Below are positions 1 to 64,000 of a DNA stretch of 64,000 bases, one piece after another. The DNA lies in contig NZ_VTEX01000002.1 of assembly GCF_008180865.1 (NCBI RefSeq), forward strand, positions 620,001 through 684,000, given 5' to 3'. Position numbers and translations under genes: made by a program. Numbering within the stretch: the first letter of the stretch is position 1; every line of letters begins with the position of its first letter. Source of the DNA: Rossellomorea aquimaris. GTDB taxonomy: Bacteria > Bacillota > Bacilli > Bacillales > Bacillaceae_B. The notes below the pieces were generated by a model. It was not told the origin of the DNA. It made no database searches and saw nothing but the letters and a program-made list of their open reading frames with translations.

Positions 1-1227
1 CGATTCTTCATTCACGGCCGCTCCAAATGACCCCAATGTCCCCAGCCACCAAGCGGGTTCATTGAGTGAAGAATTGTCCACTCCGAGTGGCTTCGATACG
101 ATCAGGCTGAAGATGCTGATGGCCACACCTGTGAGTACCCCATAGAGGGCGGATTTCAGGACGGGTTTTCTAAAAGAATGAAGCGGTTGGGTTTTGTTGA
201 AAAAAGATTCGATGATCGGTGCCTTGAGCTTCACCTTCTTAGCGAGCCATAAGGCGATGAACAGCAGGATTCCCGCTTCCAGCAGAACCTGAATGACATA
301 TAACATGGTGAAGGATAGCTTGCTCAGTCCCATGACTTCATGAAGATTCTCCCGTGCCATTGCATAGGGGGCAATCGCCAAAGCGCCCAATATATTCAGG
401 ATGAGAAGCGTAAAATAGACCTTCCCGTTGATGATACTCGGTCTTTTCCCCTCATAAGCAGCAGCGACCAATCGATGATCTTCCGTTTCTTCGCTTTCAA
501 CATAGCACTCCACTTTTTCCTGAAGATCCCTAATGAACGGCTCTGGGTTGTCCATCGATATCAAAGCCCTCGTTACTATTTTTTTCTGGCCGAAATATCC
601 TCTGGCGTAAATGGGTTCCTTGAAGATGATTTCATATTTCAGTTCATCCATCATGCCGAATACCCGTGTGAACACTCTTGGAAGCATGCTGACATGGTAG
701 GCATTTTTCTCATGTATGATGCCACCGCTCTTGTTATACTGCGTCCTTGCCGGTTGGATGGTGTCTACATCCCTGATACGAAAGGTCAGTGACCTTCTTA
801 CCCCGATGTTCATGACAACTTTGTTCCCTTTCAGAATGATCGGCGAGTTCCTGACTAAGTTGTAGTCCCCCAGCATGTAGAGGATGCTGTAGACATGGAG
901 CACAACGAGGATATTTGCCCTGAGGGGATCGATTTCCTTTAAGTAAATGTGAAAGACAATCCCTTCGATCACCTGCTCATGAAGGAGCGCGATGAACAGC
1001 CAGAAGTAATTCGATCCTTTGTGATAATAATAGCTCTGGACTCCTTTGTCATTACCTTTCTTCCATTTGAATAAAGCATAGAAAAGAATGATCCACTCTT
1101 TTTTCAGGATAGTCATGAACGGGTTGCTGTCCATGTCCCCCCTTCTGTATTTCACAAACAGGATGACGGCACCGACTTCCGCCAGGGTAATGAGTATGAT
1201 GATTGAGATGATCAACTGAGTATCCAT
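1..1227 (-). CDS. CPBP-family intramembrane protease with N-terminal PH-like region (partial)
   Basis: An open frame of 409 codons runs from the ATG at 1227 to the window edge with no stop, so the C-terminus is missing. Residues 1-22 form a membrane segment. Residues of about 90-230 are soluble and look like a bacterial PH-type domain. Membrane segments follow near 270-290, 310-329 and 365-380. The last visible residues read GAAVNEES, which matches the first motif (EExxxR) of CPBP/Abi glutamic proteases, with Glu407-Glu408 as the expected catalytic pair. CPBP proteins are membrane proteases linked to prenyl-protein processing, bacteriocin immunity or sigma-factor release; the substrate here is unknown. 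The gene starts 12 bases after the preceding membrane protein and probably shares an operon with it and the XRE regulator. The family call rests on one half motif plus topology. Confidence 0.62.
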   Translation of the reverse strand, partial: MDTQLIISIIILITLAEVGAVILFVKYRRGDMDSNPFMTILKKEWIILFYALFKWKKGNDKGVQSYYYHKGSNYFWLFIALLHEQVIEGIVFHIYLKEIDPLRANILVVLHVYSILYMLGDYNLVRNSPIILKGNKVVMNIGVRRSLTFRIRDVDTIQPARTQYNKSGGIIHEKNAYHVSMLPRVFTRVFGMMDELKYEIIFKEPIYARGYFGQKKIVTRALISMDNPEPFIRDLQEKVECYVESEETEDHRLVAAAYEGKRPSIINGKVYFTLLILNILGALAIAPYAMARENLHEVMGLSKLSFTMLYVIQVLLEAGILLFIALWLAKKVKLKAPIIESFFNKTQPLHSFRKPVLKSALYGVLTGVAISIFSLIVSKPLGVDNSSLNEPAWWLGTLGSFGAAVNEES

Positions 1228-1239
1228 CTGTTTCCCCCT

Positions 1240-1665
1240 TTAGCTGAAACGCTTCATCTGGAACCAATAAATGAGATATTGAACGACGCCCATTCCGATT
1301 AATAGAATGATCGGAACATAAGGAATGTGGTGGAGATAAGCAGTCAGCGCAATGCCGGTTGGAATCGCGAAAGCAAAGAAGATATACACCTTCCTCGTCG
1401 CCTTGAACGTCAGCCACTGCATCCCCTCATCTTCTTCCCGCAGTTCCATTGGAATCGCGCTCGGCTTGATCCGATTTTGCGGATGCCGTCTGTTATAAAC
1501 AGGGATGACCGCCATCATGATGAGGATCGGAATTCCGAGCACCATCGAATCCACCACGAGCCAATCCGGGATATGGGCCGCATAATGATCTCCCAACATG
1601 ATGATCCCAAGGCCAATGATGAGAACGGCATTGAACAGTGGTGACTGAAATATCTTCTTTAACAT
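1240..1665 (-). CDS. Small four-helix membrane protein next to an XRE regulator
   Basis: A 141-residue protein with four predicted membrane segments (about 10-28, 38-56, 92-110 and 115-133) and a short charged cytoplasmic stretch between the two pairs. The start at 1665 is supported by AGGAGAGAGG just upstream and overlaps the end of the XRE regulator by 7 bases, so the two are translationally coupled. The arrangement resembles the frequent pairing of a 65-70 residue XRE regulator with a DUF2178-type membrane protein; that family name is an inference. No enzymatic motif is visible. The regulator probably controls this gene and the protease gene downstream. Confidence 0.72.
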   Translation of the reverse strand: MLKKIFQSPLFNAVLIIGLGIIMLGDHYAAHIPDWLVVDSMVLGIPILIMMAVIPVYNRRHPQNRIKPSAIPMELREEDEGMQWLTFKATRKVYIFFAFAIPTGIALTAYLHHIPYVPIILLIGMGVVQYLIYWFQMKRFS

Positions 1666-1871
1666 GAACCTCTCTCCTCTTCCAATCGAAATATCTCTTC
1701 CACCGGGACCTCAAATGCGTGTGAGATCTTCAGAGCCAGCGTGATGGACGGTGCATAATCCCCTTTTTCGATCAATCCGACCGTCTGTCTGGTGACGCCA
1801 ACTAGATCAGCCAGATCCTGCTGGGTAAAACGGAACCTGGCGCGCAGTTCACGAACAGAATTATTCAACAT
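1659..1871 (-). CDS. XRE-family helix-turn-helix regulator (70 aa)
   Basis: A 70-residue protein that is almost entirely one HTH_3/Cro-C1 domain. Residues 16-38 (FTQQDLADLVGVTRQTVGLI) carry the helix-turn-helix, followed by the EKGDYAPS motif typical of the YozG/YvaO-like mini-regulators. It has no effector domain, so it probably acts as a dimeric DNA-binding switch. It is first in a three-gene minus-strand operon with a membrane protein and a CPBP-type protease. The AT-rich region upstream (1872-1960) should hold the promoter and operator, but no convincing dyad was found. Confidence 0.85.
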   Translation of the reverse strand: MLNNSVRELRARFRFTQQDLADLVGVTRQTVGLIEKGDYAPSITLALKISHAFEVPVEEIFRLEEERGSC

Positions 1872-2022
1872 CTACCACATTTCTCCTTTAATGGATTAAT
1901 TAACTTAAATGTAAGGTATCCATTGCATTATGTATAGGATGATTTACTTTATTTGTTAAATGGACAAAGGATTGTGGCGGAATTGTTAATAATTGTATTT
2001 TCAATTGACAAGGAGGGGTTTT

Positions 2023-2076
2023 TTGAAGAAAAGAAATGAAGTGGGACGGTACGAAGGAAATGATGAGAGGCGATAG
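2023..2076 (+). CDS. Possible 17-residue peptide ORF behind a strong RBS
   Basis: AAGGAGGGG at about 2010-2018 lies 4-5 bases before a TTG at 2023 that opens an 18-codon frame (17 residues, very basic and acidic, starting MKKRNEVGRYEG) ending in TAG at 2076. The ribosome binding site is stronger than chance would usually give, but nothing else supports a gene. It could be a remnant of a longer reading frame or a coincidence in the 286-base gap between the XRE regulator and the acetyltransferase. Confidence 0.15.
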   Translation: MKKRNEVGRYEGNDERR

Positions 2077-2120
2077 CTATGCTCGTACTTCATCGATTAG
2101 ATAGTCAATAAACGAAAAAA

Positions 2121-2152
2121 AGAGGCGAGTCACTCTTTCATGACCCACCTCT
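2121..2152 (-). terminator. Rho-independent terminator of the acetyltransferase gene
   Basis: Inverted arms AGAGGCGAGTCA (2121-2132) and TGACCCACCTCT (2141-2152) with an 8-base loop. Read on the minus strand the hairpin is followed by a run of T residues (2114-2120). It lies 6 bases beyond the stop of the gene at 2158. Confidence 0.85.
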
Positions 2153-2157
2153 CTTCT

Positions 2158-3048
2158 CTAACTCTTCGCCATCCATTCATAGCTTATCACCCCATGAACA
2201 ACTTCAAACCCGGCAGCTCTATATAGATTTATAGCCTGGTGATTCTGCTTGCTGACACAAAGGGTGATTTCAGCAATTTCATCGTGATTGAAAAGCTGTT
2301 GGATAGAAGCTTTGACTAGTTGGGTCCCAATCCCCTGTCTTCGATACAAAGGGGAAACCGCAATAAATTCAATATCTCCTTCTGCGTGCTCAGGTTTAGC
2401 CTCGATATAGGAATAGCCTTTTATTTGCTGACATTCATCCTTAATAATGAGAAGTTGATTGTGTTGATCGGAAAGGAAACCAAGAATGTCATCAGCACTG
2501 TAATATGCGCCCGGAAAGGCGGAATGATGAAGCTCAGAAAATGCCTCCTTGAAATGAGGAGAAAAGTGTTCAACTTCACAGGAATCTACTAAATGAAAAT
2601 GAGCCCGCTTTACTTTAAGAATGAGATGGTCACCCTTCTCTACGGCTTTTATATCAGATAGAAACCCCTTGGCTTGTTCATTTCTTTCATTAATAAAGAA
2701 ATAGATTCTCTCTAAAGGGTTTTCCAGAGAAGAAAGTAGCCTTCTCATAAGTTCATTTGCTACATATCCCCAATCTTCCTCTTCGTCCACAAAAGGTCCC
2801 CAAGCCTCTGCGGTTTGGTCTTCCAAGTCGATATCAAACCCCAGAGCACCAATCATTTCCTCCCCTCGGTAGGCAACCAGGATGGAATTTGACACACCCA
2901 AATCGGAAAAATCCGTCTGTATTGAGTCAAGAATTTCACTTGCCTTCTCTCCGCAGTATCCAATATGATGCTGTGATTGATTGTTCTTCTTTTCAATATA
3001 CTGGGAGAGCCTTTCAAGGCTGACAGGCGGTTGAATGGTTATTTGCAT
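2158..3048 (-). CDS. Two-domain GNAT N-acetyltransferase
   Basis: A 296-residue protein. The C-terminal half (about 150-296) is a clear GNAT fold: the acetyl-CoA loop reads YRRQGIGTQLV (R-x-x-G-x-G/A), preceded by IEFIAVSP and followed by NLYRAAGFE, the classic motif B. The N-terminal half (about 10-145) also looks like a degenerate GNAT lobe, so this is probably a tandem-GNAT protein. The ATG at 3048 was chosen because it begins MQITIQPP and has AGGAGG 12 bases upstream; longer upstream frames run through a repeat element. The acceptor substrate cannot be predicted. It is monocistronic, with its own terminator at 2121-2152. Confidence 0.85.
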   Translation of the reverse strand: MQITIQPPVSLERLSQYIEKKNNQSQHHIGYCGEKASEILDSIQTDFSDLGVSNSILVAYRGEEMIGALGFDIDLEDQTAEAWGPFVDEEEDWGYVANELMRRLLSSLENPLERIYFFINERNEQAKGFLSDIKAVEKGDHLILKVKRAHFHLVDSCEVEHFSPHFKEAFSELHHSAFPGAYYSADDILGFLSDQHNQLLIIKDECQQIKGYSYIEAKPEHAEGDIEFIAVSPLYRRQGIGTQLVKASIQQLFNHDEIAEITLCVSKQNHQAINLYRAAGFEVVHGVISYEWMAKS

Positions 3049-3087
3049 GAGTATTTCCAACCTCCTAATAGTGACCCAAAGAGCCAA

Positions 3088-3140
3088 AGGGACAGGTACC
3101 CTGGCACGGAGTCTCAAAATGAGCCGCGGGACCTGTCCCT
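3088..3140. repeat. Inverted repeat between acetyltransferase and glycosyltransferase genes
   Basis: Arms AGGGACAGGT (3088-3097) and ACCTGTCCCT (3131-3140) are perfect complements separated by 33 bases. The right arm is followed by a T-rich stretch, giving a terminator-like element on the plus strand. The core is a variant of the AGGTCCGTCCCT palindrome found at about 23.2, 45.6, 46.2 and 53.25 kb, so it probably belongs to the same dispersed intergenic repeat class. Confidence 0.6.
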
Positions 3141-3241
3141 CTGGTTTTTGGTTTTATAATAGAGTTCGACACGGAGGAATGAATTCCTTGTTTTGTACCG
3201 AAGTCAGCAAGGGGGGACTATCACTTGAAGCATTCCCTCCC

Positions 3242-4318
3242 TCACATTGCTCCTATCGAGGTAAGCATCTGAATGAAATGAGTGCTGTACTGATTGGGGT
3301 GAAAATGATGCTGTACATGCTTTAATCCTGAATCCCGGATTTCTTCCCGTTTTTTTGAATTCGTCATAAGTTCCCTTGCTTCCTTTACAGCTTCTTGGAT
3401 ATTTCCGAGGGTGTAGTATATTCCCGTTTCATTGTCGATGACGGCGCTTCGGACCCCGTCTGAATCGGTGGTTAAGACGGGACACTTGCAGCTTAATGCC
3501 TCGAGAACCGAGTAAGGGGCTCCTTCTACTTTGGAGGTGGAACAATAGAATCCTCCAGATTCTCCCATGGCAGAGAAATAGTTTGGCATTTTGTCATGAG
3601 GGACATGGTGCAAGAGTGATAGATTCTTTTGCAGATCCAGGGTACGGATCATTTGAAAGAATCGCTTCCGTTCCTCGGCGTCGCAAAGGCTGGGATCTTC
3701 AAACATATAAAGCTGGGTGTTCGGATTGACTTCTTTAATGAGTCGGTGACCGATACGGAGGAATTCACTCCAATTTTTATTATCGTCGATCCGTCCGGTC
3801 CACCCGATGATGGGATAAGCGCTTTTCTTTGTTTGAGTATAATGGAATGCACGGGTATCAAAACAGTTGTTAAAGCTGAATTTCGGGGTGGAAGGGAAAA
3901 GTTCGTGGAGTAGTTTTTCGATATGCGGGGTCTTCGGGTTAAGCAATGCGTCTGCATGAGCTTCTATAATGGATTTACCCTGAGTCAGAAATTGCCTTGC
4001 CCTCTCTTTGGATCCGAGCCCCTGGATTTCAATGATCAATTTTCCTTTATAACCCAACTTTCTGAATAAAGGAAGAATTTGATAATCAGAGATGACGACG
4101 ATGGCACTATACTTCCCTTCTGTTAAAACCCGCTTGATCATCTCGGGATCCTTTCCGATGAAGGTACGTCCTTCTGAAGGGTTTAGCAAATCCCGCTTTT
4201 TTTGATAATAAAGACTATGGCCTTCAATATTGAACGTTTTAAGCGCTGCACATCGTTGGCGATTCAAGGTTTCAACCCCGCCACTTGGCACATAGAACAC
4301 AAATAGTACTTTTTTCAA
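3242..4318 (-). CDS. Glycosyltransferase family 4 (GT-B fold)
   Basis: A 358-residue retaining-type glycosyltransferase. The N-terminal domain starts MKKVLFVFYVPSGGVE with the Gly-Gly loop typical of GT4. The C-terminal donor-binding domain has IGWTGRIDDNKN (about 168-180) and the signature EGAPYSVLEAL (E-x7-E, about 265-275) followed by PVLTTDSDG. It probably transfers a nucleotide-activated sugar to a cell-surface polysaccharide, teichoic acid or glycoprotein acceptor; donor and acceptor are unknown. It is last of three minus-strand genes: a propeller-like protein (5395), a GT2 enzyme (4338) and this one, with gaps of 16 and 19 bases, so one operon is likely. There is no signal peptide, so it acts in the cytoplasm. 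Confidence 0.88.
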   Translation of the reverse strand: MKKVLFVFYVPSGGVETLNRQRCAALKTFNIEGHSLYYQKKRDLLNPSEGRTFIGKDPEMIKRVLTEGKYSAIVVISDYQILPLFRKLGYKGKLIIEIQGLGSKERARQFLTQGKSIIEAHADALLNPKTPHIEKLLHELFPSTPKFSFNNCFDTRAFHYTQTKKSAYPIIGWTGRIDDNKNWSEFLRIGHRLIKEVNPNTQLYMFEDPSLCDAEERKRFFQMIRTLDLQKNLSLLHHVPHDKMPNYFSAMGESGGFYCSTSKVEGAPYSVLEALSCKCPVLTTDSDGVRSAVIDNETGIYYTLGNIQEAVKEARELMTNSKKREEIRDSGLKHVQHHFHPNQYSTHFIQMLTSIGAM

Positions 4319-4337
4319 GATGGTTCTCCTTTCCGGT

Positions 4338-5378
4338 TCACGATAACACCCTTTTGATGGTATTTATGGTTGTGGTCATGTCCGTGGAATCTGAGAAATA
4401 GACCATTTTGTAGGTCGTTTCTGGAAGCTCAAGATCCGACCCCGGCGGAGCCGTCACAATGATTCGACAGTCTTGGATCCCAAGCTCTTTCAATTTGGCA
4501 GGAAGCCGGTGCGTCGTGTCAATGAGGACGAGCAAGTAATCTGCATACTTCTGCTCTAACAGGTTCTCGATTTCTTCTATTGTCCCTGCATCCAATGTGT
4601 ATACCGGAAAGTAGATCGTGGTTTCATATGGCTGCTTCCTCCTTCTCCTTGCCTGATGCCTGGCAAGGGCGAATTGGTCCCTCCACCAGCGATGTTTCTC
4701 CTTTTCCTTGACGATTTTCTTCGATAGACTCATCGGGGAATTTAAGCGGTATCCCATCAATTCCTCTGGTACAAAGGCAATTTCACAGATTTCGGTCAGA
4801 CGCAGCCAGAAATCATACGTTTGCACCGGGTCAAGATTGAAGCCGTCGATCTGTTTCGCATATTTCTTCTTGTACATAAATGAGGTGCCGATAAAGCTTG
4901 ATTCCAACAAGTCTTCCTTTGTTCTTGTTTGCTGCCATTCTCGAAGTGCATCCTGTCTTTCCTTATCAAAAAGTAATCGGCCGTTCTCATCTATATGATC
5001 GAAGGCACTGAAGGCCAATCCTACCTTAGAGGATGAGCTGACGAGTTTATCACGGAGCTTCTTAATGAATTCAGGGTATACTAGATTGTCACTTGATCCC
5101 CAGGTTATATATTTCACTTCATCTAATTTGAACAAATAGTCAAATCCTGTATTGAGAGCCTTGGATATCCCCTCGTTCTTCTCTTTTTCAATAACGGTAC
5201 ATCTTGGATCAATCGCAAATTCGTAGACAACAGACTTTGTTTCTTTATTTGCCCCGTCTATGACGATGATTAAATGGAATTGGTCATAGGTCTGCTGCCT
5301 GAGAATGGAAAGTAGAGCTGCTCGTAAGTAACGGGGCAGTTGATTATAGACAGGCATGACCATACCTACATCTTTCAT
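4338..5378 (-). CDS. Glycosyltransferase family 2
   Basis: A 346-residue protein. Residues 1-230 form a GT-A domain: VGMVMPVYNQ at the N-terminus, LIIVIDGANKET (UDP-binding region), WGSSDN at the usual DxD position and a WLR-like segment (YDFWLRL) near 200. The C-terminal 110 residues form a separate small domain starting near TIYFPVYTLDAG. The start at 5378 was chosen over longer frames because GGAGG lies 9 bases upstream and the protein then begins directly with the GT2 strand. It probably works with the neighbouring GT4 enzyme on one glycan. The strict DxD is replaced by SSD, which is tolerated in some GT2 members. Confidence 0.87.
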   Translation of the reverse strand: MKDVGMVMPVYNQLPRYLRAALLSILRQQTYDQFHLIIVIDGANKETKSVVYEFAIDPRCTVIEKEKNEGISKALNTGFDYLFKLDEVKYITWGSSDNLVYPEFIKKLRDKLVSSSSKVGLAFSAFDHIDENGRLLFDKERQDALREWQQTRTKEDLLESSFIGTSFMYKKKYAKQIDGFNLDPVQTYDFWLRLTEICEIAFVPEELMGYRLNSPMSLSKKIVKEKEKHRWWRDQFALARHQARRRRKQPYETTIYFPVYTLDAGTIEEIENLLEQKYADYLLVLIDTTHRLPAKLKELGIQDCRIIVTAPPGSDLELPETTYKMVYFSDSTDMTTTINTIKRVLS

Positions 5379-5394
5379 GTCTCTTTTCCTCCTT

Positions 5395-6363
5395 TTATTC
5401 GTTTTCACAATGAATCGAAAATACGGCATTGAACTCAAATCTTTCCAGACCGCATTCCCACACTAACTTCCCCTTTCTTAAGTCATAACAGGCAATCCGT
5501 GTTGGCAAGGTGTCAGCATGCGCCTGATAGGCTTGATGGCCATCCAATGGATTTTTCGTTGGACGCATCCGGGTAAAGCCCACTATGACGGTATGATCAT
5601 CCAGAATCTTGATCCCCCGGCACCAGCCGATCTTCTTATTATGGTGTGTCCATTCGTTTAAATCATAGTCGTTTATCACCTTGAGTGTTTTCGCATCGAC
5701 CGTCACGACATGACCATCCACTCTAGTAAAAAAGAGTGTGTCTCCGAACAGGACCCCATCATGGATATAGGCTCCGCCGATGTCGATCCGCTTGTCGGGA
5801 TTCGTTAAACAGATGGCGTCTTTCTGCAAACAGCGTGTTGCCCAAACCTCATCCCCGATATGAAAGACAAAGTTCGGATGCGAAAGGTGAGGTTTCGTTG
5901 TCAGTACTTTCCGGTAATCCACCTTCTTTGAGAAGCGTTCCCATGGAGCCTCCTGAAGGACATTCCAGGCGTGAATAAGCTTTCCCTTCTTATCGACCTC
6001 CACCACCATATCCAATCCCGTCGTGACGACATGATAATTTCCATTCTGTGCTGGCAGGACATGATGAACATCATTAAAACAAGGAATTGACACATATCCT
6101 TTTGGTGTCATATCAGGTAAGGAATAGACCAGGACTTCCCTTTCCGTGCACACGTATAATGTTTTTTCTTTTACCGTTCCTGCTTTGAACACGATGGAAG
6201 GATCTTGATCCGGGCATACCTCCGGAGGTGATACATACTCGAACCGGTCAATCAATTGTTTGGTTTCCATGTCCAGTTTAAGAATGACCCCTTTCTCATA
6301 TTGGTGCCACTCAGCTGCAAGTCTGTTCTTCTGCTTACCACCGACGATATATATGATACTCAT
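5395..6363 (-). CDS. Beta-propeller-like protein of the glycosyltransferase operon
   Basis: A 322-residue soluble protein without a signal peptide. It shows repeated short beta-strand blocks (LYVCTEREVLVYSLPD, YHVVTTGLDMVVEVDKKG, LFFTRVDGHVVTVDAKT, HTVIVGFTR) of the kind seen in WD/NHL-like propellers, and it resembles DUF4915/TIGR03032-type proteins; this family link is a guess. Histidines are frequent (HHVLP, HLSHPNF, HHNKK). It is the first gene of the operon with two glycosyltransferases, 16 bases upstream of the GT2 start, so a role in the same glycan or glycoprotein pathway is inferred. A candidate promoter lies in the palindrome at 6430-6470. Confidence 0.72.
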   Translation of the reverse strand: MSIIYIVGGKQKNRLAAEWHQYEKGVILKLDMETKQLIDRFEYVSPPEVCPDQDPSIVFKAGTVKEKTLYVCTEREVLVYSLPDMTPKGYVSIPCFNDVHHVLPAQNGNYHVVTTGLDMVVEVDKKGKLIHAWNVLQEAPWERFSKKVDYRKVLTTKPHLSHPNFVFHIGDEVWATRCLQKDAICLTNPDKRIDIGGAYIHDGVLFGDTLFFTRVDGHVVTVDAKTLKVINDYDLNEWTHHNKKIGWCRGIKILDDHTVIVGFTRMRPTKNPLDGHQAYQAHADTLPTRIACYDLRKGKLVWECGLERFEFNAVFSIHCENE

Positions 6364-6429
6364 GCAATGTCACCCCCTTTCCTAAGATGATGCTCTATCC
6401 CTCCCGAACCGATGGACCTTCCCTGTCCG

Positions 6430-6470
6430 GGAGTTTTAAACATGTATACAATATATTACTTTAAAACTCC
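6430..6470 (-). promoter_or_regulatory. Palindrome overlapping a candidate promoter of the glycosyltransferase operon
   Basis: Perfect 11-base arms GGAGTTTTAAA (6430-6440) and TTTAAAACTCC (6460-6470) flank a 19-base AT-rich centre. On the minus strand TTGGAG and TATACA are 18 bases apart within this element, giving a plausible sigma-A promoter about 80 bases before the ATG at 6363. The arms would suit a dimeric repressor. No regulator was assigned. Confidence 0.4.
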
Positions 6471-6626
6471 AACTTTGATTGGACTGGCGTCGTAGTTTAT
6501 TCGTATCATTTTTGAGAAGTCGTCCAGAAGAACATACAGGAATGGCGTTGGAGATCAAGCTTGACGAAAAAAGGATCTGAACCACTGTTTCAGCGATCCA
6601 TGTCACAAGGCTTTAAAAAAAGAGAC

Positions 6627-6650
6627 GGAGGCAGCATGCTGCCCCCCTCC
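6627..6650 (-). terminator. Terminator after the AlkD-like gene
   Basis: GC-rich inverted repeat built on GGAGGCAGC and GCTGCC..CTCC. Read on the minus strand it is followed by CTCTTTTTTT (6614-6624). It begins 6 bases beyond the stop at 6656. Confidence 0.75.
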
Positions 6651-6655
6651 CCTCA

Positions 6656-7363
6656 TTAACACCTCACATACTTCCGCTTAAACCCAATCTTCCCTTTCTC
6701 CACTTGCTTCAGAATATCATCGGCAGCCTTCAGGGTGCTGTTCTTTTTCCCTTCCCGTACCATTTCAACAGGTCCGATTTCTTTTGCCGTCTGAAGAGCC
6801 AGTTCATGAAGAGGTACATAAGAAACCCCGACTGTCGTGACAAAATTACTCATCGCCGATTTCGTTCGTTCAGGTGCAATGTGGATGGTTTCTTTCACTT
6901 GCTCCAGCATTCCCGCGAGCTTCGATTCCGAGAACTCTTCGTCCTTGCGATTCCCAAGCAGCCAGCAGTAGCAGCTCCACCCCGCGGACATTTTCAGCTC
7001 TTCCCCACTTGCGATCCACTTGTCTGCCACGTCTTGAGCGATATCCGCTTCAGCCAAAGTGACCGCCACCACGTAGTCGGAAAGCATATAAAAATACGCC
7101 CCTTCGATCCAGCGGTCAAAGTCTGCCTCCGTCATCGCTTTCGGATCGGCAATGACACCGGCAAAATACATGGCGTCGTAATTCCCCGTTGCATATAACT
7201 CCTCGGCCAACGCCTGATCCTTCTTGATTTTCCTGGCGATCGGCTTCATCGCACCTGTCGCGACGCCAAAGACCGGCTCGTGGGCACCATTGGATATGTA
7301 CATTTTCTTCGATCGTTCCTTGCCCAGTGCCTCCAGTTCTTGCATGACCGTTTGTGAATCCAT
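6656..7363 (-). CDS. DNA alkylation repair protein (AlkD-like HEAT-repeat glycosylase)
   Basis: A 235-residue, mainly helical protein matching the DNA alkylation repair family (AlkC/AlkD, PF08713 type): the early segment MYISNGAHEPVFGVATGAMKPIARKIKKD and the helical repeats with FDRWIEGAYFYMLSDYVV and AGWSCYCWLLGNRKDEEF are typical. AlkD enzymes excise cationic N3/N7-alkylpurines without base flipping; whether this subgroup is catalytic is uncertain. The ATG at 7363 is preferred because AAGGAAGT lies 8 bases upstream; the longer frame to 7405 has no ribosome binding site. A broken helix-hairpin-helix gene lies directly upstream in the same orientation. Confidence 0.82.
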   Translation of the reverse strand: MDSQTVMQELEALGKERSKKMYISNGAHEPVFGVATGAMKPIARKIKKDQALAEELYATGNYDAMYFAGVIADPKAMTEADFDRWIEGAYFYMLSDYVVAVTLAEADIAQDVADKWIASGEELKMSAGWSCYCWLLGNRKDEEFSESKLAGMLEQVKETIHIAPERTKSAMSNFVTTVGVSYVPLHELALQTAKEIGPVEMVREGKKNSTLKAADDILKQVEKGKIGFKRKYVRC

Positions 7364-7428
7364 TCTATCCACTTCCTTTATTTTATGGGTTGTCCATCTC
7401 AGCACAACTACACTTGAATCAAATCGTT

Positions 7429-7640
7429 CTATGATTTTTTTGTAAAAGACAGCCCTTTTTCTTTCAGGGCCTCATTCAGAATTCGCACTGCTTTCGGTCC
7501 TACCCCATGAATCTTCAGAATATCGGATTCCGACACGCTGGTAAATTGCTCAAGGCGATAAACCCGGCGTTATGAAGCTCACGGTTCGCGGGTTTACTCA
7601 TCTTGGGCAATTCGCTTTCTGGTGTTGGGTTATTGGTCAT
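7429..7640 (-). pseudogene. Frameshifted helix-hairpin-helix DNA-binding protein
   Basis: From an ATG at 7640 with AGGGGG upstream, the frame reads MTNNPTPESELPKMSKPAN and on to HNAGF near 7567-7575. It then runs into a premature stop. Shifting by one base restores RLEQFTSVSESDILKIHGVG and continues through PKAVRILNEALKEKGL to a stop at 7429. The conserved HhH core (LLKIHGVGPKA type) lies in the second part, so one base has been lost, most likely a T in the TTT run at about 7569-7571. An intact gene would encode about 70 residues of the small HhH family common in Bacillus. It is either a recent pseudogene or a sequencing error in a homopolymer. Confidence 0.75.
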
Positions 7641-7746
7641 GCCCCTGTCCCCCTCACTTTTCATCTGTCTTGCAAACTAAATTGAATGGTCCTGTTTAGT
7701 ATAAGTATTCTCCCTACATAGTGCTGTTCCTTTATTTCATGACAGA

Positions 7747-7777
7747 AAAAAGAGCTGCCACAAGGACAGCTCTTTTT
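7747..7777 (-). terminator. Terminator of the MFS exporter gene
   Basis: Hairpin of AGAGCTG(CC) and (GGA)CAGCTCT flanked by A and T runs, 11 bases beyond the stop at 7788. It can work in both directions but best suits the minus-strand MFS gene. Confidence 0.8.
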
Positions 7778-7787
7778 AAGACTATAT

Positions 7788-9047
7788 TCACTCTAGCGCA
7801 GGTGCAGGCTTACCTGCTTCGATCAACACTTGATCGCGGCCCAGCATGACGGAAAGGAGAATGGTCAATACGCCTGTTCCGATGAGGAGCCATTCAATGG
7901 CGATGATATCTGCCAAGGGTCCAAATATCAGCATTCCAATCGGCATCATCGAGGTGGAGATCATCCCCATGACCCCGAAGACTCTTCCCAAGTAATTCTC
8001 TTCGATTTTCTCCTGAAGCAAAACCATTGTCGGTGTATTGAAAATCGGCATGGCCACTCCGAATAATGCCATGAATACGAGATAGAACCAAAAGACCGGA
8101 ACGATGCCAAGGGCAAAGGTGCAGAACCCCATAATCAGACTTGCGAAGGTCATCGTGGCAATCTTATTTTTAAATCCGCCCCACGAAGCAATGATGGCTC
8201 CACCTGCCATCATCCCGATGGAAAAGGCAATTTCGATGGCCGTCAGTCTCCAAATATCGTCCCCGAAGCTTCTGGCGACCTGCAGCGGAGTCAGAAAGGC
8301 CGCAGGTGCCATCAGAACAAAGAAGATGGAGAAGAACAGGAAGAACTTCTTCAGGAACCCATGGCTGTTGACATATTGCAAGCCTTGCTTGAAGTCACTG
8401 AAGTAGCTTGTTGTTTGTTTGCCCGCTGCCTTCTCATGCACCGAAATTTTTAAGAAGGCCAGCAGTGTGATGATGGCAATGGCTGCCGTAATGACATCGA
8501 TGAAGAAGATGATTTCAATCGATGCCATCCCAAGTAATGCCGCACTGACCATGGGGGACACGAACATAATGACAGCCTGAATGCTTCCATTTGCCCCGTT
8601 CACCTTCGTCAGCTTATCCTTTGGGACAATCTGCGGCAAAATCGCACCGACAGCCGGTGTCTGAATCCCGGTTCCAAGGGCCCGGACTGCTGCCATGACA
8701 AACAGCAGCCAGATCGAATCGTATCCCATTAAGAAGAGAATCGCGAGAACCAACGTTGAAGTCGCGATCAGTCCGTCCGATAACACAATCAGCAGCTTCC
8801 GGTTATAGCGATCCGCCCAGACACCCGCAACCGGGGACAGGAGGAAGGTCGGGATAAATCCGCAAATGATGAACAACGTCATCATCAACCCGGACTCCGT
8901 CTCTAACGTGATATGCCACATGATCGCGTATTGTACAAGGGACGACCCGAATAACGAGATCGTCTGACTGCTTAGAAAGAGAATGATATTCCTTAACCAA
9001 TCTTCCTTCAGATTTTGATTTACTACATTCATTTCCCAACAACTCAT
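7788..9047 (-). CDS. MFS exporter (DHA3/MefA-like)
   Basis: A 419-residue, 12-helix major facilitator. The loop 2-3 motif reads GVWADRYNRKLLIVLSD (about 75-92), and RALGTGIQTPAVGAILPQIV follows, which is characteristic of the DHA3 drug/macrolide or siderophore exporter group (MefA, EntS). It probably expels a drug-like compound by proton antiport; the substrate is unknown. The start at 9047 has no clear ribosome binding site, so an internal start (for example the Met at 9032) is possible. It is monocistronic, with a terminator downstream and a separate hairpin upstream at about 9107-9130. Confidence 0.85.
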   Translation of the reverse strand: MSCWEMNVVNQNLKEDWLRNIILFLSSQTISLFGSSLVQYAIMWHITLETESGLMMTLFIICGFIPTFLLSPVAGVWADRYNRKLLIVLSDGLIATSTLVLAILFLMGYDSIWLLFVMAAVRALGTGIQTPAVGAILPQIVPKDKLTKVNGANGSIQAVIMFVSPMVSAALLGMASIEIIFFIDVITAAIAIITLLAFLKISVHEKAAGKQTTSYFSDFKQGLQYVNSHGFLKKFFLFFSIFFVLMAPAAFLTPLQVARSFGDDIWRLTAIEIAFSIGMMAGGAIIASWGGFKNKIATMTFASLIMGFCTFALGIVPVFWFYLVFMALFGVAMPIFNTPTMVLLQEKIEENYLGRVFGVMGMISTSMMPIGMLIFGPLADIIAIEWLLIGTGVLTILLSVMLGRDQVLIEAGKPAPALE

Positions 9048-9403
9048 TTCTATTATATTTACTATAAAAATAAGCCTTGCCTACTTGTTATTTTTAAGAC
9101 ATAAAAAAGAGAGGAGACTCCTCCCCTCTTTAAAAATACCGACAAATACAGGTTTTCTTAAAAATAGACAGATCAATCCCATTGCTCTGAACATAGGCAG
9201 AGCCTTCAAACGTATTCAATTAACGAGTGAAAAGCGGGAAACGCAATCTGATTGATGCTGTCAACAGAAAAACCTCCATTTCTTTTATAAGTAAGATAAT
9301 CATAGCAGAGGAACCCTGCTGGGGCAATCGTTTTTTGGGGAACTTCCTTGTCTTATTCTGTTGGATTTTGGTGTTTCAGTATTTCAAAACAGGTAAAAAA
9401 TAC

Positions 9404-9445
9404 TTAGTTTATCCATTAGACAAACTATTTATTGTCTGCTATAAT
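9404..9445 (+). promoter_or_regulatory. XylR operator and promoter of the xylose symporter gene
   Basis: The dyad TTAGTTT..ACAAACTA spans 9404-9427. It overlaps the -35 box TAGACA (9417-9422), which is exactly 17 bases from a perfect -10 TATAAT (9440-9445). The same operator with the same TAGACA-17 layout precedes xylA and, with a weaker -10, the ABC importer. A repressor bound here would block RNA polymerase, as known for the XylR/xyl operators of Bacillus. Confidence 0.85.
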
Positions 9446-9508
9446 TCAGAATAATAAAACAAAAGGTAAGGGGGGAATGACGGCAGTGTCCTTTTTTATG
9501 CTCGTTTT

Positions 9509-9553
9509 TGTAAACGCTTTATCACTCTTAACGTAATAATGTAAGCGTTGTCG
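9509..9553 (+). promoter_or_regulatory. Two cre-like CcpA sites in the symporter leader
   Basis: TGTAAACGCTTTAT (9509-9522) and TGTAAGCGTTGTCG (9540-9553) match the Gram-positive cre consensus TGWNANCGNTNWCA at 12 and 13 of 14 positions. Both lie downstream of the promoter, a position where CcpA acts as a roadblock. They predict glucose repression of the symporter. Confidence 0.6.
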
Positions 9554-9589
9554 CGAGCATCATGAACAAAATGGGATCTGCCTCAACAC

Positions 9590-11008
9590 ATGATGACAAA
9601 GCAAAAAAGTTCACTTTATATTTTTTCTATTACATTAGTAGCCACGCTCGGAGGTCTCCTGTTCGGGTATGATACGGCTGTCATATCAGGGGCTGAAAAA
9701 TCGATTCAGGCTTATTTGATCGATGGCCTCGGCTTAAGCTCATTCATTCACGGTGCGACGATTTCCAGTGCCCTGATCGGGTGTATTATCGGGGGAGTGA
9801 TCTCCGGCTATTTTTCATCACGATTCGGACGTAAGAAGTCGCTGATCATTGCTTCGATCCTCTTCTTATTATCTGCTTTAGGGTCCGCTTATCCGGAGTT
9901 CCTCTTCTTCTCTGCAGGGGAACCGACGATGGGATTGCTGATTGCCTTTAACTTTTACCGGATCATCGGCGGAATCGGTGTTGGTCTTGCTTCTGCCCTC
10001 GTACCGATGTACATCGGGGAAATCGCACCGGCAGGGATTCGTGGACGCCTCGTTTCATTTAATCAGTTTGCGATCATATTCGGGATGCTTGTCGTTTATT
10101 TTGTCAACTGGGGAATTGCCAAAGGACAGCCCCTGGATTGGATCAATGATGTCGGCTGGAGATACATGTTTGCTTCAGAAGCCATTCCGGCCATATTGTT
10201 CTGCGTTTTCCTTTTCTTTGTACCGGAAACGCCTCGTTACCTCTCCCTGAAGAACAAAGATGAAAGCGCATTGGCGATTCTGACGAAGATCAATGGCTCC
10301 GCATCTGCAAAGGCAATCCTCCGGGAGATCAAACAATCGGTGAATGTGTCGACTGAAAAGCTCTCCACCTTCGCTTATGGGAAAACCGTCATCATCATCG
10401 GAATCCTGCTTTCTGTGTTCCAGCAGTTTGTCGGGATTAATGTGGCTCTGTATTATGCACCCCGGATCTTTGAAAGTATGGGGGCAGCAAAGGATGCTTC
10501 CATGATGCAGACGATCGTCATGGGCTTGGTCAATGTCATCTTTACAGTAGTTGCGATCATGACGGTCGATCGCTGGGGACGCAAACCATTGATGATCATC
10601 GGTTCAATCGGGATGGCGATCGGGATGTTCGGTGTCGCGGGGCTTGCGTTCTCGAATATCATCGGCATCAGCACGTTAATCTTTATCATTGTGTACACGG
10701 CTTCCTTCATGATGTCCTGGGGTCCGATCTGCTGGGTATTGATCTCAGAAATCTTCCCGAACCGCATCCGCGGGCAGGCAGTCGCCATTGCGGTGGCAGC
10801 ACAGTGGGCAGCGAATTACCTCGTCTCCTCCACGTACCCGATGATGATGGAATACAGCGGCGGGATGACGTACGGAATATATGGTTTGATGAGTGTGCTT
10901 TCCGCCATCTTTGTGTGGAAGTTCGTACCTGAAACCAAAGGAAAATCACTTGAACAAATGGAAGACCTGTGGAAGGTGCCTTCTGCAACAAAATCTAAGG
11001 CAATATAG
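9590..11008 (+). CDS. D-xylose:proton symporter (XylE/XylT-like MFS)
   Basis: A 472-residue sugar-porter MFS protein with twelve helices. Signatures are GGLLFGYDTAVISGA in helix 1, RFGRKKSL in loop 2-3, EIAPAGIRGRLVSFNQ, PETPRYL at the end of helix 6, QQFVGINVALYYAPRIFE in helix 7 (sugar-binding QQ..N motif), DRWGRKPL and PETKGKSLEQME at the end of helix 12. These match the XylE/GLUT group and length. It should import D-xylose with H+. The context, with an XylR operator and cre sites upstream and the epimerase downstream, makes xylose the likely substrate. The ribosome binding site is weak (GGGAT about 14 bases upstream); ATGs at 9590 and 9593 are both possible. Confidence 0.92.
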   Translation: MMTKQKSSLYIFSITLVATLGGLLFGYDTAVISGAEKSIQAYLIDGLGLSSFIHGATISSALIGCIIGGVISGYFSSRFGRKKSLIIASILFLLSALGSAYPEFLFFSAGEPTMGLLIAFNFYRIIGGIGVGLASALVPMYIGEIAPAGIRGRLVSFNQFAIIFGMLVVYFVNWGIAKGQPLDWINDVGWRYMFASEAIPAILFCVFLFFVPETPRYLSLKNKDESALAILTKINGSASAKAILREIKQSVNVSTEKLSTFAYGKTVIIIGILLSVFQQFVGINVALYYAPRIFESMGAAKDASMMQTIVMGLVNVIFTVVAIMTVDRWGRKPLMIIGSIGMAIGMFGVAGLAFSNIIGISTLIFIIVYTASFMMSWGPICWVLISEIFPNRIRGQAVAIAVAAQWAANYLVSSTYPMMMEYSGGMTYGIYGLMSVLSAIFVWKFVPETKGKSLEQMEDLWKVPSATKSKAI

Positions 11009-11022
11009 TCTCGTATTACGCG

Positions 11023-11044
11023 GCATCTGTTGAAAGACAGATGC
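11023..11044 (+). terminator. Hairpin after the xylose symporter gene
   Basis: GCATCTGT (11023-11030) pairs with ACAGATGC (11037-11044), followed by TTCTTTTA. It lies between the symporter and epimerase genes and probably lowers transcription into the epimerase rather than stopping it fully. Confidence 0.65.
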
Positions 11045-11089
11045 TTCTTTTACTAGATGAAGAGATTACTTTACATATGGGGTGGAAGC

Positions 11090-12127
11090 ATGAAAATCGA
11101 CATAAAACATCTTCAACGGGATTGGAAAGAGTATACCTTACGGAACGATCATGGAATGTCTGTCAGTCTATTAAATTACGGGGGAATCATCACAAGGGTG
11201 ATGGTGCCTGATCAGGACGGCACGGTTGAAAATGTGATGATCGGATATAAACAGGCTGAGGATTACGAAACGAACCCTAATTTCTTCGGAGCATTGATCG
11301 GCCCTGTTGCCGGCAGGATCCAGGGTGCCGCCTTTGAACTGGATGGGAATGTCTATATGCTTGAAGCAAATGATGGAGAAAATCATTTACACGGAGGCTC
11401 AAATGGATTTCATCAGGTTCTTTGGGACACGGACCCCTTACAGGATGAGGACCGGGTCGGTGTGGTTCTCTCCTATTCACGTAAGGACGGTGAGGGAGGA
11501 TATCCCGGCACGATCGATGTGTCTGTCACATACCTTTTAACAAATGAAAATGAACTGATTCTCGAATATGAGGCAGTGACGGATCAGCCCACTCCCCTTA
11601 CCTTAACAAATCATGCTTACTTTAATTTAAGCGGGAATGGAAAAGAGACGATCCATCATCATCATGTCACGATCGACAGCCATCAATTTCTTGAGCTCGA
11701 TGAGGAGTTGATCCCGACTGGGACTGTGATGGATGCTGCGGATACTCCATTTGATTTCCGTAAGGGGCGCAGACTGCAAGACGGTATAACGGCGCAAACG
11801 GAGCAGAACGACATTGCCGGTCATGGCTACGATCACTATTTCCTGTTTGATCACAGCAGGTCAGAAAGCGTCATGATGACAGAACAAACGAGCGGTCGTG
11901 TGCTGACCATCGAGACGGATCAACCCGGCATGGTCATGTATACGGCGAATAATCTCCAAAACGGACTGGAGCTTCATGGAGGAACGTCGAGAAAGCATTT
12001 GGGCGTCTGCTTTGAAACACAATGTCCGCCTGCCTCTCTCCATCATGATGGCCTGCCCCCTGTCATCCTGCAGCCGAATGAACGCTATCAGCAGCGCACT
12101 GTATTTACCTTTTCAACTGAGAAATAA
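11090..12127 (+). CDS. galM: Aldose 1-epimerase (mutarotase)
   Basis: A 345-residue protein of the GalM family. It has the substrate loop GPVAGRIQGA, ENHLHGG (first conserved His), TNHAYFNLSG (second catalytic His), GHGYDHYF and a C-terminal CFETQCPP segment with the conserved Glu base nearby. It interconverts alpha and beta anomers of aldoses so that xylose is supplied in the form used by xylose isomerase. The ATG at 11090 follows GGGGTGG at 4 bases; the upstream in-frame ATG at 11057 has no ribosome binding site. It lies 82 bases after the symporter, probably in the same transcription unit, and ends at a bidirectional terminator. Confidence 0.9.
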   Translation: MKIDIKHLQRDWKEYTLRNDHGMSVSLLNYGGIITRVMVPDQDGTVENVMIGYKQAEDYETNPNFFGALIGPVAGRIQGAAFELDGNVYMLEANDGENHLHGGSNGFHQVLWDTDPLQDEDRVGVVLSYSRKDGEGGYPGTIDVSVTYLLTNENELILEYEAVTDQPTPLTLTNHAYFNLSGNGKETIHHHHVTIDSHQFLELDEELIPTGTVMDAADTPFDFRKGRRLQDGITAQTEQNDIAGHGYDHYFLFDHSRSESVMMTEQTSGRVLTIETDQPGMVMYTANNLQNGLELHGGTSRKHLGVCFETQCPPASLHHDGLPPVILQPNERYQQRTVFTFSTEK

Positions 12128-12129
12128 AG

Positions 12130-12155
12130 GAACCTCCAGCCTTTAGCTGGAGGTT
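12130..12155. terminator. Bidirectional terminator between epimerase and aldo/keto reductase genes
   Basis: Arms GAACCTCCAGC and GCTGGAGGTTC are perfect complements around a 4-base loop between the convergent gene ends at 12127 and 12159. Flanking T/A runs are weak. Confidence 0.75.
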
Positions 12156-12158
12156 CTA

Positions 12159-13142
12159 CTAATATGCTCCCCGAATATGGGTATGGACCTCTTTTTCGTA
12201 AAAACTTTTCAATGTCTGCAGTTCCTCAGGACTGAATTCCTTTGCATTCAGCGCCTTAAGATTATCCTCGACCTGCTTGACACTTCTGAAACCTGGAATG
12301 ACACTCGATACCTCTTCCTGCTGAAGGATCCACTTGATCGCAGCTCTGGTACGGTTGCCTCTCCCTTTTTCGATCCAGTTCAGTTCATCACTCAGTTCGA
12401 CCCCTTTTTTGAAGTCCAATCCACCAAAGGTTTCCCCGACGTTGAACGCTTCCCCGTTGCGGTTGAAGCTGCGGTGATCATCACTCTCGAATGTCGTGTC
12501 TTTTGTAAACTTACCTGTTAATAGCCCGCTTGCCAACGGTACACGGGCAAGAATCCCGACATCCTTTTCCATCGCCATCGGGAACAGCTTTTCCAGCGGT
12601 TTTTGTCTTAACAGATTGAAGATGACCTGCAGGGAGCTTGCCTTTGTATGCTCGAGACAGAAGATGCCTTCTTCTACTGTTTCGACACTCACACCGTAGT
12701 AGCGGATTTTCCCTTCTTCCTTCAGCTTTTCCAGTACCTCGAATACGCTGCCTTCCTTTAGGATTTCCAACGGTGGACAATGAATCTGGTACAGATCGAT
12801 TGCTTCCCTGTCCAGCCTTCTTAAGCTGTTCTCGCAAAATGCCCGCACGCTATCCATTGAATAGGTCCGAGGGTCATGGATATCGGCGCTGCGGCAAAAT
12901 TTCGTCGCGATCTGGATCGATGCTACCTTCCCTTTAGTCGATTTCGCAAGCAGTTCTTCACTATGTCCGTCCCCATACACATCTGCCGTATCAAAGAAGT
13001 TCACCCCTGCATCCATCGCCTTGTCCAATGCCTTCAGTGCTTCCCGGTCATCGAGCTTGCCCCAGGCGCCGCCGATGGCCCATGTCCCAAAACTTAATTC
13101 ACTTATGTTCAGATCCGTGTTACCCAGCTGATTATATTTCAA
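12159..13142 (-). CDS. Aldo/keto reductase of the xyl operon
   Basis: A 327-residue (beta/alpha)8 oxidoreductase. The catalytic tetrad is visible: Asp and Tyr in FFDTADVYGDG (about 49-59), Lys in IATKFC and His in LYQIHCPP. The NADPH-binding tail appears as IPGFRSVKQVEDN. It reduces an aldehyde or ketone; in a xylose operon it could act as a xylose reductase or detoxify aldehydes, but the substrate is unproven. AGGAGAGGG precedes the ATG at 13142. It is third in the order xylA-xylB-AKR; the 88-base gap after xylB holds a weak hairpin (13172-13216) that may tune its expression. Confidence 0.88.
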   Translation of the reverse strand: MKYNQLGNTDLNISELSFGTWAIGGAWGKLDDREALKALDKAMDAGVNFFDTADVYGDGHSEELLAKSTKGKVASIQIATKFCRSADIHDPRTYSMDSVRAFCENSLRRLDREAIDLYQIHCPPLEILKEGSVFEVLEKLKEEGKIRYYGVSVETVEEGIFCLEHTKASSLQVIFNLLRQKPLEKLFPMAMEKDVGILARVPLASGLLTGKFTKDTTFESDDHRSFNRNGEAFNVGETFGGLDFKKGVELSDELNWIEKGRGNRTRAAIKWILQQEEVSSVIPGFRSVKQVEDNLKALNAKEFSPEELQTLKSFYEKEVHTHIRGAY

Positions 13143-13230
13143 TGCTTCCCTCTCCTCTCTTTCATACGAGAAAGGCTGCCTATAGAAGCAGTGGAACTCT
13201 CTTCTGAAGCAGCCTTATCATCTGTCGGTA

Positions 13231-14730
13231 TTATTTTCGATAGTTTACCAGTTTTTCATTTAACGATTTTGTTTGCCCGTATACGTCCTGATAGAGATGG
13301 AACAATTCCTTATATATCTCTACGTTGGCGTCATTCGGGATGAACTCTCTCTCTACTTTCAGAAACTCATCGGCACATTCCTTCAGGGAATCGAACCAGC
13401 CACACCCATAGGCTGCTAGCATCGCTGCTCCCATTCCCGGCCCCTGCTCACTCGAGAGCTTCACGATTCTGGCGTTGAATATGTCCGCCTGCATTTGCAG
13501 CCAGTCTTCATTCTTCGTCCCGCCTCCAGTGGAGACAATCGTCTCGATTTGCTTGCCGCTGCCGCGGAAGATCGCCAAGGATTCATTCAATGAAAAGGTG
13601 ATGCCTTCCATGACTGCCCGTACAAAGTCCTTTCGTTCATGGGAGCTGTCCATGCCGATAAAGCTCGCCCGAATCGCAGCATCTGCATGAGGGGTCCGTT
13701 CCCCCGCCACATACGGTGTAAACAGTAAACCATTTGACCCGGGAGGCACGGTCCCTGCCTCCCTCACCAACTCTTCAAAGCTTTCATCCTTGGCAAACAC
13801 ATTCCTGAACCAGCTCAGGCTGTAACCTGCTGCAAGGGTGACACCCATCGTATAATAAGCTTCCGGGGCCCCGTGATTAAAGTAATGGACCTTCCCCTCG
13901 AAATCCTTGTCATTGCCGGATTCATAGGATAGCACTACACCAGAGGTCCCGATGCTGCATAGAGTCTTGCCTTCTTCTAATATTCCGGATCCGATTGCGC
14001 CGCACGCATTATCCGCTCCCCCGGCAAATACTTGGGTGAAAGTGGATAGACCAGTCGATTCTGCGATTTCAGGGCTTATGCTGCCCGTCTTCTCATAGGA
14101 ATCGACCAATGGTGGACAAATCGCGGGGTCAATTCCCAGGAGGTCGCAGATTTCTTTGCTCCATGCTTTTTCCCCGATATCCAACAACAGCGTTCCTGCT
14201 GCATCGGAATAGTCCATATGCAGCTTCCCCGTCAACTTGTAGCGGAGATAATCCTTCGGAAGCACAAAGGTTTTCGCCTTCTCATAGATTTCCGGCTCAT
14301 GCTCCTTCACCCAAAGGAGCTTTGGAAGCGTAAAGCCTTCCAATGCAGGATTTTTCGTAATCGAGAGCAAGCGTTCTTCTCCGATGACCTCGTATATCTG
14401 ACTGCATTGTGCGGTCGTTCTTGTATCGTTCCAGAGGATGGCATTGCGAAGCACTTCGTTGTTCTCCTCAAGGAGTACAAGTCCATGCATTTGGCCTGAA
14501 AAGCTGATGCCCTCGATATCTTCCGTATCGCCCTGGAAGTTTTGCAGGAGATCAGACAATCCAGCAACGGTCTGATCCACCCACGCTTTCGGATCCTGTT
14601 CACTGAAACCCGTTCTTTCTTGGATTAGTTCGTAATCCTTTGAAACCTCCTGAACGACTTCCCCGGTTTGGTTCACCAGCAGGATTTTCACTGCACTTGT
14701 TCCCAGATCAACGCCGATTACGTATTTCAT
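13231..14730 (-). CDS. xylB: Xylulokinase
   Basis: A 499-residue FGGY-family sugar kinase that phosphorylates D-xylulose to D-xylulose 5-phosphate with ATP. The N-terminal phosphate-binding loop reads VIGVDLGTSAVKILLV. GFSEQDPKAW and ISFSGQMHGLVLL follow, with the xylulose-contacting Met-His. GGADNACGAIGSG holds the catalytic Asp, and the C-terminal ATPase motif is IVSTGGGTKNEDWLQMQADIF. The ATG at 14730 has AGAGGTG 5 bases upstream; a GTG at 14733 directly before it is also possible. It begins 25 bases after xylA, so the two are cotranscribed under XylR and CcpA control. Confidence 0.96.
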   Translation of the reverse strand: MKYVIGVDLGTSAVKILLVNQTGEVVQEVSKDYELIQERTGFSEQDPKAWVDQTVAGLSDLLQNFQGDTEDIEGISFSGQMHGLVLLEENNEVLRNAILWNDTRTTAQCSQIYEVIGEERLLSITKNPALEGFTLPKLLWVKEHEPEIYEKAKTFVLPKDYLRYKLTGKLHMDYSDAAGTLLLDIGEKAWSKEICDLLGIDPAICPPLVDSYEKTGSISPEIAESTGLSTFTQVFAGGADNACGAIGSGILEEGKTLCSIGTSGVVLSYESGNDKDFEGKVHYFNHGAPEAYYTMGVTLAAGYSLSWFRNVFAKDESFEELVREAGTVPPGSNGLLFTPYVAGERTPHADAAIRASFIGMDSSHERKDFVRAVMEGITFSLNESLAIFRGSGKQIETIVSTGGGTKNEDWLQMQADIFNARIVKLSSEQGPGMGAAMLAAYGCGWFDSLKECADEFLKVEREFIPNDANVEIYKELFHLYQDVYGQTKSLNEKLVNYRK

Positions 14731-14755
14731 CACTACACCTCTTCTACGTTTAACC

Positions 14756-16081
14756 TTATTCTCCAGCGTATGCTTTCAGTAAATATTGATTGATGGTTGC
14801 CTTGATCTTCTCAAGACGGCCTGATTGGTGCTTCACTTCTGTTAAGCCCAGCGCATGCTCCTCAAGCTTGCGGAAGTCTGAATTTCCTTCCACGATTTCA
14901 AGACCGATGCCTTCTGTGTAGCTCTTATAACGATTTTCAACCACACCATCCAGAACGTTATCATCAATCAGCTTCTGAGCAACCTTAAGCCCGACTGCGA
15001 AACTGTCCATTCCGGCGATATGCGCATGGAATAAATCCTCCGGCTCGAAAGAACCTCTTCTCACTTTCGCGTCGAAGTTCAGACCGCCGCGGCCAAGTCC
15101 TCCATTTTTAAGGATTTCATACATTGCAAGAGTCGTAGAATACAAGTCTGTCGGAAATTCGTCTGTATCCCAGCCAAGTAACGGATCGCCCTGGTTGGCA
15201 TCCACTGAACCGAGCATGTTGTTCACACGTGCATAGCGCAGTTCATGCTCGAATGTATGTCCTGCCAATGTCGCGTGATTCGCTTCGATATTGAACTTGA
15301 AGTGGTCCTGCAGTCCGTAATTCTGAAGGAACGCAAAGCCTGTCGCCACATCGAAATCATACTGATGAGTCGTTGGCTCTTTCGGTTTTGGCTCGATGAG
15401 GAATTGCGCATCAAAGCCGATTTCCTTCGCATAATCAACAGCCATATGAAGGAAGCGTCCCAGGTTATCCATCTCAAGCTTCATGTCTGTATTAAGAAGG
15501 GTTTCGTAGCCTTCACGTCCGCCCCAAAATACATAGTTTTCTGCACCTAATTCCTTCCCTACTTCCAATCCTTTCTTCACTTTCGCTGCAGAGTAAGCGA
15601 AGATGTCTGCGCTATTGGACGTAGCAGCACCATGGATAAAGCGGGGATGCGTGAAATTGTTCGCCGTGTTCCAAAGTAATTTCGTTTTGCTGTCTTTCAT
15701 GTAGTCCTTTATCATACTTACGATTGTATCAAGATTTTGATTGGTTTCTCTTAAGCTGCTTCCTTCCGGGGCAATATCGACATCATGGAAACAGAAGAAT
15801 GGTACATCAAGCTTTTCAAAGAATTCGAAAGCCGCTTCTACGCGTGCCTTTGCTAAATCCATTCCCGTATATTGATCCCATGAGCGGATCATTGTGCCGC
15901 TTCCGAATGGATCGGAGCCGTCCATCGTGAAGGTATGCCAGTAAGCTACACCAAAACGCAGGATTTCCTCCATTGTTTTGCCACCGATTTCTTCCTTTGG
16001 ATTATAAAATTTAAACGCAAATGGATTGGTTGATGTTGAACCTTCGTAGTTAATTTTGTCGATGTTCTTAAAGTAAGCCAT
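14756..16081 (-). CDS. xylA: Xylose isomerase (class II)
   Basis: A 441-residue enzyme converting D-xylose to D-xylulose using two divalent metal ions. The length and the N-terminal extension ([20 protein letters not shown]) mark class [15 protein letters not shown] carries the catalytic His and Asp. [27 protein letters not shown] (metal-binding Glu and Lys), [17 protein letters not shown] and [10 protein letters not shown] provide the other metal ligands. AGGAGG lies 8 bases upstream of the ATG. It is first of the xylA-xylB-reductase operon, expressed from a TAGACA-17-TATAAT promoter covered by an XylR operator, with a cre-like site downstream. Confidence 0.97.
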
Positions 16082-16255
16082 TGATCGTTCCTCCTAAAAT
16101 TTTATAATGAAGTGCTTCAACTTCCGGCTCACCGCCCATCCGGATGAGCGATACTGATTCGGACTTTCCTTACTGCCACTCGAAACGTGATCAGCTTTTA
16201 TAACAGGTTCTTTATATGCGGGCGAACCGATTGGCCGCCTGCACCATTTTATAAA

Positions 16256-16269
16256 TGTAAATGCTTACA
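16256..16269 (-). promoter_or_regulatory. cre-like CcpA site in the xylA leader
   Basis: TGTAAATGCTTACA is a near-perfect palindrome matching TGWNANCGNTNWCA at 13 of 14 positions on either strand. It lies just downstream of the xylA -10 box (16275-16280), the expected place for catabolite repression. Confidence 0.65.
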
Positions 16270-16274
16270 ACGTC

Positions 16275-16316
16275 ATTATAGCAACATAGTGTTAGTTTGT
16301 CTATTGAATAAACTAA
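16275..16316 (-). promoter_or_regulatory. XylR operator and promoter of the xylA operon
   Basis: The 25-base dyad at 16292-16316 has arms TTAGTTT and AAACTAA. The minus-strand -35 TAGACA (16298-16303) lies inside it, and the -10 TATAAT (16275-16280) is 17 bases away. The layout matches the symporter promoter exactly. On the plus strand TTGTCT and TATAAA are 19 bases apart, a possible weak divergent promoter for the YesL-like gene. Confidence 0.87.
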
Positions 16317-16403
16317 GTTTTTATAAACTACTGCCAAACAAGCCCCGATACCGTATAATAGTTCATGATTGCGCATACAACTTACTCATCGATGGAGGTG
16401 GCT

Positions 16404-17024
16404 ATGTCCATGAACACGTTAAACAGTGCGATCTACACCATCTTTGAATGGATCACGCGTTTCGCTTTCATAAATATTTTATGGGTACTCTTTACCTTGG
16501 CAGGGGGCATCCTGTTCGGCTTCTTCCCTTCTACGGTGGCCATGTTCGCGATTGTACGGGATTGGTTAAGGGGAAATACGGAGGAACCGGTATTCAGTAC
16601 CTTCTTGACCTATTTCAAAAGAGAATTCTGGAAGAGCAACCGCCTGGGAATCGTCATCATCGCCGCCTCACTCCTGATCGGCATCGATATCTGGTATATC
16701 CAAATGGATCTCCGTGAGCTGTTCACCTGGACCCATATTCCGCTATTCGCCTTTATGCTGCTCTTTCTATTCTTCTCCTTTTATCTGTTACCGGCCTTTG
16801 TGCATTTCGATTTGAGCGTGAGGCAACTGATCAAACAAGCGTTTCTGATCATGCTGATCCATCCGCTCCATACGCTGTTGATGCTGCTTTGTCTCGGTTC
16901 CCTTTTCTTTATCATGTACAGGGTACCGGCTCTTGCGTTTATCTTCGGCGGCAGCGCTTATGCCTTTATCACGACATGGCTTAGCCTGCATGCATTCAAA
17001 CGGATTCAGGGGAAACAGGCATAA
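16404..17024 (+). CDS. YesL-family (DUF624) membrane protein
   Basis: A 206-residue protein with five or six predicted membrane segments (about 12-40, 60-85, 100-125, 130-155 and 160-185). The N-terminal pattern (IYTIFEWITRFAFINILWVLFTLAGGILFGFFPSTVAMF, then VRDWLRG) is typical of DUF624/YesL proteins, which accompany carbohydrate ABC importers and glycan-utilisation loci; their exact role is unknown. The ATG at 16404 was chosen because GGAGGTG lies 3-4 bases upstream. It diverges from xylA and shares its operator region, so xylose control is likely. It ends at a strong bidirectional terminator facing the ABC importer operon. Confidence 0.82.
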   Translation: MSMNTLNSAIYTIFEWITRFAFINILWVLFTLAGGILFGFFPSTVAMFAIVRDWLRGNTEEPVFSTFLTYFKREFWKSNRLGIVIIAASLLIGIDIWYIQMDLRELFTWTHIPLFAFMLLFLFFSFYLLPAFVHFDLSVRQLIKQAFLIMLIHPLHTLLMLLCLGSLFFIMYRVPALAFIFGGSAYAFITTWLSLHAFKRIQGKQA

Positions 17025-17027
17025 TAA

Positions 17028-17060
17028 AAAAATCACTTCTCTCTCGAAGTGATTTTTTTT
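17028..17060. terminator. Bidirectional terminator between YesL-like gene and ABC importer operon
   Basis: AAAAAATCACTTC and GAAGTGATTTTTT form a perfect hairpin with A and T runs on both sides, between the convergent ends at 17024 and 17066. Confidence 0.92.
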
Positions 17061-17065
17061 ATTGC

Positions 17066-17887
17066 TTATCCCTTTACCGCACTTGAAGAAATTCCTTCCA
17101 CAACTTTATTGCTGAAGAAGAGGAATGCAAGCAGGATCGGCAGCACACTGATAATGAGCGTGGCACCTATGGCTCCCCAGTCTGTCATGTATTGCCCGAT
17201 GAAATTCTGGATCCCGACGGTAAGGGTTTTGTATTCATCGGAGCTGATAAATGTGTTCACAAAGACAAACTCATTCCAATTGTAAATCATATTGATAATG
17301 ACTGTCGTCGACATGATCGGGATTGTCATCGGCAGGATGATTTTGAAAAACATCCGATGAACCGAACATCCATCCATTATAGCCGCCTCTTCTATCTCAC
17401 GGGGTAACGTATAATAGAATCCAAGCAGAATCATCATCGTAATCGGCAGATTATAGGCCGTATACGTAATGACGATCGACCATGGATTATCAATTAAATT
17501 CACATTTAAAAACATGCTGAATAGCGGTATGATGGCTGAATGAATCGGAATCATCAACCCAACCATGAATAACCCCAATACCAGTTTACTTAGCTTCCAC
17601 TGCATTCTGGTTATGACGAATGTCGCCATGCTTGCAAACAATACCGTCAAGATGATCGCTACACCTGTAATCCAGATACTGTTCCAGAAGTAAATCCCGA
17701 TTCCTCCTTCCCATACCTTCGCATAATTCTCCCATCTGAATTCAGAAGGCAGGGAAAATGGAGATTTCGAGAAGATATCCTGGTTATCCTTTAATGAAAA
17801 CAGGAACAGCCAGATGACTGGAAATATCTGGAAGACTGCGACAATAGCTAAACAAAGATAGAGAATAAAGTAACCCGCACGCTTCAT
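17066..17887 (-). CDS. Sugar ABC importer permease (MalG/UgpE type)
   Basis: A 273-residue inner-membrane permease with six predicted helices. The EAA loop that contacts the ATPase reads EIEEAAIMDGCSVHRMFFKIILPM (about 185-208), as in carbohydrate uptake (CUT1) transporters. The N-terminus AGYFILYLCLAIVAVFQIFPVIWLFLFSLK is typical. It is the last gene of a binding protein-permease-permease operon. No ATPase gene is present, so a shared MsmX-type ATPase elsewhere in the genome is inferred. Location between xylA and xylR suggests xylo-oligosaccharide uptake. Confidence 0.9.
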   Translation of the reverse strand: MKRAGYFILYLCLAIVAVFQIFPVIWLFLFSLKDNQDIFSKSPFSLPSEFRWENYAKVWEGGIGIYFWNSIWITGVAIILTVLFASMATFVITRMQWKLSKLVLGLFMVGLMIPIHSAIIPLFSMFLNVNLIDNPWSIVITYTAYNLPITMMILLGFYYTLPREIEEAAIMDGCSVHRMFFKIILPMTIPIMSTTVIINMIYNWNEFVFVNTFISSDEYKTLTVGIQNFIGQYMTDWGAIGATLIISVLPILLAFLFFSNKVVEGISSSAVKG

Positions 17888-17900
17888 GGTCTAACCCCCT

Positions 17901-18779
17901 TCAATATTGAATTTCTTCTTTGGTCGCAGTGACTTTACGGACGATGACGGTCACGATTAATGTGATGATCAACAGCAGGAAGCCGATGGCGCTTCCGTAT
18001 CCAAAGTCATTACTTGAAAAAGCCAGTTTATACATATAAGAAGCCATTACTTCACTGGCACCGTTCGGCCCGCCGCCGGTCATGACATAAATCAGATCAA
18101 AATACTTCAGTGATCCGACAACCGCAAGCACAATGGTCACCTTGACGACTCCCATTATTAAAGGCAGCTTGATTTTATAGGCAATTTGAAGAGGTGTCGC
18201 CCCATCGATTCTTGCCGCTTCCACCAGGGATTCCGGGATATTCTTCAAGGCAGCATAGTATATCAAGATGTAGAAACCCGCATATTGCCATAGAATCGGG
18301 ATGAAGATGGCATACAATACAACGGATGGTTCAGCAAGCCACGCGGGCGGATCATCTACTCCGATCTCCATCAGTATGCTATTGAGCATCCCGTTCGACG
18401 GGTTGAACACCTTGATCCATAACTGGGCGATAGCAACGGATGACAACAGCATCGGAATCAAATAGATCTTCCTTAAAAGGTCGGCCCCTTTGATTTTTGA
18501 AGCCAATATTAACGAGATTGCCAGATAAATAATCAGACTAAGTGTTGAAAATACAGCAAGTAAAAAAGAATGAAGTGCACTATCCCAGAACTTCTCATCA
18601 GAAATCGCATGGATATAATTATCAAGCCCTATGAACTCCATCTCCCCGATGCCATCCCAGTCCATCAAACCGTAGTACGCAGTCAGGATTAATGGGATGA
18701 AAATGAAGACACCGATCAAAAGGAGTGCAGGGAGAACGTAACAGGCGATAATCCACTTGTTAGACATTACTTTATTCAT
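17901..18779 (-). CDS. Sugar ABC importer permease (MalF/UgpA type)
   Basis: A 292-residue CUT1 permease with six predicted helices. The EAA loop is LVEAARIDGATPLQIAYKIKLPLI (about 195-218), preceded by FYILIYYAALKNIP. The GGGPNGAS segment near 240 is a usual family mark (GGGP..ST). The ATG at 18779 was preferred over an in-frame ATG 15 bases upstream because GGGG lies 9 bases before it. It starts 13 bases before the second permease gene ends the operon, and a hairpin at 18807-18840 separates it from the binding-protein gene. Confidence 0.9.
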   Translation of the reverse strand: MNKVMSNKWIIACYVLPALLLIGVFIFIPLILTAYYGLMDWDGIGEMEFIGLDNYIHAISDEKFWDSALHSFLLAVFSTLSLIIYLAISLILASKIKGADLLRKIYLIPMLLSSVAIAQLWIKVFNPSNGMLNSILMEIGVDDPPAWLAEPSVVLYAIFIPILWQYAGFYILIYYAALKNIPESLVEAARIDGATPLQIAYKIKLPLIMGVVKVTIVLAVVGSLKYFDLIYVMTGGGPNGASEVMASYMYKLAFSSNDFGYGSAIGFLLLIITLIVTVIVRKVTATKEEIQY

Positions 18780-18806
18780 AACATTCAACCCCATATTTAA
18801 AAATAG

Positions 18807-18840
18807 AAAAGGACAATCCAGCCTACGGGTATGTCCTTTT
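18807..18840 (-). terminator. Intercistronic hairpin between binding-protein and permease genes
   Basis: AAAAGGACA and TGTCCTTTT pair around a 16-base loop, with A/T-rich flanks. Such hairpins between a binding-protein gene and its permeases usually protect or partly terminate the mRNA, giving excess binding protein. Confidence 0.65.
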
Positions 18841-18865
18841 CTTTAATTGACCATCAGAAAATCTA

Positions 18866-20164
18866 TTATTCTTCCGAAAGTGCCTTTTCATGTTCTTTTG
18901 CAAATTCCTCCGGTGTAACTTCTTTACCAAAGAGCGATTGGATCATATCCAAGTGAACCTGTGCGACATCTGCGCTCATTTGAACGTCTGCGAATAATGT
19001 AATGTTGCTGGCATTGTTTAGATCATCCAATACGTCGACATACATATCCGGAAGATCCAATGACTCAGCATCGACCTTCGTTGCAGGGATGACCCCGGCA
19101 TCGGTCACCGACTTCTCTCCCCATTCCTGTACGAAGAAGGAGGCAAATTCTTTCGCTTCTTCCTTCACATCCGAGTCTTCCGCAACGAATAGTCCTACCC
19201 CTGGACCTCCGACGAAGCTGTTCATATCTCCATTCCCATCAACCGTCGGGAAGTTGAAGTATCCGACAGAATCCCTGAACTCTTGCGGAACATCTTCATT
19301 GGTTGTGTAGTTTGGCAGATCCCATGTCGCAATCAAGTACATGGCAGCCTGTTCGTTCATAAACATGCTCTTCGCTTCTTCATCTGAAAGACCATTGAAT
19401 CCTTTGACAAAAGCGTCCATACCAACTAAATCCTGTACTTTTTCCGCGGCTGAAACAAGTGCAGGGTCTTCGAACGAACCCGTTCGGTTGATCGCATTCG
19501 TCAAGACGTCCCCCCCGCCTATCCGGTCCGCCAGGTACATATACCATAACGATCCAGTCCAGCGATCCTTGTTTCCAAGAGCGATTGGCGCCACATCATT
19601 TTTCTTCAACGTCTTTACGACATTTTCTAATTCTTCATATGTTTTCGGTGCTTCCAAGTTATATTTATCGAAAATCGCTTTATTGTAGAAAACCGTGGCA
19701 ATGTTCAATTCAAGGGGCAGTCCGTAAGTGCTTCCATCCACTTCATACGCTTCTGCCGTACCTGAGACGAATTTGTCCTTTAAATCCCCTTCAAGCAAAT
19801 CATCTAAAGGTGCAAACTTCTCCCCGCTTACATAAGGATCCAAGAATCCTGCAGCCCAAGTCATCCCCACATCCGGTAATTCATTCGAAGTTGATAGTAC
19901 TTTAAGCTTATCCTTGTACTGCTCATTGCTCAGCACTTCAAGGTCCACTTTCACATCAGGATGATCACTTTCAAAATCCTTGATGATACCGCTTACAATC
20001 TCATTGTGCTGCTTCGAGCTTCCTTCTGGCCAAAGATGCATGAACTCGATTGTTTTCTCATCTCCGGACCCATTGGCCTTCTCATCAGATCCAGAACAGC
20101 CGGTGATCAGTAACAGAGAGGAAAAAAGAGTGAAGACTGTTGTAACCGCTTTCTTATTTCTCAA
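18866..20164 (-). CDS. Sugar-binding lipoprotein of ABC importer
   Basis: A 432-residue family 1 solute-binding protein. The start TTG at 20164 is chosen because GGGGG lies 8 bases upstream; the protein then opens MRNKKAVTTVFTLFSSLL followed by the lipobox LITGC, so Cys is lipidated and the protein sits on the outer face of the membrane. The mature part has EFMHLWPEGS, FESDHPDVKVDLE and WAAGFLDPYV, as in CUT1 oligosaccharide-binding proteins, and an aromatic-rich region (GNKDRWTGSLWYMYLADR) suited to sugar stacking. Xylo-oligosaccharides are the likely ligand by context. Its promoter shares an operator with divergent xylR, and a cre-like site lies in its first codons. Confidence 0.9.
   Translation of the reverse strand: MRNKKAVTTVFTLFSSLLLITGCSGSDEKANGSGDEKTIEFMHLWPEGSSKQHNEIVSGIIKDFESDHPDVKVDLEVLSNEQYKDKLKVLSTSNELPDVGMTWAAGFLDPYVSGEKFAPLDDLLEGDLKDKFVSGTAEAYEVDGSTYGLPLELNIATVFYNKAIFDKYNLEAPKTYEELENVVKTLKKNDVAPIALGNKDRWTGSLWYMYLADRIGGGDVLTNAINRTGSFEDPALVSAAEKVQDLVGMDAFVKGFNGLSDEEAKSMFMNEQAAMYLIATWDLPNYTTNEDVPQEFRDSVGYFNFPTVDGNGDMNSFVGGPGVGLFVAEDSDVKEEAKEFASFFVQEWGEKSVTDAGVIPATKVDAESLDLPDMYVDVLDDLNNASNITLFADVQMSADVAQVHLDMIQSLFGKEVTPEEFAKEHEKALSEE
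20141..20154 (-). promoter_or_regulatory. cre-like site inside the 5' end of the binding-protein gene
   Basis: TGTAACCGCTTTCT matches the cre consensus TGWNANCGNTNWCA at 13 of 14 positions. It lies within the signal-peptide codons, where bound CcpA would act as a roadblock. Confidence 0.5.
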
Positions 20165-20203
20165 ACTAAATACCCCCAATATTCGTTTTTTTGAAACCAG
20201 ATA

Positions 20204-20267
20204 TGTTACTGATTTTAGATTACCACCGAAAACAATGTTTGTCTAGTGGATAAACTAAGTTTATAAT
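20204..20267. promoter_or_regulatory. Shared XylR operator with divergent promoters for xylR and the ABC importer
   Basis: The dyad at about 20236-20258 (TTTGTCTA and TAAACTAA halves) is the third copy of the XylR operator. On the plus strand TTGTCT (20239-20244) and TATAAT (20262-20267) are 17 bases apart and should drive xylR. On the minus strand TAGACA lies inside the operator with TAATCT 17 bases downstream, facing the binding-protein gene. One operator would therefore control both directions, including autoregulation of xylR. Confidence 0.8.
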
Positions 20268-20321
20268 AGAATTAGAAAATGGTACACTAAAGGAAAAATT
20301 GAGAAAGAATGGAGCTTCCAA

Positions 20322-21506
20322 ATGAAAATGTCACAAACCTACAATCAGCATGTTGTCAAAAAAGGCAACAAGTCATTAGTTTTACAAACCATTCAGGAAT
20401 TCACCCCTATCTCAAGAGCAGACATTGCCAATCAAACAGGGTTGAACAAAGGAACGGTCTCCTCCCAGGTAAGTGAGCTCCTTAACGAAAACCTGATCCT
20501 CGAGTCCGGTCCCGGAGTCTCAAGCGGCGGAAGAAGACCCGTCATGCTGTTATTCAACCATTTAGCCGGATACTCCATCGGGGTGGATATTGGTGTGAAC
20601 TATATTCTCGGAATCCTGACCGACCTGCAGGGCAACATCAGGAATGAAAAACTGATTAAATTTCAAGATCGAACGTATGAAGAAATAAAGGACGAACTGT
20701 TTACCATTGTCGATTCCCTGATTGAGTCAATGCCTGAAAGCCCCTATGGATTGGTAGGTATCGGAATCGGGGTCCCGGGAACCGTCAGCACAGACGGAGA
20801 GATTCTCCTCGCTCCAAATTTAAATTGGAAGAATATCAACCTTAGAAAGACAATGGAAGCCAAATTTAACGTTCCCGTTCAAATCGAGAATGAAGCAAAC
20901 GCGGGGGCTTACGGCGAGAAGAAATTCGGTGCAGGTAAAGATTCCAGCAATATCATTTATGTCAGTGTCGGGATCGGGATCGGCGTCGGCCTTATCTTAA
21001 ATGGTCTGCTGTATAAAGGAAATAATGGTTTTTCCGGAGAACTTGGCCACATGACCATCGAAGTCGACGGTCCGGAATGCCGATGTGGGAACCAGGGCTG
21101 CTGGGAATTATATGCGTCGGAAAAAGCACTCGTCCAATCTGCCACAGAGCATGGCATCAAGCCCGAAAGCGGTCAGGCGCTTTCTCTTGAAAGCTTAAAT
21201 GAACTTGCCGAAAACGGGGACGCACATGTCATTCGTGTATTCGAAGAAATCGGTGGATATTTGGGGATCGGGATCAATAACATCATCAATATCTTCAATC
21301 CTGAACAAGTCATCATCGGAAATCGCCTGGCATCGTGCTCTAAATGGCTGGAAGAACCATTAAAGAAGAAACAAGGTCAAACTCTGTTTACGCATCAGAA
21401 AGATTTGAGCATCGATTTTTCACAGTTATCCACTCATGCCACTGCATTGGGCGTGGCTGCTTATGCAAGTGAAAACTTCTTAACCATCGATATCCAGGAA
21501 GTGTAA
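20322..21506 (+). CDS. xylR: Xylose-responsive repressor XylR (ROK family)
   Basis: A 394-residue ROK-family repressor. Residues 15-75 form a winged helix (SRADIANQTGLNKGTVSSQVSELL). Residues 85-390 form the sugar-kinase-like ROK domain: GYSIGVDIGVNYI, GIGIGVPGTV and ENEANAGAYGEKKFG, then GELGHMTIEVDGPECRCGNQGCWE with the zinc-binding CxCGNxGCxE motif. In Bacillus XylR, xylose binding releases the operator. GGAG lies 7 bases before the ATG. It is followed 31 bases later by the beta-xylosidase gene, so both probably form one operon, and it has an operator in its own promoter. Confidence 0.95.
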   Translation: MKMSQTYNQHVVKKGNKSLVLQTIQEFTPISRADIANQTGLNKGTVSSQVSELLNENLILESGPGVSSGGRRPVMLLFNHLAGYSIGVDIGVNYILGILTDLQGNIRNEKLIKFQDRTYEEIKDELFTIVDSLIESMPESPYGLVGIGIGVPGTVSTDGEILLAPNLNWKNINLRKTMEAKFNVPVQIENEANAGAYGEKKFGAGKDSSNIIYVSVGIGIGVGLILNGLLYKGNNGFSGELGHMTIEVDGPECRCGNQGCWELYASEKALVQSATEHGIKPESGQALSLESLNELAENGDAHVIRVFEEIGGYLGIGINNIINIFNPEQVIIGNRLASCSKWLEEPLKKKQGQTLFTHQKDLSIDFSQLSTHATALGVAAYASENFLTIDIQEV

Positions 21507-21537
21507 ATCTATTTTCTAGTAGGAGAGGTGCAGAACA

Positions 21538-23148
21538 ATGACAACGATTCAAAACCCGATTTTACCAGGCTTCAATCCTGACCCGAGTATTTGCCGTGCA
21601 GGAGAGGATTATTACATTGCCGTCTCTACCTTCGAATGGTTCCCGGGAATCGGGATTTACCATTCAAAGGACTTAAAAAATTGGCGACTCGTATCCCGTC
21701 CCCTGAACCGCCTCAGTCAATTGAATATGATGGGCAATCCCGATTCAGGCGGGATCTGGGCCCCTGCCCTCTCTTATCGTGATGGCAGGTTCTGGCTGAT
21801 CTACACCGATGTGAAAGTCGTCGAAGGACAGTGGAAGGACAGCCATAATTACCTCGTTACTTGTGACACCATTGACGGTGAGTGGTCTGAACCGATCCAT
21901 TTGAACAGCTCAGGCTTCGACCCGTCACTCTTTCATGATGAAGATGGCAGGAAGTATCTCGTCAATATGCTCTGGGATCACCGCGTTGGCCATCACAACT
22001 TCTACGGCATCGTCATGCAGGAATACAGTGTAAGCGAGCGAAAACTGATCGGCAAAAAGGAAATCATCTTCAAAGGAACGGATATCAAGCTGACGGAAGC
22101 ACCTCACTTGTACAAAATAAACGGCTATTACTACCTGCTCACAGCAGAAGGCGGAACGAAATACGATCATCAGGCCACCATCGCCCGCTCGAAGGATCTA
22201 TGGGGACCATATGAAGTGCATCCTGACAATCCATTGATCACGTCGTTCCCGTATCCAAGAAACCCGCTGCAAAAAGCCGGGCACGCTTCCATCGTTCAGA
22301 CCCATACGGATGAATGGTTCCTTGTTCATTTAACAGGACGCCCGCTGCCGCAGGAAAATAAACCTTTGCTTGACCCTCGCGGCTTTTGTCCACTCGGCCG
22401 GGAAACCGCCATCCAGCGTCTTGAATGGAAAAATGATTGGCCATATGTCACAGGAGGCAATCAACCGTCCGTAGAAATACAGGGACCTGCTGTTGAAGAA
22501 GTTCAATGGGAAAGAGATGTTGAGGAGAAGGACGACTTTAACCATGATTCTCTTAATCTTCACTTCCAATCCCTGCGCATTCCATTAGGTGAAGATATCG
22601 TTTCATTAAAGGATAACCCTGGACACCTGCGTTTATATGGCAGAGAATCGTTATCTTCTAAATTCACACAGGCCCATATCGCAAGGCGCTGGCAGCATTT
22701 CAACTTCACTGCCGAAACCAAGGTCGCCTTTAACCCGGACACTTTCCAGCAGGCAGCCGGTCTAGTAAACTACTACAATACGCAAAACTGGTCTGCCCTG
22801 CAAATCACCTGGCACGAAGAACACGGCCGGATTCTCGATCTGACCGTCTGTGACAACTTCACATTCACTCAGCCGATGAAAGATGACCCGATCGTCATCC
22901 CGGAAAACGTAGAATATGTCTGCTTGCGTGTAAATGTAAGCACTGCCATCTATGAATATTCCTACTCCTTCGACGGAGAAAACTGGACAAAGGTCCCTGT
23001 TAAACTCGATTCTTACAAACTCTCAGACGATTACATCCAGGGAGGAGGCTTTTTCACAGGAGCCTTCGTAGGAATGCAATGCCAGGACACTTCCGGACAG
23101 AAGCTGCATGCTGACTTTGATTACTTTATTTATAAGGAAGGGATTTAA
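21538..23148 (+). CDS. xynB: GH43 beta-xylosidase
   Basis: A 536-residue cytoplasmic glycoside hydrolase releasing xylose from the non-reducing ends of xylo-oligosaccharides. There is no signal peptide. The five-bladed propeller (1-320) shows the three acidic catalytic sites: Asp in [10 protein letters not shown] (about 15), Asp in SSGFDPSLF (about 129) and Glu in [10 protein letters not shown] (about 187). The C-terminal beta-sandwich (330-536) is typical of the GH43_11 XynB group. RBS AGGAGAGG precedes the ATG. The enzyme fits the oligomer importer in the same island: oligomers enter intact and are cut inside the cell. The gene ends just before a dispersed palindromic repeat acting as terminator. 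Confidence 0.94.
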
Positions 23149-23218
23149 TCACTCTCGTAAACATTGTTCATGCTCAGTGCAGATGAACTGTTCAAAACGT
23201 TTGGATCAAGAGAAAACA

Positions 23219-23272
23219 AAAGGTCCGTCCCTCACCACGGTAAAGCTTTACCGCATTGAGGGACGGACCTCT
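23219..23272. repeat. Palindromic repeat/bidirectional terminator after xynB
   Basis: Outer arms AGGTCCGTCCCTCA (23221-23234) and TGAGGGACGGACCT (23257-23270) enclose a second palindrome CGGTAAAGCTTTACCG (23238-23253). The element lies between convergent genes and is followed by T runs. The outer arms recur at 45.6, 46.2 and 53.25 kb. Confidence 0.85.
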
Positions 23273-23297
23273 TTTCTTTTTTATCATTGTGCTCGCA

Positions 23298-24185
23298 TTA
23301 TGATATGGATTTCATTCTGCCTTTCAGTTTTAAATTGCCGAGCACGATTCCACATAGAATGATGACGACCCCTATCCATTGTGAAAAACTGACTACTTCA
23401 GCTAGTATTAGAGCGGACATGGTTACAGCCACTGGAAGTTCAGAAGCCGTTAAGATTGTGCCAAGCCCTGGTCCGACATGGGGCATGCCGATTGAAAATA
23501 AAAGAGGTGGTAAAGCTACGCCAAAGAAGCCGAGCAATAAACCATATTGTGCGACCCCCGTCAAAGTAGGTAAATCAACTAAAAACGTGGGTGGAAAAAT
23601 TAAAAATACGACAATTAAACCACCTGTTGAAAGGAAAGCACTTTTCAAGACGGGTGGAGAATCTTTTCCGACAGAACTGCTGAGTGTGATAAAAGTGGTA
23701 AACGTCACAGCAGATAGTAATCCCCAAACAGTCCCTTGCAAGGATAGAACAACTTCGCTCTTTGCAACTGCACCAGCAGCTAAAATGGAGCCGATTATTA
23801 GTATGGCAATTGAGATGATTTTACCTTTAGTTGGCTTTTCTTTATATAAGATCCACTCGAATAACGTGCCGATCCAAACAAATTGAAATAGAAAAATGAT
23901 TGCAAGCGAAGCATTCAGTGTCTGCAGCGCCTGATAATAGAACACACCTGTCAGTCCAAATGGAATTCCAGATAATAATAGTTTGAAAGCTTGATTGAAA
24001 GGTATCCTTTTCTTTTTTGTAAACAGAACCAGCACCCAGGTAAGCAAAGCTCCGAATAAATATTGGCCACCTGTCACTTCTGTTACTGAAAAACCTGCTG
24101 AATAAGCAAGTTTGACAAATGTAGATAAGATCCCATAACAGCATCCACCTAAAAAAACAATCAATGCATATTGCCACGTTTTCAT
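23298..24185 (-). CDS. EamA/DMT-family transporter
   Basis: A 295-residue protein with ten predicted helices in two EamA repeats (about 1-140 and 150-290). Examples are FLGGCCYGILSTFVKLAYSAGF at the N-terminus and VGPGLGTILTASELPVAVTMSALILAEV near the C-terminus. DMT proteins usually export metabolites or amino acids; the substrate is unknown. The ATG at 24185 is supported by GGGGGAG 7 bases upstream; the frame extends further upstream but through a hairpin. That hairpin, at 24218-24246, sits in the leader and is followed by seven T residues, suggesting attenuation. Confidence 0.85.
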   Translation of the reverse strand: MKTWQYALIVFLGGCCYGILSTFVKLAYSAGFSVTEVTGGQYLFGALLTWVLVLFTKKKRIPFNQAFKLLLSGIPFGLTGVFYYQALQTLNASLAIIFLFQFVWIGTLFEWILYKEKPTKGKIISIAILIIGSILAAGAVAKSEVVLSLQGTVWGLLSAVTFTTFITLSSSVGKDSPPVLKSAFLSTGGLIVVFLIFPPTFLVDLPTLTGVAQYGLLLGFFGVALPPLLFSIGMPHVGPGLGTILTASELPVAVTMSALILAEVVSFSQWIGVVIILCGIVLGNLKLKGRMKSIS

Positions 24186-24217
24186 TTTTTTCTCCCCCTT
24201 TTTTACACATAAAAAAA

Positions 24218-24246
24218 CCACACAATTGTCAATTGACATTGTGTGG
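24218..24246 (-). terminator. Terminator-like hairpin in the leader of the EamA gene
   Basis: Near-perfect palindrome with arms CCACACAAT and ATTGTGTGG around TGTCAATTGACA-like sequence. On the minus strand it is followed by TTTTTTT, then 18 bases later by the ribosome binding site of the EamA gene. The candidate -10 TATAAT is at 24297-24302, so the hairpin would lie inside the transcript leader. Confidence 0.6.
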
Positions 24247-24383
24247 CGAAAATAGAGCTGCCTCTATAAAAATCCACTTCCTAAAAAGGTTTTATCATTA
24301 TAATAAAATGTAAGAGATCAAAACTAACTGCTATTAGCGCTAACTTTCCTACTAAAAGATTATACCATTTCCGATTGCCACTG

Positions 24384-24854
24384 TCAGGAGTTCACCACTT
24401 TATTTTTTTCCAAATAATCTCTCAAGGAATCCAAATCCTTTGCGCAAGCCTTCCTAAAGACGCCTGCCATTAATTTACCGAACAATTTCGACAGGCCGGT
24501 CAGCCCTCTGATTTCCCCAAGTAACGTCACTTCTGTCTGATCACCTGATGAAGTCAGCAAATAGGTAAAGATAAATTCTCCTTTGCCTGTCGTCCCCTTC
24601 GTGCCGTCGCATCGCAGCACAATCTTATCAGGTTCTTTAAGCTCCACTACCTCAAAATATTCCGAAGCCTCTTTGCCGAACATCTTTCTCGTTTCCCTCC
24701 ACTGACTGCCTTCACGGATCGGCCCTTCATCCATCCGCTCTATTCCCACCAACCCTTGCATCCACTGTTTGGCAGAAGCAAGATCTAATAGACTCGCATA
24801 GGCTTCTTCTTTGGAGACCTGAAAGTTTCTTTTCACTTCGAATGGGATACTCAA
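24384..24854 (-). CDS. SRPBCC-family (START-like) protein
   Basis: A 156-residue helix-grip protein. The sequence SIPFEVKRNFQVSKEEAYASLLDLASAKQWM is the usual opening of polyketide cyclase/START-like proteins, with alternating beta strands up to a long C-terminal helix (KLFGKLMAGVFRKACAKDLDSLRDYLE). It probably binds a hydrophobic ligand; none can be named. The start is a TTG at 24854 with a perfect AGGAGG 8 bases upstream; the longer ATG frame to 24902 has no ribosome binding site. It is monocistronic. Confidence 0.85.
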   Translation of the reverse strand: MSIPFEVKRNFQVSKEEAYASLLDLASAKQWMQGLVGIERMDEGPIREGSQWRETRKMFGKEASEYFEVVELKEPDKIVLRCDGTKGTTGKGEFIFTYLLTSSGDQTEVTLLGEIRGLTGLSKLFGKLMAGVFRKACAKDLDSLRDYLEKNKVVNS

Positions 24855-24997
24855 ATGGAATGACCTCCTAAGATCTATCGTACTATTGAATAAATTTGAC
24901 AAGTTTGTCTTATTTCCTTCTTTTAATCGTTAAGGTACTATAAGTCTTGGCTACTTTAACTCCCTTCACCCCCGAAAGAATGATCCAAACACCCCAG

Positions 24998-26098
24998 TTA
25001 CCCTCTATTCTTCGATCTATTTTTCAAAAACGCAATAAGAAGCAGGAGGATGGGAATGATCACGAAGAGTGGCAGATGTAAGACAAATATCGCTATCTCT
25101 AGTCCTTCTTGGATATGCTCTTGAAAATTGCTCGCAATCGTCATCGACATAAATAAAACGACCAGGCCCAAAGGATAGGACAGCCGTGAAGGCGATTTGA
25201 CCTTAAATAAGCTGGCTGAGCCTATGACCGCTGCATAAAACAACACGCTTATCTTAAAAAAAATCCCGATCACTAAGGCAAGCATAAAAAATACATCCAG
25301 CCGTTCTAAAAAATCGGCTACTTGGATGGTCTGAACCGTACTAAGAAGCGGAAATTGTGACCGTGCAGTCAGACCCACACCAAGCACACTAATATTAATG
25401 AGCATCGTAAGTATGAGGTTGATTCCACTTAACCCCGTTGCACATATCATCGTAAGCTTTACCTTCTTGGGATTATTCATGTACGGCAAAATCATCGTAA
25501 ATACAATGGCTTCTGTAAACGGGAAATATAAGGTTTGAGTAAAAACCACTTTTAGGACAGGTGCAATCCCTTCTTCAAGTACCGGCTGTAGGTGGGTTAA
25601 GTCGATCAGACCAGAACTCACGATCAATATAAATCCAACGACCGAAAGCATAAACATAAGCATAAAAAGCAGTTCACCTGATCGCCCGATGACCTCTATT
25701 CCTTTATGGACCGTATAAATAATGACGAGCATTAACAGTGCATTGGCGATGAATAAAGGCGTTTCGGGATAGGCAAAGGTTAACAGCATTTCCCCAAAGT
25801 CTCGAAGAACCCTCGAAGCATCATACATAAAGAAAAAAAGATAGAGGAAGGCAACCAAGGTTCCCAGCACTTTACCGAGAATCTTATGCATGTACTCGGT
25901 AGGCAACAGATCGGGATAATACCAATAGAGTTTATGATAGACTAATAAAAGAACGAAACTGACGACCATTCCAAGCAGAATGGCCAACCAGGCATCCTGT
26001 TTTGCATCTATGGCAAGAGGGACGAGTAAAGCACTCCCCAGTTCAAACAGAACCATTAAGACAAAGAGCTGACTGGCACTAATTTTGGCTTTCTCCAC
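24998..26098 (-). CDS. Spore germinant receptor subunit B (GerAB-type permease)
   Basis: A 366-residue membrane protein of the APC-like spore germination permease family with ten predicted helices. The opening ISASQLFVLMVLFELGSALLVPLA and the YPETPLFIANALLMLVIIYTVHKGIEVIGR segment are typical. The start is GTG at 26098 with AGGGGG about 10 bases upstream. In spores it lies in the inner membrane and is thought to bind the germinant or set specificity together with subunit A. It is the last gene of an A-C-B ordered operon, 24 bases after the GerAC-type gene. Confidence 0.92.
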   Translation of the reverse strand: MEKAKISASQLFVLMVLFELGSALLVPLAIDAKQDAWLAILLGMVVSFVLLLVYHKLYWYYPDLLPTEYMHKILGKVLGTLVAFLYLFFFMYDASRVLRDFGEMLLTFAYPETPLFIANALLMLVIIYTVHKGIEVIGRSGELLFMLMFMLSVVGFILIVSSGLIDLTHLQPVLEEGIAPVLKVVFTQTLYFPFTEAIVFTMILPYMNNPKKVKLTMICATGLSGINLILTMLINISVLGVGLTARSQFPLLSTVQTIQVADFLERLDVFFMLALVIGIFFKISVLFYAAVIGSASLFKVKSPSRLSYPLGLVVLFMSMTIASNFQEHIQEGLEIAIFVLHLPLFVIIPILLLLIAFLKNRSKNRG

Positions 26099-26122
26099 TC
26101 TACTGGTACCCCCTTTCCCTCA

Positions 26123-27349
26123 CTATTGATCATCATTTAAGCTTGAAAGAAACGATTTGTTTCGTAATCCCGCACGGCGGATATAGGCTTCCACTTTAAT
26201 ATCCACCTTTAATTCCGGAAAGTACACCTCGTTCCACATCGGTTTAAGCTTCTTCCACTCACCGGGACTGGAACGCCGGATGGCTTCGCCAAACCCAAAG
26301 ATATCCGCTTTATTTGTTTGAGCCTGTTCAATCGCTTTTTTTATTTCTTTTTTAACCTCTTTCTCCAGCTCTTCTTCCATCTTTGAAATAACCTTTACAT
26401 CTGTGATATCTACAGGTACATTCATTTCCCCTATACTTCCTTCCGCACGTGTATGAATAGAGATATGGGGCTTTCCATTCTTCACTTTCGCAGATACGGT
26501 TGTTTTTTGACGGACTGTTTGATAGGCGATGGCTTCCTTTTTTCTTTCCCAATCAATGTTAATGTCTGTTCCCTGGATTTCATCTCTGATCCATACGGTT
26601 CCTCTTGCCGCTTTCCCATGATACCAATCCACTAATTTCCCTTCTTTTATGATGCCGATTCCACTTGCTTCAAGGGCAGATTCAGGCTCACTTTCTTGAA
26701 TGTTTTCTAACTGGCTCGCATGCTTGGGATTTCCCACAAGGCGAAATCCTGAAACCACGGTTGCTTCATCAGGGGATTGCAGCCCTTTCATCACGTCTTG
26801 GATCGACGTCTTTATAGTCTCTCCCAATACCTTTTGAGAGAATTCCAACGTTTTCAGCACCTTATTCGCTGGAATTTTATCAACGGGTGTTAATGTTTTC
26901 ACGAGGTCTTCTGCAGATGATTGATTGGCAATCACCATGGTTGTCGTGATTCTAAATTCATGATCTCGATCGACTGCATCGATTAATGTAGCTACACCTT
27001 CTTCTCTTGCAAGGTTCTCCCCAACCACCACCAGGTTGGTATGGGCATAATATAATCTTCTGGAAATTTTGCTTGAAGCACGCCTGCTTGCTTCTACTAA
27101 ATTATTTCCAGTTGCCGAATAGATGGTAACAGGTGGGCTTTGAGTCCCGCCACCTCCCCCACGCATGCCTCCAGCCACGTTCCCGGGATTAATAATTTGA
27201 AGGGTGATGGCATATTTTCCGTCTTCCGTCTTATCTACTCCCAGGGCTGCCACGATAGCAAGATCGGTTAGCTCTTTTTTGCTCCAACATCCGGAAAGCA
27301 AGACGGTCATTGTCACCCATACTATAAGGAAGATCAACTTATGCTTCAT
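26123..27349 (-). CDS. Spore germinant receptor subunit C (Ger(x)C lipoprotein)
   Basis: A 408-residue Ger(x)C family lipoprotein. MKHKLIFLIVWVTMTVLL leads to the lipobox LLSGC, followed by WSKKELTDLAIVAALGVDKTEDG, the standard family opening. A glycine run (GGMRGGGGG) near residue 70 is a low-complexity loop. The start at 27349 gives GAGGGTGG 5 bases upstream and overlaps the end of the A subunit gene by 11 bases, so translation is coupled. The protein is anchored to the outer face of the spore inner membrane and is needed for receptor function. Confidence 0.93.
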   Translation of the reverse strand: MKHKLIFLIVWVTMTVLLSGCWSKKELTDLAIVAALGVDKTEDGKYAITLQIINPGNVAGGMRGGGGGTQSPPVTIYSATGNNLVEASRRASSKISRRLYYAHTNLVVVGENLAREEGVATLIDAVDRDHEFRITTTMVIANQSSAEDLVKTLTPVDKIPANKVLKTLEFSQKVLGETIKTSIQDVMKGLQSPDEATVVSGFRLVGNPKHASQLENIQESEPESALEASGIGIIKEGKLVDWYHGKAARGTVWIRDEIQGTDINIDWERKKEAIAYQTVRQKTTVSAKVKNGKPHISIHTRAEGSIGEMNVPVDITDVKVISKMEEELEKEVKKEIKKAIEQAQTNKADIFGFGEAIRRSSPGEWKKLKPMWNEVYFPELKVDIKVEAYIRRAGLRNKSFLSSLNDDQ

Positions 27350-28961
27350 CGTTGCCACCCTCTTTAAAATCCCGATTGACCATTGCACGGGATGCAGGAG
27401 GCTCGGGACGCTGATTCTTCCCTTCCCGTACTGTATTGGCACTAATTAAGCGGGGTCTTTGTCTTAGTGACCACCATGGTAACCTTACAAATGTATCTCC
27501 ATTGTTCACAGGTATAAAGGGAGCAAAAGGGGCCATATAAGGAACACCGAATGAACGTAAGCTGCATAGATGGACGACAATCATCAAGAGGATCAAAATA
27601 ATTCCGTAGAAGCCGAATGTGGCCGCACCAACCATAAACAAAAACCGGATTAAACGAGCTGAAATGGCCATGTCAAAAGAAGGTGTCGCAAAACTGGCAA
27701 TCGCTGTGATCGATACAATGATGACCATGGCAGGTGACACAATACTCGCCTGAACGGCTGCTTGTCCAATAACAAGTGCACCGACAATGGATACAGCCGA
27801 ACCAATCGCTTTCGGCAGTCGAATTCCTGCTTCCCGTAGGATTTCAAATGTTATTTCCATCAGAAGAGCTTCCACGAATGCAGGGAAAGGAACGGCTTCC
27901 CTCTGTGCTGCAATGGCGACAATGAGCGTTGTCGGCACCATTTCCTGGTGAAAGGTGGTGACAGCGACAAAGGTAGCAGGTGCAATCAGCGAAATCATGA
28001 ACATCAAAACGCGTAAAAGCCGAATCGATGTCGCTATATCGAAACGGGCGTAATAATCCTCAGCCGATTGGAAAAATTGTATAAACACAGCTGGTGCAAT
28101 CAGTACAAAAGGGGTACCATCGACAAAAATGGCAATTCGTCCTTCAATCAGATTCCCTGCCACAACATCCGGTCTTTCAGTGTTGAAAATAGTGGGAAAG
28201 GGAGACAGTGTTTGATCCTCGATCAGTTGCTCGATATAGCCTGATTCCAAAATACTATCAATGTCGATCTTATTAATTCGCTGACGAACTTCTTCAATGA
28301 CCTTTTCATTGGCAATGCCATGTATATACATAAGCGTCACATCGGTTTTGGTTACACGGCCAACCTTCAAAGACTCCATCCATAAATCAGGGGTCTTAAT
28401 GATGCGCCTTACCATGGCTGTGTTGGTATCAATCGACTCTGTAAACGCCCCTTTTGGACCACGGACCACCATTTGAGTGTTGGATTCCGAAATGGAGCGT
28501 TTCTCCCCGCCTCTCGTACACGCACTCAAAGCCTTTGAAATGCCATCTATCAGGATCAGGGTGTCACCTGCCATTAAAGATGAGAACAGGTCTTCCCAGG
28601 TATTGAGCGATAACACGTTCCCAACCGTCATCATGTCCTCAGAAATCCGTTCTAACGCATCATGCTCATTCAATTGTTCTTTATCATCATCTTTCATCAT
28701 GGTCTGCAATAAGAATTCCTGAATCGTTCGATTGTCTACTATTCCTTCGATATAAACAATTGCTGTTTTAATATCGGAATCTCTCCCCATTTTCAGATGA
28801 CGAACGACGAGGTCTGAACTGTTTCCTGTTTTCTTTCTAATGATGTCAAGATTGACTGACAACGAATCTTGTATATGTTCTGCCGAGTGATCAGCAGCAT
28901 GATTTTCAGCATTCGACTGGTGGTTCTTTTTTGGTTTTCGACCTTTAAAGAACGAAGGCAT
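27339..28961 (-). CDS. Spore germinant receptor subunit A (GerAA-type)
   Basis: A 540-residue GerA family protein. A charged N-terminal cytoplasmic region is followed by the conserved soluble domain (SDLVVRHLKMG, VVRGPKGAFTESIDTNTAMVRRIIKTPDL) and the ERPDVVAGNLIEGRIAIFVDGTPF block. A C-terminal membrane domain of five or six helices follows (APATFVAVTTFHQEMVPTTL, then PFPAFVEALLMEITFEILREAGIRLP). The ATG at 28961 has GGGGG 9 bases upstream. It is the first gene of the receptor operon A-C-B. Expression should be forespore-specific under sigma-G, but no clear sigma-G boxes were identified. Confidence 0.94.
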   Translation of the reverse strand: MPSFFKGRKPKKNHQSNAENHAADHSAEHIQDSLSVNLDIIRKKTGNSSDLVVRHLKMGRDSDIKTAIVYIEGIVDNRTIQEFLLQTMMKDDDKEQLNEHDALERISEDMMTVGNVLSLNTWEDLFSSLMAGDTLILIDGISKALSACTRGGEKRSISESNTQMVVRGPKGAFTESIDTNTAMVRRIIKTPDLWMESLKVGRVTKTDVTLMYIHGIANEKVIEEVRQRINKIDIDSILESGYIEQLIEDQTLSPFPTIFNTERPDVVAGNLIEGRIAIFVDGTPFVLIAPAVFIQFFQSAEDYYARFDIATSIRLLRVLMFMISLIAPATFVAVTTFHQEMVPTTLIVAIAAQREAVPFPAFVEALLMEITFEILREAGIRLPKAIGSAVSIVGALVIGQAAVQASIVSPAMVIIVSITAIASFATPSFDMAISARLIRFLFMVGAATFGFYGIILILLMIVVHLCSLRSFGVPYMAPFAPFIPVNNGDTFVRLPWWSLRQRPRLISANTVREGKNQRPEPPASRAMVNRDFKEGGNDEA

Positions 28962-29092
28962 AGATTCAGACCCCCTTCTTTTATTTTTTATTACTTTAAC
29001 CATATGAGGGGTTTTTATGTAATTATTAACAAACGCATGACTGAATGATACAAGTCCAAAGAGAAGAAACTAGTTGGAGGAGTGTGATCGGC

Positions 29093-29317
29093 ATGAAAAT
29101 CATGGGCATTGCCCTTTTAATGATGGGTTGTTTAATGGCTTTTTCTCTAAGTCTCGATATTCTCCAAGGGTTTGATGTTTCAGACGCATTGTATAATGCC
29201 GTACGTCCTTTTCGGGTAATGGAAATAACGGAAGTATTCGTCCTCTTTTTTCTTCTTTCGATTTTTCTGGTTGAAACTGCGTACGTATTAATAAAGAAGA
29301 GAAACGAAGACAAGTAA
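29093..29317 (+). CDS. Small two-helix membrane protein divergent from the ger operon
   Basis: A 74-residue protein with two predicted membrane helices (about 2-22 and 44-64) and a short charged tail (KKRNEDK). GGAGGAG lies about 10 bases before the ATG at 29093; a longer frame begins at 29045 without a ribosome binding site. It is divergent from the gerA-type operon and ends at a bidirectional terminator. No family was recognised. A germination or spore-envelope role is possible only from position. Confidence 0.6.
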   Translation: MKIMGIALLMMGCLMAFSLSLDILQGFDVSDALYNAVRPFRVMEITEVFVLFFLLSIFLVETAYVLIKKRNEDK

Positions 29318-29334
29318 GTATACTTAAGCAAAAA

Positions 29335-29362
29335 AGAGATGAGCCTCAATTAGCCCATCTCT
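29335..29362. terminator. Bidirectional terminator
   Basis: AGAGATG and CATCTCT with additional GC pairs, flanked by A and T runs, between convergent ends at 29317 and 29372. Confidence 0.8.
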
Positions 29363-29371
29363 TCTTTCTTT

Positions 29372-31954
29372 TTATATATTCTCTTGCTTCAAACCTTCAA
29401 TGATATTCTGCTTCTTGACCTTTCCGATTGAATAAAGCATGGCCGAGCTTACGATGATAAAAATCGCAGCGATGACAGATAGTATATCAATCCACGGCAG
29501 CTCGAATCCGTAATCGAAGGTCTCTCCAACAGATCTGTGGATCAGATACATGACACCGATACTGATCGGCAGTCCAAACAGCAAGGATTTGACGCCGTAA
29601 AAGATGCTTTCATAGTTGATCATTTTATTAAATCCTTTTGGCGTCATCCCAACGGATTTCAACATGGCGAATTCCCTTTTTCTCAAAGAAATGCTCGTTG
29701 AAATCGTATTGAAGATGTTCGCGATGGATATCAATGAAATCAGTGCGATGAACCCATACGTGAAGACTGACAGTAACAGGATGAGCTGTTCTTCCTGCTG
29801 TCTGTCTTGATAGACATTATATATATACAGATTCGATGGCACCACTTCTTCAAGGGCTTTCTGGGTTTCCATCGGGTCGGTACTGTTCATATATAACTGG
29901 CTCCGGACTTCCTTTTTCATCTCGTCATCCATCAAGGCATCCATCGTTTTCATCGGTACGATGACATCCAATCCGCCCATCATTGCGGTACGGATCCCCA
30001 TGGGCACTTGGTCTGTCATGGCCCCGATCGTAAACGATCCCAATGGTTTCGATTTCTCTGTATCATAGTTCGTGAAGATCAAATCGAGTACGTCCCCCGG
30101 TTCGGTTACGATCGATTTGGCCTCGATGAACTTGGTCGTCGTCGGATCGTGATAGGAAATCTGATCAATGACGATGGCTGTTGGCTTCCCGGGATCATTG
30201 AACATCTCGAGTTCTGCGCCTGCTTTTTTTGCAAAGTCTCTAAAGCTCTGTTCATCCAATCCATGTAAGTTCACATAGTATTGATAACGTCCATTATCAA
30301 GGGGAATATTATCCCGTTCGATCATGTCCTTCAATTCCTGAGGAAATTTGTCTTTGTCAATAAGGGCAGTCGGATTCAGACTTTTTTGGACGCTGTATGC
30401 TGTGATATTCTCCAGTTGAACCAAGTCTTCCAATTGTTCTGTATCCCCGGTATTGGCCGTTACGGAAATATCGAAATTCGTGCCTTCCTGGGACATGACT
30501 GCCGATTTCTTCAGGTTATCTGTAAAGAAAGACACCGATAAGAAGAGAACGATACTGATCACCAGGGAAAAAATCGTCGCATGGTAACGCCGTTTATTCC
30601 GTTTCAGATTTTTCAATCCGATTTCCGCCTCCAACCCGAACAGCTTCCGGACGAGCTTGGACGTTTTGACCGTCTTACCAGTCAATTTGACATCCTGCGT
30701 CTGGCGGATCGCATCGATTGCTGAAATCTTCGAGGCTTTTCGTGCAGGCATATACGTAGAAATGAAAATTGTCGCGCTTGAAATCAGACAGGAAACCAGG
30801 ACCGTTGACGGCGTGACGACAACCTGAAGTCTCTCCGAAATGCCCAATGCTCCGTCAATATAGGTATTGATAAACCAAAAGGTAGCTCCGATCCCCAACG
30901 CCCCTGCCAATAAACCAAGGGGGATGCTGATGATTCCGATGACCATCCCTTCGAAAAAGACGGAATTTCTCTTCTGTTTCTTCGTCGCCCCCACACTAGA
31001 AAGCATCCCTAAGTGTCTGGATCGTTCAGATACGCTGATGGCAAATGCATTATAAATAAGCGATACCGAACCGATGATGATGACGGCCATGATGATCCCA
31101 AGTAAGGAAAACAGGGTGAAGCGGAGATTGTCATTGTCCGTCACACCGTAGTAGCGCAGTAATTCATCATTGAAAGCTACTTTCCCAATCCCATTCTCTT
31201 TTGCCAGTTTCCCGGCATGCTCAAAGACGGAGGAGTTCACTTTGTCCAACACCACAATCGCATCCACCATATCCGACTTATTCAAGGAACCCTTATCGAT
31301 ATAGCCGAGCACTGTATAACCTGGAGACCATGCCGGTTCCCATGATGGGGTTTCGATGATGCCCGTAACAGTGAAGGTCTCCATGGAGTTCACTTCAAGC
31401 CTCTCCTTAATACCTTCACCATCCCTTTGGAGCGAGTCATTCTGTCCCAATGGCTCGCTTTCCCCTTCCATCATCCGGCTCCCGATAGCCAGTTTGATCT
31501 GGTCCCCGATCTTGTACTGAACACCGGCATCATTCGCGATTTGCTCAGAAATGACCACTTCCTGTTCATCGGAAGGCAGGCGGCCTTTACTCAACTCGAT
31601 CGGAAACTGCTTAAAGCCTTCTTCATTATATTCTTTTATAAATAAGTAGGGCTTATCTTCCACTTTGGCCCCATCGAGCTTTGCATACCCCAATTCATTG
31701 GATAGGAGCAAGCTTCCCGTATCCTCGTCATTCGCTATTGCTTCAATTTGATCGGGGCTGACGTTTTGATATTGAACATGCCACTCGCCATTGTCGGCGA
31801 TCGATTGCCTTTTCATAATGTCCAGGAATGACACGCCGAGTGTCGCAACGGCCATGATCATCGACACCGAGATGATGACCCCGGTGATGGTTACAAGGGT
31901 TCTTCTTTTGTTTTCTTTCAGATGCCGTAACGTCAGTTTGTTGATGATATTCAC
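29372..31954 (-). CDS. ABC exporter permease with two FtsX domains (860 aa)
   Basis: An 860-residue permease. It has an N-terminal helix, a large extracytoplasmic domain (about 45-255), three helices (about 275-400) forming the first FtsX domain, a further helix near 465, a second large extracytoplasmic domain (about 490-720) and a final three-helix FtsX domain (about 740-855). FtsX permeases of this size act in mechanotransmission or antimicrobial-peptide resistance rather than simple export. The GTG start at 31954 overlaps the stop of the ATPase gene by four bases, with GAGGTG 8 bases upstream, so the two are coupled. With the adjacent two-component system this forms a probable envelope-stress or peptide-resistance module. 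Confidence 0.9.
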   Translation of the reverse strand: MNIINKLTLRHLKENKRRTLVTITGVIISVSMIMAVATLGVSFLDIMKRQSIADNGEWHVQYQNVSPDQIEAIANDEDTGSLLLSNELGYAKLDGAKVEDKPYLFIKEYNEEGFKQFPIELSKGRLPSDEQEVVISEQIANDAGVQYKIGDQIKLAIGSRMMEGESEPLGQNDSLQRDGEGIKERLEVNSMETFTVTGIIETPSWEPAWSPGYTVLGYIDKGSLNKSDMVDAIVVLDKVNSSVFEHAGKLAKENGIGKVAFNDELLRYYGVTDNDNLRFTLFSLLGIIMAVIIIGSVSLIYNAFAISVSERSRHLGMLSSVGATKKQKRNSVFFEGMVIGIISIPLGLLAGALGIGATFWFINTYIDGALGISERLQVVVTPSTVLVSCLISSATIFISTYMPARKASKISAIDAIRQTQDVKLTGKTVKTSKLVRKLFGLEAEIGLKNLKRNKRRYHATIFSLVISIVLFLSVSFFTDNLKKSAVMSQEGTNFDISVTANTGDTEQLEDLVQLENITAYSVQKSLNPTALIDKDKFPQELKDMIERDNIPLDNGRYQYYVNLHGLDEQSFRDFAKKAGAELEMFNDPGKPTAIVIDQISYHDPTTTKFIEAKSIVTEPGDVLDLIFTNYDTEKSKPLGSFTIGAMTDQVPMGIRTAMMGGLDVIVPMKTMDALMDDEMKKEVRSQLYMNSTDPMETQKALEEVVPSNLYIYNVYQDRQQEEQLILLLSVFTYGFIALISLISIANIFNTISTSISLRKREFAMLKSVGMTPKGFNKMINYESIFYGVKSLLFGLPISIGVMYLIHRSVGETFDYGFELPWIDILSVIAAIFIIVSSAMLYSIGKVKKQNIIEGLKQENI

Positions 31955-32634
31955 GGACGGATCACCTCATCCTTAGCGATCTTTCCATCTGCGATCTCGA
32001 TCACACGATCTGCCTGCAGTGCAATCCGCTCATCATGAGTGATGATGATCAAGGTCTGGTTATAGGTTTTGTTGAACATTTTTAACAGTTCGATGATTTC
32101 CGTAGAGTTCTTGCTGTCAAGATTTCCTGTCGGCTCGTCAGCGAGAATGATGGCCGGATTACTGATCAGCGCTCTCCCGATGGATACACGCTGCTGCTGT
32201 CCGCCGGATAATTGGTTCGGCAGATGGTTCAGCCTTTCATGAAGGCCCAATCTCGATACTAGATCCGTCAACTGCTTTTTATCCACTTTATGCTGATCCA
32301 ATAACATGGGGAGGGTGATGTTCTCTTCCACCGTCAAAATAGGGATCAGATTGTAGAACTGATAGATCAACCCGATCTGCCTTCTTCTGAAAACAGCCAG
32401 CTGGGTTTCATCCAATTGATAAATATCGGTTTGATCGATTAGCACTTTCCCGCTTGTCGGACGGTCGACGCCTCCAAGCAGGTGAAGCAAAGTAGATTTC
32501 CCCGATCCAGAAGGACCGATGATCGCCACGAATTCCCCTTTTCTTACAGAGAATGAGACATCATCAAGTGCCTTGACCGCCGTTTCCCCTTTGCCATATA
32601 TCTTAGACAGATTTTCAATTTGTAAAATATTCAT
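31951..32634 (-). CDS. ABC transporter ATPase (MacB/LolD/BceA type)
   Basis: A 227-residue ATPase. Walker A is GPSGSGKST (about 40-48), the Q-loop region is IYQFYNLIP, the signature is [15 protein letters not shown], and Walker B is [13 protein letters not shown], followed by the H-loop IITHD. The TGNLDSKNS segment and length mark the LolD/MacB/BceA group. It energises the coupled 860-residue permease. GGAGG lies 6 bases before the ATG. It follows the sensor kinase after a 121-base gap that may hold a separate promoter. Confidence 0.95.
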
Positions 32635-32755
32635 TTGGTACCTCCATAATGTTGATGTAGACCCTAGTATATCTGTCCAATATGACTTTAAAGTGACTAT
32701 GAAAGTGACAATTTATTCACTTTAGGGGGTACGGGGAGCAAGAATAAACACCCTC

Positions 32756-33751
32756 CTATTTATAAAATTTAATCGAAAACACGGTACCATTTCCTTTTTC
32801 ACTTCGGACCTCAAGATCCCCCTGCTGACTGGTGATGATGCTGTAAGCCATCGCCAGACCGATTCCGACACTGTCGTCGCTTGCATTCTTGCCTTTGTAA
32901 AAACGCCTGAATATGTAGGGAAGATCTTCTTTTGGAATCCCGTGTCCATTATCCGCGATGGTGATTTCAGTGTAGAGCGGATTCTCCGAAAATGAAATAG
33001 AGATCACCCCTCCTTCTCCCGTGTGCTCCACAGCATTTTTCAGAATATTGATGAGGGCCTCGGCCGTCCAGCGAAGATCACCGGTAAACGTAACCGTTTC
33101 GTCCCCGCTCACGCTCAATGTCTGCTCTTTAATATCCATCGGAATCAAGACAGGTTGCACCGCACTCTGAATCAAATCCCGGACGACCACCTTGTCTTTC
33201 TTAAACGAAATGGTTCCCGCATCGATCTTGGATAATTTCAAAAGCGAAGAAACAAGCCACTCGATTCTCTCCAACTGCACCCGGATATGTTGAGTGAATT
33301 CGGCACGCTTGGACTCCTCCAATGTGCTGTCACTTAAGAGATCGGCCATCACCATCATCGAAGTCAAAGGTGTCTTCAACTGATGTGAGATGTCAGAAAG
33401 GGCGGTGGTCAAAGTGAGTTTGTCCTTCTCTAAAAATGAACGATGCTCAGACAGCATCAAGGTCACCTTATAGATGTCATTCTTTAATATGCTGAGCTCC
33501 CCTTCTTGGTTATCCCGGACATCAAGGCTGTCATCCCCGCTGCTGATCTTCCTCAAGTAACCCGAAAGCTTTTCAATTTCCCGGTACCGCCACCTTGTAA
33601 AGATTAAGCTGCATCCTGCTAGCAAACCGGATGTGACCAGCACAAACAACGCAACCCGAATCGAAAAAAGAAAACCTGCCAATATGAATGCCGCAAGACT
33701 GATGGATAAAAGACTGATGAAAAACCATTGAACTTCCCAATTCCGCCACAT
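32756..33751 (-). CDS. Intramembrane-sensing histidine kinase
   Basis: A 331-residue sensor kinase. Two membrane helices (about 8-29 and 31-52) are joined by almost no extracytoplasmic loop, so it cannot sense by an outer domain. A HAMP-like linker follows (EIEKLSGYLRKIS). The phosphoacceptor motif is ISHQLKTPLTSM with His123, and the ATPase has NILKNAVEHT (N box), ADNGHGIP (G1), YKGKNASDDSVGIGLAM (F/G2 boxes). Kinases of this layout (BceS-like) are activated by their partner ABC transporter. It starts one base after the regulator's stop. Confidence 0.93.
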   Translation of the reverse strand: MWRNWEVQWFFISLLSISLAAFILAGFLFSIRVALFVLVTSGLLAGCSLIFTRWRYREIEKLSGYLRKISSGDDSLDVRDNQEGELSILKNDIYKVTLMLSEHRSFLEKDKLTLTTALSDISHQLKTPLTSMMVMADLLSDSTLEESKRAEFTQHIRVQLERIEWLVSSLLKLSKIDAGTISFKKDKVVVRDLIQSAVQPVLIPMDIKEQTLSVSGDETVTFTGDLRWTAEALINILKNAVEHTGEGGVISISFSENPLYTEITIADNGHGIPKEDLPYIFRRFYKGKNASDDSVGIGLAMAYSIITSQQGDLEVRSEKGNGTVFSIKFYK

Positions 33752-33752
33752 A

Positions 33753-34439
33753 TCAATCGCCTGCCTTATATCCCATACCGCGGACGGTCTTGATGATCGT
33801 TGGCCGCTGTGGTTGGTCCTCCAGCTTTTCCCGCAGCCTCTTGATATAAACGGTCAGCGTGTTGTCATTGACAAAATCACCGGCCACGTCCCAGATCCGA
33901 TCAAGAAGCTGGGCCCTCGTCAGCACCTGTCCGACGTGATTGGCAAAGATGAGGAGAAGCCGGTATTCCAAAGCGGTCAATACTACCTCGTCACCATTCT
34001 TATACACTTTGCCCTCTAACGTATTAATACGGATATCCTCAATATCGAGCCACACGTTTGCCTGTGCCGGTTGTTTATGATATCTCCGGAGCACCGACCT
34101 GATACGGGATAGCAGCTCACGGACCCGGAACGGCTTCGTGATATAATCATCCGCACCCATATCCAGCCCCATCACAACGTTCACTTCGTCATCCAGCGCT
34201 GTCAAAAAGATCACCGGCTTATCGTCCCGCTTCTTCACCATCTCACACAAATCATAGCCGCTCCCATCAGGTAGCGACAAATCAAACAAACATAAATCGA
34301 TTTCCTCTAACCGACCATGAATCATCGCTTTTGCAGACTCAGCATCATAACAAAGAATCGTCTCATATTCCTCCTGACGCAACGAATACTCCAACCCGGC
34401 CCCAATCGTCCGATCATCCTCTACCAACAATACTTTCAT
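33753..34439 (-). CDS. OmpR-family response regulator
   Basis: A 228-residue regulator. The receiver has Asp8-Asp9, phospho-Asp53 (LFDLSLPDG), Thr (FLTALDD) and Lys in YITKPF. The C-terminal winged helix (about 130-225) shows LTALEYRLLLIFANHVG and NTLTVYIKRLREKLED, then IKTVRGMGYK. The ATG at 34439 was preferred to one six bases upstream because AGGGTG then lies 7 bases away. It probably activates the ABC exporter operon below it. A 37-codon ORF ends 11 bases upstream. Confidence 0.93.
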   Translation of the reverse strand: MKVLLVEDDRTIGAGLEYSLRQEEYETILCYDAESAKAMIHGRLEEIDLCLFDLSLPDGSGYDLCEMVKKRDDKPVIFLTALDDEVNVVMGLDMGADDYITKPFRVRELLSRIRSVLRRYHKQPAQANVWLDIEDIRINTLEGKVYKNGDEVVLTALEYRLLLIFANHVGQVLTRAQLLDRIWDVAGDFVNDNTLTVYIKRLREKLEDQPQRPTIIKTVRGMGYKAGD

Positions 34440-34450
34440 ATACATACACC

Positions 34451-34564
34451 CTAACCGTCATTCATTTTATCAACATATTTTATCACGGAAGCAGAATCAA
34501 TGGACAGGTTCCGACCAGCCGCCCCTTCACCTAAGAAGACATATTCGGAATCTGTTTCATTCAT
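34451..34564 (-). CDS. Small ORF (37 aa) coupled to the response regulator
   Basis: An ATG at 34564 preceded by GAGGGGG at 6 bases opens a 37-codon frame (MNETDSEYVFLGEGAAG... ending DKMNDG) that stops with TAG at 34451, 11 bases before the regulator start. The peptide is acidic, not hydrophobic, and has no signal sequence. The strong ribosome binding site and tight spacing support translation. It may be a small regulatory protein for the two-component system or a leader whose translation feeds the regulator gene. No family was recognised. Confidence 0.55.
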   Translation of the reverse strand: MNETDSEYVFLGEGAAGRNLSIDSASVIKYVDKMNDG

Positions 34565-34653
34565 GTTATTCCCCCTCGACTTACTCTTATTCTATAAGAA
34601 GCCTTCTACTTGATACATTTTCCATAAAAATCCGTCGATTGAACACTTCTCAC

Positions 34654-34701
34654 TTTGAATCAGACTCATCGTCCACTATAATATAAGTAAGAATTATCAT
34701 A
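34654..34701 (+). promoter_or_regulatory. Candidate katG promoter with PerR-like box
   Basis: TTTGAA (34654-34659) lies 17 bases from a perfect TATAAT (34677-34682). Just downstream, 34687-34701 contains a half-conserved PerR/Fur-type box: the right arm ATTATCA matches 6 of 7, the left arm is weak. By analogy with the clear PerR box at ahpC, PerR control of katG is plausible but only weakly supported here. Confidence 0.4.
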
Positions 34702-34778
34702 ATAATCTAACTCTTCACCTCTAGCAAATGGTAATGGTTTATTCAAGCCAGTGTCACATATCTGAAAGGAGAATGTAA

Positions 34779-36995
<2,217 letters not shown>

Positions 36996-37000
36996 AGTGA

Positions 37001-37034
37001 ACACGCCTTTTCCCTGTTGGGATGAGGCGTGTTT
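37001..37034 (+). terminator. Terminator of katG
   Basis: AACACGCCT (37001-37009) and AGGCGTGTT (37026-37034) followed by TTTT. A closely similar hairpin follows the next gene at about 38.1 kb. Confidence 0.92.
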
Positions 37035-37154
37035 TTTGATGTGACGGGTGTAAAGGTTTTTCGAATAAAAACACTTTTCATGAACACCATCTTTTTTTTC
37101 TATCAACGGATTTAAAACTCATACTATTAAATAGCAAATCTGATAGACTGTCAG

Positions 37155-37178
37155 TATAGGTATTTTTATACACCTATA
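37155..37178. promoter_or_regulatory. Palindrome upstream of the GAF-STAS gene
   Basis: Perfect arms TATAGGT (37155-37161) and ACCTATA (37172-37178) with a 10-base AT centre, about 45 bases before the ATG at 37221. It could be an operator; no regulator was assigned. Confidence 0.35.
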
Positions 37179-37220
37179 TCTATAGCTGTATGAAATCAGC
37201 AAGGGAAGTAGGTGACAAAA

Positions 37221-38051
37221 ATGACAAATACATTGTTGAAAGCATTCAAACCGATTGAAGAAACGGCTGATGATGTACTGGAACTCATCAGTAAGTTTGT
37301 AGATGTGAACACCTTTTTTCTTGCTAAAAATGACAAAAAAGAAGTCAATATCGTCCGGGCATACAATCGTGATGACGTGGTTCTGCCAACTGGTTTTGAA
37401 ACCTTATATCGTGATTCATTCTGACAATTTATCGTAAAGGGTGGTCGTGAACCACTCATCATTGAAGATTTGAATGTATCAGCCTTAACGAAAGACATGG
37501 ACGTGACGAAAAGTCTTGGCGGCGGCTCGCTTATCGGGGTCCCCATTTATTATAGGGATGGGGTGAATTACGGTACCCTTTGCGGCATGGATCTGCGTCC
37601 GTTTCATTTTACTCAGGAACATCGGGACTTATTTATGGCCATGGCTGCATTGCTCGAGAACGTGTTGGACCTTGAAAAGAAAAACGGGCAGGTGCAGATG
37701 CTATCCGTTCCCCTTGTACCGATCTTTGATGAAGTTGCTGTCCTCCCTCTCATTGGGGAGGTAGATTCCGAACGGACCTCACGGGTCATCGAGCATACCC
37801 TGTTCGAAGCCGCAAAAGGTGAATTGGAATACATTATCATCGACTTATCCGGTCTCGTCAGCATCGATTCAGAAAGCATCTTCCATTTGATGAAAATCGC
37901 AGATTCTCTGAAATTGGTCGGAGTCACCACCATCTTCACCGGTATCCGTCCCGACCTCGCCCAAAAAGTCATTCAATACCGCAGTGACCTCTCAGGTATT
38001 AAAGTGGAAGCAACTCTTAAACAAGCGATCAAATCATTGAAACTGAAGTGA
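37221..38051 (+). pseudogene. GAF-STAS (RsbR/stressosome-like) gene interrupted by in-frame TGA
   Basis: One reading frame of 277 codons contains a TGA at codon 68 (37422-37424) and is otherwise intact. Before it lies MTNTLLKAFKPIEETADDVL, the start of a GAF domain. After it the same frame continues QFIVKGGREPLIIEDLNVSA and GSLIGVPIYYRDGVNYGTLCGMDL (rest of the GAF domain), then a STAS domain (PIFDEVAVLPLIGEVDSERT, IIIDLSGLVSIDSESI) with the usual Ser/Thr sites. Proteins of this type join the stressosome that controls sigma-B. The TGA sits where related proteins could carry Cys or Trp. Simple explanations are a nonsense mutation or base error; readthrough or selenocysteine is unlikely but not excluded. 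RBS AGGTG precedes the ATG at 37221. Confidence 0.8.
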
Positions 38052-38073
38052 TTTTGCTAGATCATGAGAGATG

Positions 38074-38115
38074 AAAAAACACGCCTTTTCCTAATTGGAA
38101 TGGGCGTGCTTTTTC
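38074..38115 (+). terminator. Terminator of the GAF-STAS gene
   Basis: CACGCC pairs with GGCGTG, flanked by an A run and CTTTTTC. It shares most of its stem and loop sequence with the katG terminator 1.1 kb upstream. Confidence 0.85.
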
Positions 38116-38162
38116 ATATTTTATATAACTGCCCGGAGAGACCTTCTCTAAGAGGGAAACCA

Positions 38163-38645
38163 TTAAGCCCCCACTCTCTCACGTTCTCGAACAACATCCC
38201 GTTTCTCATCCGTCCGCTTCTCCAACTTATAAACCAACACCCCGCCGATCAACAACCCAATCCCCAGAACCTTCTCCCAGGAAAGTGCAGACGGTTCAAA
38301 ACCGAACCATCCACCTGTGTTGACGATAAAGGCGATGGTAATCTGAGAAATAAGCGCGATCGAGATCGCATACGCCGGTCCGATCAACGTGACTCCCCTC
38401 ATCAGGAAGAACACGATACCGACTCCGAATACCCCGCTGAACAGAAAGACGGGATTGACCCCGCTGAAGTCCAGCAGACTTTTATCTTCCATTGTATAAA
38501 AGACCGGCAGAGAACAGACGAGGCCGAGGCCAAGGACGAGGCTCGTCGTTGCCCATGGGCCTGTTTTTTCACTGACTCTTGCATTGAATACATTTTGTAA
38601 ACTGATTAGGATTCCTGCCATGATGGCAAGTCCGATTCCGATCAT
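38163..38645 (-). CDS. DMT transporter of the YdcZ (DUF606) family, copy 2
   Basis: A 160-residue protein with five predicted helices matching the DUF606/YdcZ branch of the drug/metabolite transporters: GLAIMAGILISLQNVFNARVSEKTGPWATT at the N-terminus and YAISIALISQITIAFIVNTGGWFGFE in the middle. It is paired with a homologous gene at 39371-39796, with a Crp-type regulator between them, in one minus-strand operon. The two short proteins probably form an antiparallel heterodimer. Substrate unknown. The C-terminal tail is highly charged (KRTDEKRDVVRERE). Confidence 0.85.
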   Translation of the reverse strand: MIGIGLAIMAGILISLQNVFNARVSEKTGPWATTSLVLGLGLVCSLPVFYTMEDKSLLDFSGVNPVFLFSGVFGVGIVFFLMRGVTLIGPAYAISIALISQITIAFIVNTGGWFGFEPSALSWEKVLGIGLLIGGVLVYKLEKRTDEKRDVVRERERVGA

Positions 38646-38657
38646 ATGAGTCCCTCC

Positions 38658-39353
38658 TTATTCATAGATGTTTCCTTTCGCGAGGATGCTGAGTTTTTCA
38701 AGATCTTTGATGGTGATGGACCCGTTGACCCGTTCAATGAGGTCGTCCGTTGCCATCTTCTTCAGTACCCGGTTCAGGTGACGGTAGCTCGTGCCGATCC
38801 ATTCGGCGAGCTCCATGAGATTGGACGTATGCATCTCCTGATGGAACATGGTCCCTTCGCCCGCTTCTGAAATGGATAGTAAGTAGCTTGCCAGGCGCAC
38901 TTCAACGGGATACAGCATGTGCATGCTCGTGATATGTGATTCCGTGTAAAACTTGTGGGCAACTGTATCAAATAGAAAGCGCAGGATCGCTGGATGCTCC
39001 TTCTCAAGCCTTGAGAGATCCGTGAACGGAACCGATAGGAAAACCCCGTCCGTGACGGCTTCCACCGAATTGAGTACCGCAGTACCCTTCGCATATTCCA
39101 CATCCCCGATCAGGGCAAGTGGACGCTTGAACCGATTGATCAACAGCTTCCCTTCCGGTGTATGGGTGAAGATCTTGATTTTCCCCTCCATGAGGAAGTA
39201 TAGTTCATCGAGCTCTTCTCCTGTCGAAAAAAGATTGTCCCCTTTTTCAAAGGAATACATCTTGATATATTGTCTGAAATCCGCCGGGAATAACTCATCA
39301 AGCTCGAATTGTTTTATATAATGTTCTGGTTCAACACTCTGTATTTCTTTCAT
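38658..39353 (-). CDS. Crp/Fnr-family regulator of paired DMT transporters
   Basis: A 231-residue regulator. Residues 20-140 form a cyclic-nucleotide-binding-like jelly roll (FEKGDNLFSTGEELDELYFLMEGKIKIF). The C-terminal winged helix (about 160-225) holds NLMELAEWIGTSYRHLNRVLKKM. There are no clustered Cys residues for an Fe-S site, so it is closer to YeiL/CRP than to Fnr. The ATG at 39353 follows AGGAG at 7 bases. It lies between two YdcZ-type genes with gaps of 12 and 17 bases, so it probably controls this transporter operon. Effector unknown. Confidence 0.9.
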   Translation of the reverse strand: MKEIQSVEPEHYIKQFELDELFPADFRQYIKMYSFEKGDNLFSTGEELDELYFLMEGKIKIFTHTPEGKLLINRFKRPLALIGDVEYAKGTAVLNSVEAVTDGVFLSVPFTDLSRLEKEHPAILRFLFDTVAHKFYTESHITSMHMLYPVEVRLASYLLSISEAGEGTMFHQEMHTSNLMELAEWIGTSYRHLNRVLKKMATDDLIERVNGSITIKDLEKLSILAKGNIYE

Positions 39354-39370
39354 CGTATGACTCCTTCTTT

Positions 39371-39796
39371 CTACAATTGGAAAAGGACGACCCCTACAAG
39401 CATCATTGAGAGTCCAACAGCCTGCCTCGGCGTAACCGGGATCTTCTTCTCCCCGAACCATCCCCGTGACTCGATAAGGAATGCCGTCCCGATCTGTGCC
39501 ACGAGAAGGATCGCAATGGCCGATGCCGGGCCGATCATGTGAATCGCCGTCAGTTCCGAGAACACCACGATCACACCGAACGATCCCCCGATCAAATACA
39601 GGAAAGGCACCTGCCTGAAGCTCTTTCCTTTTCCATCTCTTACTTTCATATATATCGTCATCGCAATCGTAAAGGCAACAAGGTGAACCATCGAAGTCGT
39701 ATGCCACCCGCCGATCGCGTCACTCATTCTTGCATTGAAAATCCCCTGCATAGTGATGCAAAGTCCACCAAGCAGCGCAAATAAAGCACCTTTCAT
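39371..39796 (-). CDS. DMT transporter of the YdcZ (DUF606) family, copy 1
   Basis: A 141-residue, five-helix protein homologous to the gene at 38163-38645: ALLGGLCITMQGIFNARMSDAIGGWHTTSM and ASAIAILLVAQIGTAFLIESRGWFGE align directly. It is first in the transporter-regulator-transporter operon. AGGAGG lies upstream of the ATG. Two unequal copies retained around one regulator suggest a heteromeric transporter. Confidence 0.85.
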   Translation of the reverse strand: MKGALFALLGGLCITMQGIFNARMSDAIGGWHTTSMVHLVAFTIAMTIYMKVRDGKGKSFRQVPFLYLIGGSFGVIVVFSELTAIHMIGPASAIAILLVAQIGTAFLIESRGWFGEKKIPVTPRQAVGLSMMLVGVVLFQL

Positions 39797-39990
39797 CGTT
39801 CATCCTCCTATTCTTTGTTCTATTAAATAGGAGGACGGATTTTTGTGAAAGGACATATGTCCTAAGGGTTGCCGATTTGGTGTTTTGGTAAACCAGTAGA
39901 ACCTATTGCCTCCCTTACTTCCTTCTTACCAAGTAAATATTCAGTAAATCAGTCCTGTTAACAACCGATTTTCAGATTATCATATTGCAG

Positions 39991-40158
39991 TCAACTACTC
40001 ACCAAGTCAAACAATTGTGAGGAAAGTCCCTCTACGTCCCCAATTCCCTTATTCTGCTGAAGTTTCTCGACCAAGTTTAATGTAGTCACGGAGAAGGCCA
40101 TACATACATATACGGAAAATGGATTCAGGAGAAAACCTTCTATGTTATAGTCATACAT
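39991..40158 (-). CDS. Possible small protein (55 aa)
   Basis: An ATG at 40158 preceded by AAGGTG at 10 bases opens a 55-residue frame beginning MYDYNIEGFLLNPFSVYVC and ending SSQLFDLVSS. It has a helical, partly hydrophobic character and no known motif. An upstream extension to 40275 lacks support. It lies in a 530-base gap between the DMT operon and the hydrolase. It could be real or a chance frame. Confidence 0.3.
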   Translation of the reverse strand: MYDYNIEGFLLNPFSVYVCMAFSVTTLNLVEKLQQNKGIGDVEGLSSQLFDLVSS

Positions 40159-40325
40159 ATAGATATCACACCTTTTTATCAAAAGGAAAAAGGAGGCCTC
40201 GTCATGATTATCAAGTGGATACGCATACGATAATGAGTGGGGCTGCCTATCATGCTCCAAAACGCATTTATTCATCTACTGCTTCCTGACAGCGAATAGA
40301 TAATAAATCATACGGAGGTAAAAAC

Positions 40326-41168
40326 ATGACTGAACGAATACTGAACATAAATAACGTGGAAATTTGTACAGAAAGTTTCGGAAACCCTAAAGACCCCGCT
40401 GTGCTTCTGATCATGGGTTCGATGTCTTCATTAGATTGGTGGGATGAGGATTTCTGTCTGCGTCTCGCTGATCAAGGGGTGTTTGTCATTCGTTACGATC
40501 ATCGGGATTTGGGGCAATCAACCATTTATCCTCCTGGAACTTCCCACTATACCGTAACCGACATGGCTGACGATGCAGCGGGTGTTCTCGGTGCTTATTC
40601 CATTAAGCAGGCTCATATCGTTGGAATGTCGTTAGGTGGAATGATCGGCCAGGTTCTTACCTTGAAATATCCTGAGCGCGTACTGACCCTTACACTCCTT
40701 GCATCAAGTGTATTCGGGACCGCGATGGAAGAACTGCCTCCAATGGATCAGCGCATACTCGATCACCATGCGAAGAGTGCTTCCATCGATTGGTCAAATC
40801 GTGAAGTGGCCATTCGATATCTGGCAGAAGGATGGAAGACGTTAGCCGGTTCCAAACCTTATGAACAGGAAAGAATGGTTAAACTGGCGGAAAGGGAGTA
40901 TGACCGTGCCAAACAGCTGCCGAGCAGGTTTAATCATGCCCTCCTTCAAGGCGGGGAAGCTTATTACAATAGAATGAATGAGATCAGCATTCCGGTTCTC
41001 ATTATTCACGGCACAGAAGATCCAGCACTGCCATACGAACACGGACTTGCCCTTGCAAAAGCCATACCACATGCTGAATTGATGCCTCTATATGGATCAG
41101 GACATGAGATTCATAGCGAAGATTGGGACCAGATAATAGATTCAATTATAAAATTTCATTCGCGATAA
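40326..41168 (+). CDS. Alpha/beta hydrolase
   Basis: A 280-residue alpha/beta hydrolase fold enzyme. The oxyanion region is LLIMGSMSSLDWW, RYDHRDLGQS follows, the nucleophile elbow is VGMSLGGMIG (Ser about 101), the acid lies in IIHGTEDPALP, and the His in YGSGHEIH. The sequence resembles aclacinomycin methylesterase/epoxide hydrolase-like members of Bacillus. Substrate unknown. GGAGG precedes the ATG at 7 bases, and there is no signal peptide. It is monocistronic with a strong terminator. Confidence 0.9.
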   Translation: MTERILNINNVEICTESFGNPKDPAVLLIMGSMSSLDWWDEDFCLRLADQGVFVIRYDHRDLGQSTIYPPGTSHYTVTDMADDAAGVLGAYSIKQAHIVGMSLGGMIGQVLTLKYPERVLTLTLLASSVFGTAMEELPPMDQRILDHHAKSASIDWSNREVAIRYLAEGWKTLAGSKPYEQERMVKLAEREYDRAKQLPSRFNHALLQGGEAYYNRMNEISIPVLIIHGTEDPALPYEHGLALAKAIPHAELMPLYGSGHEIHSEDWDQIIDSIIKFHSR

Positions 41169-41182
41169 AAGAATAGATGAAG

Positions 41183-41213
41183 AAGGCAGCCTTTTCGTTT
41201 GACGGGCTGCCTT
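41183..41213 (+). terminator. Terminator of the alpha/beta hydrolase gene
   Basis: AAGGCAGCC and GGCTGCCTT form a perfect stem followed by TTTT. Confidence 0.9.
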
Positions 41214-41376
41214 TTTTCATAGGTTATTTGGTTGCCGGGAAAATTCCACTTAAGTAACCGTTCTCGTAGCTTTTTCACGTTCAACCTCTCGTATTGTTGC
41301 AACAAGAGATCCCTTGAGCGAAACATATTACGCCTATATTCCCACTCTTTTTTGTTCATGAGGAGAAATGGGTGCG

Positions 41377-41928
41377 TCACTCTTTACTCGGAGCACCTGG
41401 AGGATTATACTCCGGCGGAATCCGGAGCCACCCCCTCGATATCATCAAATTTTTTAACGGAGCAGCGAACTTCATTAAGTTGATTTGAATGGAAAAAAAC
41501 ATGAGTCCTACATCGGTTCGGACTGTCTTTGACATTGCCTGAGCGCAAAAGGTGATAGAAGCTGCTACTTTTGCCGATATGAGGTTGGTGATTTCATCGT
41601 CCTTCAGCTTAACCCCCTCTGGCACGGCACTTTGCTCTGATATCGGTTTTTCAGGGTTGACCAAAGGCAATGGAACCCCTTCTTTCAAAAGGAATGCCTC
41701 TATTTTTTTTGTATCTGACATGCTCCCTTCCAATGCGCTTTGTAGCACATGTTGCACATCATTATCCGTGGTGGTATTCATTCCTACTTGGTAAAGAGCG
41801 TGAGCTTCATGAAACGCAGTGAATGCCGTCCAGAGGTCCATCACTTCTCCCACATGCAGAGGGGGTTTAGGTGCTTCATCTACAAAATTTTTCATTATGG
41901 CTGAAATCGCTTCAAAAGCATTTGTCAT
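41377..41928 (-). CDS. DUF3231-like protein (single repeat)
   Basis: A 183-residue helical protein resembling DUF3231 family members, which usually contain two such units of about 160 residues. The HEAHALYQVGMNTTTDNDVQ and SDTKKIEAFLLKEGVPLP segments are typical: a ferritin-like helical bundle with conserved His and Glu. This copy has only one unit. The ATG at 41928 lies 7 bases after AGGAGG; another ATG directly before it is also possible. In Bacillus such genes are often linked to sporulation, but that is not shown here. Confidence 0.65.
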   Translation of the reverse strand: MTNAFEAISAIMKNFVDEAPKPPLHVGEVMDLWTAFTAFHEAHALYQVGMNTTTDNDVQHVLQSALEGSMSDTKKIEAFLLKEGVPLPLVNPEKPISEQSAVPEGVKLKDDEITNLISAKVAASITFCAQAMSKTVRTDVGLMFFSIQINLMKFAAPLKNLMISRGWLRIPPEYNPPGAPSKE

Positions 41929-42071
41929 CATACGACCTCCTAATTACTGGTAGATACTAGTATTCCACATTACCCGTTATACATTCAGAAAAACGTATTT
42001 GACAAATACCTTGGGGTCCCTTCCCTTTAAGCCCTCAAAAATTCACCTTTTCCTTAAGAGGCTGTCCCCCC

Positions 42072-42413
42072 CTACTCATGGCTTCTCCTGAAATTCATCA
42101 CCATCAACACCATCGTGATCATGACAATGACATAAAATATACTGTCCCGAATCATTCCCGTAGACATTTGAAATCCAGCAAACAGCAGCAAAAACGACGC
42201 ATTCCAGATTAATTTTATCCTGCTTACCTTTCCATCACGAATACCCTTACTGAATCTGGGGTAATAGATCCCCAACCCTAGCAGGATGAGGATTATCGAT
42301 AGATTAATGAAAGCTGTAAAATGTCCAAACAGATGCATCCTGCTGATAGAAAAATAGAAAAGAATTGAATACAATACCAGTAGGAAAAGGTTGAATCTGA
42401 TTATGTTTGTCAT
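42072..42413 (-). CDS. Small four-helix membrane protein
   Basis: A 113-residue protein with four predicted membrane helices (about 6-24, 30-50, 68-86 and 90-108). AGGAGGGG lies before the ATG. It is the last of three minus-strand membrane-protein genes (42072-43355), with a 28-base gap from the preceding gene. No family was recognised. Confidence 0.7.
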   Translation of the reverse strand: MTNIIRFNLFLLVLYSILFYFSISRMHLFGHFTAFINLSIILILLGLGIYYPRFSKGIRDGKVSRIKLIWNASFLLLFAGFQMSTGMIRDSIFYVIVMITMVLMVMNFRRSHE

Positions 42414-42441
42414 GTTTTCCCCTCCTAATATTCCGCTGTAA

Positions 42442-42765
42442 CTACCCCTGTCTACTAACTCTATTTCGAATCAATAACACCCACCAGGCGATCACATATA
42501 TATAACCGAACAGAAGATAGAAAGCCCATAACTCCCCTATTCTCAGGTGGCTCAGCCATTGCTCCAATTCATTCTGATTTTCCCCTCGATAAATTCCATT
42601 CACCATGCCGACAACCGGGATGGAAATGGTCACAAAGATAGTGAGCATCGCCCCCCATATATACCCTTGTTTTTAAATCGAAAGGAAGGCAGAGGCAATC
42701 GTTAATATCGTGAGGGAGTAATAGAGAATCCAAAACCATTGGGGCAGGGTTTCTGTAGAATACAT
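42442..42765 (-). pseudogene. Membrane-protein gene with in-frame TAA stop
   Basis: From an ATG at 42765 (with AGGTGA upstream) the frame reads MYSTETLPQWFWILYYSLTI and on to AFLSI, then meets TAA at 42673-42675. The same frame then continues KQGYIWGAMLTIFVTISIPV through to RNRVSRQG and stops at 42442. Together they form a coherent three-helix membrane protein of about 107 residues. The stop could come from one change (AAA to TAA). The second part has its own ATG (42648) but no ribosome binding site. Nonsense mutation or base error are both possible. Confidence 0.65.
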
Positions 42766-42884
42766 GTAATTTCACCTCTTGTTTATGTATTTTTCGACAG
42801 GTAGTAACCTATTCCTGCATCACTTCACTAAACCGATTTTTTTGACAAAAGGATCTGAATCTGCCCCACCGCCAGTGCCGACAA

Positions 42885-43355
42885 TTAAGAATCAGTCAAG
42901 CTGACGTAATAATATCCCACATCCTCGATCGCTGCCTGCATTCCTATAAATGACGTAATAGCATAATACACCGCACCCAAAGCCAAACAAACTATGATCA
43001 TCCCACTTACCCGGGGGATATGTTTGGTTTTTTTATAAAAGACCAGTGAGGTTGTGCCGACAATGATAAGGTAGGAAATCGCTAGAATGAGCCCGAATGT
43101 GTGACTGCCAAGATCATTCACAGCCGTTCGAAAATGGTCCAGATGAGCTTGATTTTCCTCTTTCTCGTCAATCGTCACCAGGTGATCTTGATAACCGATT
43201 TTCCATATGAGCCCATCTTCCCCTTTTAAGACCGTGTACTGATAACCACCCGCTTTCCCTTCCCCCATCACAAATGGTGCCGCCGCATAAATATGGACGG
43301 GAAGCATGGTGAATAGCATCGTAAACAGGACAAGCAATCGTTTGTTCAACTCCAT
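42885..43355 (-). CDS. Membrane protein with signal peptide
   Basis: A 156-residue protein. Residues 1-25 look like a signal peptide (NKRLLVLFTMLFTMLPVHIYAAA). An extracytoplasmic region of about 70 residues follows (VMGEGKAGGYQYTVLKGEDG), then two membrane helices (about 88-108 and 118-140). AAAGGAAG precedes the ATG closely. It is first in the group of three small membrane-protein genes and divergent from ahpC. No family was recognised. Confidence 0.65.
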   Translation of the reverse strand: MELNKRLLVLFTMLFTMLPVHIYAAAPFVMGEGKAGGYQYTVLKGEDGLIWKIGYQDHLVTIDEKEENQAHLDHFRTAVNDLGSHTFGLILAISYLIIVGTTSLVFYKKTKHIPRVSGMIIVCLALGAVYYAITSFIGMQAAIEDVGYYYVSLTDS

Positions 43356-43387
43356 CTTCCTTTCTATCAGAACCTCAATCTTTTCCC

Positions 43388-43441
43388 TTGACAAAGAAAC
43401 GCATATATATAATAATAAATATCGAATTAGAATTATTATAA
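43388..43441 (+). promoter_or_regulatory. ahpC promoter with PerR box
   Basis: A perfect -35 TTGACA (43388-43393) is followed by an AT-rich -10 region containing TATAATAAT. The PerR box at 43427-43441 reads TTAGAATTATTATAA, matching the consensus TTATAATNATTATAA at all but one informative base. In Bacillus, PerR represses ahpCF until peroxide oxidises its metal site. Confidence 0.85.
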
Positions 43442-43490
43442 TCTATTAATGATTCTCAATCACACACAACTACTAGGAGGAATTTACACT

Positions 43491-44054
43491 ATGTCATTAA
43501 TCGGTTCACAAGTCGTACCATTTAAAGCAGAAGCATTCAAAGATGGTGAGTTCATCACTGTTACAGACGAAAGCCTGAAAGGTCAATGGAGCATTTTCTG
43601 CTTCTACCCTGCAGACTTCACATTTGTATGCCCGACAGAACTTGAAGACCTTCAAAATAACTATGAAACTCTTAAAGAGCTTGGCGTAGAAGTATATTCA
43701 GTTTCTACGGACACTCACTTTACACATAAAGGCTGGCACGACAGCTCTGAAAAAATCGGTAAAATCAAATATGCGATGATCGGTGATCCATCACAACGCA
43801 TCACTCGCGGTTTCGATGTATTAAATGAAGAAGATGGTCTTGCTGACCGCGGAACGTTCATCATCGATCCGGATGGTATCATTCAGGCAGTTGAAATCAA
43901 CGCAGGCGGAATCGGCCGCGATGCAGATATTCTAGTAAGCAAAATCAAGGCGGCACAATATGTGCGCAACAATCCAGGTGAAGTTTGCCCGGCTAAATGG
44001 CAGGAAGGTTCTGAAACACTTAAGCCAAGCCTTGATCTAGTTGGTAAATTATAA
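43491..44054 (+). CDS. ahpC: Alkyl hydroperoxide reductase subunit C (2-Cys peroxiredoxin)
   Basis: A 187-residue peroxiredoxin reducing H2O2 and organic peroxides. Peroxidatic Cys47 lies in DFTFVCPTE and resolving Cys166 in GEVCPAKW, as in AhpC. The C-terminal tail is typical of sensitive 2-Cys enzymes. The ATG at 43491 has GGAGGA 9 bases upstream; a longer frame to 43449 is not supported. It is followed 12 bases later by ahpF, its reductase, and is preceded by a PerR box. It acts in the cytoplasm as a decamer of dimers by family knowledge. Confidence 0.97.
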
Positions 44055-44066
44055 GGAGTGCTGAAC

Positions 44067-45593
44067 ATGCTCGAAGCAGATATTAAAGCACAATTAGAAC
44101 AGTACCTGCAGATGATGGAAGGCGACATCGTCCTGAAAGTCAGTGCAGGCGACGATGACATTTCGAAGGACATGCTGGCTCTTGTCCAGGAGCTCTCTTC
44201 CATGTCATCACGCATCAGTGTTGAAAAAGTAGAACTGACAAGAACACCAAGCTTCAGCGTGAACCGTCCTGGTGAAGAGACCGGCATCATTTTTGCCGGG
44301 ATCCCCCTTGGACACGAATTCACATCCCTGGTTCTTGCTCTCCTTCAAGTCAGCGGCAGAGCGCCGAAAGTGGATCAAAGCGTCATTGACCAGATCAAGA
44401 GTGTCAAAGGTGAACACCACTTCGAAACGTATGTCAGCCTAAGCTGTCACAACTGTCCTGACGTGGTGCAGGCACTGAACATCATGAGTGTCCTTAACCC
44501 GAACATCACGCACACGATGATCGACGGAGCTGCCTTCAAGGAAGAAGTGGAGCGCAAGAACGTGATGGCCGTTCCTGCTGTCTACCTGAATGCGGAATTC
44601 TTCAACGGTGGACGCACGACCCTGGAAGAAATCCTTTCTAAAATCGTGGAAGGTCCCGGTGCAGATGAGCTATCGGATAAGGACCCTTATGACGTCCTTG
44701 TTGTCGGTGGCGGACCTGCAGGAGCAAGTGCGGCGATCTATGCTGCACGTAAAGGCATCCGTACAGGAATCGTTGCTGAACGCTTCGGAGGTCAGGTCCT
44801 TGATACAATGAGCATCGAGAACTTCATCAGTGTGAAGCACACGGAAGGACCGAAGCTTGTCGCAAGCCTAGAAGAGCATGTGAAAGACTACGGCATCGAT
44901 GTCATGAACCTTCAGCGCGCAAGCCGTCTTGAGAAAAAAGACCTTGTCGAGCTTGAGCTTGAAAACGGTGCGGTCCTGAAGAGTAAGAGTCTGATCATCT
45001 CGACAGGTGCACGCTGGCGGAACATCGGCGTTCCTGGTGAGCAGGAGTTCAAGAACAAAGGAGTGGCGTACTGCCCTCACTGTGACGGACCACTGTTCGA
45101 AGGCAAAGATGTCGCTGTCATCGGTGGAGGAAACTCAGGAATCGAAGCAGCCATCGACCTTGCAGGAATCGTCAAACACGTCACGGTCCTTGAGTTCAAT
45201 CCTGAACTTAAGGCAGATGACGTGCTGCAGAAACGTCTTTACAGCCTGCCGAATGTCACAGTGCTCACGAACGTGCAAACTCAGGAGATCGCCGGTACGG
45301 ATAAGGTGAATGGCATTACCTACACCGATCGGGATTCCCATGAAGAAAAACACGTCGAGTTGCAGGGAGTATTCGTCCAAATCGGTCTTGTTCCTAACAC
45401 AGACTGGCTCGGCGACCTTGTAGAACGCACTAAATTCGGTGAAATTGTGGTGGACAAACATGGTGCCACCAACGTTCCTGGCGTATTCGCCGCAGGAGAC
45501 TGTACAGACAGCCCATACAACCAAATCATCATCTCAATGGGGTCAGGAGCGAACGCCGCACTTGGCGCATTCGACTACCTTATCCGGAATTGA
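44067..45593 (+). CDS. ahpF: Alkyl hydroperoxide reductase subunit F
   Basis: A 508-residue flavoprotein that passes electrons from NAD(P)H to AhpC. The N-terminal tandem thioredoxin-fold domain (1-195) holds [13 protein letters not shown] (CxxC). The thioredoxin-reductase part (205-508) has FAD-binding [19 protein letters not shown], redox-active [14 protein letters not shown]-binding [17 protein letters not shown] and the C-terminal FAD motif [18 protein letters not shown] lies 8 bases before the ATG at 44067. It is cotranscribed with ahpC and ends at a palindromic repeat. Confidence 0.97.
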
Positions 45594-45603
45594 TGTACTA
45601 TAG

Positions 45604-45635
45604 AGGTCCGTCCCTCCAACTTGAGGGACGGACCT
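45604..45635. repeat. Palindromic repeat/terminator after ahpF
   Basis: AGGTCCGTCCCTC (45604-45616) and GAGGGACGGACCT (45623-45635) are perfect 13-base complements around a 6-base loop, between convergent ahpF and an acetyltransferase gene. The arms are identical to those at 23.2 kb. Confidence 0.9.
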
Positions 45636-45643
45636 TCATATAT

Positions 45644-46072
45644 TCAGGACAACTTCTTTCTAAACGAAAAACACCATTTCTCATATCCAAGCTTCTCTTC
45701 ATAGAATCTGTGGGCATCCCGTCTTTCAAGTCCGGACTCCAGGGCCACATATTTCACCCCGATTTCATCAGCCAATCGATGGACATACTCCAACAATTGC
45801 TTTCCATATCCCTTGGAGCGATGGTTGGAAGACGTGATAAAATCATAGATGTACATATGATGTTTGTTGTAAAAATTGACCCGTTCCCCAATACCCGCGA
45901 GAGACACGATCTCATCGTCCTCATATAAAGCAAACAAGCGATATCCCTCTTTCCTCATTTCCTCAACCAATGCCAGATATGTCTTTTTCGACAAATCGGT
46001 ACGTAACTCATTCATCACCGGATAGGCTTGAATCATCTCAGTCCGGTTTTGTAGTTCTTTAATGGTTGCCAT
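45644..46072 (-). CDS. GNAT N-acetyltransferase
   Basis: A 142-residue single-domain acetyltransferase. The acetyl-CoA loop reads HRSKGYGKQLLEYVH (R-x-x-G-x-G), followed by ALESGLERRDAHRFYEEKLGYEK, the motif B of the family. It transfers acetyl from acetyl-CoA to an unknown amine. GAGGGATGAG precedes the ATG. It is monocistronic and convergent with ahpF. Confidence 0.9.
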   Translation of the reverse strand: MATIKELQNRTEMIQAYPVMNELRTDLSKKTYLALVEEMRKEGYRLFALYEDDEIVSLAGIGERVNFYNKHHMYIYDFITSSNHRSKGYGKQLLEYVHRLADEIGVKYVALESGLERRDAHRFYEEKLGYEKWCFSFRKKLS

Positions 46073-46172
46073 CTCTCATCCCTCTTTACGTATAATTAGT
46101 AGAATCATAATGCCAGCTTGACCTTCTTCCTACACAATTACTTTTCACTAAATTTTAACATATGCTCCTCCA

Positions 46173-46243
46173 GAGGGACGGACTCTTATGACAGATTTTT
46201 CTCATTTGTACACCCTCAATAACCATTTCGAGGTCCGTCCCTC
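46173..46243. repeat. Long-loop copy of the dispersed palindromic repeat
   Basis: GAGGGACGGACT (46173-46184) and AGGTCCGTCCCTC (46231-46243) are complementary arms separated by 46 bases. The right arm directly abuts the truncated beginning of the decayed gene at 46272, so the repeat may mark the site where the gene lost its 5' end. Confidence 0.75.
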
Positions 46244-46271
46244 TTTCCTCAAGTGCGTAAATCACCGCCAA

Positions 46272-46635
46272 ATGGAAAGTACCCACCGATTATTATATAT
46301 CGCCTTTTGCGTCATGTTCATCGCGATTTGGCTGGACAGCATAGGGGTTCAATTGGGCTTATGACATTACAATCTATGAAGTCCTCCCCTTCTTATAAAC
46401 CGTGGGATATTACCTTGATTCCTAACCACATGCACATTTCTTTATTAAAGGAATACTTTATGGTTTCTTGATTTCCTTTGTAGCAGAGCCGATATTTGTG
46501 TGGAGTGAATATGTGGTTTATACAGGATGGAAATACATCTATTCATTTCCGATTTATACAGTTATGTATTTCGCCTCTCATTATTTATGTACAAGAAATC
46601 ACTTTAGAAGCATCCAAAAGGTCAGAAAGCGGTAA
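46272..46635 (+). pseudogene. Decayed CBO0543-family membrane-protein gene
   Basis: Three pieces in three frames resemble the intact gene at 56824-57375. Frame 1 (from 46272) gives RLLYIAFCVMFIAIWLDSIG (intact: ANLDGIGYDLGL region) and ends in stops. Frame 2 (about 46390-46465) gives PWDITLIPNHMHISLLKEYF (intact: FDYALIPVTYMLLYKYF). Frame 3 (about 46470-46635) gives ISFVAEPIFVWSEYVVYTGW, then KYIYSFPIYTVMYF (intact: FIAEPIFQWLHIYKIYHWKV and SFVIYIALSYL). Several frameshifts and stops show old decay, and the N-terminal part is missing. It has no function as a protein. Confidence 0.75.
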
Positions 46636-46657
46636 GGGATCAACTCTTTCTGACCTT
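46618..46657 (+). terminator. Hairpin at the end of the decayed gene
   Basis: AAGGTCAGAAAG and CTTTCTGACCTT are perfect 12-base complements with a 16-base loop. It overlaps the stop of the decayed gene and is probably its former terminator. Confidence 0.65.
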
Positions 46658-46716
46658 TATGTAATGATCCCAAGGATTTTGGCTGATGTTTGGACACAAT
46701 CCAATGATACCTTCCC

Positions 46717-47568
46717 CTAGTTTTTCTCCCAGTTTCCCTGGTAATCTTCTATATATCGTTCTAATCGAATGGGATCCGTATTGGTTATTTTCTTGAATTC
46801 ATGCGTGACTCCCCCCGCCAACCCTAACTTGGTTGGAAAATGAATCCCGATGACCACATTTACGAAGTCCTCTTTTTCACCTTTTTTCACCATATAAGAT
46901 TTAAATTCCTTCACTGAAGGATTCGAGTATTGGATCTTCTCCCCGAGTATCGTCGACATCAATTCGGCTACTTCATAGAAATCGATAGCCCGATCTCCTG
47001 TGATGACATGATTCTTATTCGTATGCTCTTGAGGGTGTTGAAAAGCATGTATGGCAATTTCAGCAAGGTCCCTTGTATCGACAAAGCTGGTTTTCCCTTT
47101 TCCTGCAGGAATGAATATCCTTCTATTTTCTTTGATTTCACCTGCCAAAAAGTCCTGGAGATTTTGCATGAAATATCCGGCTCTGATGAAAGTATAGGGG
47201 ATACCCAGTTTTTTAATCATCTTTTCGTTTTTATGATGATGAATGAAAGGAAGATATTGTACATCCTTGACGGATAAGTAAACAATATGCTGGATGCCCC
47301 TATTCTTCATCGCTTCTAGAAAAGCTTGAAACTCCAGTTTGTCTCCTGGGGGATACATCAGAAATACTTGATCCACCTGATCCAAGGCCTCATTAAACGT
47401 CCCAGGATCGGACAAGTCCAACATTGTAAAGTCATAATCTTCTCCATAGATATCTTTCGCTTTTTCAACATTTCTTACGGCGCATTTCATGCAGACATTC
47501 CGTTCTTTTAATTTCTTGGCTACTTCTATCCCTACTTTTCCGTTAAACCCCGTCACAAGTATAGTCAT
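46717..47568 (-). CDS. NmrA-like NAD(P)-binding protein
   Basis: A 283-residue Rossmann-fold protein of the atypical SDR (NmrA/HSCARG, quinone oxidoreductase 2-like) family. The nucleotide-binding loop is MTILVTGFNGKVGIEVAKKL (GxxGxxG), followed by VRNVEKAKD, VFLMYPPGD and LSVKDVQYLPFIHHHKNEKMIKK, the last replacing the usual YxxxK by HxxxK. FIRAGYFMQNL and TSFVDTRDLAEIA are typical. It may sense or oxidise NADPH or a quinone; substrate unknown. It is monocistronic. Confidence 0.87.
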   Translation of the reverse strand: MTILVTGFNGKVGIEVAKKLKERNVCMKCAVRNVEKAKDIYGEDYDFTMLDLSDPGTFNEALDQVDQVFLMYPPGDKLEFQAFLEAMKNRGIQHIVYLSVKDVQYLPFIHHHKNEKMIKKLGIPYTFIRAGYFMQNLQDFLAGEIKENRRIFIPAGKGKTSFVDTRDLAEIAIHAFQHPQEHTNKNHVITGDRAIDFYEVAELMSTILGEKIQYSNPSVKEFKSYMVKKGEKEDFVNVVIGIHFPTKLGLAGGVTHEFKKITNTDPIRLERYIEDYQGNWEKN

Positions 47569-47801
47569 TCCCTCTCACTCCTCGTCAAGCACTGCGATAC
47601 CCCATGCCCTCTTCAGTCATATTGTAAATCATCTTTCTTATTTTGCTTAATCCCCCGGATTCCATGTAATTGTTTCATGAATGAACACCTATCTTTTCGT
47701 TCCATTCACCATCCACGAAATCCTCCCTTATTTCCGAACATAAATAATCCCTTTTCAGGCAAAATAATAACAACCATCAAAAGACGGCAGGTGAATTACG
47801 A

Positions 47802-49208
47802 ATGAGTCCTTCTAAAAAGATCGTCGACAGAATCGAACAGAATATAAAGGGAATTCACTCCGCCTTGTATCAGACGGAAGATTTGAAGATAAGGGATCTC
47901 ATTTTTCTAGACAAACCATGCAAGCTACTCTACATCGATTCCCTGGTGGATAAAAAGTTGATCGAACGAAACATCATTGAACCTCTTCTTGAATGCAAAC
48001 AGGAAACTGGCCCGGAATCCGTGATAAAGAATGCGGAGTATAGTAGAACGACCGATCTCGAAGTGACCGTGAATGGTCTTCTCGAGGGGAGCTGTGCCCT
48101 GTTAACAGAAGGGGTACATTCCGTCCTTTTGATGCCCGTTGGCGCCGTGGATTCAAAGTCCATTAATGAACCGGAAAATGAACATATCATCAAAGGATCC
48201 CATGATGGATTTCTGGAGAACATTGATAAAAACATCTTCCTAATCAGACGAAGAGTGAAAAACCCTTCATTACGAATTAAAAATTATACGTTGGGCTCTA
48301 AAACAAATACAAAAGCCTCGATTGTCTATATTGAAGAACTGGTGGATCATGGTCCATTAGACGTGTTAATAAAAAGGATAGAAGCGGTGAATGTCGGGGA
48401 GCTTCAATCTGCGGGGGAACTGGAAGAATTAATTGAAGACAACAGCTATTCAGTATTTCCACAAATATTATCAACCGAGAGACCCGACCGGGCGGCATCC
48501 TATTTATTAGAAGGGAAATCACTTGTCATCGTGGATGGAACTCCACATGTTCTGGTTTCTCCTATTACCTTTTTCAGCTTTTATCAGTCACCTGATGACT
48601 ATAATAGCAGATGGATCATCGGGTCGTTTTTCCGGCTCATAAGGATATTCAGCTTTTTGGTGGCCATCTGCTTACCCGCCATTTATATTGCAGTCGTTTC
48701 CTTTCATTCAGAAGTTCTGCCCATAGGGATTCAATATGCGATCAGAGTTCAAATTGAATACGTCCCGCTGCCACCATTTTTTGAAGCCATTGCGATGCAG
48801 CTGGTACTGGAACTGTTGAAGGAGGCTGCGATCCGCCTCCCCTCACCCATTGCACAAACAATCGGGATTGTCGGCGGTTTGGTCATCGGGACGGCAATAG
48901 TAGAAGCAGGTTTTGTTTCCAACACGATGATCGTCGTCGTTGCACTTACTGCCATCGCCTCTTTCGTAGCACCTGTCAACCAAATGGGGACAGGTGCCAG
49001 GATCATGGCTTTCCCGATTATGCTCGCGGCCACTTTTTTTGGCTTTTTAGGCATTGTCCTTGCTCTTTCCGTATTACTCATACACCTCTGCAGGTTGGAG
49101 TCTTTCGGAAAACCTTACTTGGAACCCTTAGCCCCATTACACTTCAAGGGAATGAAAGATTCACTTATCAAAATCAAAAAGAGAAATAATACTTTAAAAC
49201 AAACGTAA
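47802..49208 (+). CDS. Spore germinant receptor subunit A, second operon
   Basis: A 468-residue GerA family protein, shorter at the N-terminus than the one at 27.3-29.0 kb. The soluble domain has IIEPLLECKQETGPE, VLLMPVGAVDSKSINEPENE (normally RGP..GF.E), FLIRRRVKNPSLRIKNYTLG and STERPDRAASYLLEGKSLVIVDGTPHVL. The membrane domain has AVVSFHSEVLPIG and PPFFEAIAMQLVLELLKEAA. AGGTGA lies 7 bases before the ATG. It is first in an A-B-C operon; note the order differs from the A-C-B order of the first operon. Replacement of the usual VRGPREGF-like motif suggests divergence in specificity. Confidence 0.93.
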   Translation: MSPSKKIVDRIEQNIKGIHSALYQTEDLKIRDLIFLDKPCKLLYIDSLVDKKLIERNIIEPLLECKQETGPESVIKNAEYSRTTDLEVTVNGLLEGSCALLTEGVHSVLLMPVGAVDSKSINEPENEHIIKGSHDGFLENIDKNIFLIRRRVKNPSLRIKNYTLGSKTNTKASIVYIEELVDHGPLDVLIKRIEAVNVGELQSAGELEELIEDNSYSVFPQILSTERPDRAASYLLEGKSLVIVDGTPHVLVSPITFFSFYQSPDDYNSRWIIGSFFRLIRIFSFLVAICLPAIYIAVVSFHSEVLPIGIQYAIRVQIEYVPLPPFFEAIAMQLVLELLKEAAIRLPSPIAQTIGIVGGLVIGTAIVEAGFVSNTMIVVVALTAIASFVAPVNQMGTGARIMAFPIMLAATFFGFLGIVLALSVLLIHLCRLESFGKPYLEPLAPLHFKGMKDSLIKIKKRNNTLKQT

Positions 49209-49235
49209 TCCAGAAACGAAAGTGTGGAATCGTCA

Positions 49236-50330
49236 ATGTCACAGACAGGATCCCTAACGAACTGGCAGATATTTTTTCTAATGACTCAAACTCAAGTCGG
49301 ATTCGCCATATTAACACTGCCGAATACATTGCAAAGTACAAGTAAAGGAGACGGCTGGATGTCGGTCCTTTTGGCAGGAGTGGCTCTCCAGCTGTTTCTA
49401 GGTATTATCTGGCTATTATTGAGGCGTTTCCCCAATTTAAACTATGCCGAAATCACCATATTCTTACTGGGGAAATATGCAGGGAATTTTGTAAATATGA
49501 TCATGTATCTTTACTTTATCGTCACTGCATCGTTTGTATTACTTCGGTTTGCGTCCATCATAAAAGAACACCTGTTGACGATCACTCCTTATTGGGTAAT
49601 CGGATTGCTGATGATGCTTACCTGTACGTATTTAGCCATTAGTGACATTCGAATTATCGCCAGATTCTTTGGGCTCATATCGATTCTTTTTCTTTTCTTA
49701 TTCGGAATTTCTTTTTTTTCCTTTCTATTGCCTTTGGACTTACATCATATTCTCCCTTTAGGAAACACCGGTATAAAGGATATTGCCATCGGCAGCAAAG
49801 ATTGTCTGTTAGCCATCTTGGGATTTGAGGTGATCTTGTTTTTATATCCCCTCGCTTCCAAGAAGGGGACCACATTCTTAAAAGTGATCACATGGGCCAA
49901 TGTTTTTGTAACAGGTTTAACTACTTATTTTGTCATTCTTTGCATCCTGATTTTCAGTGAATCCGTCCTGAAACAAATTAAATATCCCGTTATCTACTTT
50001 TTGCGGCCCCTTCATTTTCAAATGGTAGACCGTATCGATTTACTATTTATATCGATTTGGATTGTCCCACTGGCAGCATCGATTGTCATCTATATATATC
50101 TGAGCAGTAAAAGTCTTTCTTTTTTCAAGGGCAAACCCTATAAACTGGTTTTGATGAATAGCACATTGATTTTCGTCCTATTTACGATCGCAAAGAAAGA
50201 TCCAGACTCACAAGATCTCTATTCCAACTATGTTGAATATTTGAGCTATGCCGTCGTATTCGCCATTCCATGCATATTGCTATTGTTTTCTTACCTAGTA
50301 AAGAAACGGGAAAAGGAGGTTTCCTATTGA
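49236..50330 (+). CDS. Spore germinant receptor subunit B, second operon
   Basis: A 364-residue, ten-helix spore germination permease (APC-like). It opens SLTNWQIFFLMTQTQVGFAIL and carries LGKYAGNFVNMIMYLYFIVTASFVLLRFA. The ATG at 49236 fits the family length; a GTG 12 bases upstream is also possible, and the ribosome binding site is weak in both cases. It follows the A subunit by 27 bases and overlaps the C subunit start by four bases. Confidence 0.92.
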   Translation: MSQTGSLTNWQIFFLMTQTQVGFAILTLPNTLQSTSKGDGWMSVLLAGVALQLFLGIIWLLLRRFPNLNYAEITIFLLGKYAGNFVNMIMYLYFIVTASFVLLRFASIIKEHLLTITPYWVIGLLMMLTCTYLAISDIRIIARFFGLISILFLFLFGISFFSFLLPLDLHHILPLGNTGIKDIAIGSKDCLLAILGFEVILFLYPLASKKGTTFLKVITWANVFVTGLTTYFVILCILIFSESVLKQIKYPVIYFLRPLHFQMVDRIDLLFISIWIVPLAASIVIYIYLSSKSLSFFKGKPYKLVLMNSTLIFVLFTIAKKDPDSQDLYSNYVEYLSYAVVFAIPCILLLFSYLVKKREKEVSY

Positions 50331-51421
50331 GAAAGATTCCGGTTATTTTCATTGCTGTATTCCTTCTGGCAGGGTGCTGGGACCAAAACCAGCTAAACGA
50401 CAACAGACTGGTTAACGGGATCAGTTTTGACAAAGCTGAAGAGTCCGATCAGATTTTGGGGACAGTCAGGGCGATTAATATACGCAGTGCTGGTGGCGGT
50501 AAGTTTGAAGTCATGGATGAATTTTATGAAACGGAGAACGAAACGGTCACCCAGCTTGCGGTGGATCTTCAAGACAAAGTATCCGGGAATATGGATGTAG
50601 GGAAAGCATTTGTCATTATTGTCGGGGAAGAATTGGCCCAAACCAAGGGCATCACTTCACTAGTAGAGCCGATTCTTCGATCCACCAGGGGATATATCTC
50701 CTCGCGTATCGTGATAAGTGAAGGAAAGGGCCATGAAATCTTGTCCTTGAAGCTTGAAGATAGTCCCATTGTTTTCGAGGTGGATAATCTGCTTACAGGC
50801 GGGACAAAAGGAACATCTATTCCTAAAGAAACCACGTTTACGGCTTGGAATGAAATATCAGACAAGACCAATGATATCTTTCTCCCCTATATTAAAAAAG
50901 ATAACCAAGACAAGGTGATGCTGGCAGGGTCGGCTTTATTTAACGGTGATAAATTCACTGGTGATACACTGACAACAAGCCAGACCTCACTTCTGCTCAT
51001 ATTAAGAAATGAATTGGGATACAGGGCCCTATTAAGTATAAAATCAGACGAGTTAAGTCAGCCTTTTACCATTGTCATTGATAATGCCAAGACAAAAATG
51101 GATGTTAAGAAAGAAAACGGGAAAGTCACCTGCACGGTTACAGCTAATCTTCAAGCAAGGATACAAAGCTATTATGAAGAAAAACCTTCTGAAGATTTCA
51201 AAAGCTTAAATACTTTGGCTTCAAAGGAACTCACGAAAAAAGCAAAGGAACTTACCGACCTTCTAATCAAAGCGAATAGTGACGCTTTAGGAATCGCCAA
51301 AGATCTCTCCACGAAATATCCTGATTCCTGGAATGCCGAAGCGTGGAAACAGGACTATCAACAAGTGACGATAAAGCCAAAGGTAAACGTTGAGATCCTC
51401 GGGTCTAACAATCTTAAGTAA
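50327..51421 (+). CDS. Spore germinant receptor subunit C (lipoprotein), second operon
   Basis: A 364-residue Ger(x)C lipoprotein. The start is TTG at 50327, whose TTGA overlaps the TGA stop of the B subunit; AAAGGAGG lies 7 bases upstream. The protein opens MRKIPVIFIAVFLLAGC with the lipobox LLAGC, then WDQNQLNDNRLVNGISFDKAE, the family start. The C-terminal domain contains CTVTANLQARIQSYYEE and DSWNAEAWKQDYQ. It is anchored to the spore inner membrane and completes the receptor. Confidence 0.93.
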   Translation: MRKIPVIFIAVFLLAGCWDQNQLNDNRLVNGISFDKAEESDQILGTVRAINIRSAGGGKFEVMDEFYETENETVTQLAVDLQDKVSGNMDVGKAFVIIVGEELAQTKGITSLVEPILRSTRGYISSRIVISEGKGHEILSLKLEDSPIVFEVDNLLTGGTKGTSIPKETTFTAWNEISDKTNDIFLPYIKKDNQDKVMLAGSALFNGDKFTGDTLTTSQTSLLLILRNELGYRALLSIKSDELSQPFTIVIDNAKTKMDVKKENGKVTCTVTANLQARIQSYYEEKPSEDFKSLNTLASKELTKKAKELTDLLIKANSDALGIAKDLSTKYPDSWNAEAWKQDYQQVTIKPKVNVEILGSNNLK

Positions 51422-51464
51422 ATCTTTGCATTCGTTGATTAAACAGGATCGTTCATTTTTTAAA

Positions 51465-51495
51465 AAAGCCGGCCACTTCCCCAATGGCCGGCTTT
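51465..51495. terminator. Terminator after the second ger operon
   Basis: AAAGCCGGCCA and TGGCCGGCTTT form a perfect 11-base stem with a 9-base loop and flanking A/T runs. Confidence 0.92.
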
Positions 51496-51591
51496 CCTTA
51501 TTAAGAGCTATCCATTAGATGATAGTTCAATTACTCACGCAATGCGCATTGCACCGTTAATCTGTTTGGAAAATCAACCTTGATTAGAAAG

Positions 51592-52284
51592 TTATCTTGG
51601 TTTAACTGGTAGTAGATCTATGAATAAGAACCGATCCTTCTTCGTGAGATAATCCGGCGTCACTCTTTCCTTCCCCATCTCATATCGGATCGGGAAAGCA
51701 AAGTTCGGCCCGTCAAATACAAACGTATGAAACTCTCCGTTCTCCCCGCAAATATCACGAGTCTCTTCCGGATAATCCCCTATAAACGCCTCATCATATA
51801 CTCTCCCTGCAAAGGACCGATCCAATTGATCCATATCCACACAAGTGAGCACGGTTTGAAATCCAAGGTCAATGAATTCACGGCCAAGTTCCCCGACAGG
51901 CCGACCCCAAAGTGGAAAGACCGGAGTGATCCCCGTTCCCGAAAGCATCTTCTCCCTATATTCCCGCACATCCTTAAGATGAATATCCCCGAAGACCATG
52001 TGTGAAACCCCGTCCTCCAGCATATCTGAGACCGCTCTCTCCATCCGCTCCTGATACATCTCATTCGAACACTCCTCCGGGATCCAGACCTCACGAAGCG
52101 GAATCCCAAGTGAGTCCGACTGCCTCTTCAACAACTCATACCGGACGCCATGAATCGAAACCCGGTCGAACCCTTCCGTCAGCGTCACGAGCAATGAATC
52201 AATTTCGTATTCCGGATTTTGTTGAATTTTATATAATGCCAGGGTGGAATCCTTTCCACCGCTGAATGCTATGACTGTTTTCAT
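51592..52284 (-). CDS. Dph6-related PP-loop ATP pyrophosphatase
   Basis: A 230-residue protein with the PP-loop AFSGGKDSTLALYKI at residues 5-19. It shares the layout of the diphthine-ammonia ligase (Dph6/MJ0570) family: SLLVTLTEGFDRVSIHGVRYELL, GIPLREVWIPEEC, VFGDIHLKDVREYREKM, FPLWGRPVGELGREFIDLGFQTVLTCVD and GENGEFHTFVFDGPNF. Bacteria have no diphthamide, so the substrate is another amide-forming reaction, unknown. The ATG at 52284 lies 5 bases after GGAGG. Confidence 0.88.
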   Translation of the reverse strand: MKTVIAFSGGKDSTLALYKIQQNPEYEIDSLLVTLTEGFDRVSIHGVRYELLKRQSDSLGIPLREVWIPEECSNEMYQERMERAVSDMLEDGVSHMVFGDIHLKDVREYREKMLSGTGITPVFPLWGRPVGELGREFIDLGFQTVLTCVDMDQLDRSFAGRVYDEAFIGDYPEETRDICGENGEFHTFVFDGPNFAFPIRYEMGKERVTPDYLTKKDRFLFIDLLPVKPR

Positions 52285-52375
52285 TTTGACCTCCATGTTT
52301 ACGATATTGTACTATTGACCCTTTTTAACACAAAGCAGTGAACTGACTTTACCGCGAGGAATAAGTTTTTCTCTA

Positions 52376-52936
52376 TTATAATAGAAATTTCCCCTTAATG
52401 ATCTTTGCAACTTCTTGCGCACTCAAGTTTGTATTGCTTATCTTTATATAGTTTGAATACTTTATTTCACCTTCTAATGAATTCAATCTGTATGTCTCCA
52501 TCGACTTTTTCAAATCACCCTCAGACCATTCAATATCCCTTTTTGATGGCTTATGTTCAAGTCTATTTGAACTTTTATTTCGCTCAAGTCTTTCTTCTAC
52601 ATCTGCCTCAAGCTCGACAAAGTAAACCGTGCCTCCCCTGGACTCGAACAACCGGGAGACTTCATTAACATAATCCCAGTCCTCTTGCATATCAAATGCC
52701 CAGACATAAGTAAAAATCATTCCATACAAATTACTCTTTGATACTTCTTCAAATATTTCACGACGAAACAGACTGACTAATTTCTTTCCTTCTTTAGTGC
52801 CGTAATCAAAGAAATGACTGACCAAATCAATCGTCATATGATTATGAAAAAGTTTCAAATCCGTTATTTTAGCTAATTCTTGTCCAACTGTCATCTTGCC
52901 AACTGCTTGAGGTCCAAATAGAAGAACAAGTTTCAT
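52376..52936 (-). CDS. P-loop kinase/AAA-type nucleotide-binding protein
   Basis: A 186-residue protein. The Walker A motif GPQAVGKMTVGQ is at residues 8-19. FHNHMTIDLVSHFF follows, and a second strand ends FVELEADVEERLERN with a lid of charged residues. The layout resembles shikimate/adenylate-kinase-like small kinases (AAA_18/AAA_33); the phosphate acceptor is unknown. GGAGAG precedes the ATG. It is convergent with no near neighbour and probably monocistronic. Confidence 0.82.
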   Translation of the reverse strand: MKLVLLFGPQAVGKMTVGQELAKITDLKLFHNHMTIDLVSHFFDYGTKEGKKLVSLFRREIFEEVSKSNLYGMIFTYVWAFDMQEDWDYVNEVSRLFESRGGTVYFVELEADVEERLERNKSSNRLEHKPSKRDIEWSEGDLKKSMETYRLNSLEGEIKYSNYIKISNTNLSAQEVAKIIKGKFLL

Positions 52937-53249
52937 GAGCTCTCTCCTTTATAATCGATATAAAATTCGCCTGAAAATGATCGTCATGCTTTATAGCATT
53001 ATGTCTCTCCGTTACGGAATCCCTGCGCTTATACTGATTGGGTATTTTCCCCCACGTTGTGTAGTTCTTTTGAAAAGCTTGCGTTATTTTGATCATTTTT
53101 TATCGATTTCTCGGTAAAAATGGCCGCTTAGATAAAAAAAACATCCCGGATAGACCAATATACAGGAATCCCCTCATCATTCCACTACATCATAAGCTTC
53201 CACATCAATTTATCAGCGAAATACGGATTTTATCAGCGAATCCCCTCAA

Positions 53250-53393
53250 TCAGGGACGGACCTCCATAGTGGAATTCTTCCAAACTTCTAAACATGCATC
53301 AAGAAATGATCTAAACGTATTGTCGTTCATCGTAACCTCCCAAACTATGTCACTACCAATTATTTCAAAAGAGATACGTGAACTCAATCCCAT
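53250..53393 (-). pseudogene. Possible gene remnant ending in the dispersed repeat
   Basis: A 47-codon frame (MGLSSRISFEIIGSDIVWEV... to VWKNSTMEVRP) ends at a TGA formed within the repeat arm at 53250-53263. An inner ATG at 53328 has GGGAGG 5 bases upstream. The last codons are encoded by the repeat, so a longer gene may have been cut by insertion of the element. No family was recognised. Confidence 0.3.
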
Positions 53394-53521
53394 ATAAAAA
53401 AAGAAGCTAAACTATTCGTAGAGCCCCTGCTGACATTAAAATACTTACTTATTTCCAGACCCTGTGCAGATTTTCCTTCTAAGGAAGTTCCAAATCAGAA
53501 TAAATCTAGGTGGATAAAAAA

Positions 53522-53550
53522 TAGGGACCATCCAATCAGGATGCCCCCTA
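53522..53550 (-). terminator. Terminator of the CNNM transporter gene
   Basis: TAGGGACCATCC and GGATGCCCCCTA form a stem with two mismatches around a short loop. On the minus strand it is followed by a T run (53514-53520). It lies about 45 bases beyond the stop at 53594. Confidence 0.75.
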
Positions 53551-53593
53551 TAAAGCAGCCCGATTTCAAGAGCCAGTTGCTGCTTTTCCATAT

Positions 53594-54895
53594 CTACATC
53601 TTTGTCACTTCTATATAGCGGAGCTGGATTCCGTCTTTTTCAATCACTTTGAAGCGGTGCCCTTCTTCCTCAATGAAGCTGCCGACTTTGGCATCAAGGT
53701 TTTGCGTCATGTACCAGCCCCCGATGGTGTCGATGTCCAGTTCCCCGATGTCGATGTTTATGTTCAAAAGAGAGTTGACATCATTGATGAGGACCTTTGA
53801 ATCAAGAATGTAATGTCCATCCTTAAGCTTTCGGATTTCAGCCACTTCATCCTCGTCAAATTCATCCCGAATTTCACCGACAATTTCTTCAAGGATATCC
53901 TCAACCGTCACGATGCCGGAAGTACCCCCGTATTCATCAATTAGAACCGCAATATGAACCCGCTCTTTCTGCATTTTCACAAGCAGGTCATGAATCGGAA
54001 TCGTCTCAATGACTGTAATGATCGGATTGATAAAAGGTCGAAGAGTAAAGTTTTCATCCAGTTCGTTGACCATGGCCTCTGTCAGAAGCTCCTTCATATT
54101 GACGAATCCTTTGACGTTATCTTTATCACCGTTTACGACAGGATAACGCGTGAAATTCTCATTTCGAATGGTATCTATCACGTCCGCGAGGGTATCGTCT
54201 ATGGAAAGGGAGACAATTTCTTTTCGTGGAACCATGATTTCTTTCGCAATCCGCTCATCGAATTCAAAGATGTTGTTCACATACTTTAGTTCGTTCTTAT
54301 TGATTTCACCGCTTTTAAAACTTTCCGAAAGCAGGATCCGAAGCTCTTCCTCTGTATGAACTTCTTCATGCTCAGAAGCCGACTTCAACCCGAATATTCC
54401 CACAAGCACACGCGCAGATCCATTTAAGAACCAGATAAATGGATACATGATCCGGTAGAACCAAATGATCGGGCCCGAGAATAACAACGTAACGGCTTCT
54501 GCTTTCTGGATCGCAACCGTTTTTGGCGCAAGTTCCCCTACTACAACGTGAAGGAATGTTACAAGGGCAAAGGCAATACCAAAGGACAGGATATGCGTGA
54601 TCGCTTCATTTAACTCGAAATAATCAAAAAGTGGATGCAAAATCTTTTCCACAGTCGGCTCGCCAAGCCACCCCAATCCAAGGGCAGTAATCGTAATTCC
54701 AAGCTGACAGGCAGATAAATACTCATCCAGATGAGTCACGACCTTCTTAGCGGCAATTGATCCTTTTCGATTCTCCGCAATGAGCTGATCAATCCTGGAA
54801 CCCCGAACCTTTACAATCGCAAATTCCGTCGCTACAAAAAAAGCAGTTAAAGCAATCAATAAAACGATTAAAATTAAGTTTATAGACGTTGTCAA
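53594..54895 (-). CDS. CNNM/CorC-type (HlyC/CorC family) membrane transporter
   Basis: A 433-residue protein. The DUF21/CNNM membrane domain (1-190) has four helices and the motif [20 protein letters not shown], with GWLGEPTVE and [14 protein letters not shown] pair follows (about 205-335; [47 protein letters not shown]). The CorC_HlyC domain is at the C-terminus (345-430). Family members export Mg2+ or related ions, with ATP-Mg sensed by the CBS pair. The start is a TTG at 54895 because a stop lies directly upstream in frame. Its leader has an unusual hairpin between ribosome binding site and start. Confidence 0.92.
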
Positions 54896-55245
54896 TTAGC
54901 AGCCTTATCCTCGGATAAGGCTTACACCTCCATCATGATAAATTTCATCCACTAAGTGAATGGTTGGATTGATGAAAGCATGAAGTTGAACTACTTATCT
55001 CTAGAAGGGATTGCATAGAACCCATATTGAGAAGTAGAACGTTCAGCTTCCAGCAACCCGGATCGAACCATTGAACCAAATGTTACACAGCATCGCTTAG
55101 CTGACACGTGTCTTAGCTTCTCTGTCCCATTATTATCCCTCCAGCCGTTTTTATAAAATAATATATTAAGATTTTACTTAATTATAAGAATTTAATCAAA
55201 TATATTACGATAAACACCCTTATTTCAGATTTCAACTTTGTCTCG
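54896..55245 (-). ncRNA. Candidate structured mRNA leader of the CNNM transporter gene
   Basis: About 250-300 bases between an AT-rich promoter-like region (55140-55240) and the TTG start hold several complementary segments on the minus strand. ACACGTGT is flanked by direct repeats AGCTAAG. CTACTT..CTC pairs with GAG..AAGTAG across about 25 bases, with GGGTT and AATCCC inside. A perfect 10-base stem lies just before the start. A GGAGGG and ATG also open a tiny five-codon frame near 55132. The segment does not match T-box, yybP-ykoY or ydaO signatures by eye, and an M-box (ykoK) match is not apparent. A novel or divergent cis-regulatory RNA is possible; folding has not been computed. Confidence 0.4.
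54901..54931 (-). promoter_or_regulatory. Split ribosome binding site: hairpin between GGAGGTG and TTG start
   Basis: On the minus strand GGAGGTG (54925-54931) is followed by TA, a perfect stem AGCCTTATCC/GGATAAGGCT (54901-54922, 2-base centre), GCTAA and the TTG start. Linear spacing from GGAGG is about 31 bases, far too long. If the hairpin forms, the effective spacing falls to about 9 bases, the optimum. A weak AAGG inside the right arm would be hidden in the stem. There is no T run, so it is not a terminator. Confidence 0.55.
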
Positions 55246-56127
55246 CTAATACAAACTTGACCAATACTTCCCTATTTCCCGCCCCTGTGCGGAATATCGT
55301 TCATTCCCATCTAAGGAGAAATCCCTGCTGCAAGCCGAATTCGTCACCTGGAATTTATCATATACAATCTCTTTTCCATCGGAGCCGGTCACACCCCCGC
55401 CTCCACTATGGTAAATACAATCTTTATCAAGCAGGGTCCGCTTTCCTTCTTCATCCACATAGAAATACTGATTCTGATTGATGCTATAACCCCTGTCCTG
55501 CGTAGACGTTTGATAAATTCCATACCGTTCAATATCCGTCCTCATCAACGTGGGCAGACTCTCAATCTTTATAGGAATGACGGTAAACTCTCCATCTTTT
55601 TCAAGGGCAGGTCGTTCCGGCATGCCATAGAAGATGACAACCGTACCCTCGTATCCTTCAGGAATCAGGTAACGGTTTTTGATTCTTTCTCCTTGATTGT
55701 TACCGGATATCCAATTCACAGCTAACATCATAATCGCCACAACGCAGACCACGATAACTAATGTGAGGTAAAATCGCTTGTTCTCCCGGTGAGGAGCCGT
55801 TGTCTTTTTCCTTTTCAACCATTCATCTACGAAGAAGAAGATTACCGCACAAATGACAGCAAACCACGCAAACCCGTCTATCACAAAATACGTAATAGCT
55901 CCAAAGAACGCATGGATGAATGCCGCAACAAACAACCTTCCCTTAACGAGCTTTCTTGTTAACCAATCTGAAAGTAAGGAAACGGGAGCCCCATACGCGA
56001 GGTTACCTGCAAAGGAATATGTAAATACAATTGGAAAGAGCCAGATGCCCCCGTCCATTATGCTAAAAATCATCAAAAAAGTAGAAAGAATCAAACTTGT
56101 ATACAATGCCGGTTTTATTTTATTCAT
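55246..56127 (-). CDS. Membrane protein with soluble C-terminal (DUF6843-like) domain
   Basis: A 293-residue protein. Four predicted helices in the first 130 residues (about 6-24, 28-48, 68-88 and 115-135) precede a soluble domain (140-293) with IKNRYLIPEGYEGTVVIFYG, YQTSTQDRGYSINQNQYFYVDEEGKRTLL and IYHSGGGGVTGSDGKEIVYD. The domain resembles DUF6843 proteins of Bacillus; function unknown. The ATG at 56127 follows GAGGGGAG; the longer frame to 56166 has no support. It is monocistronic. Confidence 0.72.
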   Translation of the reverse strand: MNKIKPALYTSLILSTFLMIFSIMDGGIWLFPIVFTYSFAGNLAYGAPVSLLSDWLTRKLVKGRLFVAAFIHAFFGAITYFVIDGFAWFAVICAVIFFFVDEWLKRKKTTAPHRENKRFYLTLVIVVCVVAIMMLAVNWISGNNQGERIKNRYLIPEGYEGTVVIFYGMPERPALEKDGEFTVIPIKIESLPTLMRTDIERYGIYQTSTQDRGYSINQNQYFYVDEEGKRTLLDKDCIYHSGGGGVTGSDGKEIVYDKFQVTNSACSRDFSLDGNERYSAQGREIGKYWSSLY

Positions 56128-56240
56128 CCTGTCTCCCCTCAAAAGCAATCTTGTGAAATTATTCACAATAAAAGTATAACATAAAAACTAGTTCGTTTAG
56201 GATATTTATACAAACATGAGGAGACGGCCTTTTACACAAG

Positions 56241-56272
56241 AATCCCCTATGCATGAAACAGCATAGGGGATT
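56241..56272 (-). terminator. Terminator of KGG gene copy 1
   Basis: AATCCCCTATGC (56241-56252) and GCATAGGGGATT (56261-56272) are perfect 12-base complements with an 8-base loop, 12 bases beyond the stop at 56285. The T run is weak. Confidence 0.75.
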
Positions 56273-56284
56273 ATTCTCTAAATA

Positions 56285-56548
56285 CTAGTTGCTATTATTG
56301 TTGGAATTATTAGAGTTACCTGAATTACCTGACTGGCTTCCGCCCTTTGCTCCTATTTCCTGATAAAACTTCTTGTCGTGATTTTCTGAAGTTGCTTCTC
56401 CACCCTTTTCTCCGATCTCTTGGTAGAATTCTTTGTCATGGTTCTTAGCTGTTTGTTCGCCGCCTTTACGACCAGCCTCTTCGTAACTCATTTTACTGTT
56501 GTTGCTGTTGTTGCTGTTGCTGTTGTTGTTGTTGTTACTGTTTGCCAT
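56285..56548 (-). CDS. KGG-repeat stress protein (GsiB-like), copy 1
   Basis: An 87-residue, highly hydrophilic protein. A low-complexity Asn/Ser N-terminus is followed by MSYEEAGRKGGEQTAKNHDK, EFYQEIGEKGGEATSENHDK and KFYQEIGAKGG, three KGG units as in B. subtilis GsiB and plant LEA-type proteins, then an Asn/Ser/Gly tail. Such proteins are intrinsically disordered and protect under heat, salt, ethanol or drying. AGGAGG precedes the ATG at 56548. A sigma-B promoter lies upstream. A near-identical copy is found at 57914-58183. Confidence 0.93.
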   Translation of the reverse strand: MANSNNNNNSNSNNSNNSKMSYEEAGRKGGEQTAKNHDKEFYQEIGEKGGEATSENHDKKFYQEIGAKGGSQSGNSGNSNNSNNNSN

Positions 56549-56600
56549 AATTAAATCCTCCTTAAGTGTAGTGGGTGTTGTACGTTTGTACATTGGATAT

Positions 56601-56625
56601 TTACCTCATGAGATGAAAATCAAAC
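56601..56625 (-). promoter_or_regulatory. Sigma-B promoter of KGG gene copy 1
   Basis: On the minus strand GTTTGA (56620-56625) is 13 bases from AGGTAA (56601-56606), close to the sigma-B consensus GTTTAA-N13-GGGTAT/A. The same pair in copy 2 has a perfect GTTTAA. Downstream, the inverted repeat TGTACAAACGTACA lies in the leader. Confidence 0.75.
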
Positions 56626-56823
56626 AAATTGTGGAGGTTTTTAACATTTTTGTAATTTAATTTACACTTAAGTGAGGGCAGGGTGTTTCTTGAATCTCCT
56701 ATTTGATGTGCCTCATGTAGCCGACAATTGATACAAAAACATTTTCCAAACGAGTGGCTGAATGAAAACAACGAAAAAAATATTTCTTCAAAGTGTAAAA
56801 GATTCATCAAAGCTTCACACCTG

Positions 56824-57375
56824 TTATTCATCTTCCCTACCTTTTCCTCTAAAAACCAACTCCACTACCCATCTGATCAAGTACGAAAGAGCGATATAGA
56901 TGACAAAGGACAACCCAACCTTCCAATGATAGATCTTATAAATATGTAACCATTGAAATATAGGCTCTGCGATAAACGATGCTCCTGCCGAAAGAATAAT
57001 ATTCGCATACAGAAACGCTTTTCCTTTAGGAAAGTATTTATACAAGAGCATATACGTGACAGGGATCAACGCATAGTCAAAGACGTATGCTTTTGGAAGT
57101 ATGGGGATCAGTTGTCCTGGATAGCCCCATAAGCCAAGATCATATCCAATTCCGTCCAGGTTTGCGGCGACCAGAATCCAAGTCAATCCAAGAAAAAGAA
57201 GCTTCGGCCACTCCTCTCTTTTCGTTAATCGAAAAAAGATGGCCCAGGATAGGATAAAGAGGACTACTATAAACCACCAGCGTGGGGATAGAAAGCAATT
57301 GTCCAGCCAATATTGAATGTATTCTTGGTTAATGACTACATCTTTTTCTCTAATTTGATCATATCTCTCCAGCAT
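56824..57375 (-). CDS. CBO0543-family membrane protein
   Basis: A 183-residue protein with five predicted helices. The layout matches CBO0543-like proteins of Bacillus and Clostridium: WWFIVVLFILSWAIFF, then LVAANLDGIGYDLGLWGYPGQLIPILP, DYALIPVTYMLLYKYFPKGK, ASFIAEPIFQWLHIYKIYHWK and a last helix. The family function is unknown; spore or envelope links are suspected. GGAGACG precedes the ATG. A decayed relative lies at 46272-46635. It sits between the two KGG genes. Confidence 0.8.
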   Translation of the reverse strand: MLERYDQIREKDVVINQEYIQYWLDNCFLSPRWWFIVVLFILSWAIFFRLTKREEWPKLLFLGLTWILVAANLDGIGYDLGLWGYPGQLIPILPKAYVFDYALIPVTYMLLYKYFPKGKAFLYANIILSAGASFIAEPIFQWLHIYKIYHWKVGLSFVIYIALSYLIRWVVELVFRGKGREDE

Positions 57376-57411
57376 ACACGTCTCCTGTGCACAAGATTTT
57401 TATAAAAAAGA

Positions 57412-57431
57412 CCCTCTTCAAGTTAAGAGGG
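57412..57431 (-). terminator. Orphan terminator-like hairpin
   Basis: CCCTCTT (57412-57418) pairs with AAGAGGG (57425-57431), with a seven-T run following on the minus strand. No minus-strand gene ends here: the nearest upstream one is KGG copy 2, which has its own terminator. A small unrecognised transcript from 57440-57600 is possible. Confidence 0.6.
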
Positions 57432-57608
57432 CAATGAAAGCTTATGAAGGGTGTTCGCTTATAGTCTCTACCAATTAAAGGGCCTTCATTCATACATACT
57501 TCTAAATAAGAATCATGACTTTTCTCCCTTTCAAGCATCTTGCTATTATGTTAAAATTAGCCAAAATCAGACAATTTTCTTCCCTTTTTAAGAAAGGAGT
57601 TAAAGATA

Positions 57609-57827
57609 ATGTCAAGAAATCGTGAGCTGCTTACCATTTTGCAGACGCTTCAAACTTTTTCAGATTGTGATATTACCCAGTCATTTTCTGAAGGTGATTC
57701 TGACGTATTGCTGGTTTCTTACTCGAAGAAAAATAACTCATTCGTCATCACTCAAAATGACTCCGAGATCAGCTATCATGATATCGACTCCGCTTTAGCC
57801 TTATTAGAACATATATTGCACACTTAG
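57609..57827 (+). CDS. Hypothetical small protein (72 aa)
   Basis: A 72-residue soluble protein starting MSRNRELLTILQTLQTFSDC, with beta strands VLLVSYSKKNNSFVITQ and a C-terminal helix DIDSALALLEHIL. AAGGAG lies 8 bases before the ATG, a good start. Small single-domain layout with a conserved-looking hydrophobic pattern supports a real gene. No family was recognised. It is divergent from the CBO0543-like gene. Confidence 0.7.
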   Translation: MSRNRELLTILQTLQTFSDCDITQSFSEGDSDVLLVSYSKKNNSFVITQNDSEISYHDIDSALALLEHILHT

Positions 57828-57860
57828 CTATTAATAAATGAACCATAGATTCAATTCAAA

Positions 57861-57886
57861 AAGACCCGTCGTCGTCGACAGGTCTT
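57861..57886 (-). terminator. Terminator of KGG gene copy 2
   Basis: AAGACCCGTCG (57861-57871) and CGACAGGTCTT (57876-57886), one mismatch, with a 4-base loop and T residues following on the minus strand. Confidence 0.75.
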
Positions 57887-57913
57887 CTTGAATTTAAGGG
57901 AACCATCCGTTGG

Positions 57914-58183
57914 CTATTTATTGCTATTGGAATTGCTTGAACTGTTGGAGTTATTCGAGTTATTGGAGTTTCCGGACTGACTTCCGCCTTTCGCTCCAAT
58001 TTCCTGATAAAATTTCTTGTCGTGATTTTCTGAAGTTGCTTCTCCACCTTTTTCACCGATCTCTTGGTAGAATTCTTTGTCATGGTTCTTAGCCGTTTGT
58101 TCGCCGCCTTTACGACCAGCTTCTTCGTAACTCATTTTGTTGCCATTGTTTTTACTGTTGTTATTGCTGTTACTGTTTGCCAT
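57914..58183 (-). CDS. KGG-repeat stress protein (GsiB-like), copy 2
   Basis: An 89-residue paralogue of the gene at 56285-56548. The central segment from KMSYEEAGRKGGEQ to IGAKGGSQSG is identical in both; only the Asn/Ser-rich ends differ in length and order. AGGAGG lies before the ATG at 58183. The upstream region is also shared with copy 1, including the sigma-B promoter, the dyad in the leader and an AT-rich block further upstream, so promoter and gene were duplicated together. Confidence 0.93.
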   Translation of the reverse strand: MANSNSNNNSKNNGNKMSYEEAGRKGGEQTAKNHDKEFYQEIGEKGGEATSENHDKKFYQEIGAKGGSQSGNSNNSNNSNSSSNSNSNK

Positions 58184-58241
58184 AAATAAAATCCTCCTTA
58201 AGCTTAGTAAAAATGGTGTTGTACGTTTGTACATTGGTTAT

Positions 58242-58266
58242 TTACCTCATGAGATGAACGTTAAAC
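58242..58266 (-). promoter_or_regulatory. Sigma-B promoter of KGG gene copy 2
   Basis: On the minus strand a perfect GTTTAA (58261-58266) is 13 bases from AGGTAA (58242-58247), a strong sigma-B promoter. The block CATCTCATG between the boxes is identical to copy 1. The inverted repeat TGTACAAACGTACA lies about 15 bases downstream of the -10. Confidence 0.82.
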
Positions 58267-58420
58267 AGACTGTGGGGGTTTTTAACATTTTTGTAATTTA
58301 ATTTACACTTAAGTTAAGACAGGATGATTCATGAATCCTTACTACTAGAAGAACTTGCTTCCTAACAGAGGTGTATGATGAAGGAATTAAAGAGGATTAG
58401 TATAGAAGGAGTCTTGCTAC

Positions 58421-59614
58421 ATGGATTACATCAAACGGGGAACACCAGCCTTCAAACATGCAAACCTGGCCCTTTTTGCAGGCGGATTCAGCACCTTCGC
58501 CGTCCTGTGGGGAACGCAGCCCCTGCTTCCGGACATCGCCAAGGAGTTTGCGATATCACCAGCCACCTCAAGTCTCAGCCAATCGTCCACAACGATTGCC
58601 TTAGCTATCAGCCTATTAATTGCTGGGTCTCTATCAGATGTGTATGGAAGAAAGTCTGTCATGACCTTCTCGTTACTTGCCTCTTCCCTCCTTGCCATTT
58701 GCACAGGATTTGCAACAAGTTTCCATATGCTCATCATTGGCCGGATCCTGCTGGGGATTACACTCGCTGGGCTTCCTGCCGTCGCCATGGCATACTTGGG
58801 TGAGGAAATCGAAGCCAAGAGTCTCGGGATGGCCATGGGGTTATACATCAGCGGAAATTCCATCGGGGGAATGTCGGGTCGGATCATCAGCGGCGTCCTT
58901 ACCGACCATTTCAACTGGCATGTCGCGTTGATGGGAGTGGGGATCATCAGCTTGATTTCAACCGTCATCTTCCTTGTGCTTATCCCGCCATCTGCTCATT
59001 TCAAACCGCAGATATTTCAGTTTAGATCATTGGCCGGAACCCTGTTCAGCCAATTTAAAGTGCCAGGGCTTACCCTTCTCTTCACCATCGGATTTCTATT
59101 GATGGGAGGATTCGTATCCCTCTACAATTATATCGGATTCGAGCTGATCGCCCCGCCATACTCACTCAGTCAGACCGTCGTCGGATTCATCTTCATCGTC
59201 TATATCGTCGGCACCTTCAGCTCGACCTGGATGGGGATGCTCGCCGATCAGTATGGAAAAAAAAGAATCCTGCCTCTGACGCTAATCATCATGTTATCCG
59301 GGGTATCAGCCACCCTGCATCCGAATCTGTGGGTGAAAATCATCGGTATCGCCGTCTTTACCTACGGATTCTTCGCCGGCCACTCCATCGCCAGCAGCTG
59401 GGTGGGACGATTGGCCGTCCATGATAAAGCACAGGCTTCAGCCCTCTACTTATCCGCCTATTACGCAGGATCGAGTGTCGGAGGAACCGTCAGCGGAAGC
59501 TTCTATCATCAATTTAACTGGCCAGGTGTCGTGTGGATGATTGTCTCTCTCTCCGTAATCTCCATTGGGATTTCATTTTGGTTGGGGAGAAGGGACCTAG
59601 CACGATCAACATAA
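58421..59614 (+). CDS. MFS transporter (YnfM/YybF-like)
   Basis: A 397-residue, 12-helix major facilitator of the YnfM/AraJ-like group. Signatures are LWGTQPLLPDIAKEFAISPATSSL in helix 1, GSLSDVYGRKSVM in loop 2-3, RILLGITLAGLPAVAMAYLGEE in helix 4 and GNSIGGMSGRIISG in helix 5; the second half has DQYGKKRI and SSVGGTVSG. It probably exports small metabolites or drugs by proton antiport; substrate unknown. GGAGT lies before the ATG. It is monocistronic with a terminator at 59616-59639. Confidence 0.9.
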   Translation: MDYIKRGTPAFKHANLALFAGGFSTFAVLWGTQPLLPDIAKEFAISPATSSLSQSSTTIALAISLLIAGSLSDVYGRKSVMTFSLLASSLLAICTGFATSFHMLIIGRILLGITLAGLPAVAMAYLGEEIEAKSLGMAMGLYISGNSIGGMSGRIISGVLTDHFNWHVALMGVGIISLISTVIFLVLIPPSAHFKPQIFQFRSLAGTLFSQFKVPGLTLLFTIGFLLMGGFVSLYNYIGFELIAPPYSLSQTVVGFIFIVYIVGTFSSTWMGMLADQYGKKRILPLTLIIMLSGVSATLHPNLWVKIIGIAVFTYGFFAGHSIASSWVGRLAVHDKAQASALYLSAYYAGSSVGGTVSGSFYHQFNWPGVVWMIVSLSVISIGISFWLGRRDLARST

Positions 59615-59615
59615 A

Positions 59616-59639
59616 AGAGGACTTGCCACCAAGTCCTCT
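59616..59639. terminator. Bidirectional terminator between MFS and DinB genes
   Basis: AGAGGACTT and AAGTCCTCT pair around a 6-base loop between the convergent ends at 59614 and 59650. Confidence 0.8.
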
Positions 59640-59649
59640 CTCTTAGGCG

Positions 59650-60105
59650 TTACCCCTTCACTCCCGCTCGCGAATCCCAAGACCCCTGTAATTTTCGAAT
59701 ATAAAGAATTTGACCTGCATGGTATGTGGTATGGATGGTGAGGTGGGCAATGATTTCAGTCCAGTTAGTCAGATTCACCTCATCCGCCTCTTCAACCTCC
59801 TTCCAGTCAGCCATCAACTGATCAATCCTCTCGTACGTTTCACTCCAACTGAGACCTTCCTTATTCCTGAACGTGCTCTCACCTGTACTCTCTTCATTCT
59901 CAATACCTTTCAATCGATTTAAATGGCGTTGATTATAGTAGATGAGATGATGGACGATTTCAGAAATGGAATTGGTGGCTTCATTCGGCTTCCACGTTGC
60001 TTGTTCCTCGGTGAGATCCTTGATGGAATTGATCAATGATACAAACCAGGTATTTTGATCGTGGCAGGCATCCAGTTGAATGAGTAGGACTTGTTTGGCG
60101 TTCAT
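59650..60105 (-). CDS. DinB-family protein
   Basis: A 151-residue four-helix-bundle protein. The three conserved metal-binding His positions appear in IVHHLIYYNQRHL (about 51-52) and HTTYHAGQI (about 128-132), the mark of DinB/YfiT metal-dependent proteins. They often act as thiol-dependent transferases (bacillithiol S-transferase group), but the substrate here is unknown. It has no partner gene and is convergent with the MFS gene. Confidence 0.87.
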   Translation of the reverse strand: MNAKQVLLIQLDACHDQNTWFVSLINSIKDLTEEQATWKPNEATNSISEIVHHLIYYNQRHLNRLKGIENEESTGESTFRNKEGLSWSETYERIDQLMADWKEVEEADEVNLTNWTEIIAHLTIHTTYHAGQILYIRKLQGSWDSRAGVKG

Positions 60106-60205
60106 TTTTTCCCCTCCTGTATTTTCATATCACTAATACTTTCAAGTTGGAGAGTAGCGTTTCCTCTTTAAATGTGATTATCTATTCAAAAAGATCCTCT
60201 TTTTA

Positions 60206-60691
60206 TTAAAAAGGGATCTCCACAGTTTCAATAAACGTCATTCCAAAGTACTGATACTCGATCTTCACCTGACGGACTCTTTCGTCATGAAATACATTTA
60301 CTGCATAGATGGTATCTTCTTTTGTGGCAGTTCCATTATTTAACTTCTCCATTTGTTTTGATTGAGAAGATCCCCTTTCGATGACTACATCCTTTAGGTT
60401 CTTATATTCGACTTTTTCATTTCGATCATCATCACCAAGGACGTATCCTTTCAAAAGATTACTCACCTGCATCTTCACTTTCTCAGGAGCATCATCATGA
60501 TTGACTGTGACCCTCGCCACTTTCGCTTCACGGAAACCATGATTGGTTACTTCAACCAAGACAGATGTCCCATCCTCATTTTGACTAATCATGCCAATCT
60601 CCATTGGGGGATTCTCTCTTACCCATAAATAAGTCCCTCCCACTATGACGACCATCAAGAGCAGTGTAGCTGCTATCCACCATTTTTTCAT
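60206..60691 (-). CDS. Membrane-anchored hypothetical protein
   Basis: A 161-residue protein with one N-terminal membrane helix (KWWIAATLLLMVVIVGGTYLWV) and a beta-rich extracytoplasmic domain (EIGMISQNEDGTSVLVEVTNHGFREAKVARVTVN). The domain looks like an immunoglobulin/FxLYD-like fold by its strand pattern; this is inferred. GAGGGATGG precedes the ATG at 60691. It is followed on the same strand by nothing close and preceded by two small membrane genes, so an operon is possible. Confidence 0.7.
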   Translation of the reverse strand: MKKWWIAATLLLMVVIVGGTYLWVRENPPMEIGMISQNEDGTSVLVEVTNHGFREAKVARVTVNHDDAPEKVKMQVSNLLKGYVLGDDDRNEKVEYKNLKDVVIERGSSQSKQMEKLNNGTATKEDTIYAVNVFHDERVRQVKIEYQYFGMTFIETVEIPF

Positions 60692-60762
60692 CCGTCCATC
60701 CCTCACCAACATCAGCTTTATTCATCGATTGCGGTAGATCCGCCTCATATCGGGATTTTCTT

Positions 60763-61023
60763 TCAATCTTTTCCTACTTGAATATTTTTCCTGATAGATA
60801 CTACGATCAATGTAATGCCGGTGATCGCTGTTAAAACCGCCAACACAAGGGGGAATGCTCCCACGTCCCGTATTGCCGTCCCATATATTCCGTATCTACT
60901 GTCCCACCCGAGGCCATCCGTTTCACCCAACATGCGGGAATAGATGGCTGCCGTAATCAGCGCTGAACCATATAGAATGGCACTTACCAATAAGCAAGTC
61001 AATCCAATCAGTAAATGTTTCAT
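60763..61023 (-). CDS. Small two-helix membrane protein
   Basis: An 86-residue protein with two predicted helices (about 4-26 and 56-78) and a short outer loop (RMLGETDGLGWDSRYGIYG). AGGACG lies 7 bases before the ATG. It lies between the 62-residue gene at 61042 and the membrane-anchored gene at 60691, all minus strand. No family was recognised. Confidence 0.65.
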   Translation of the reverse strand: MKHLLIGLTCLLVSAILYGSALITAAIYSRMLGETDGLGWDSRYGIYGTAIRDVGAFPLVLAVLTAITGITLIVVSIRKNIQVGKD

Positions 61024-61041
61024 TTTTACACGTCCTATCTC

Positions 61042-61230
61042 TCATCTTCCGAAAAAATCAGGCAACGGTACACCAAGATCGAATAATGCGCTCGTCACAA
61101 GTAGGATCAGCACCGGGATTACACAGAGAATCAGGATCAGCGTCCAACTATTATTTGAAGGACCCTCACTCTTTTTCTTCCGGTAAAGTTCTTGAACCCG
61201 ATTTTGTTTTTCTTTTGTATGTTGGGTCAT
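61042..61230 (-). CDS. Small single-helix membrane protein
   Basis: A 62-residue protein with a charged N-terminal region (QHTKEKQNRVQELYRKKKSE) and one membrane helix (TLILILCVIPVLILLVTSALF). A perfect AGGAGG lies 5-6 bases before the ATG at 61230, 11 bases after the preceding gene's stop at 61242, so both are cotranscribed. No family was recognised. Confidence 0.7.
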   Translation of the reverse strand: MTQHTKEKQNRVQELYRKKKSEGPSNNSWTLILILCVIPVLILLVTSALFDLGVPLPDFFGR

Positions 61231-61241
61231 ATGTTCCTCCT

Positions 61242-61955
61242 TTATGGAGCACCATTCTTGATACTCCAATAGATCTCCGTCTCCTCATCACAGAAGAATC
61301 CCTCCAGGTCAGCAGACTCCACGATTCGATTCAATGTCTGACTATCGCCGCATATCATAGAAAAATGACTGTCCCAATGGGTGGTCACGAGGATTTTTTG
61401 ATCGTGGGTGAAGAGGTTTCGACGTTCCAGATGAAGAATGGTGCCATCATCTTGTATAACATCGTCCATATGCTCAAGCTTTCTTTCTGTGCAAAATTCA
61501 TCCCCGCACCATATCCAGTCATATCCCTCTTTTTTTATGGCACGAAGCAGATCATCCATGACGAGGTCTGGGAAGAGCCCCTCGGAAGGAAACACAATCT
61601 TTCTCTTTTCACACACTTCCATGATACGTTTTGCCAAGGATCGATTTTCATATTTTTTATTCAGTCCCAAGATGATACTTCTGAGGCCGATATCCACTTC
61701 TGCCAAGTTCGATAATCTGGATATCCCCATGAACTCCTGCCAGGTGATTTTCTCACAATGATCCACGATCTCCCTTTTACCGGGATACGTATCCGGATTA
61801 AACAATGCAAAGTCGATAGTCAGTGGCTTAATAAATGGATGGAAGAATATGAATATGTCTTCAAATACATTTTTATAGAACTTTTTTATCGCCAAATCTG
61901 CAGCTGAACACACTGAAAAACGATGCGGTTCGGGCAACACTCTGGATTCAGACAT
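61242..61955 (-). CDS. Hypothetical soluble protein (DUF2711-like?)
   Basis: A 237-residue soluble protein. It starts MSESRVLPEPHRFSVCSAAD and contains HPFIKPLTIDFALFNPDTYP, KREIVDHCEKITWQEFM, EKRKIVFPSEGLFPDLV and ILVTTHWDSHFSMICGD. The C-terminal part looks like an alpha/beta barrel-like or immunity-type domain. A link to DUF2711 is only a memory-based guess. AGGAGGGGG precedes the ATG. It is first in a run of four minus-strand genes down to 60206. Confidence 0.65.
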   Translation of the reverse strand: MSESRVLPEPHRFSVCSAADLAIKKFYKNVFEDIFIFFHPFIKPLTIDFALFNPDTYPGKREIVDHCEKITWQEFMGISRLSNLAEVDIGLRSIILGLNKKYENRSLAKRIMEVCEKRKIVFPSEGLFPDLVMDDLLRAIKKEGYDWIWCGDEFCTERKLEHMDDVIQDDGTILHLERRNLFTHDQKILVTTHWDSHFSMICGDSQTLNRIVESADLEGFFCDEETEIYWSIKNGAP

Positions 61956-62090
61956 AAGCCCCCTCCTTCACACTCTAAATTATTCGCCAGATCGCGGGGA
62001 TAATCCTGTTTTTTCCATAATCTCCATGTAACTCATTTGTAACTGTATTTTCTTACACTTGACTCATTAGATGAAAGGGGTTGATGTCTT

Positions 62091-63866
62091 TTGTTGAAAG
62101 GTAAACAAGTGTGGGTGACAGTTGTTACGCTGATGTTGTTAGGTGCAAGTACGTTGTTTCCGGGTCCGTCTTCTGCTGCAGGTCAGTTTCTGAACGGTTC
62201 TTATGGGGGAAAGCCCTACAAATTGTATATTCCTGAACAGTATGACTCAAGCAGGTCTTATCCCCTATATGTAATGCTTCACGGTTGCACACAGGATGCA
62301 AGTCAATTCTCCACTGGCACCAAGATGAATACACTTGCGGATGAAAAAGGGTTCTTGGTCCTTTATCCGGAACAAACGAGCAGCTCTAATTCTAATAAGT
62401 GCTGGAACTGGTTTGAAGCAGCCCATCAGTCCCGTGGAAGTGGGGAACCTGCTATCATTGCCGGGATGGTCAATTCTATAAAGAATGACTATTCAATTCA
62501 GAGTGAAAAAATATATGCGGCGGGGCTTTCAGCCGGCGCGGCAATGAGTGTAATCCTGGGAGCAACTTATCCTGATATCTTCTCAGGAATCGGGGTGGGA
62601 TCAGGGCTTGAGTATAAGGCGGCGACAAGTATGACCGGTGCATTCACTGCCATGTCCAGCGGTGGTCCGAACCCAGGCACACAAGGAAGATTGGCCTATC
62701 AGGCAATGGGCAGTGGCGCATCCACTCTGCCCGTCATCGTTTTCCATGGAACCTCTGATTATACGGTAAGTCCGGTGAATGGCGATCAAGTCATCACTCA
62801 GTGGTCGGTCACCAATGACTTAGCACAAAATGGGTCGGAAGACGGGTGGATGGATGATCAGCCTGACCGGACAGAAAACGGGACAGTATCCGGTGGAAGA
62901 AGCTATAGCGTCAACGATTATGAAGGTGGTGACGGAAAGGTTTGGATGAAAATGGTGAAGGTCCAGAGCATGGGGCATGCATGGTCTGGGGGGAGTTCAC
63001 AAGGCAGCTATACAGATCCACAAGGTCCAGACGCGAGCCGGATGATGTGGGAATTCTTTGATTCATTCAGTGATGACATTGGAGGAGGTGACGAGACAGC
63101 ACTCGTTACGACAGCTACTCCCAAAGGGGGAACCTATTCTCAACCCATCGAGGTGGAGCTGGTGACGAATCAAGATGCCGACACCTATTACACAACCGAT
63201 GGATCGAACCCAACAGTGCAATCTACTCTGTACTCAAACCCCATCCAGATCACGGATGATACAACCCTTACATTTTTCAGTCAGGACAGTTCAGGGCAAA
63301 AGGAAGCCATCAAACAGGAAGTGTATGTGATAAATGAAGGCGCTCCAGATGACCGGGTCACCATCAACTCCATTCCAGAGGAAGACGGCTTCTCCGGGAA
63401 ATTCCTTGCAGATGGGAAAGGGACCGGTGACATCAAAATTGGCGACAAAGGCATGTACAATACCGACACCTTTAGAGGGATTCTATCGTTTGACACGAGT
63501 GTGATTGAGCAAATGACCGTAGAGTCTGCCACGATCCGCCTTTACACCAAATCCCTTACCGGTACAGTTCCTTCCATCACGATGGATATCAAGAGTGGAA
63601 CCTTTGGCAGTGCACCCATTGAATCTAGCGACTATTCCGCCAGTCCGAGTCTTACCAATATCACCAGCTTTCAACCCCCTGCCACCTCAAGTTACATTGA
63701 TGTGGAAATTCCCGCTGCCACCATCTCACAACTGAACAAAAATGGGAAAACTCAATTTCGGCTGAAGGCTGTAACGGTCGCAGGCTTTACTGCCAACCAG
63801 GTCGAATTTTACGGGGGCGGCAACGGGGGAACCTCACCGACCCTCATCATCAATGGAGCGAATTAA
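62091..63866 (+). CDS. Secreted esterase (PHB depolymerase/CE1 type) with two C-terminal accessory domains
   Basis: A 591-residue secreted protein. A signal peptide (1-29, ending PSSAA-G) leads to an esterase domain (30-330): YVMLHGCTQDASQF (oxyanion region), nucleophile AGLSAGAAM, acid in FHGTSDYTVSPV and His in GHAWSGG. This is the LpqC/PHB-depolymerase or feruloyl/acetyl-xylan esterase group. Next comes a CHB_HEX_C-like domain (about 340-415; TPKGGTYSQPIEVELVTNQD and TYYTTDGSNPT), then a DNRLRE/CBM96-like beta-sandwich (420-591). The start is TTG at 62091, with AGGGG about 10 bases upstream. A role in removing acyl groups from xylan would fit the xylose island, but polyhydroxyalkanoate is another possible substrate. 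Confidence 0.85.
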   Translation: MLKGKQVWVTVVTLMLLGASTLFPGPSSAAGQFLNGSYGGKPYKLYIPEQYDSSRSYPLYVMLHGCTQDASQFSTGTKMNTLADEKGFLVLYPEQTSSSNSNKCWNWFEAAHQSRGSGEPAIIAGMVNSIKNDYSIQSEKIYAAGLSAGAAMSVILGATYPDIFSGIGVGSGLEYKAATSMTGAFTAMSSGGPNPGTQGRLAYQAMGSGASTLPVIVFHGTSDYTVSPVNGDQVITQWSVTNDLAQNGSEDGWMDDQPDRTENGTVSGGRSYSVNDYEGGDGKVWMKMVKVQSMGHAWSGGSSQGSYTDPQGPDASRMMWEFFDSFSDDIGGGDETALVTTATPKGGTYSQPIEVELVTNQDADTYYTTDGSNPTVQSTLYSNPIQITDDTTLTFFSQDSSGQKEAIKQEVYVINEGAPDDRVTINSIPEEDGFSGKFLADGKGTGDIKIGDKGMYNTDTFRGILSFDTSVIEQMTVESATIRLYTKSLTGTVPSITMDIKSGTFGSAPIESSDYSASPSLTNITSFQPPATSSYIDVEIPAATISQLNKNGKTQFRLKAVTVAGFTANQVEFYGGGNGGTSPTLIINGAN

Positions 63867-63881
63867 GGATTCACTTCTTTT

Positions 63882-63917
63882 AAAACCATCAGATGTCCCC
63901 GGACTCCTGATGGTTTT
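63882..63917 (+). terminator. Terminator of the esterase gene
   Basis: AAAACCATCAG (63882-63892) and CTGATGGTTTT (63907-63917) form a perfect stem followed by T residues. Bases from here to 64000 hold no recognised feature. Confidence 0.9.
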
Positions 63918-64000
63918 TATTCATATCATGGATGGTCTTAAACCCCCGTCCCCATCAATCCACCCCGGAAATTGTAGGTGAAGGATAGGCGTTGACAAAT

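Follow-up and report, generated by a model that had tools for sequence, protein, structure and literature searches.

A conserved predicted hairpin that probably bridges a distant Shine-Dalgarno sequence and the UUG start of CNNM-family genes in Bacilli

The DNA analysed here, called the window throughout, is a stretch of 64,000 nt from Rossellomorea aquimaris (contig NZ_VTEX01000002.1 of assembly GCF_008180865.1, positions 620,001 to 684,000). On its minus strand lies a gene that is a member of the CNNM/CorB (MpfA-like) transporter family. This assignment, made earlier by a model from the letters alone (the sequence-only reading), was borne out by matches to the domains CNNM, CBS and CorC_HlyC, with bit scores of 180.3, 67.4 and 43.7, all above the cut-off. 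The closest named relatives of the protein are annotated as Rossellomorea 'hemolysin family protein'. The parts of the literature available to us describe MpfA as a Mg2+ efflux pump in Bacillus subtilis and Staphylococcus aureus; from that work, family members considered here would likewise export Mg2+. The features of the locus are collected in Table 1. Elsewhere in the window there are two very similar small, Asn/Ser-rich proteins with KGG repeats, encoded about 1.6 kb apart, and a palindromic repeat whose arms contain GGGACGGACCT; it recurs in the same genome and is possibly a small mobile repeat.

Table 1. Features of the CNNM gene, its leader and other parts of the window (window coordinates)
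Feature	Position	Strand	Basis
CNNM/CorB-family membrane protein, 433 aa	53594..54895	-	ORF; domain matches CNNM, CBS, CorC_HlyC
TTG start codon	54893..54895	-	TAA in frame immediately 5' of TTG
5-nt spacer GCTAA with in-frame TAA stop	54896..54900	-	read directly
Hairpin 3' arm GGATAAGGCT	54901..54910	-	sequence read, fold prediction, covariation
Centre of inverted repeat, GA	54911..54912	-	loop by fold prediction is CGAG
Hairpin 5' arm AGCCTTATCC	54913..54922	-	perfect complement of 3' arm; covaries in relatives
TA between SD and 5' arm	54923..54924	-	read directly
Strong Shine-Dalgarno (SD) sequence GGAGGTG	54925..54931	-	read directly from sequence
12-bp helix, putatively sequestering the SD	54970..54981 with 54924..54935	-	whole-leader fold
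Open frame GTEKLR...GLLEAERSTSQYGFYAIPSRDK	54991..55128	-	resembles part of a MerR regulator
Mini-ORF MGQRS*, preceded by GGAGGG	55113..55130	-	
KGG-repeat protein	56285..56593	-	
KGG-repeat protein	57914..58234	-	
Palindromic repeat with GGGACGGACCT	23213..23278; also C10 near 489147 of own genome	+	

Upon re-reading, the GGAGGTG, the perfect 10-base inverted repeat and the TTG behind an in-frame stop proved exact to the base as the sequence-only reading had given them. The same holds for its two spacings: 31 nt lie between the last G of GGAGG and the TTG, and 9 nt remain outside the complete 10-bp stem. Its minimal loop stood as the 2-base centre of the repeat but not as a real loop, for which two bases are unrealistic; the fold prediction gave a stem of 8 to 9 bp closed by a loop of 4 nt, with pair probabilities of 0.8 to 1.0 in the whole leader. 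No T run follows the stem, as had been noted; GCTAATTGAC comes next. A terminator search of positions 53000 to 56500 called a single terminator-like site, on the plus strand and elsewhere, and none at the hairpin. An intrinsic terminator was rejected because of the missing T run. Rfam covariance models gave no match at the gathering score in the 64-kb window, so a known Rfam riboswitch or leader was rejected as well. The leader itself (601 bases, matches listed up to an E-value of 5) returned two weak, chance-looking eukaryotic families only, with E-values of 1.2 and 1.7. Inverted repeats of at least 10 nt are common in 64 kb (64 pairs, palindromes included). Evidence beyond chance must therefore come from the position of the hairpin and from its conservation.

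The comparison covered 237 CNNM leaders: 30 came from the genus, 80 from named records, 24 from the order, 23 from the class and 80 from further places that were picked from match tables before their leaders were seen. By search or by name they come from the class Bacilli, except L039 and L046, which have the hairpin and carry the record name Desulfosporosinus, a non-Bacilli placement taken from the name only. Removal of 12 copies left 225 non-redundant leaders and reduced the hairpin-bearing ones from 211 to 199. A leader was assigned to the hairpin class if it had a strong SD, a spacer hairpin of at least five pairs and -4 kcal/mol, and a start beyond the hairpin; all nearby in-frame starts were tried, and an effective spacing (the distance outside the hairpin) of 5 to 13 nt was preferred. 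By these rules, 199 of the 225 leaders have a hairpin between a strong SD and the start, a count that includes one probable false positive (L223, with an 80-nt spacer) and, like all the leader counts given here, is not made up of independent cases since the leaders share descent. By source, the hairpin was found in 30/30 genus, 66/72 named, 22/22 order, 20/22 class and 61/79 further fetched leaders. The 26 leaders that failed comprise 10 with ordinary spacing, 4 others and 12 without a scored SD; of the last group, L204, L219 and L228 do show the hairpin layout by eye, and L097, L107 and L109 are Paenibacillus records. The start is TTG in 186 of the 199 hairpin-class leaders, compared with 51 of the 369 ORFs of the R. 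aquimaris genome that follow an SD.

The linear spacing in the 199 leaders ranges from 19 to 80 nt (mean 34.5, s.d. 8.9; maximum 73 nt without the doubtful row). The effective spacing, under a start choice that favoured 5 to 13 nt, has a median of 10 and quartiles of 9 and 11, and lies between 7 and 13 nt in 174 of 199 leaders. When the start was picked by a rule blind to the hairpin, which mis-chose some rows (L058, L088, L180, L187 and L238), it was still 8 to 12 nt in 159 of 197. Spacer length and hairpin-enclosed length are correlated with a coefficient of 0.94. Thus, the linear spacing varies and the distance outside the hairpin stays, which identifies the folded distance as the quantity held in evolution. 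This result strongly supports the topology put forward by the sequence-only reading, in which the hairpin shortens the distance between SD and start.

Hardly any of the collected leaders combine a long spacing with the lack of a hairpin. Among 186 distinct long spacers, 181 passed the hairpin test; in three of the five that failed (L088, L187 and L238) the start had been picked inside the hairpin, and the other two (L213 and L227) have short stems. Conversely, no hairpin is present in the 10 leaders with ordinary spacing, and their linear spacing of 8 to 12 nt equals the effective value of the others. Orthologues without both stem and distant ribosome-binding site had been named beforehand as a case against the idea. 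They do occur, but in only 10 of 225 leaders, and there the two features are absent jointly; by eye, more distant homologues at the level of the phylum lack both as well. The joint loss in the minority fits a coupling of stem and distance. At the long end, two genomes of one family (L169 and L192) have spacers of 71 and 73 nt from SD to TTG, which are predicted to be largely folded.

Over the 181 distinct spacers, which had been preselected by the hairpin test, the mean z-score of the spacer fold against its own mononucleotide shuffles was -4.4. With sequence context included, 80 nt before the SD and 40 nt beyond the start, the mean stem pair probability was 0.91. Fold energies range from -4.8 to -27.8 kcal/mol. 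The sequences of the stems vary, with 95 distinct 5' stem heptamers in the 181 spacers, and the loops show no conservation either, 135 of them being distinct.

Covariation was analysed in an alignment (A2) of 79 short-class leaders, whose rows were selected for GGAGGTG, which is invariant in them for that reason; in two rows (L040 and L043) the start had been chosen a few bases early. Standard pairs occupy 81.2% of the cells, compared with 32.4 to 48.4% when one arm was slid, a control that preserves the relatedness of the leaders. These are the compensatory stem changes that the sequence-only reading had proposed to look for in orthologous leaders. The covariation score was 0.389 against at most 0.165 for slid arms. 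None of 500 shuffles scored as high, a count that is no probability because the leaders are related by descent. Double changes were seen at all eight stem pairs. RNAalifold returned no consensus pairs for the 79-row alignment and almost nothing (-1.9 kcal/mol) for a 57-row subset, probably because the stems have been replaced instead of aligning by column. Since the hairpin is kept while its sequence and length change, the start of translation appears to depend on the fold itself.

The layout is rare in the genome of R. aquimaris. In a scan of 1.2 Mb, mechanical calling gave 1,074 ORFs of 100 aa or more; 70 of them showed a loose SD-hairpin-start pattern at some start, and 60 of these also had an ordinary SD. 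Just three of the remaining 10 combined an SD of at least 7 with a fold of -10 kcal/mol or below. The clean cases are the window gene and a close CNNM paralogue (C1:78762); the third (C10:489147) adjoins a repeat hairpin and, by eye, likely uses another ribosome-binding site. A distant CNNM paralogue of the same genome (L114, 33% identity) has ordinary spacing, as judged by eye.

In a tree of 163 proteins, the trait lies within one clade of 147 rows, 140 of which are labelled as hairpin-bearing. The fork that defines this clade has a support of 91 and is drawn open, and the tree program warns of long branches there. None of the 16 rows outside the clade carries the label, 13 of them having been labelled by eye; the outgroup rows and L114 were scored as hairpin-less in that way. 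Inside the clade, hairpin-less labels belong to Domibacillus (L071), Bacillus fonticola (L090), Ectobacillus (L094), L158 and L162. The other two unlabelled rows, L058 and L088, fold too under an alternative start pick. The label changes seven times on the tree, with three changes forced by starred branches, compared with 22 changes when labels were shuffled.

Farther upstream, seven genus leaders (L003 to L009) have about 230 nt in common, including an invariant stretch of 20 nt with the mini-ORF MGQRS*, an open frame similar to part of a relative's MerR protein, and a helix that would mask the SD, 12 bp long in the window. The mini-ORF overlaps the MerR-like open frame in the -1 frame; a similar mini-ORF, MGLRN*, lies at the same place in L344. 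The MerR frame of L344 matches MerR_1 at 8.8e-18. No Pfam match was obtained for the MerR-like open frames of the window clade, that of the window included. Judged from its resemblance to MerR, the window's frame is probably what remains of a merR gene upstream. A new riboswitch in the 230-nt leader was dropped as the main reading because L344 has its MerR frame at the matching stretch and few genomes match; the leader was found in 5 of 397 genomes of the order, its own included.

The folds predicted for whole leaders in the window's own clade also pair the SD with upstream sequence, which is unexplained by a simple bridging picture. In the window, inspection by eye shows a second possible partner for the upstream segment of the 12-bp helix, GATGAAA just downstream, so that two folds may compete. 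In the four rows of the window clade that were scored, the SD had an accessibility close to zero. As a general phenomenon, sequestration of the SD from upstream was rejected: in a sample of 90 of the 181 spacers, accessibility was below that with shuffled upstream sequence in just 43. A control with three ordinary genes (mean accessibility 0.14) was not used.

We consider it likely that, in CNNM (MpfA/YugS-like) genes of Bacilli, the hairpin belongs to the translation start site as a conserved component and that it bridges the SD and the UUG; in silico, the bridging is well supported. According to this model, the very strong SD would bind the ribosome but would sit too far from the UUG in the linear mRNA. 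Folding of the spacer would place SD and start about 9 to 11 nt apart and make initiation possible, as in a split (accommodated) ribosome-binding site. The 30S subunit would accommodate the hairpin, which would be folded during binding, and unfolding would lower translation. A split site is recognized by an SD beyond the usual distance from the start, seen here in the window and in the 199 leaders; by a hairpin that restores a functional distance, which is predicted for the window as for the median leader; and by pairing kept through compensatory change, seen in the slide and shuffle tests and not by RNAalifold.

Other roles of the hairpin are less plausible. It might dampen translation, as a brake on a membrane protein harmful in excess. 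Non-AUG starts prevail in these genes, and the hairpin over the ribosome-binding site of sigG lowers translation 2- to 4-fold (PMC5942855, as far as its text was at hand). The sigG hairpin covers its ribosome-binding site, however, whereas the CNNM stem leaves SD and start free, and an effective spacing equal to the ordinary one is unexpected for a mere damper; we regard a brake as improbable. An intrinsic terminator, attenuator or mRNA-stability hairpin placed there by chance would account for the stable stem but for neither the missing T run nor the constant effective spacing, and is very improbable, though the hairpin could still have a side role in mRNA stability. The palindrome is near-perfect and might thus be a DNA operator, for example for a MerR-family factor; L344 does have a MerR frame upstream of its CNNM frame, with another reading frame in between. 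Yet the pairing is conserved and the sequence is not, and the site lies between ribosome-binding site and start whatever the upstream content. We rejected an operator, which we hold to be scarcely credible, because the stem sequence varies among relatives.

A regulatory function deserves separate treatment. The idea that the hairpin might be a sensor platform, raised by the sequence-only reading, was not demonstrated, and the wide range of fold energies and the unconserved loops argue against fine tuning as a thermometer or Mg2+ meter and against one shared ligand that binds the loop. The split site could still act as a switch that is on when folded, with high Mg2+ or cold favouring folding and a CshB-like DEAD-box helicase unwinding the hairpin and lowering output. 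In the accessible parts of the reports on S. aureus, mpfA mRNA was higher without the RNA helicase CshB under all conditions tested, with the largest rise in RPMI and at 25 °C; where the loss of cshB was suppressed, mpfA was hit in 10 of 15 cases. The sign fits, since unwinding of the hairpin by a helicase would reduce initiation, and initiation would go up once the helicase is lost. A GUG-to-AUG change at the start of S. aureus mpfB is reported to relieve mpfA loss, which indicates that initiation can limit such proteins. The hairpin also precedes a CNNM protein whose sequence matches that of a named Staphylococcus xylosus protein at 100% identity (L231/L332), although the Staphylococcus hairpin is known here from these rows and not from the leader of S. 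aureus itself. Against a switch, the CshB effect was measured as mRNA and is possibly indirect according to its authors, and the fold energy is not confined to a narrow range. Because of the published link between CshB and mpfA, CNNM leaders may be regulated, and we regard a switch as possible but doubtful. We put forward only tentatively, as rather unlikely, that Mg2+, temperature and a CshB-like helicase set the closeness of SD and UUG via the fold, as a conditional ribosome-binding site on Mg2+-exporter genes across Bacilli. Tuning of exporter output by hairpin stability (Mg2+, cold) or by a DEAD-box helicase is speculative.

Known systems were compared with the CNNM leaders as far as the sources were available to us. 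In phage T4, a hairpin reduces the spacing from 22 to 5 nt in gene 38 and from 27 to 11 nt in gene 25, and mutations that destabilise it reduce initiation (PMC3014915). As in these genes, the CNNM SD is too distant, a spacer hairpin gives a working distance, and the arrangement is kept among close relatives. Unlike them, CNNM genes are a chromosomal family in which the arrangement is kept across much of the class Bacilli with varied stems and with spacers that reach about 70 nt; their starts are mostly UUG instead of AUG, and the role of their stem is a predicted one. It is this chromosomal setting, the far wider conservation, the variable hairpins and the UUG starts that are new with respect to the split sites of T4. 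The sigG leader of B. subtilis (PMC5942855) also combines a conserved hairpin with a non-AUG start in Bacilli, but there the hairpin covers the ribosome-binding site and represses, whereas the CNNM stem leaves ribosome-binding site and start outside. The M-box Mg2+ riboswitch of mgtE (PMC6711546, PMC8844918) is likewise a structured 5' RNA in front of a gene that serves Mg2+ homeostasis, but the window has no Rfam match at the gathering score and MgtE transports in the opposite direction. In the open-licence PMC literature, to the extent that its text was accessible, we found no report of a hairpin between ribosome-binding site and start of a CNNM, mpfA or yhdP gene.

If the bridging model is correct, a layout documented for two T4 genes would be standard in a family of Mg2+-exporter-like genes of Bacilli and long conserved there. 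Start prediction from linear SD distance can then miss such genes. The 185 distinct spacers would form a natural series on the tolerance of the 30S subunit for a hairpin between the SD and the P site, and the link between CshB and mpfA, so far unexplained, would become directly testable. Should the ribosome-binding site prove conditional, it would explain the higher mpfA upon CshB loss in S. aureus, and it would constitute a minimal feedback loop, with excess Mg2+ promoting the making of its own exporter.
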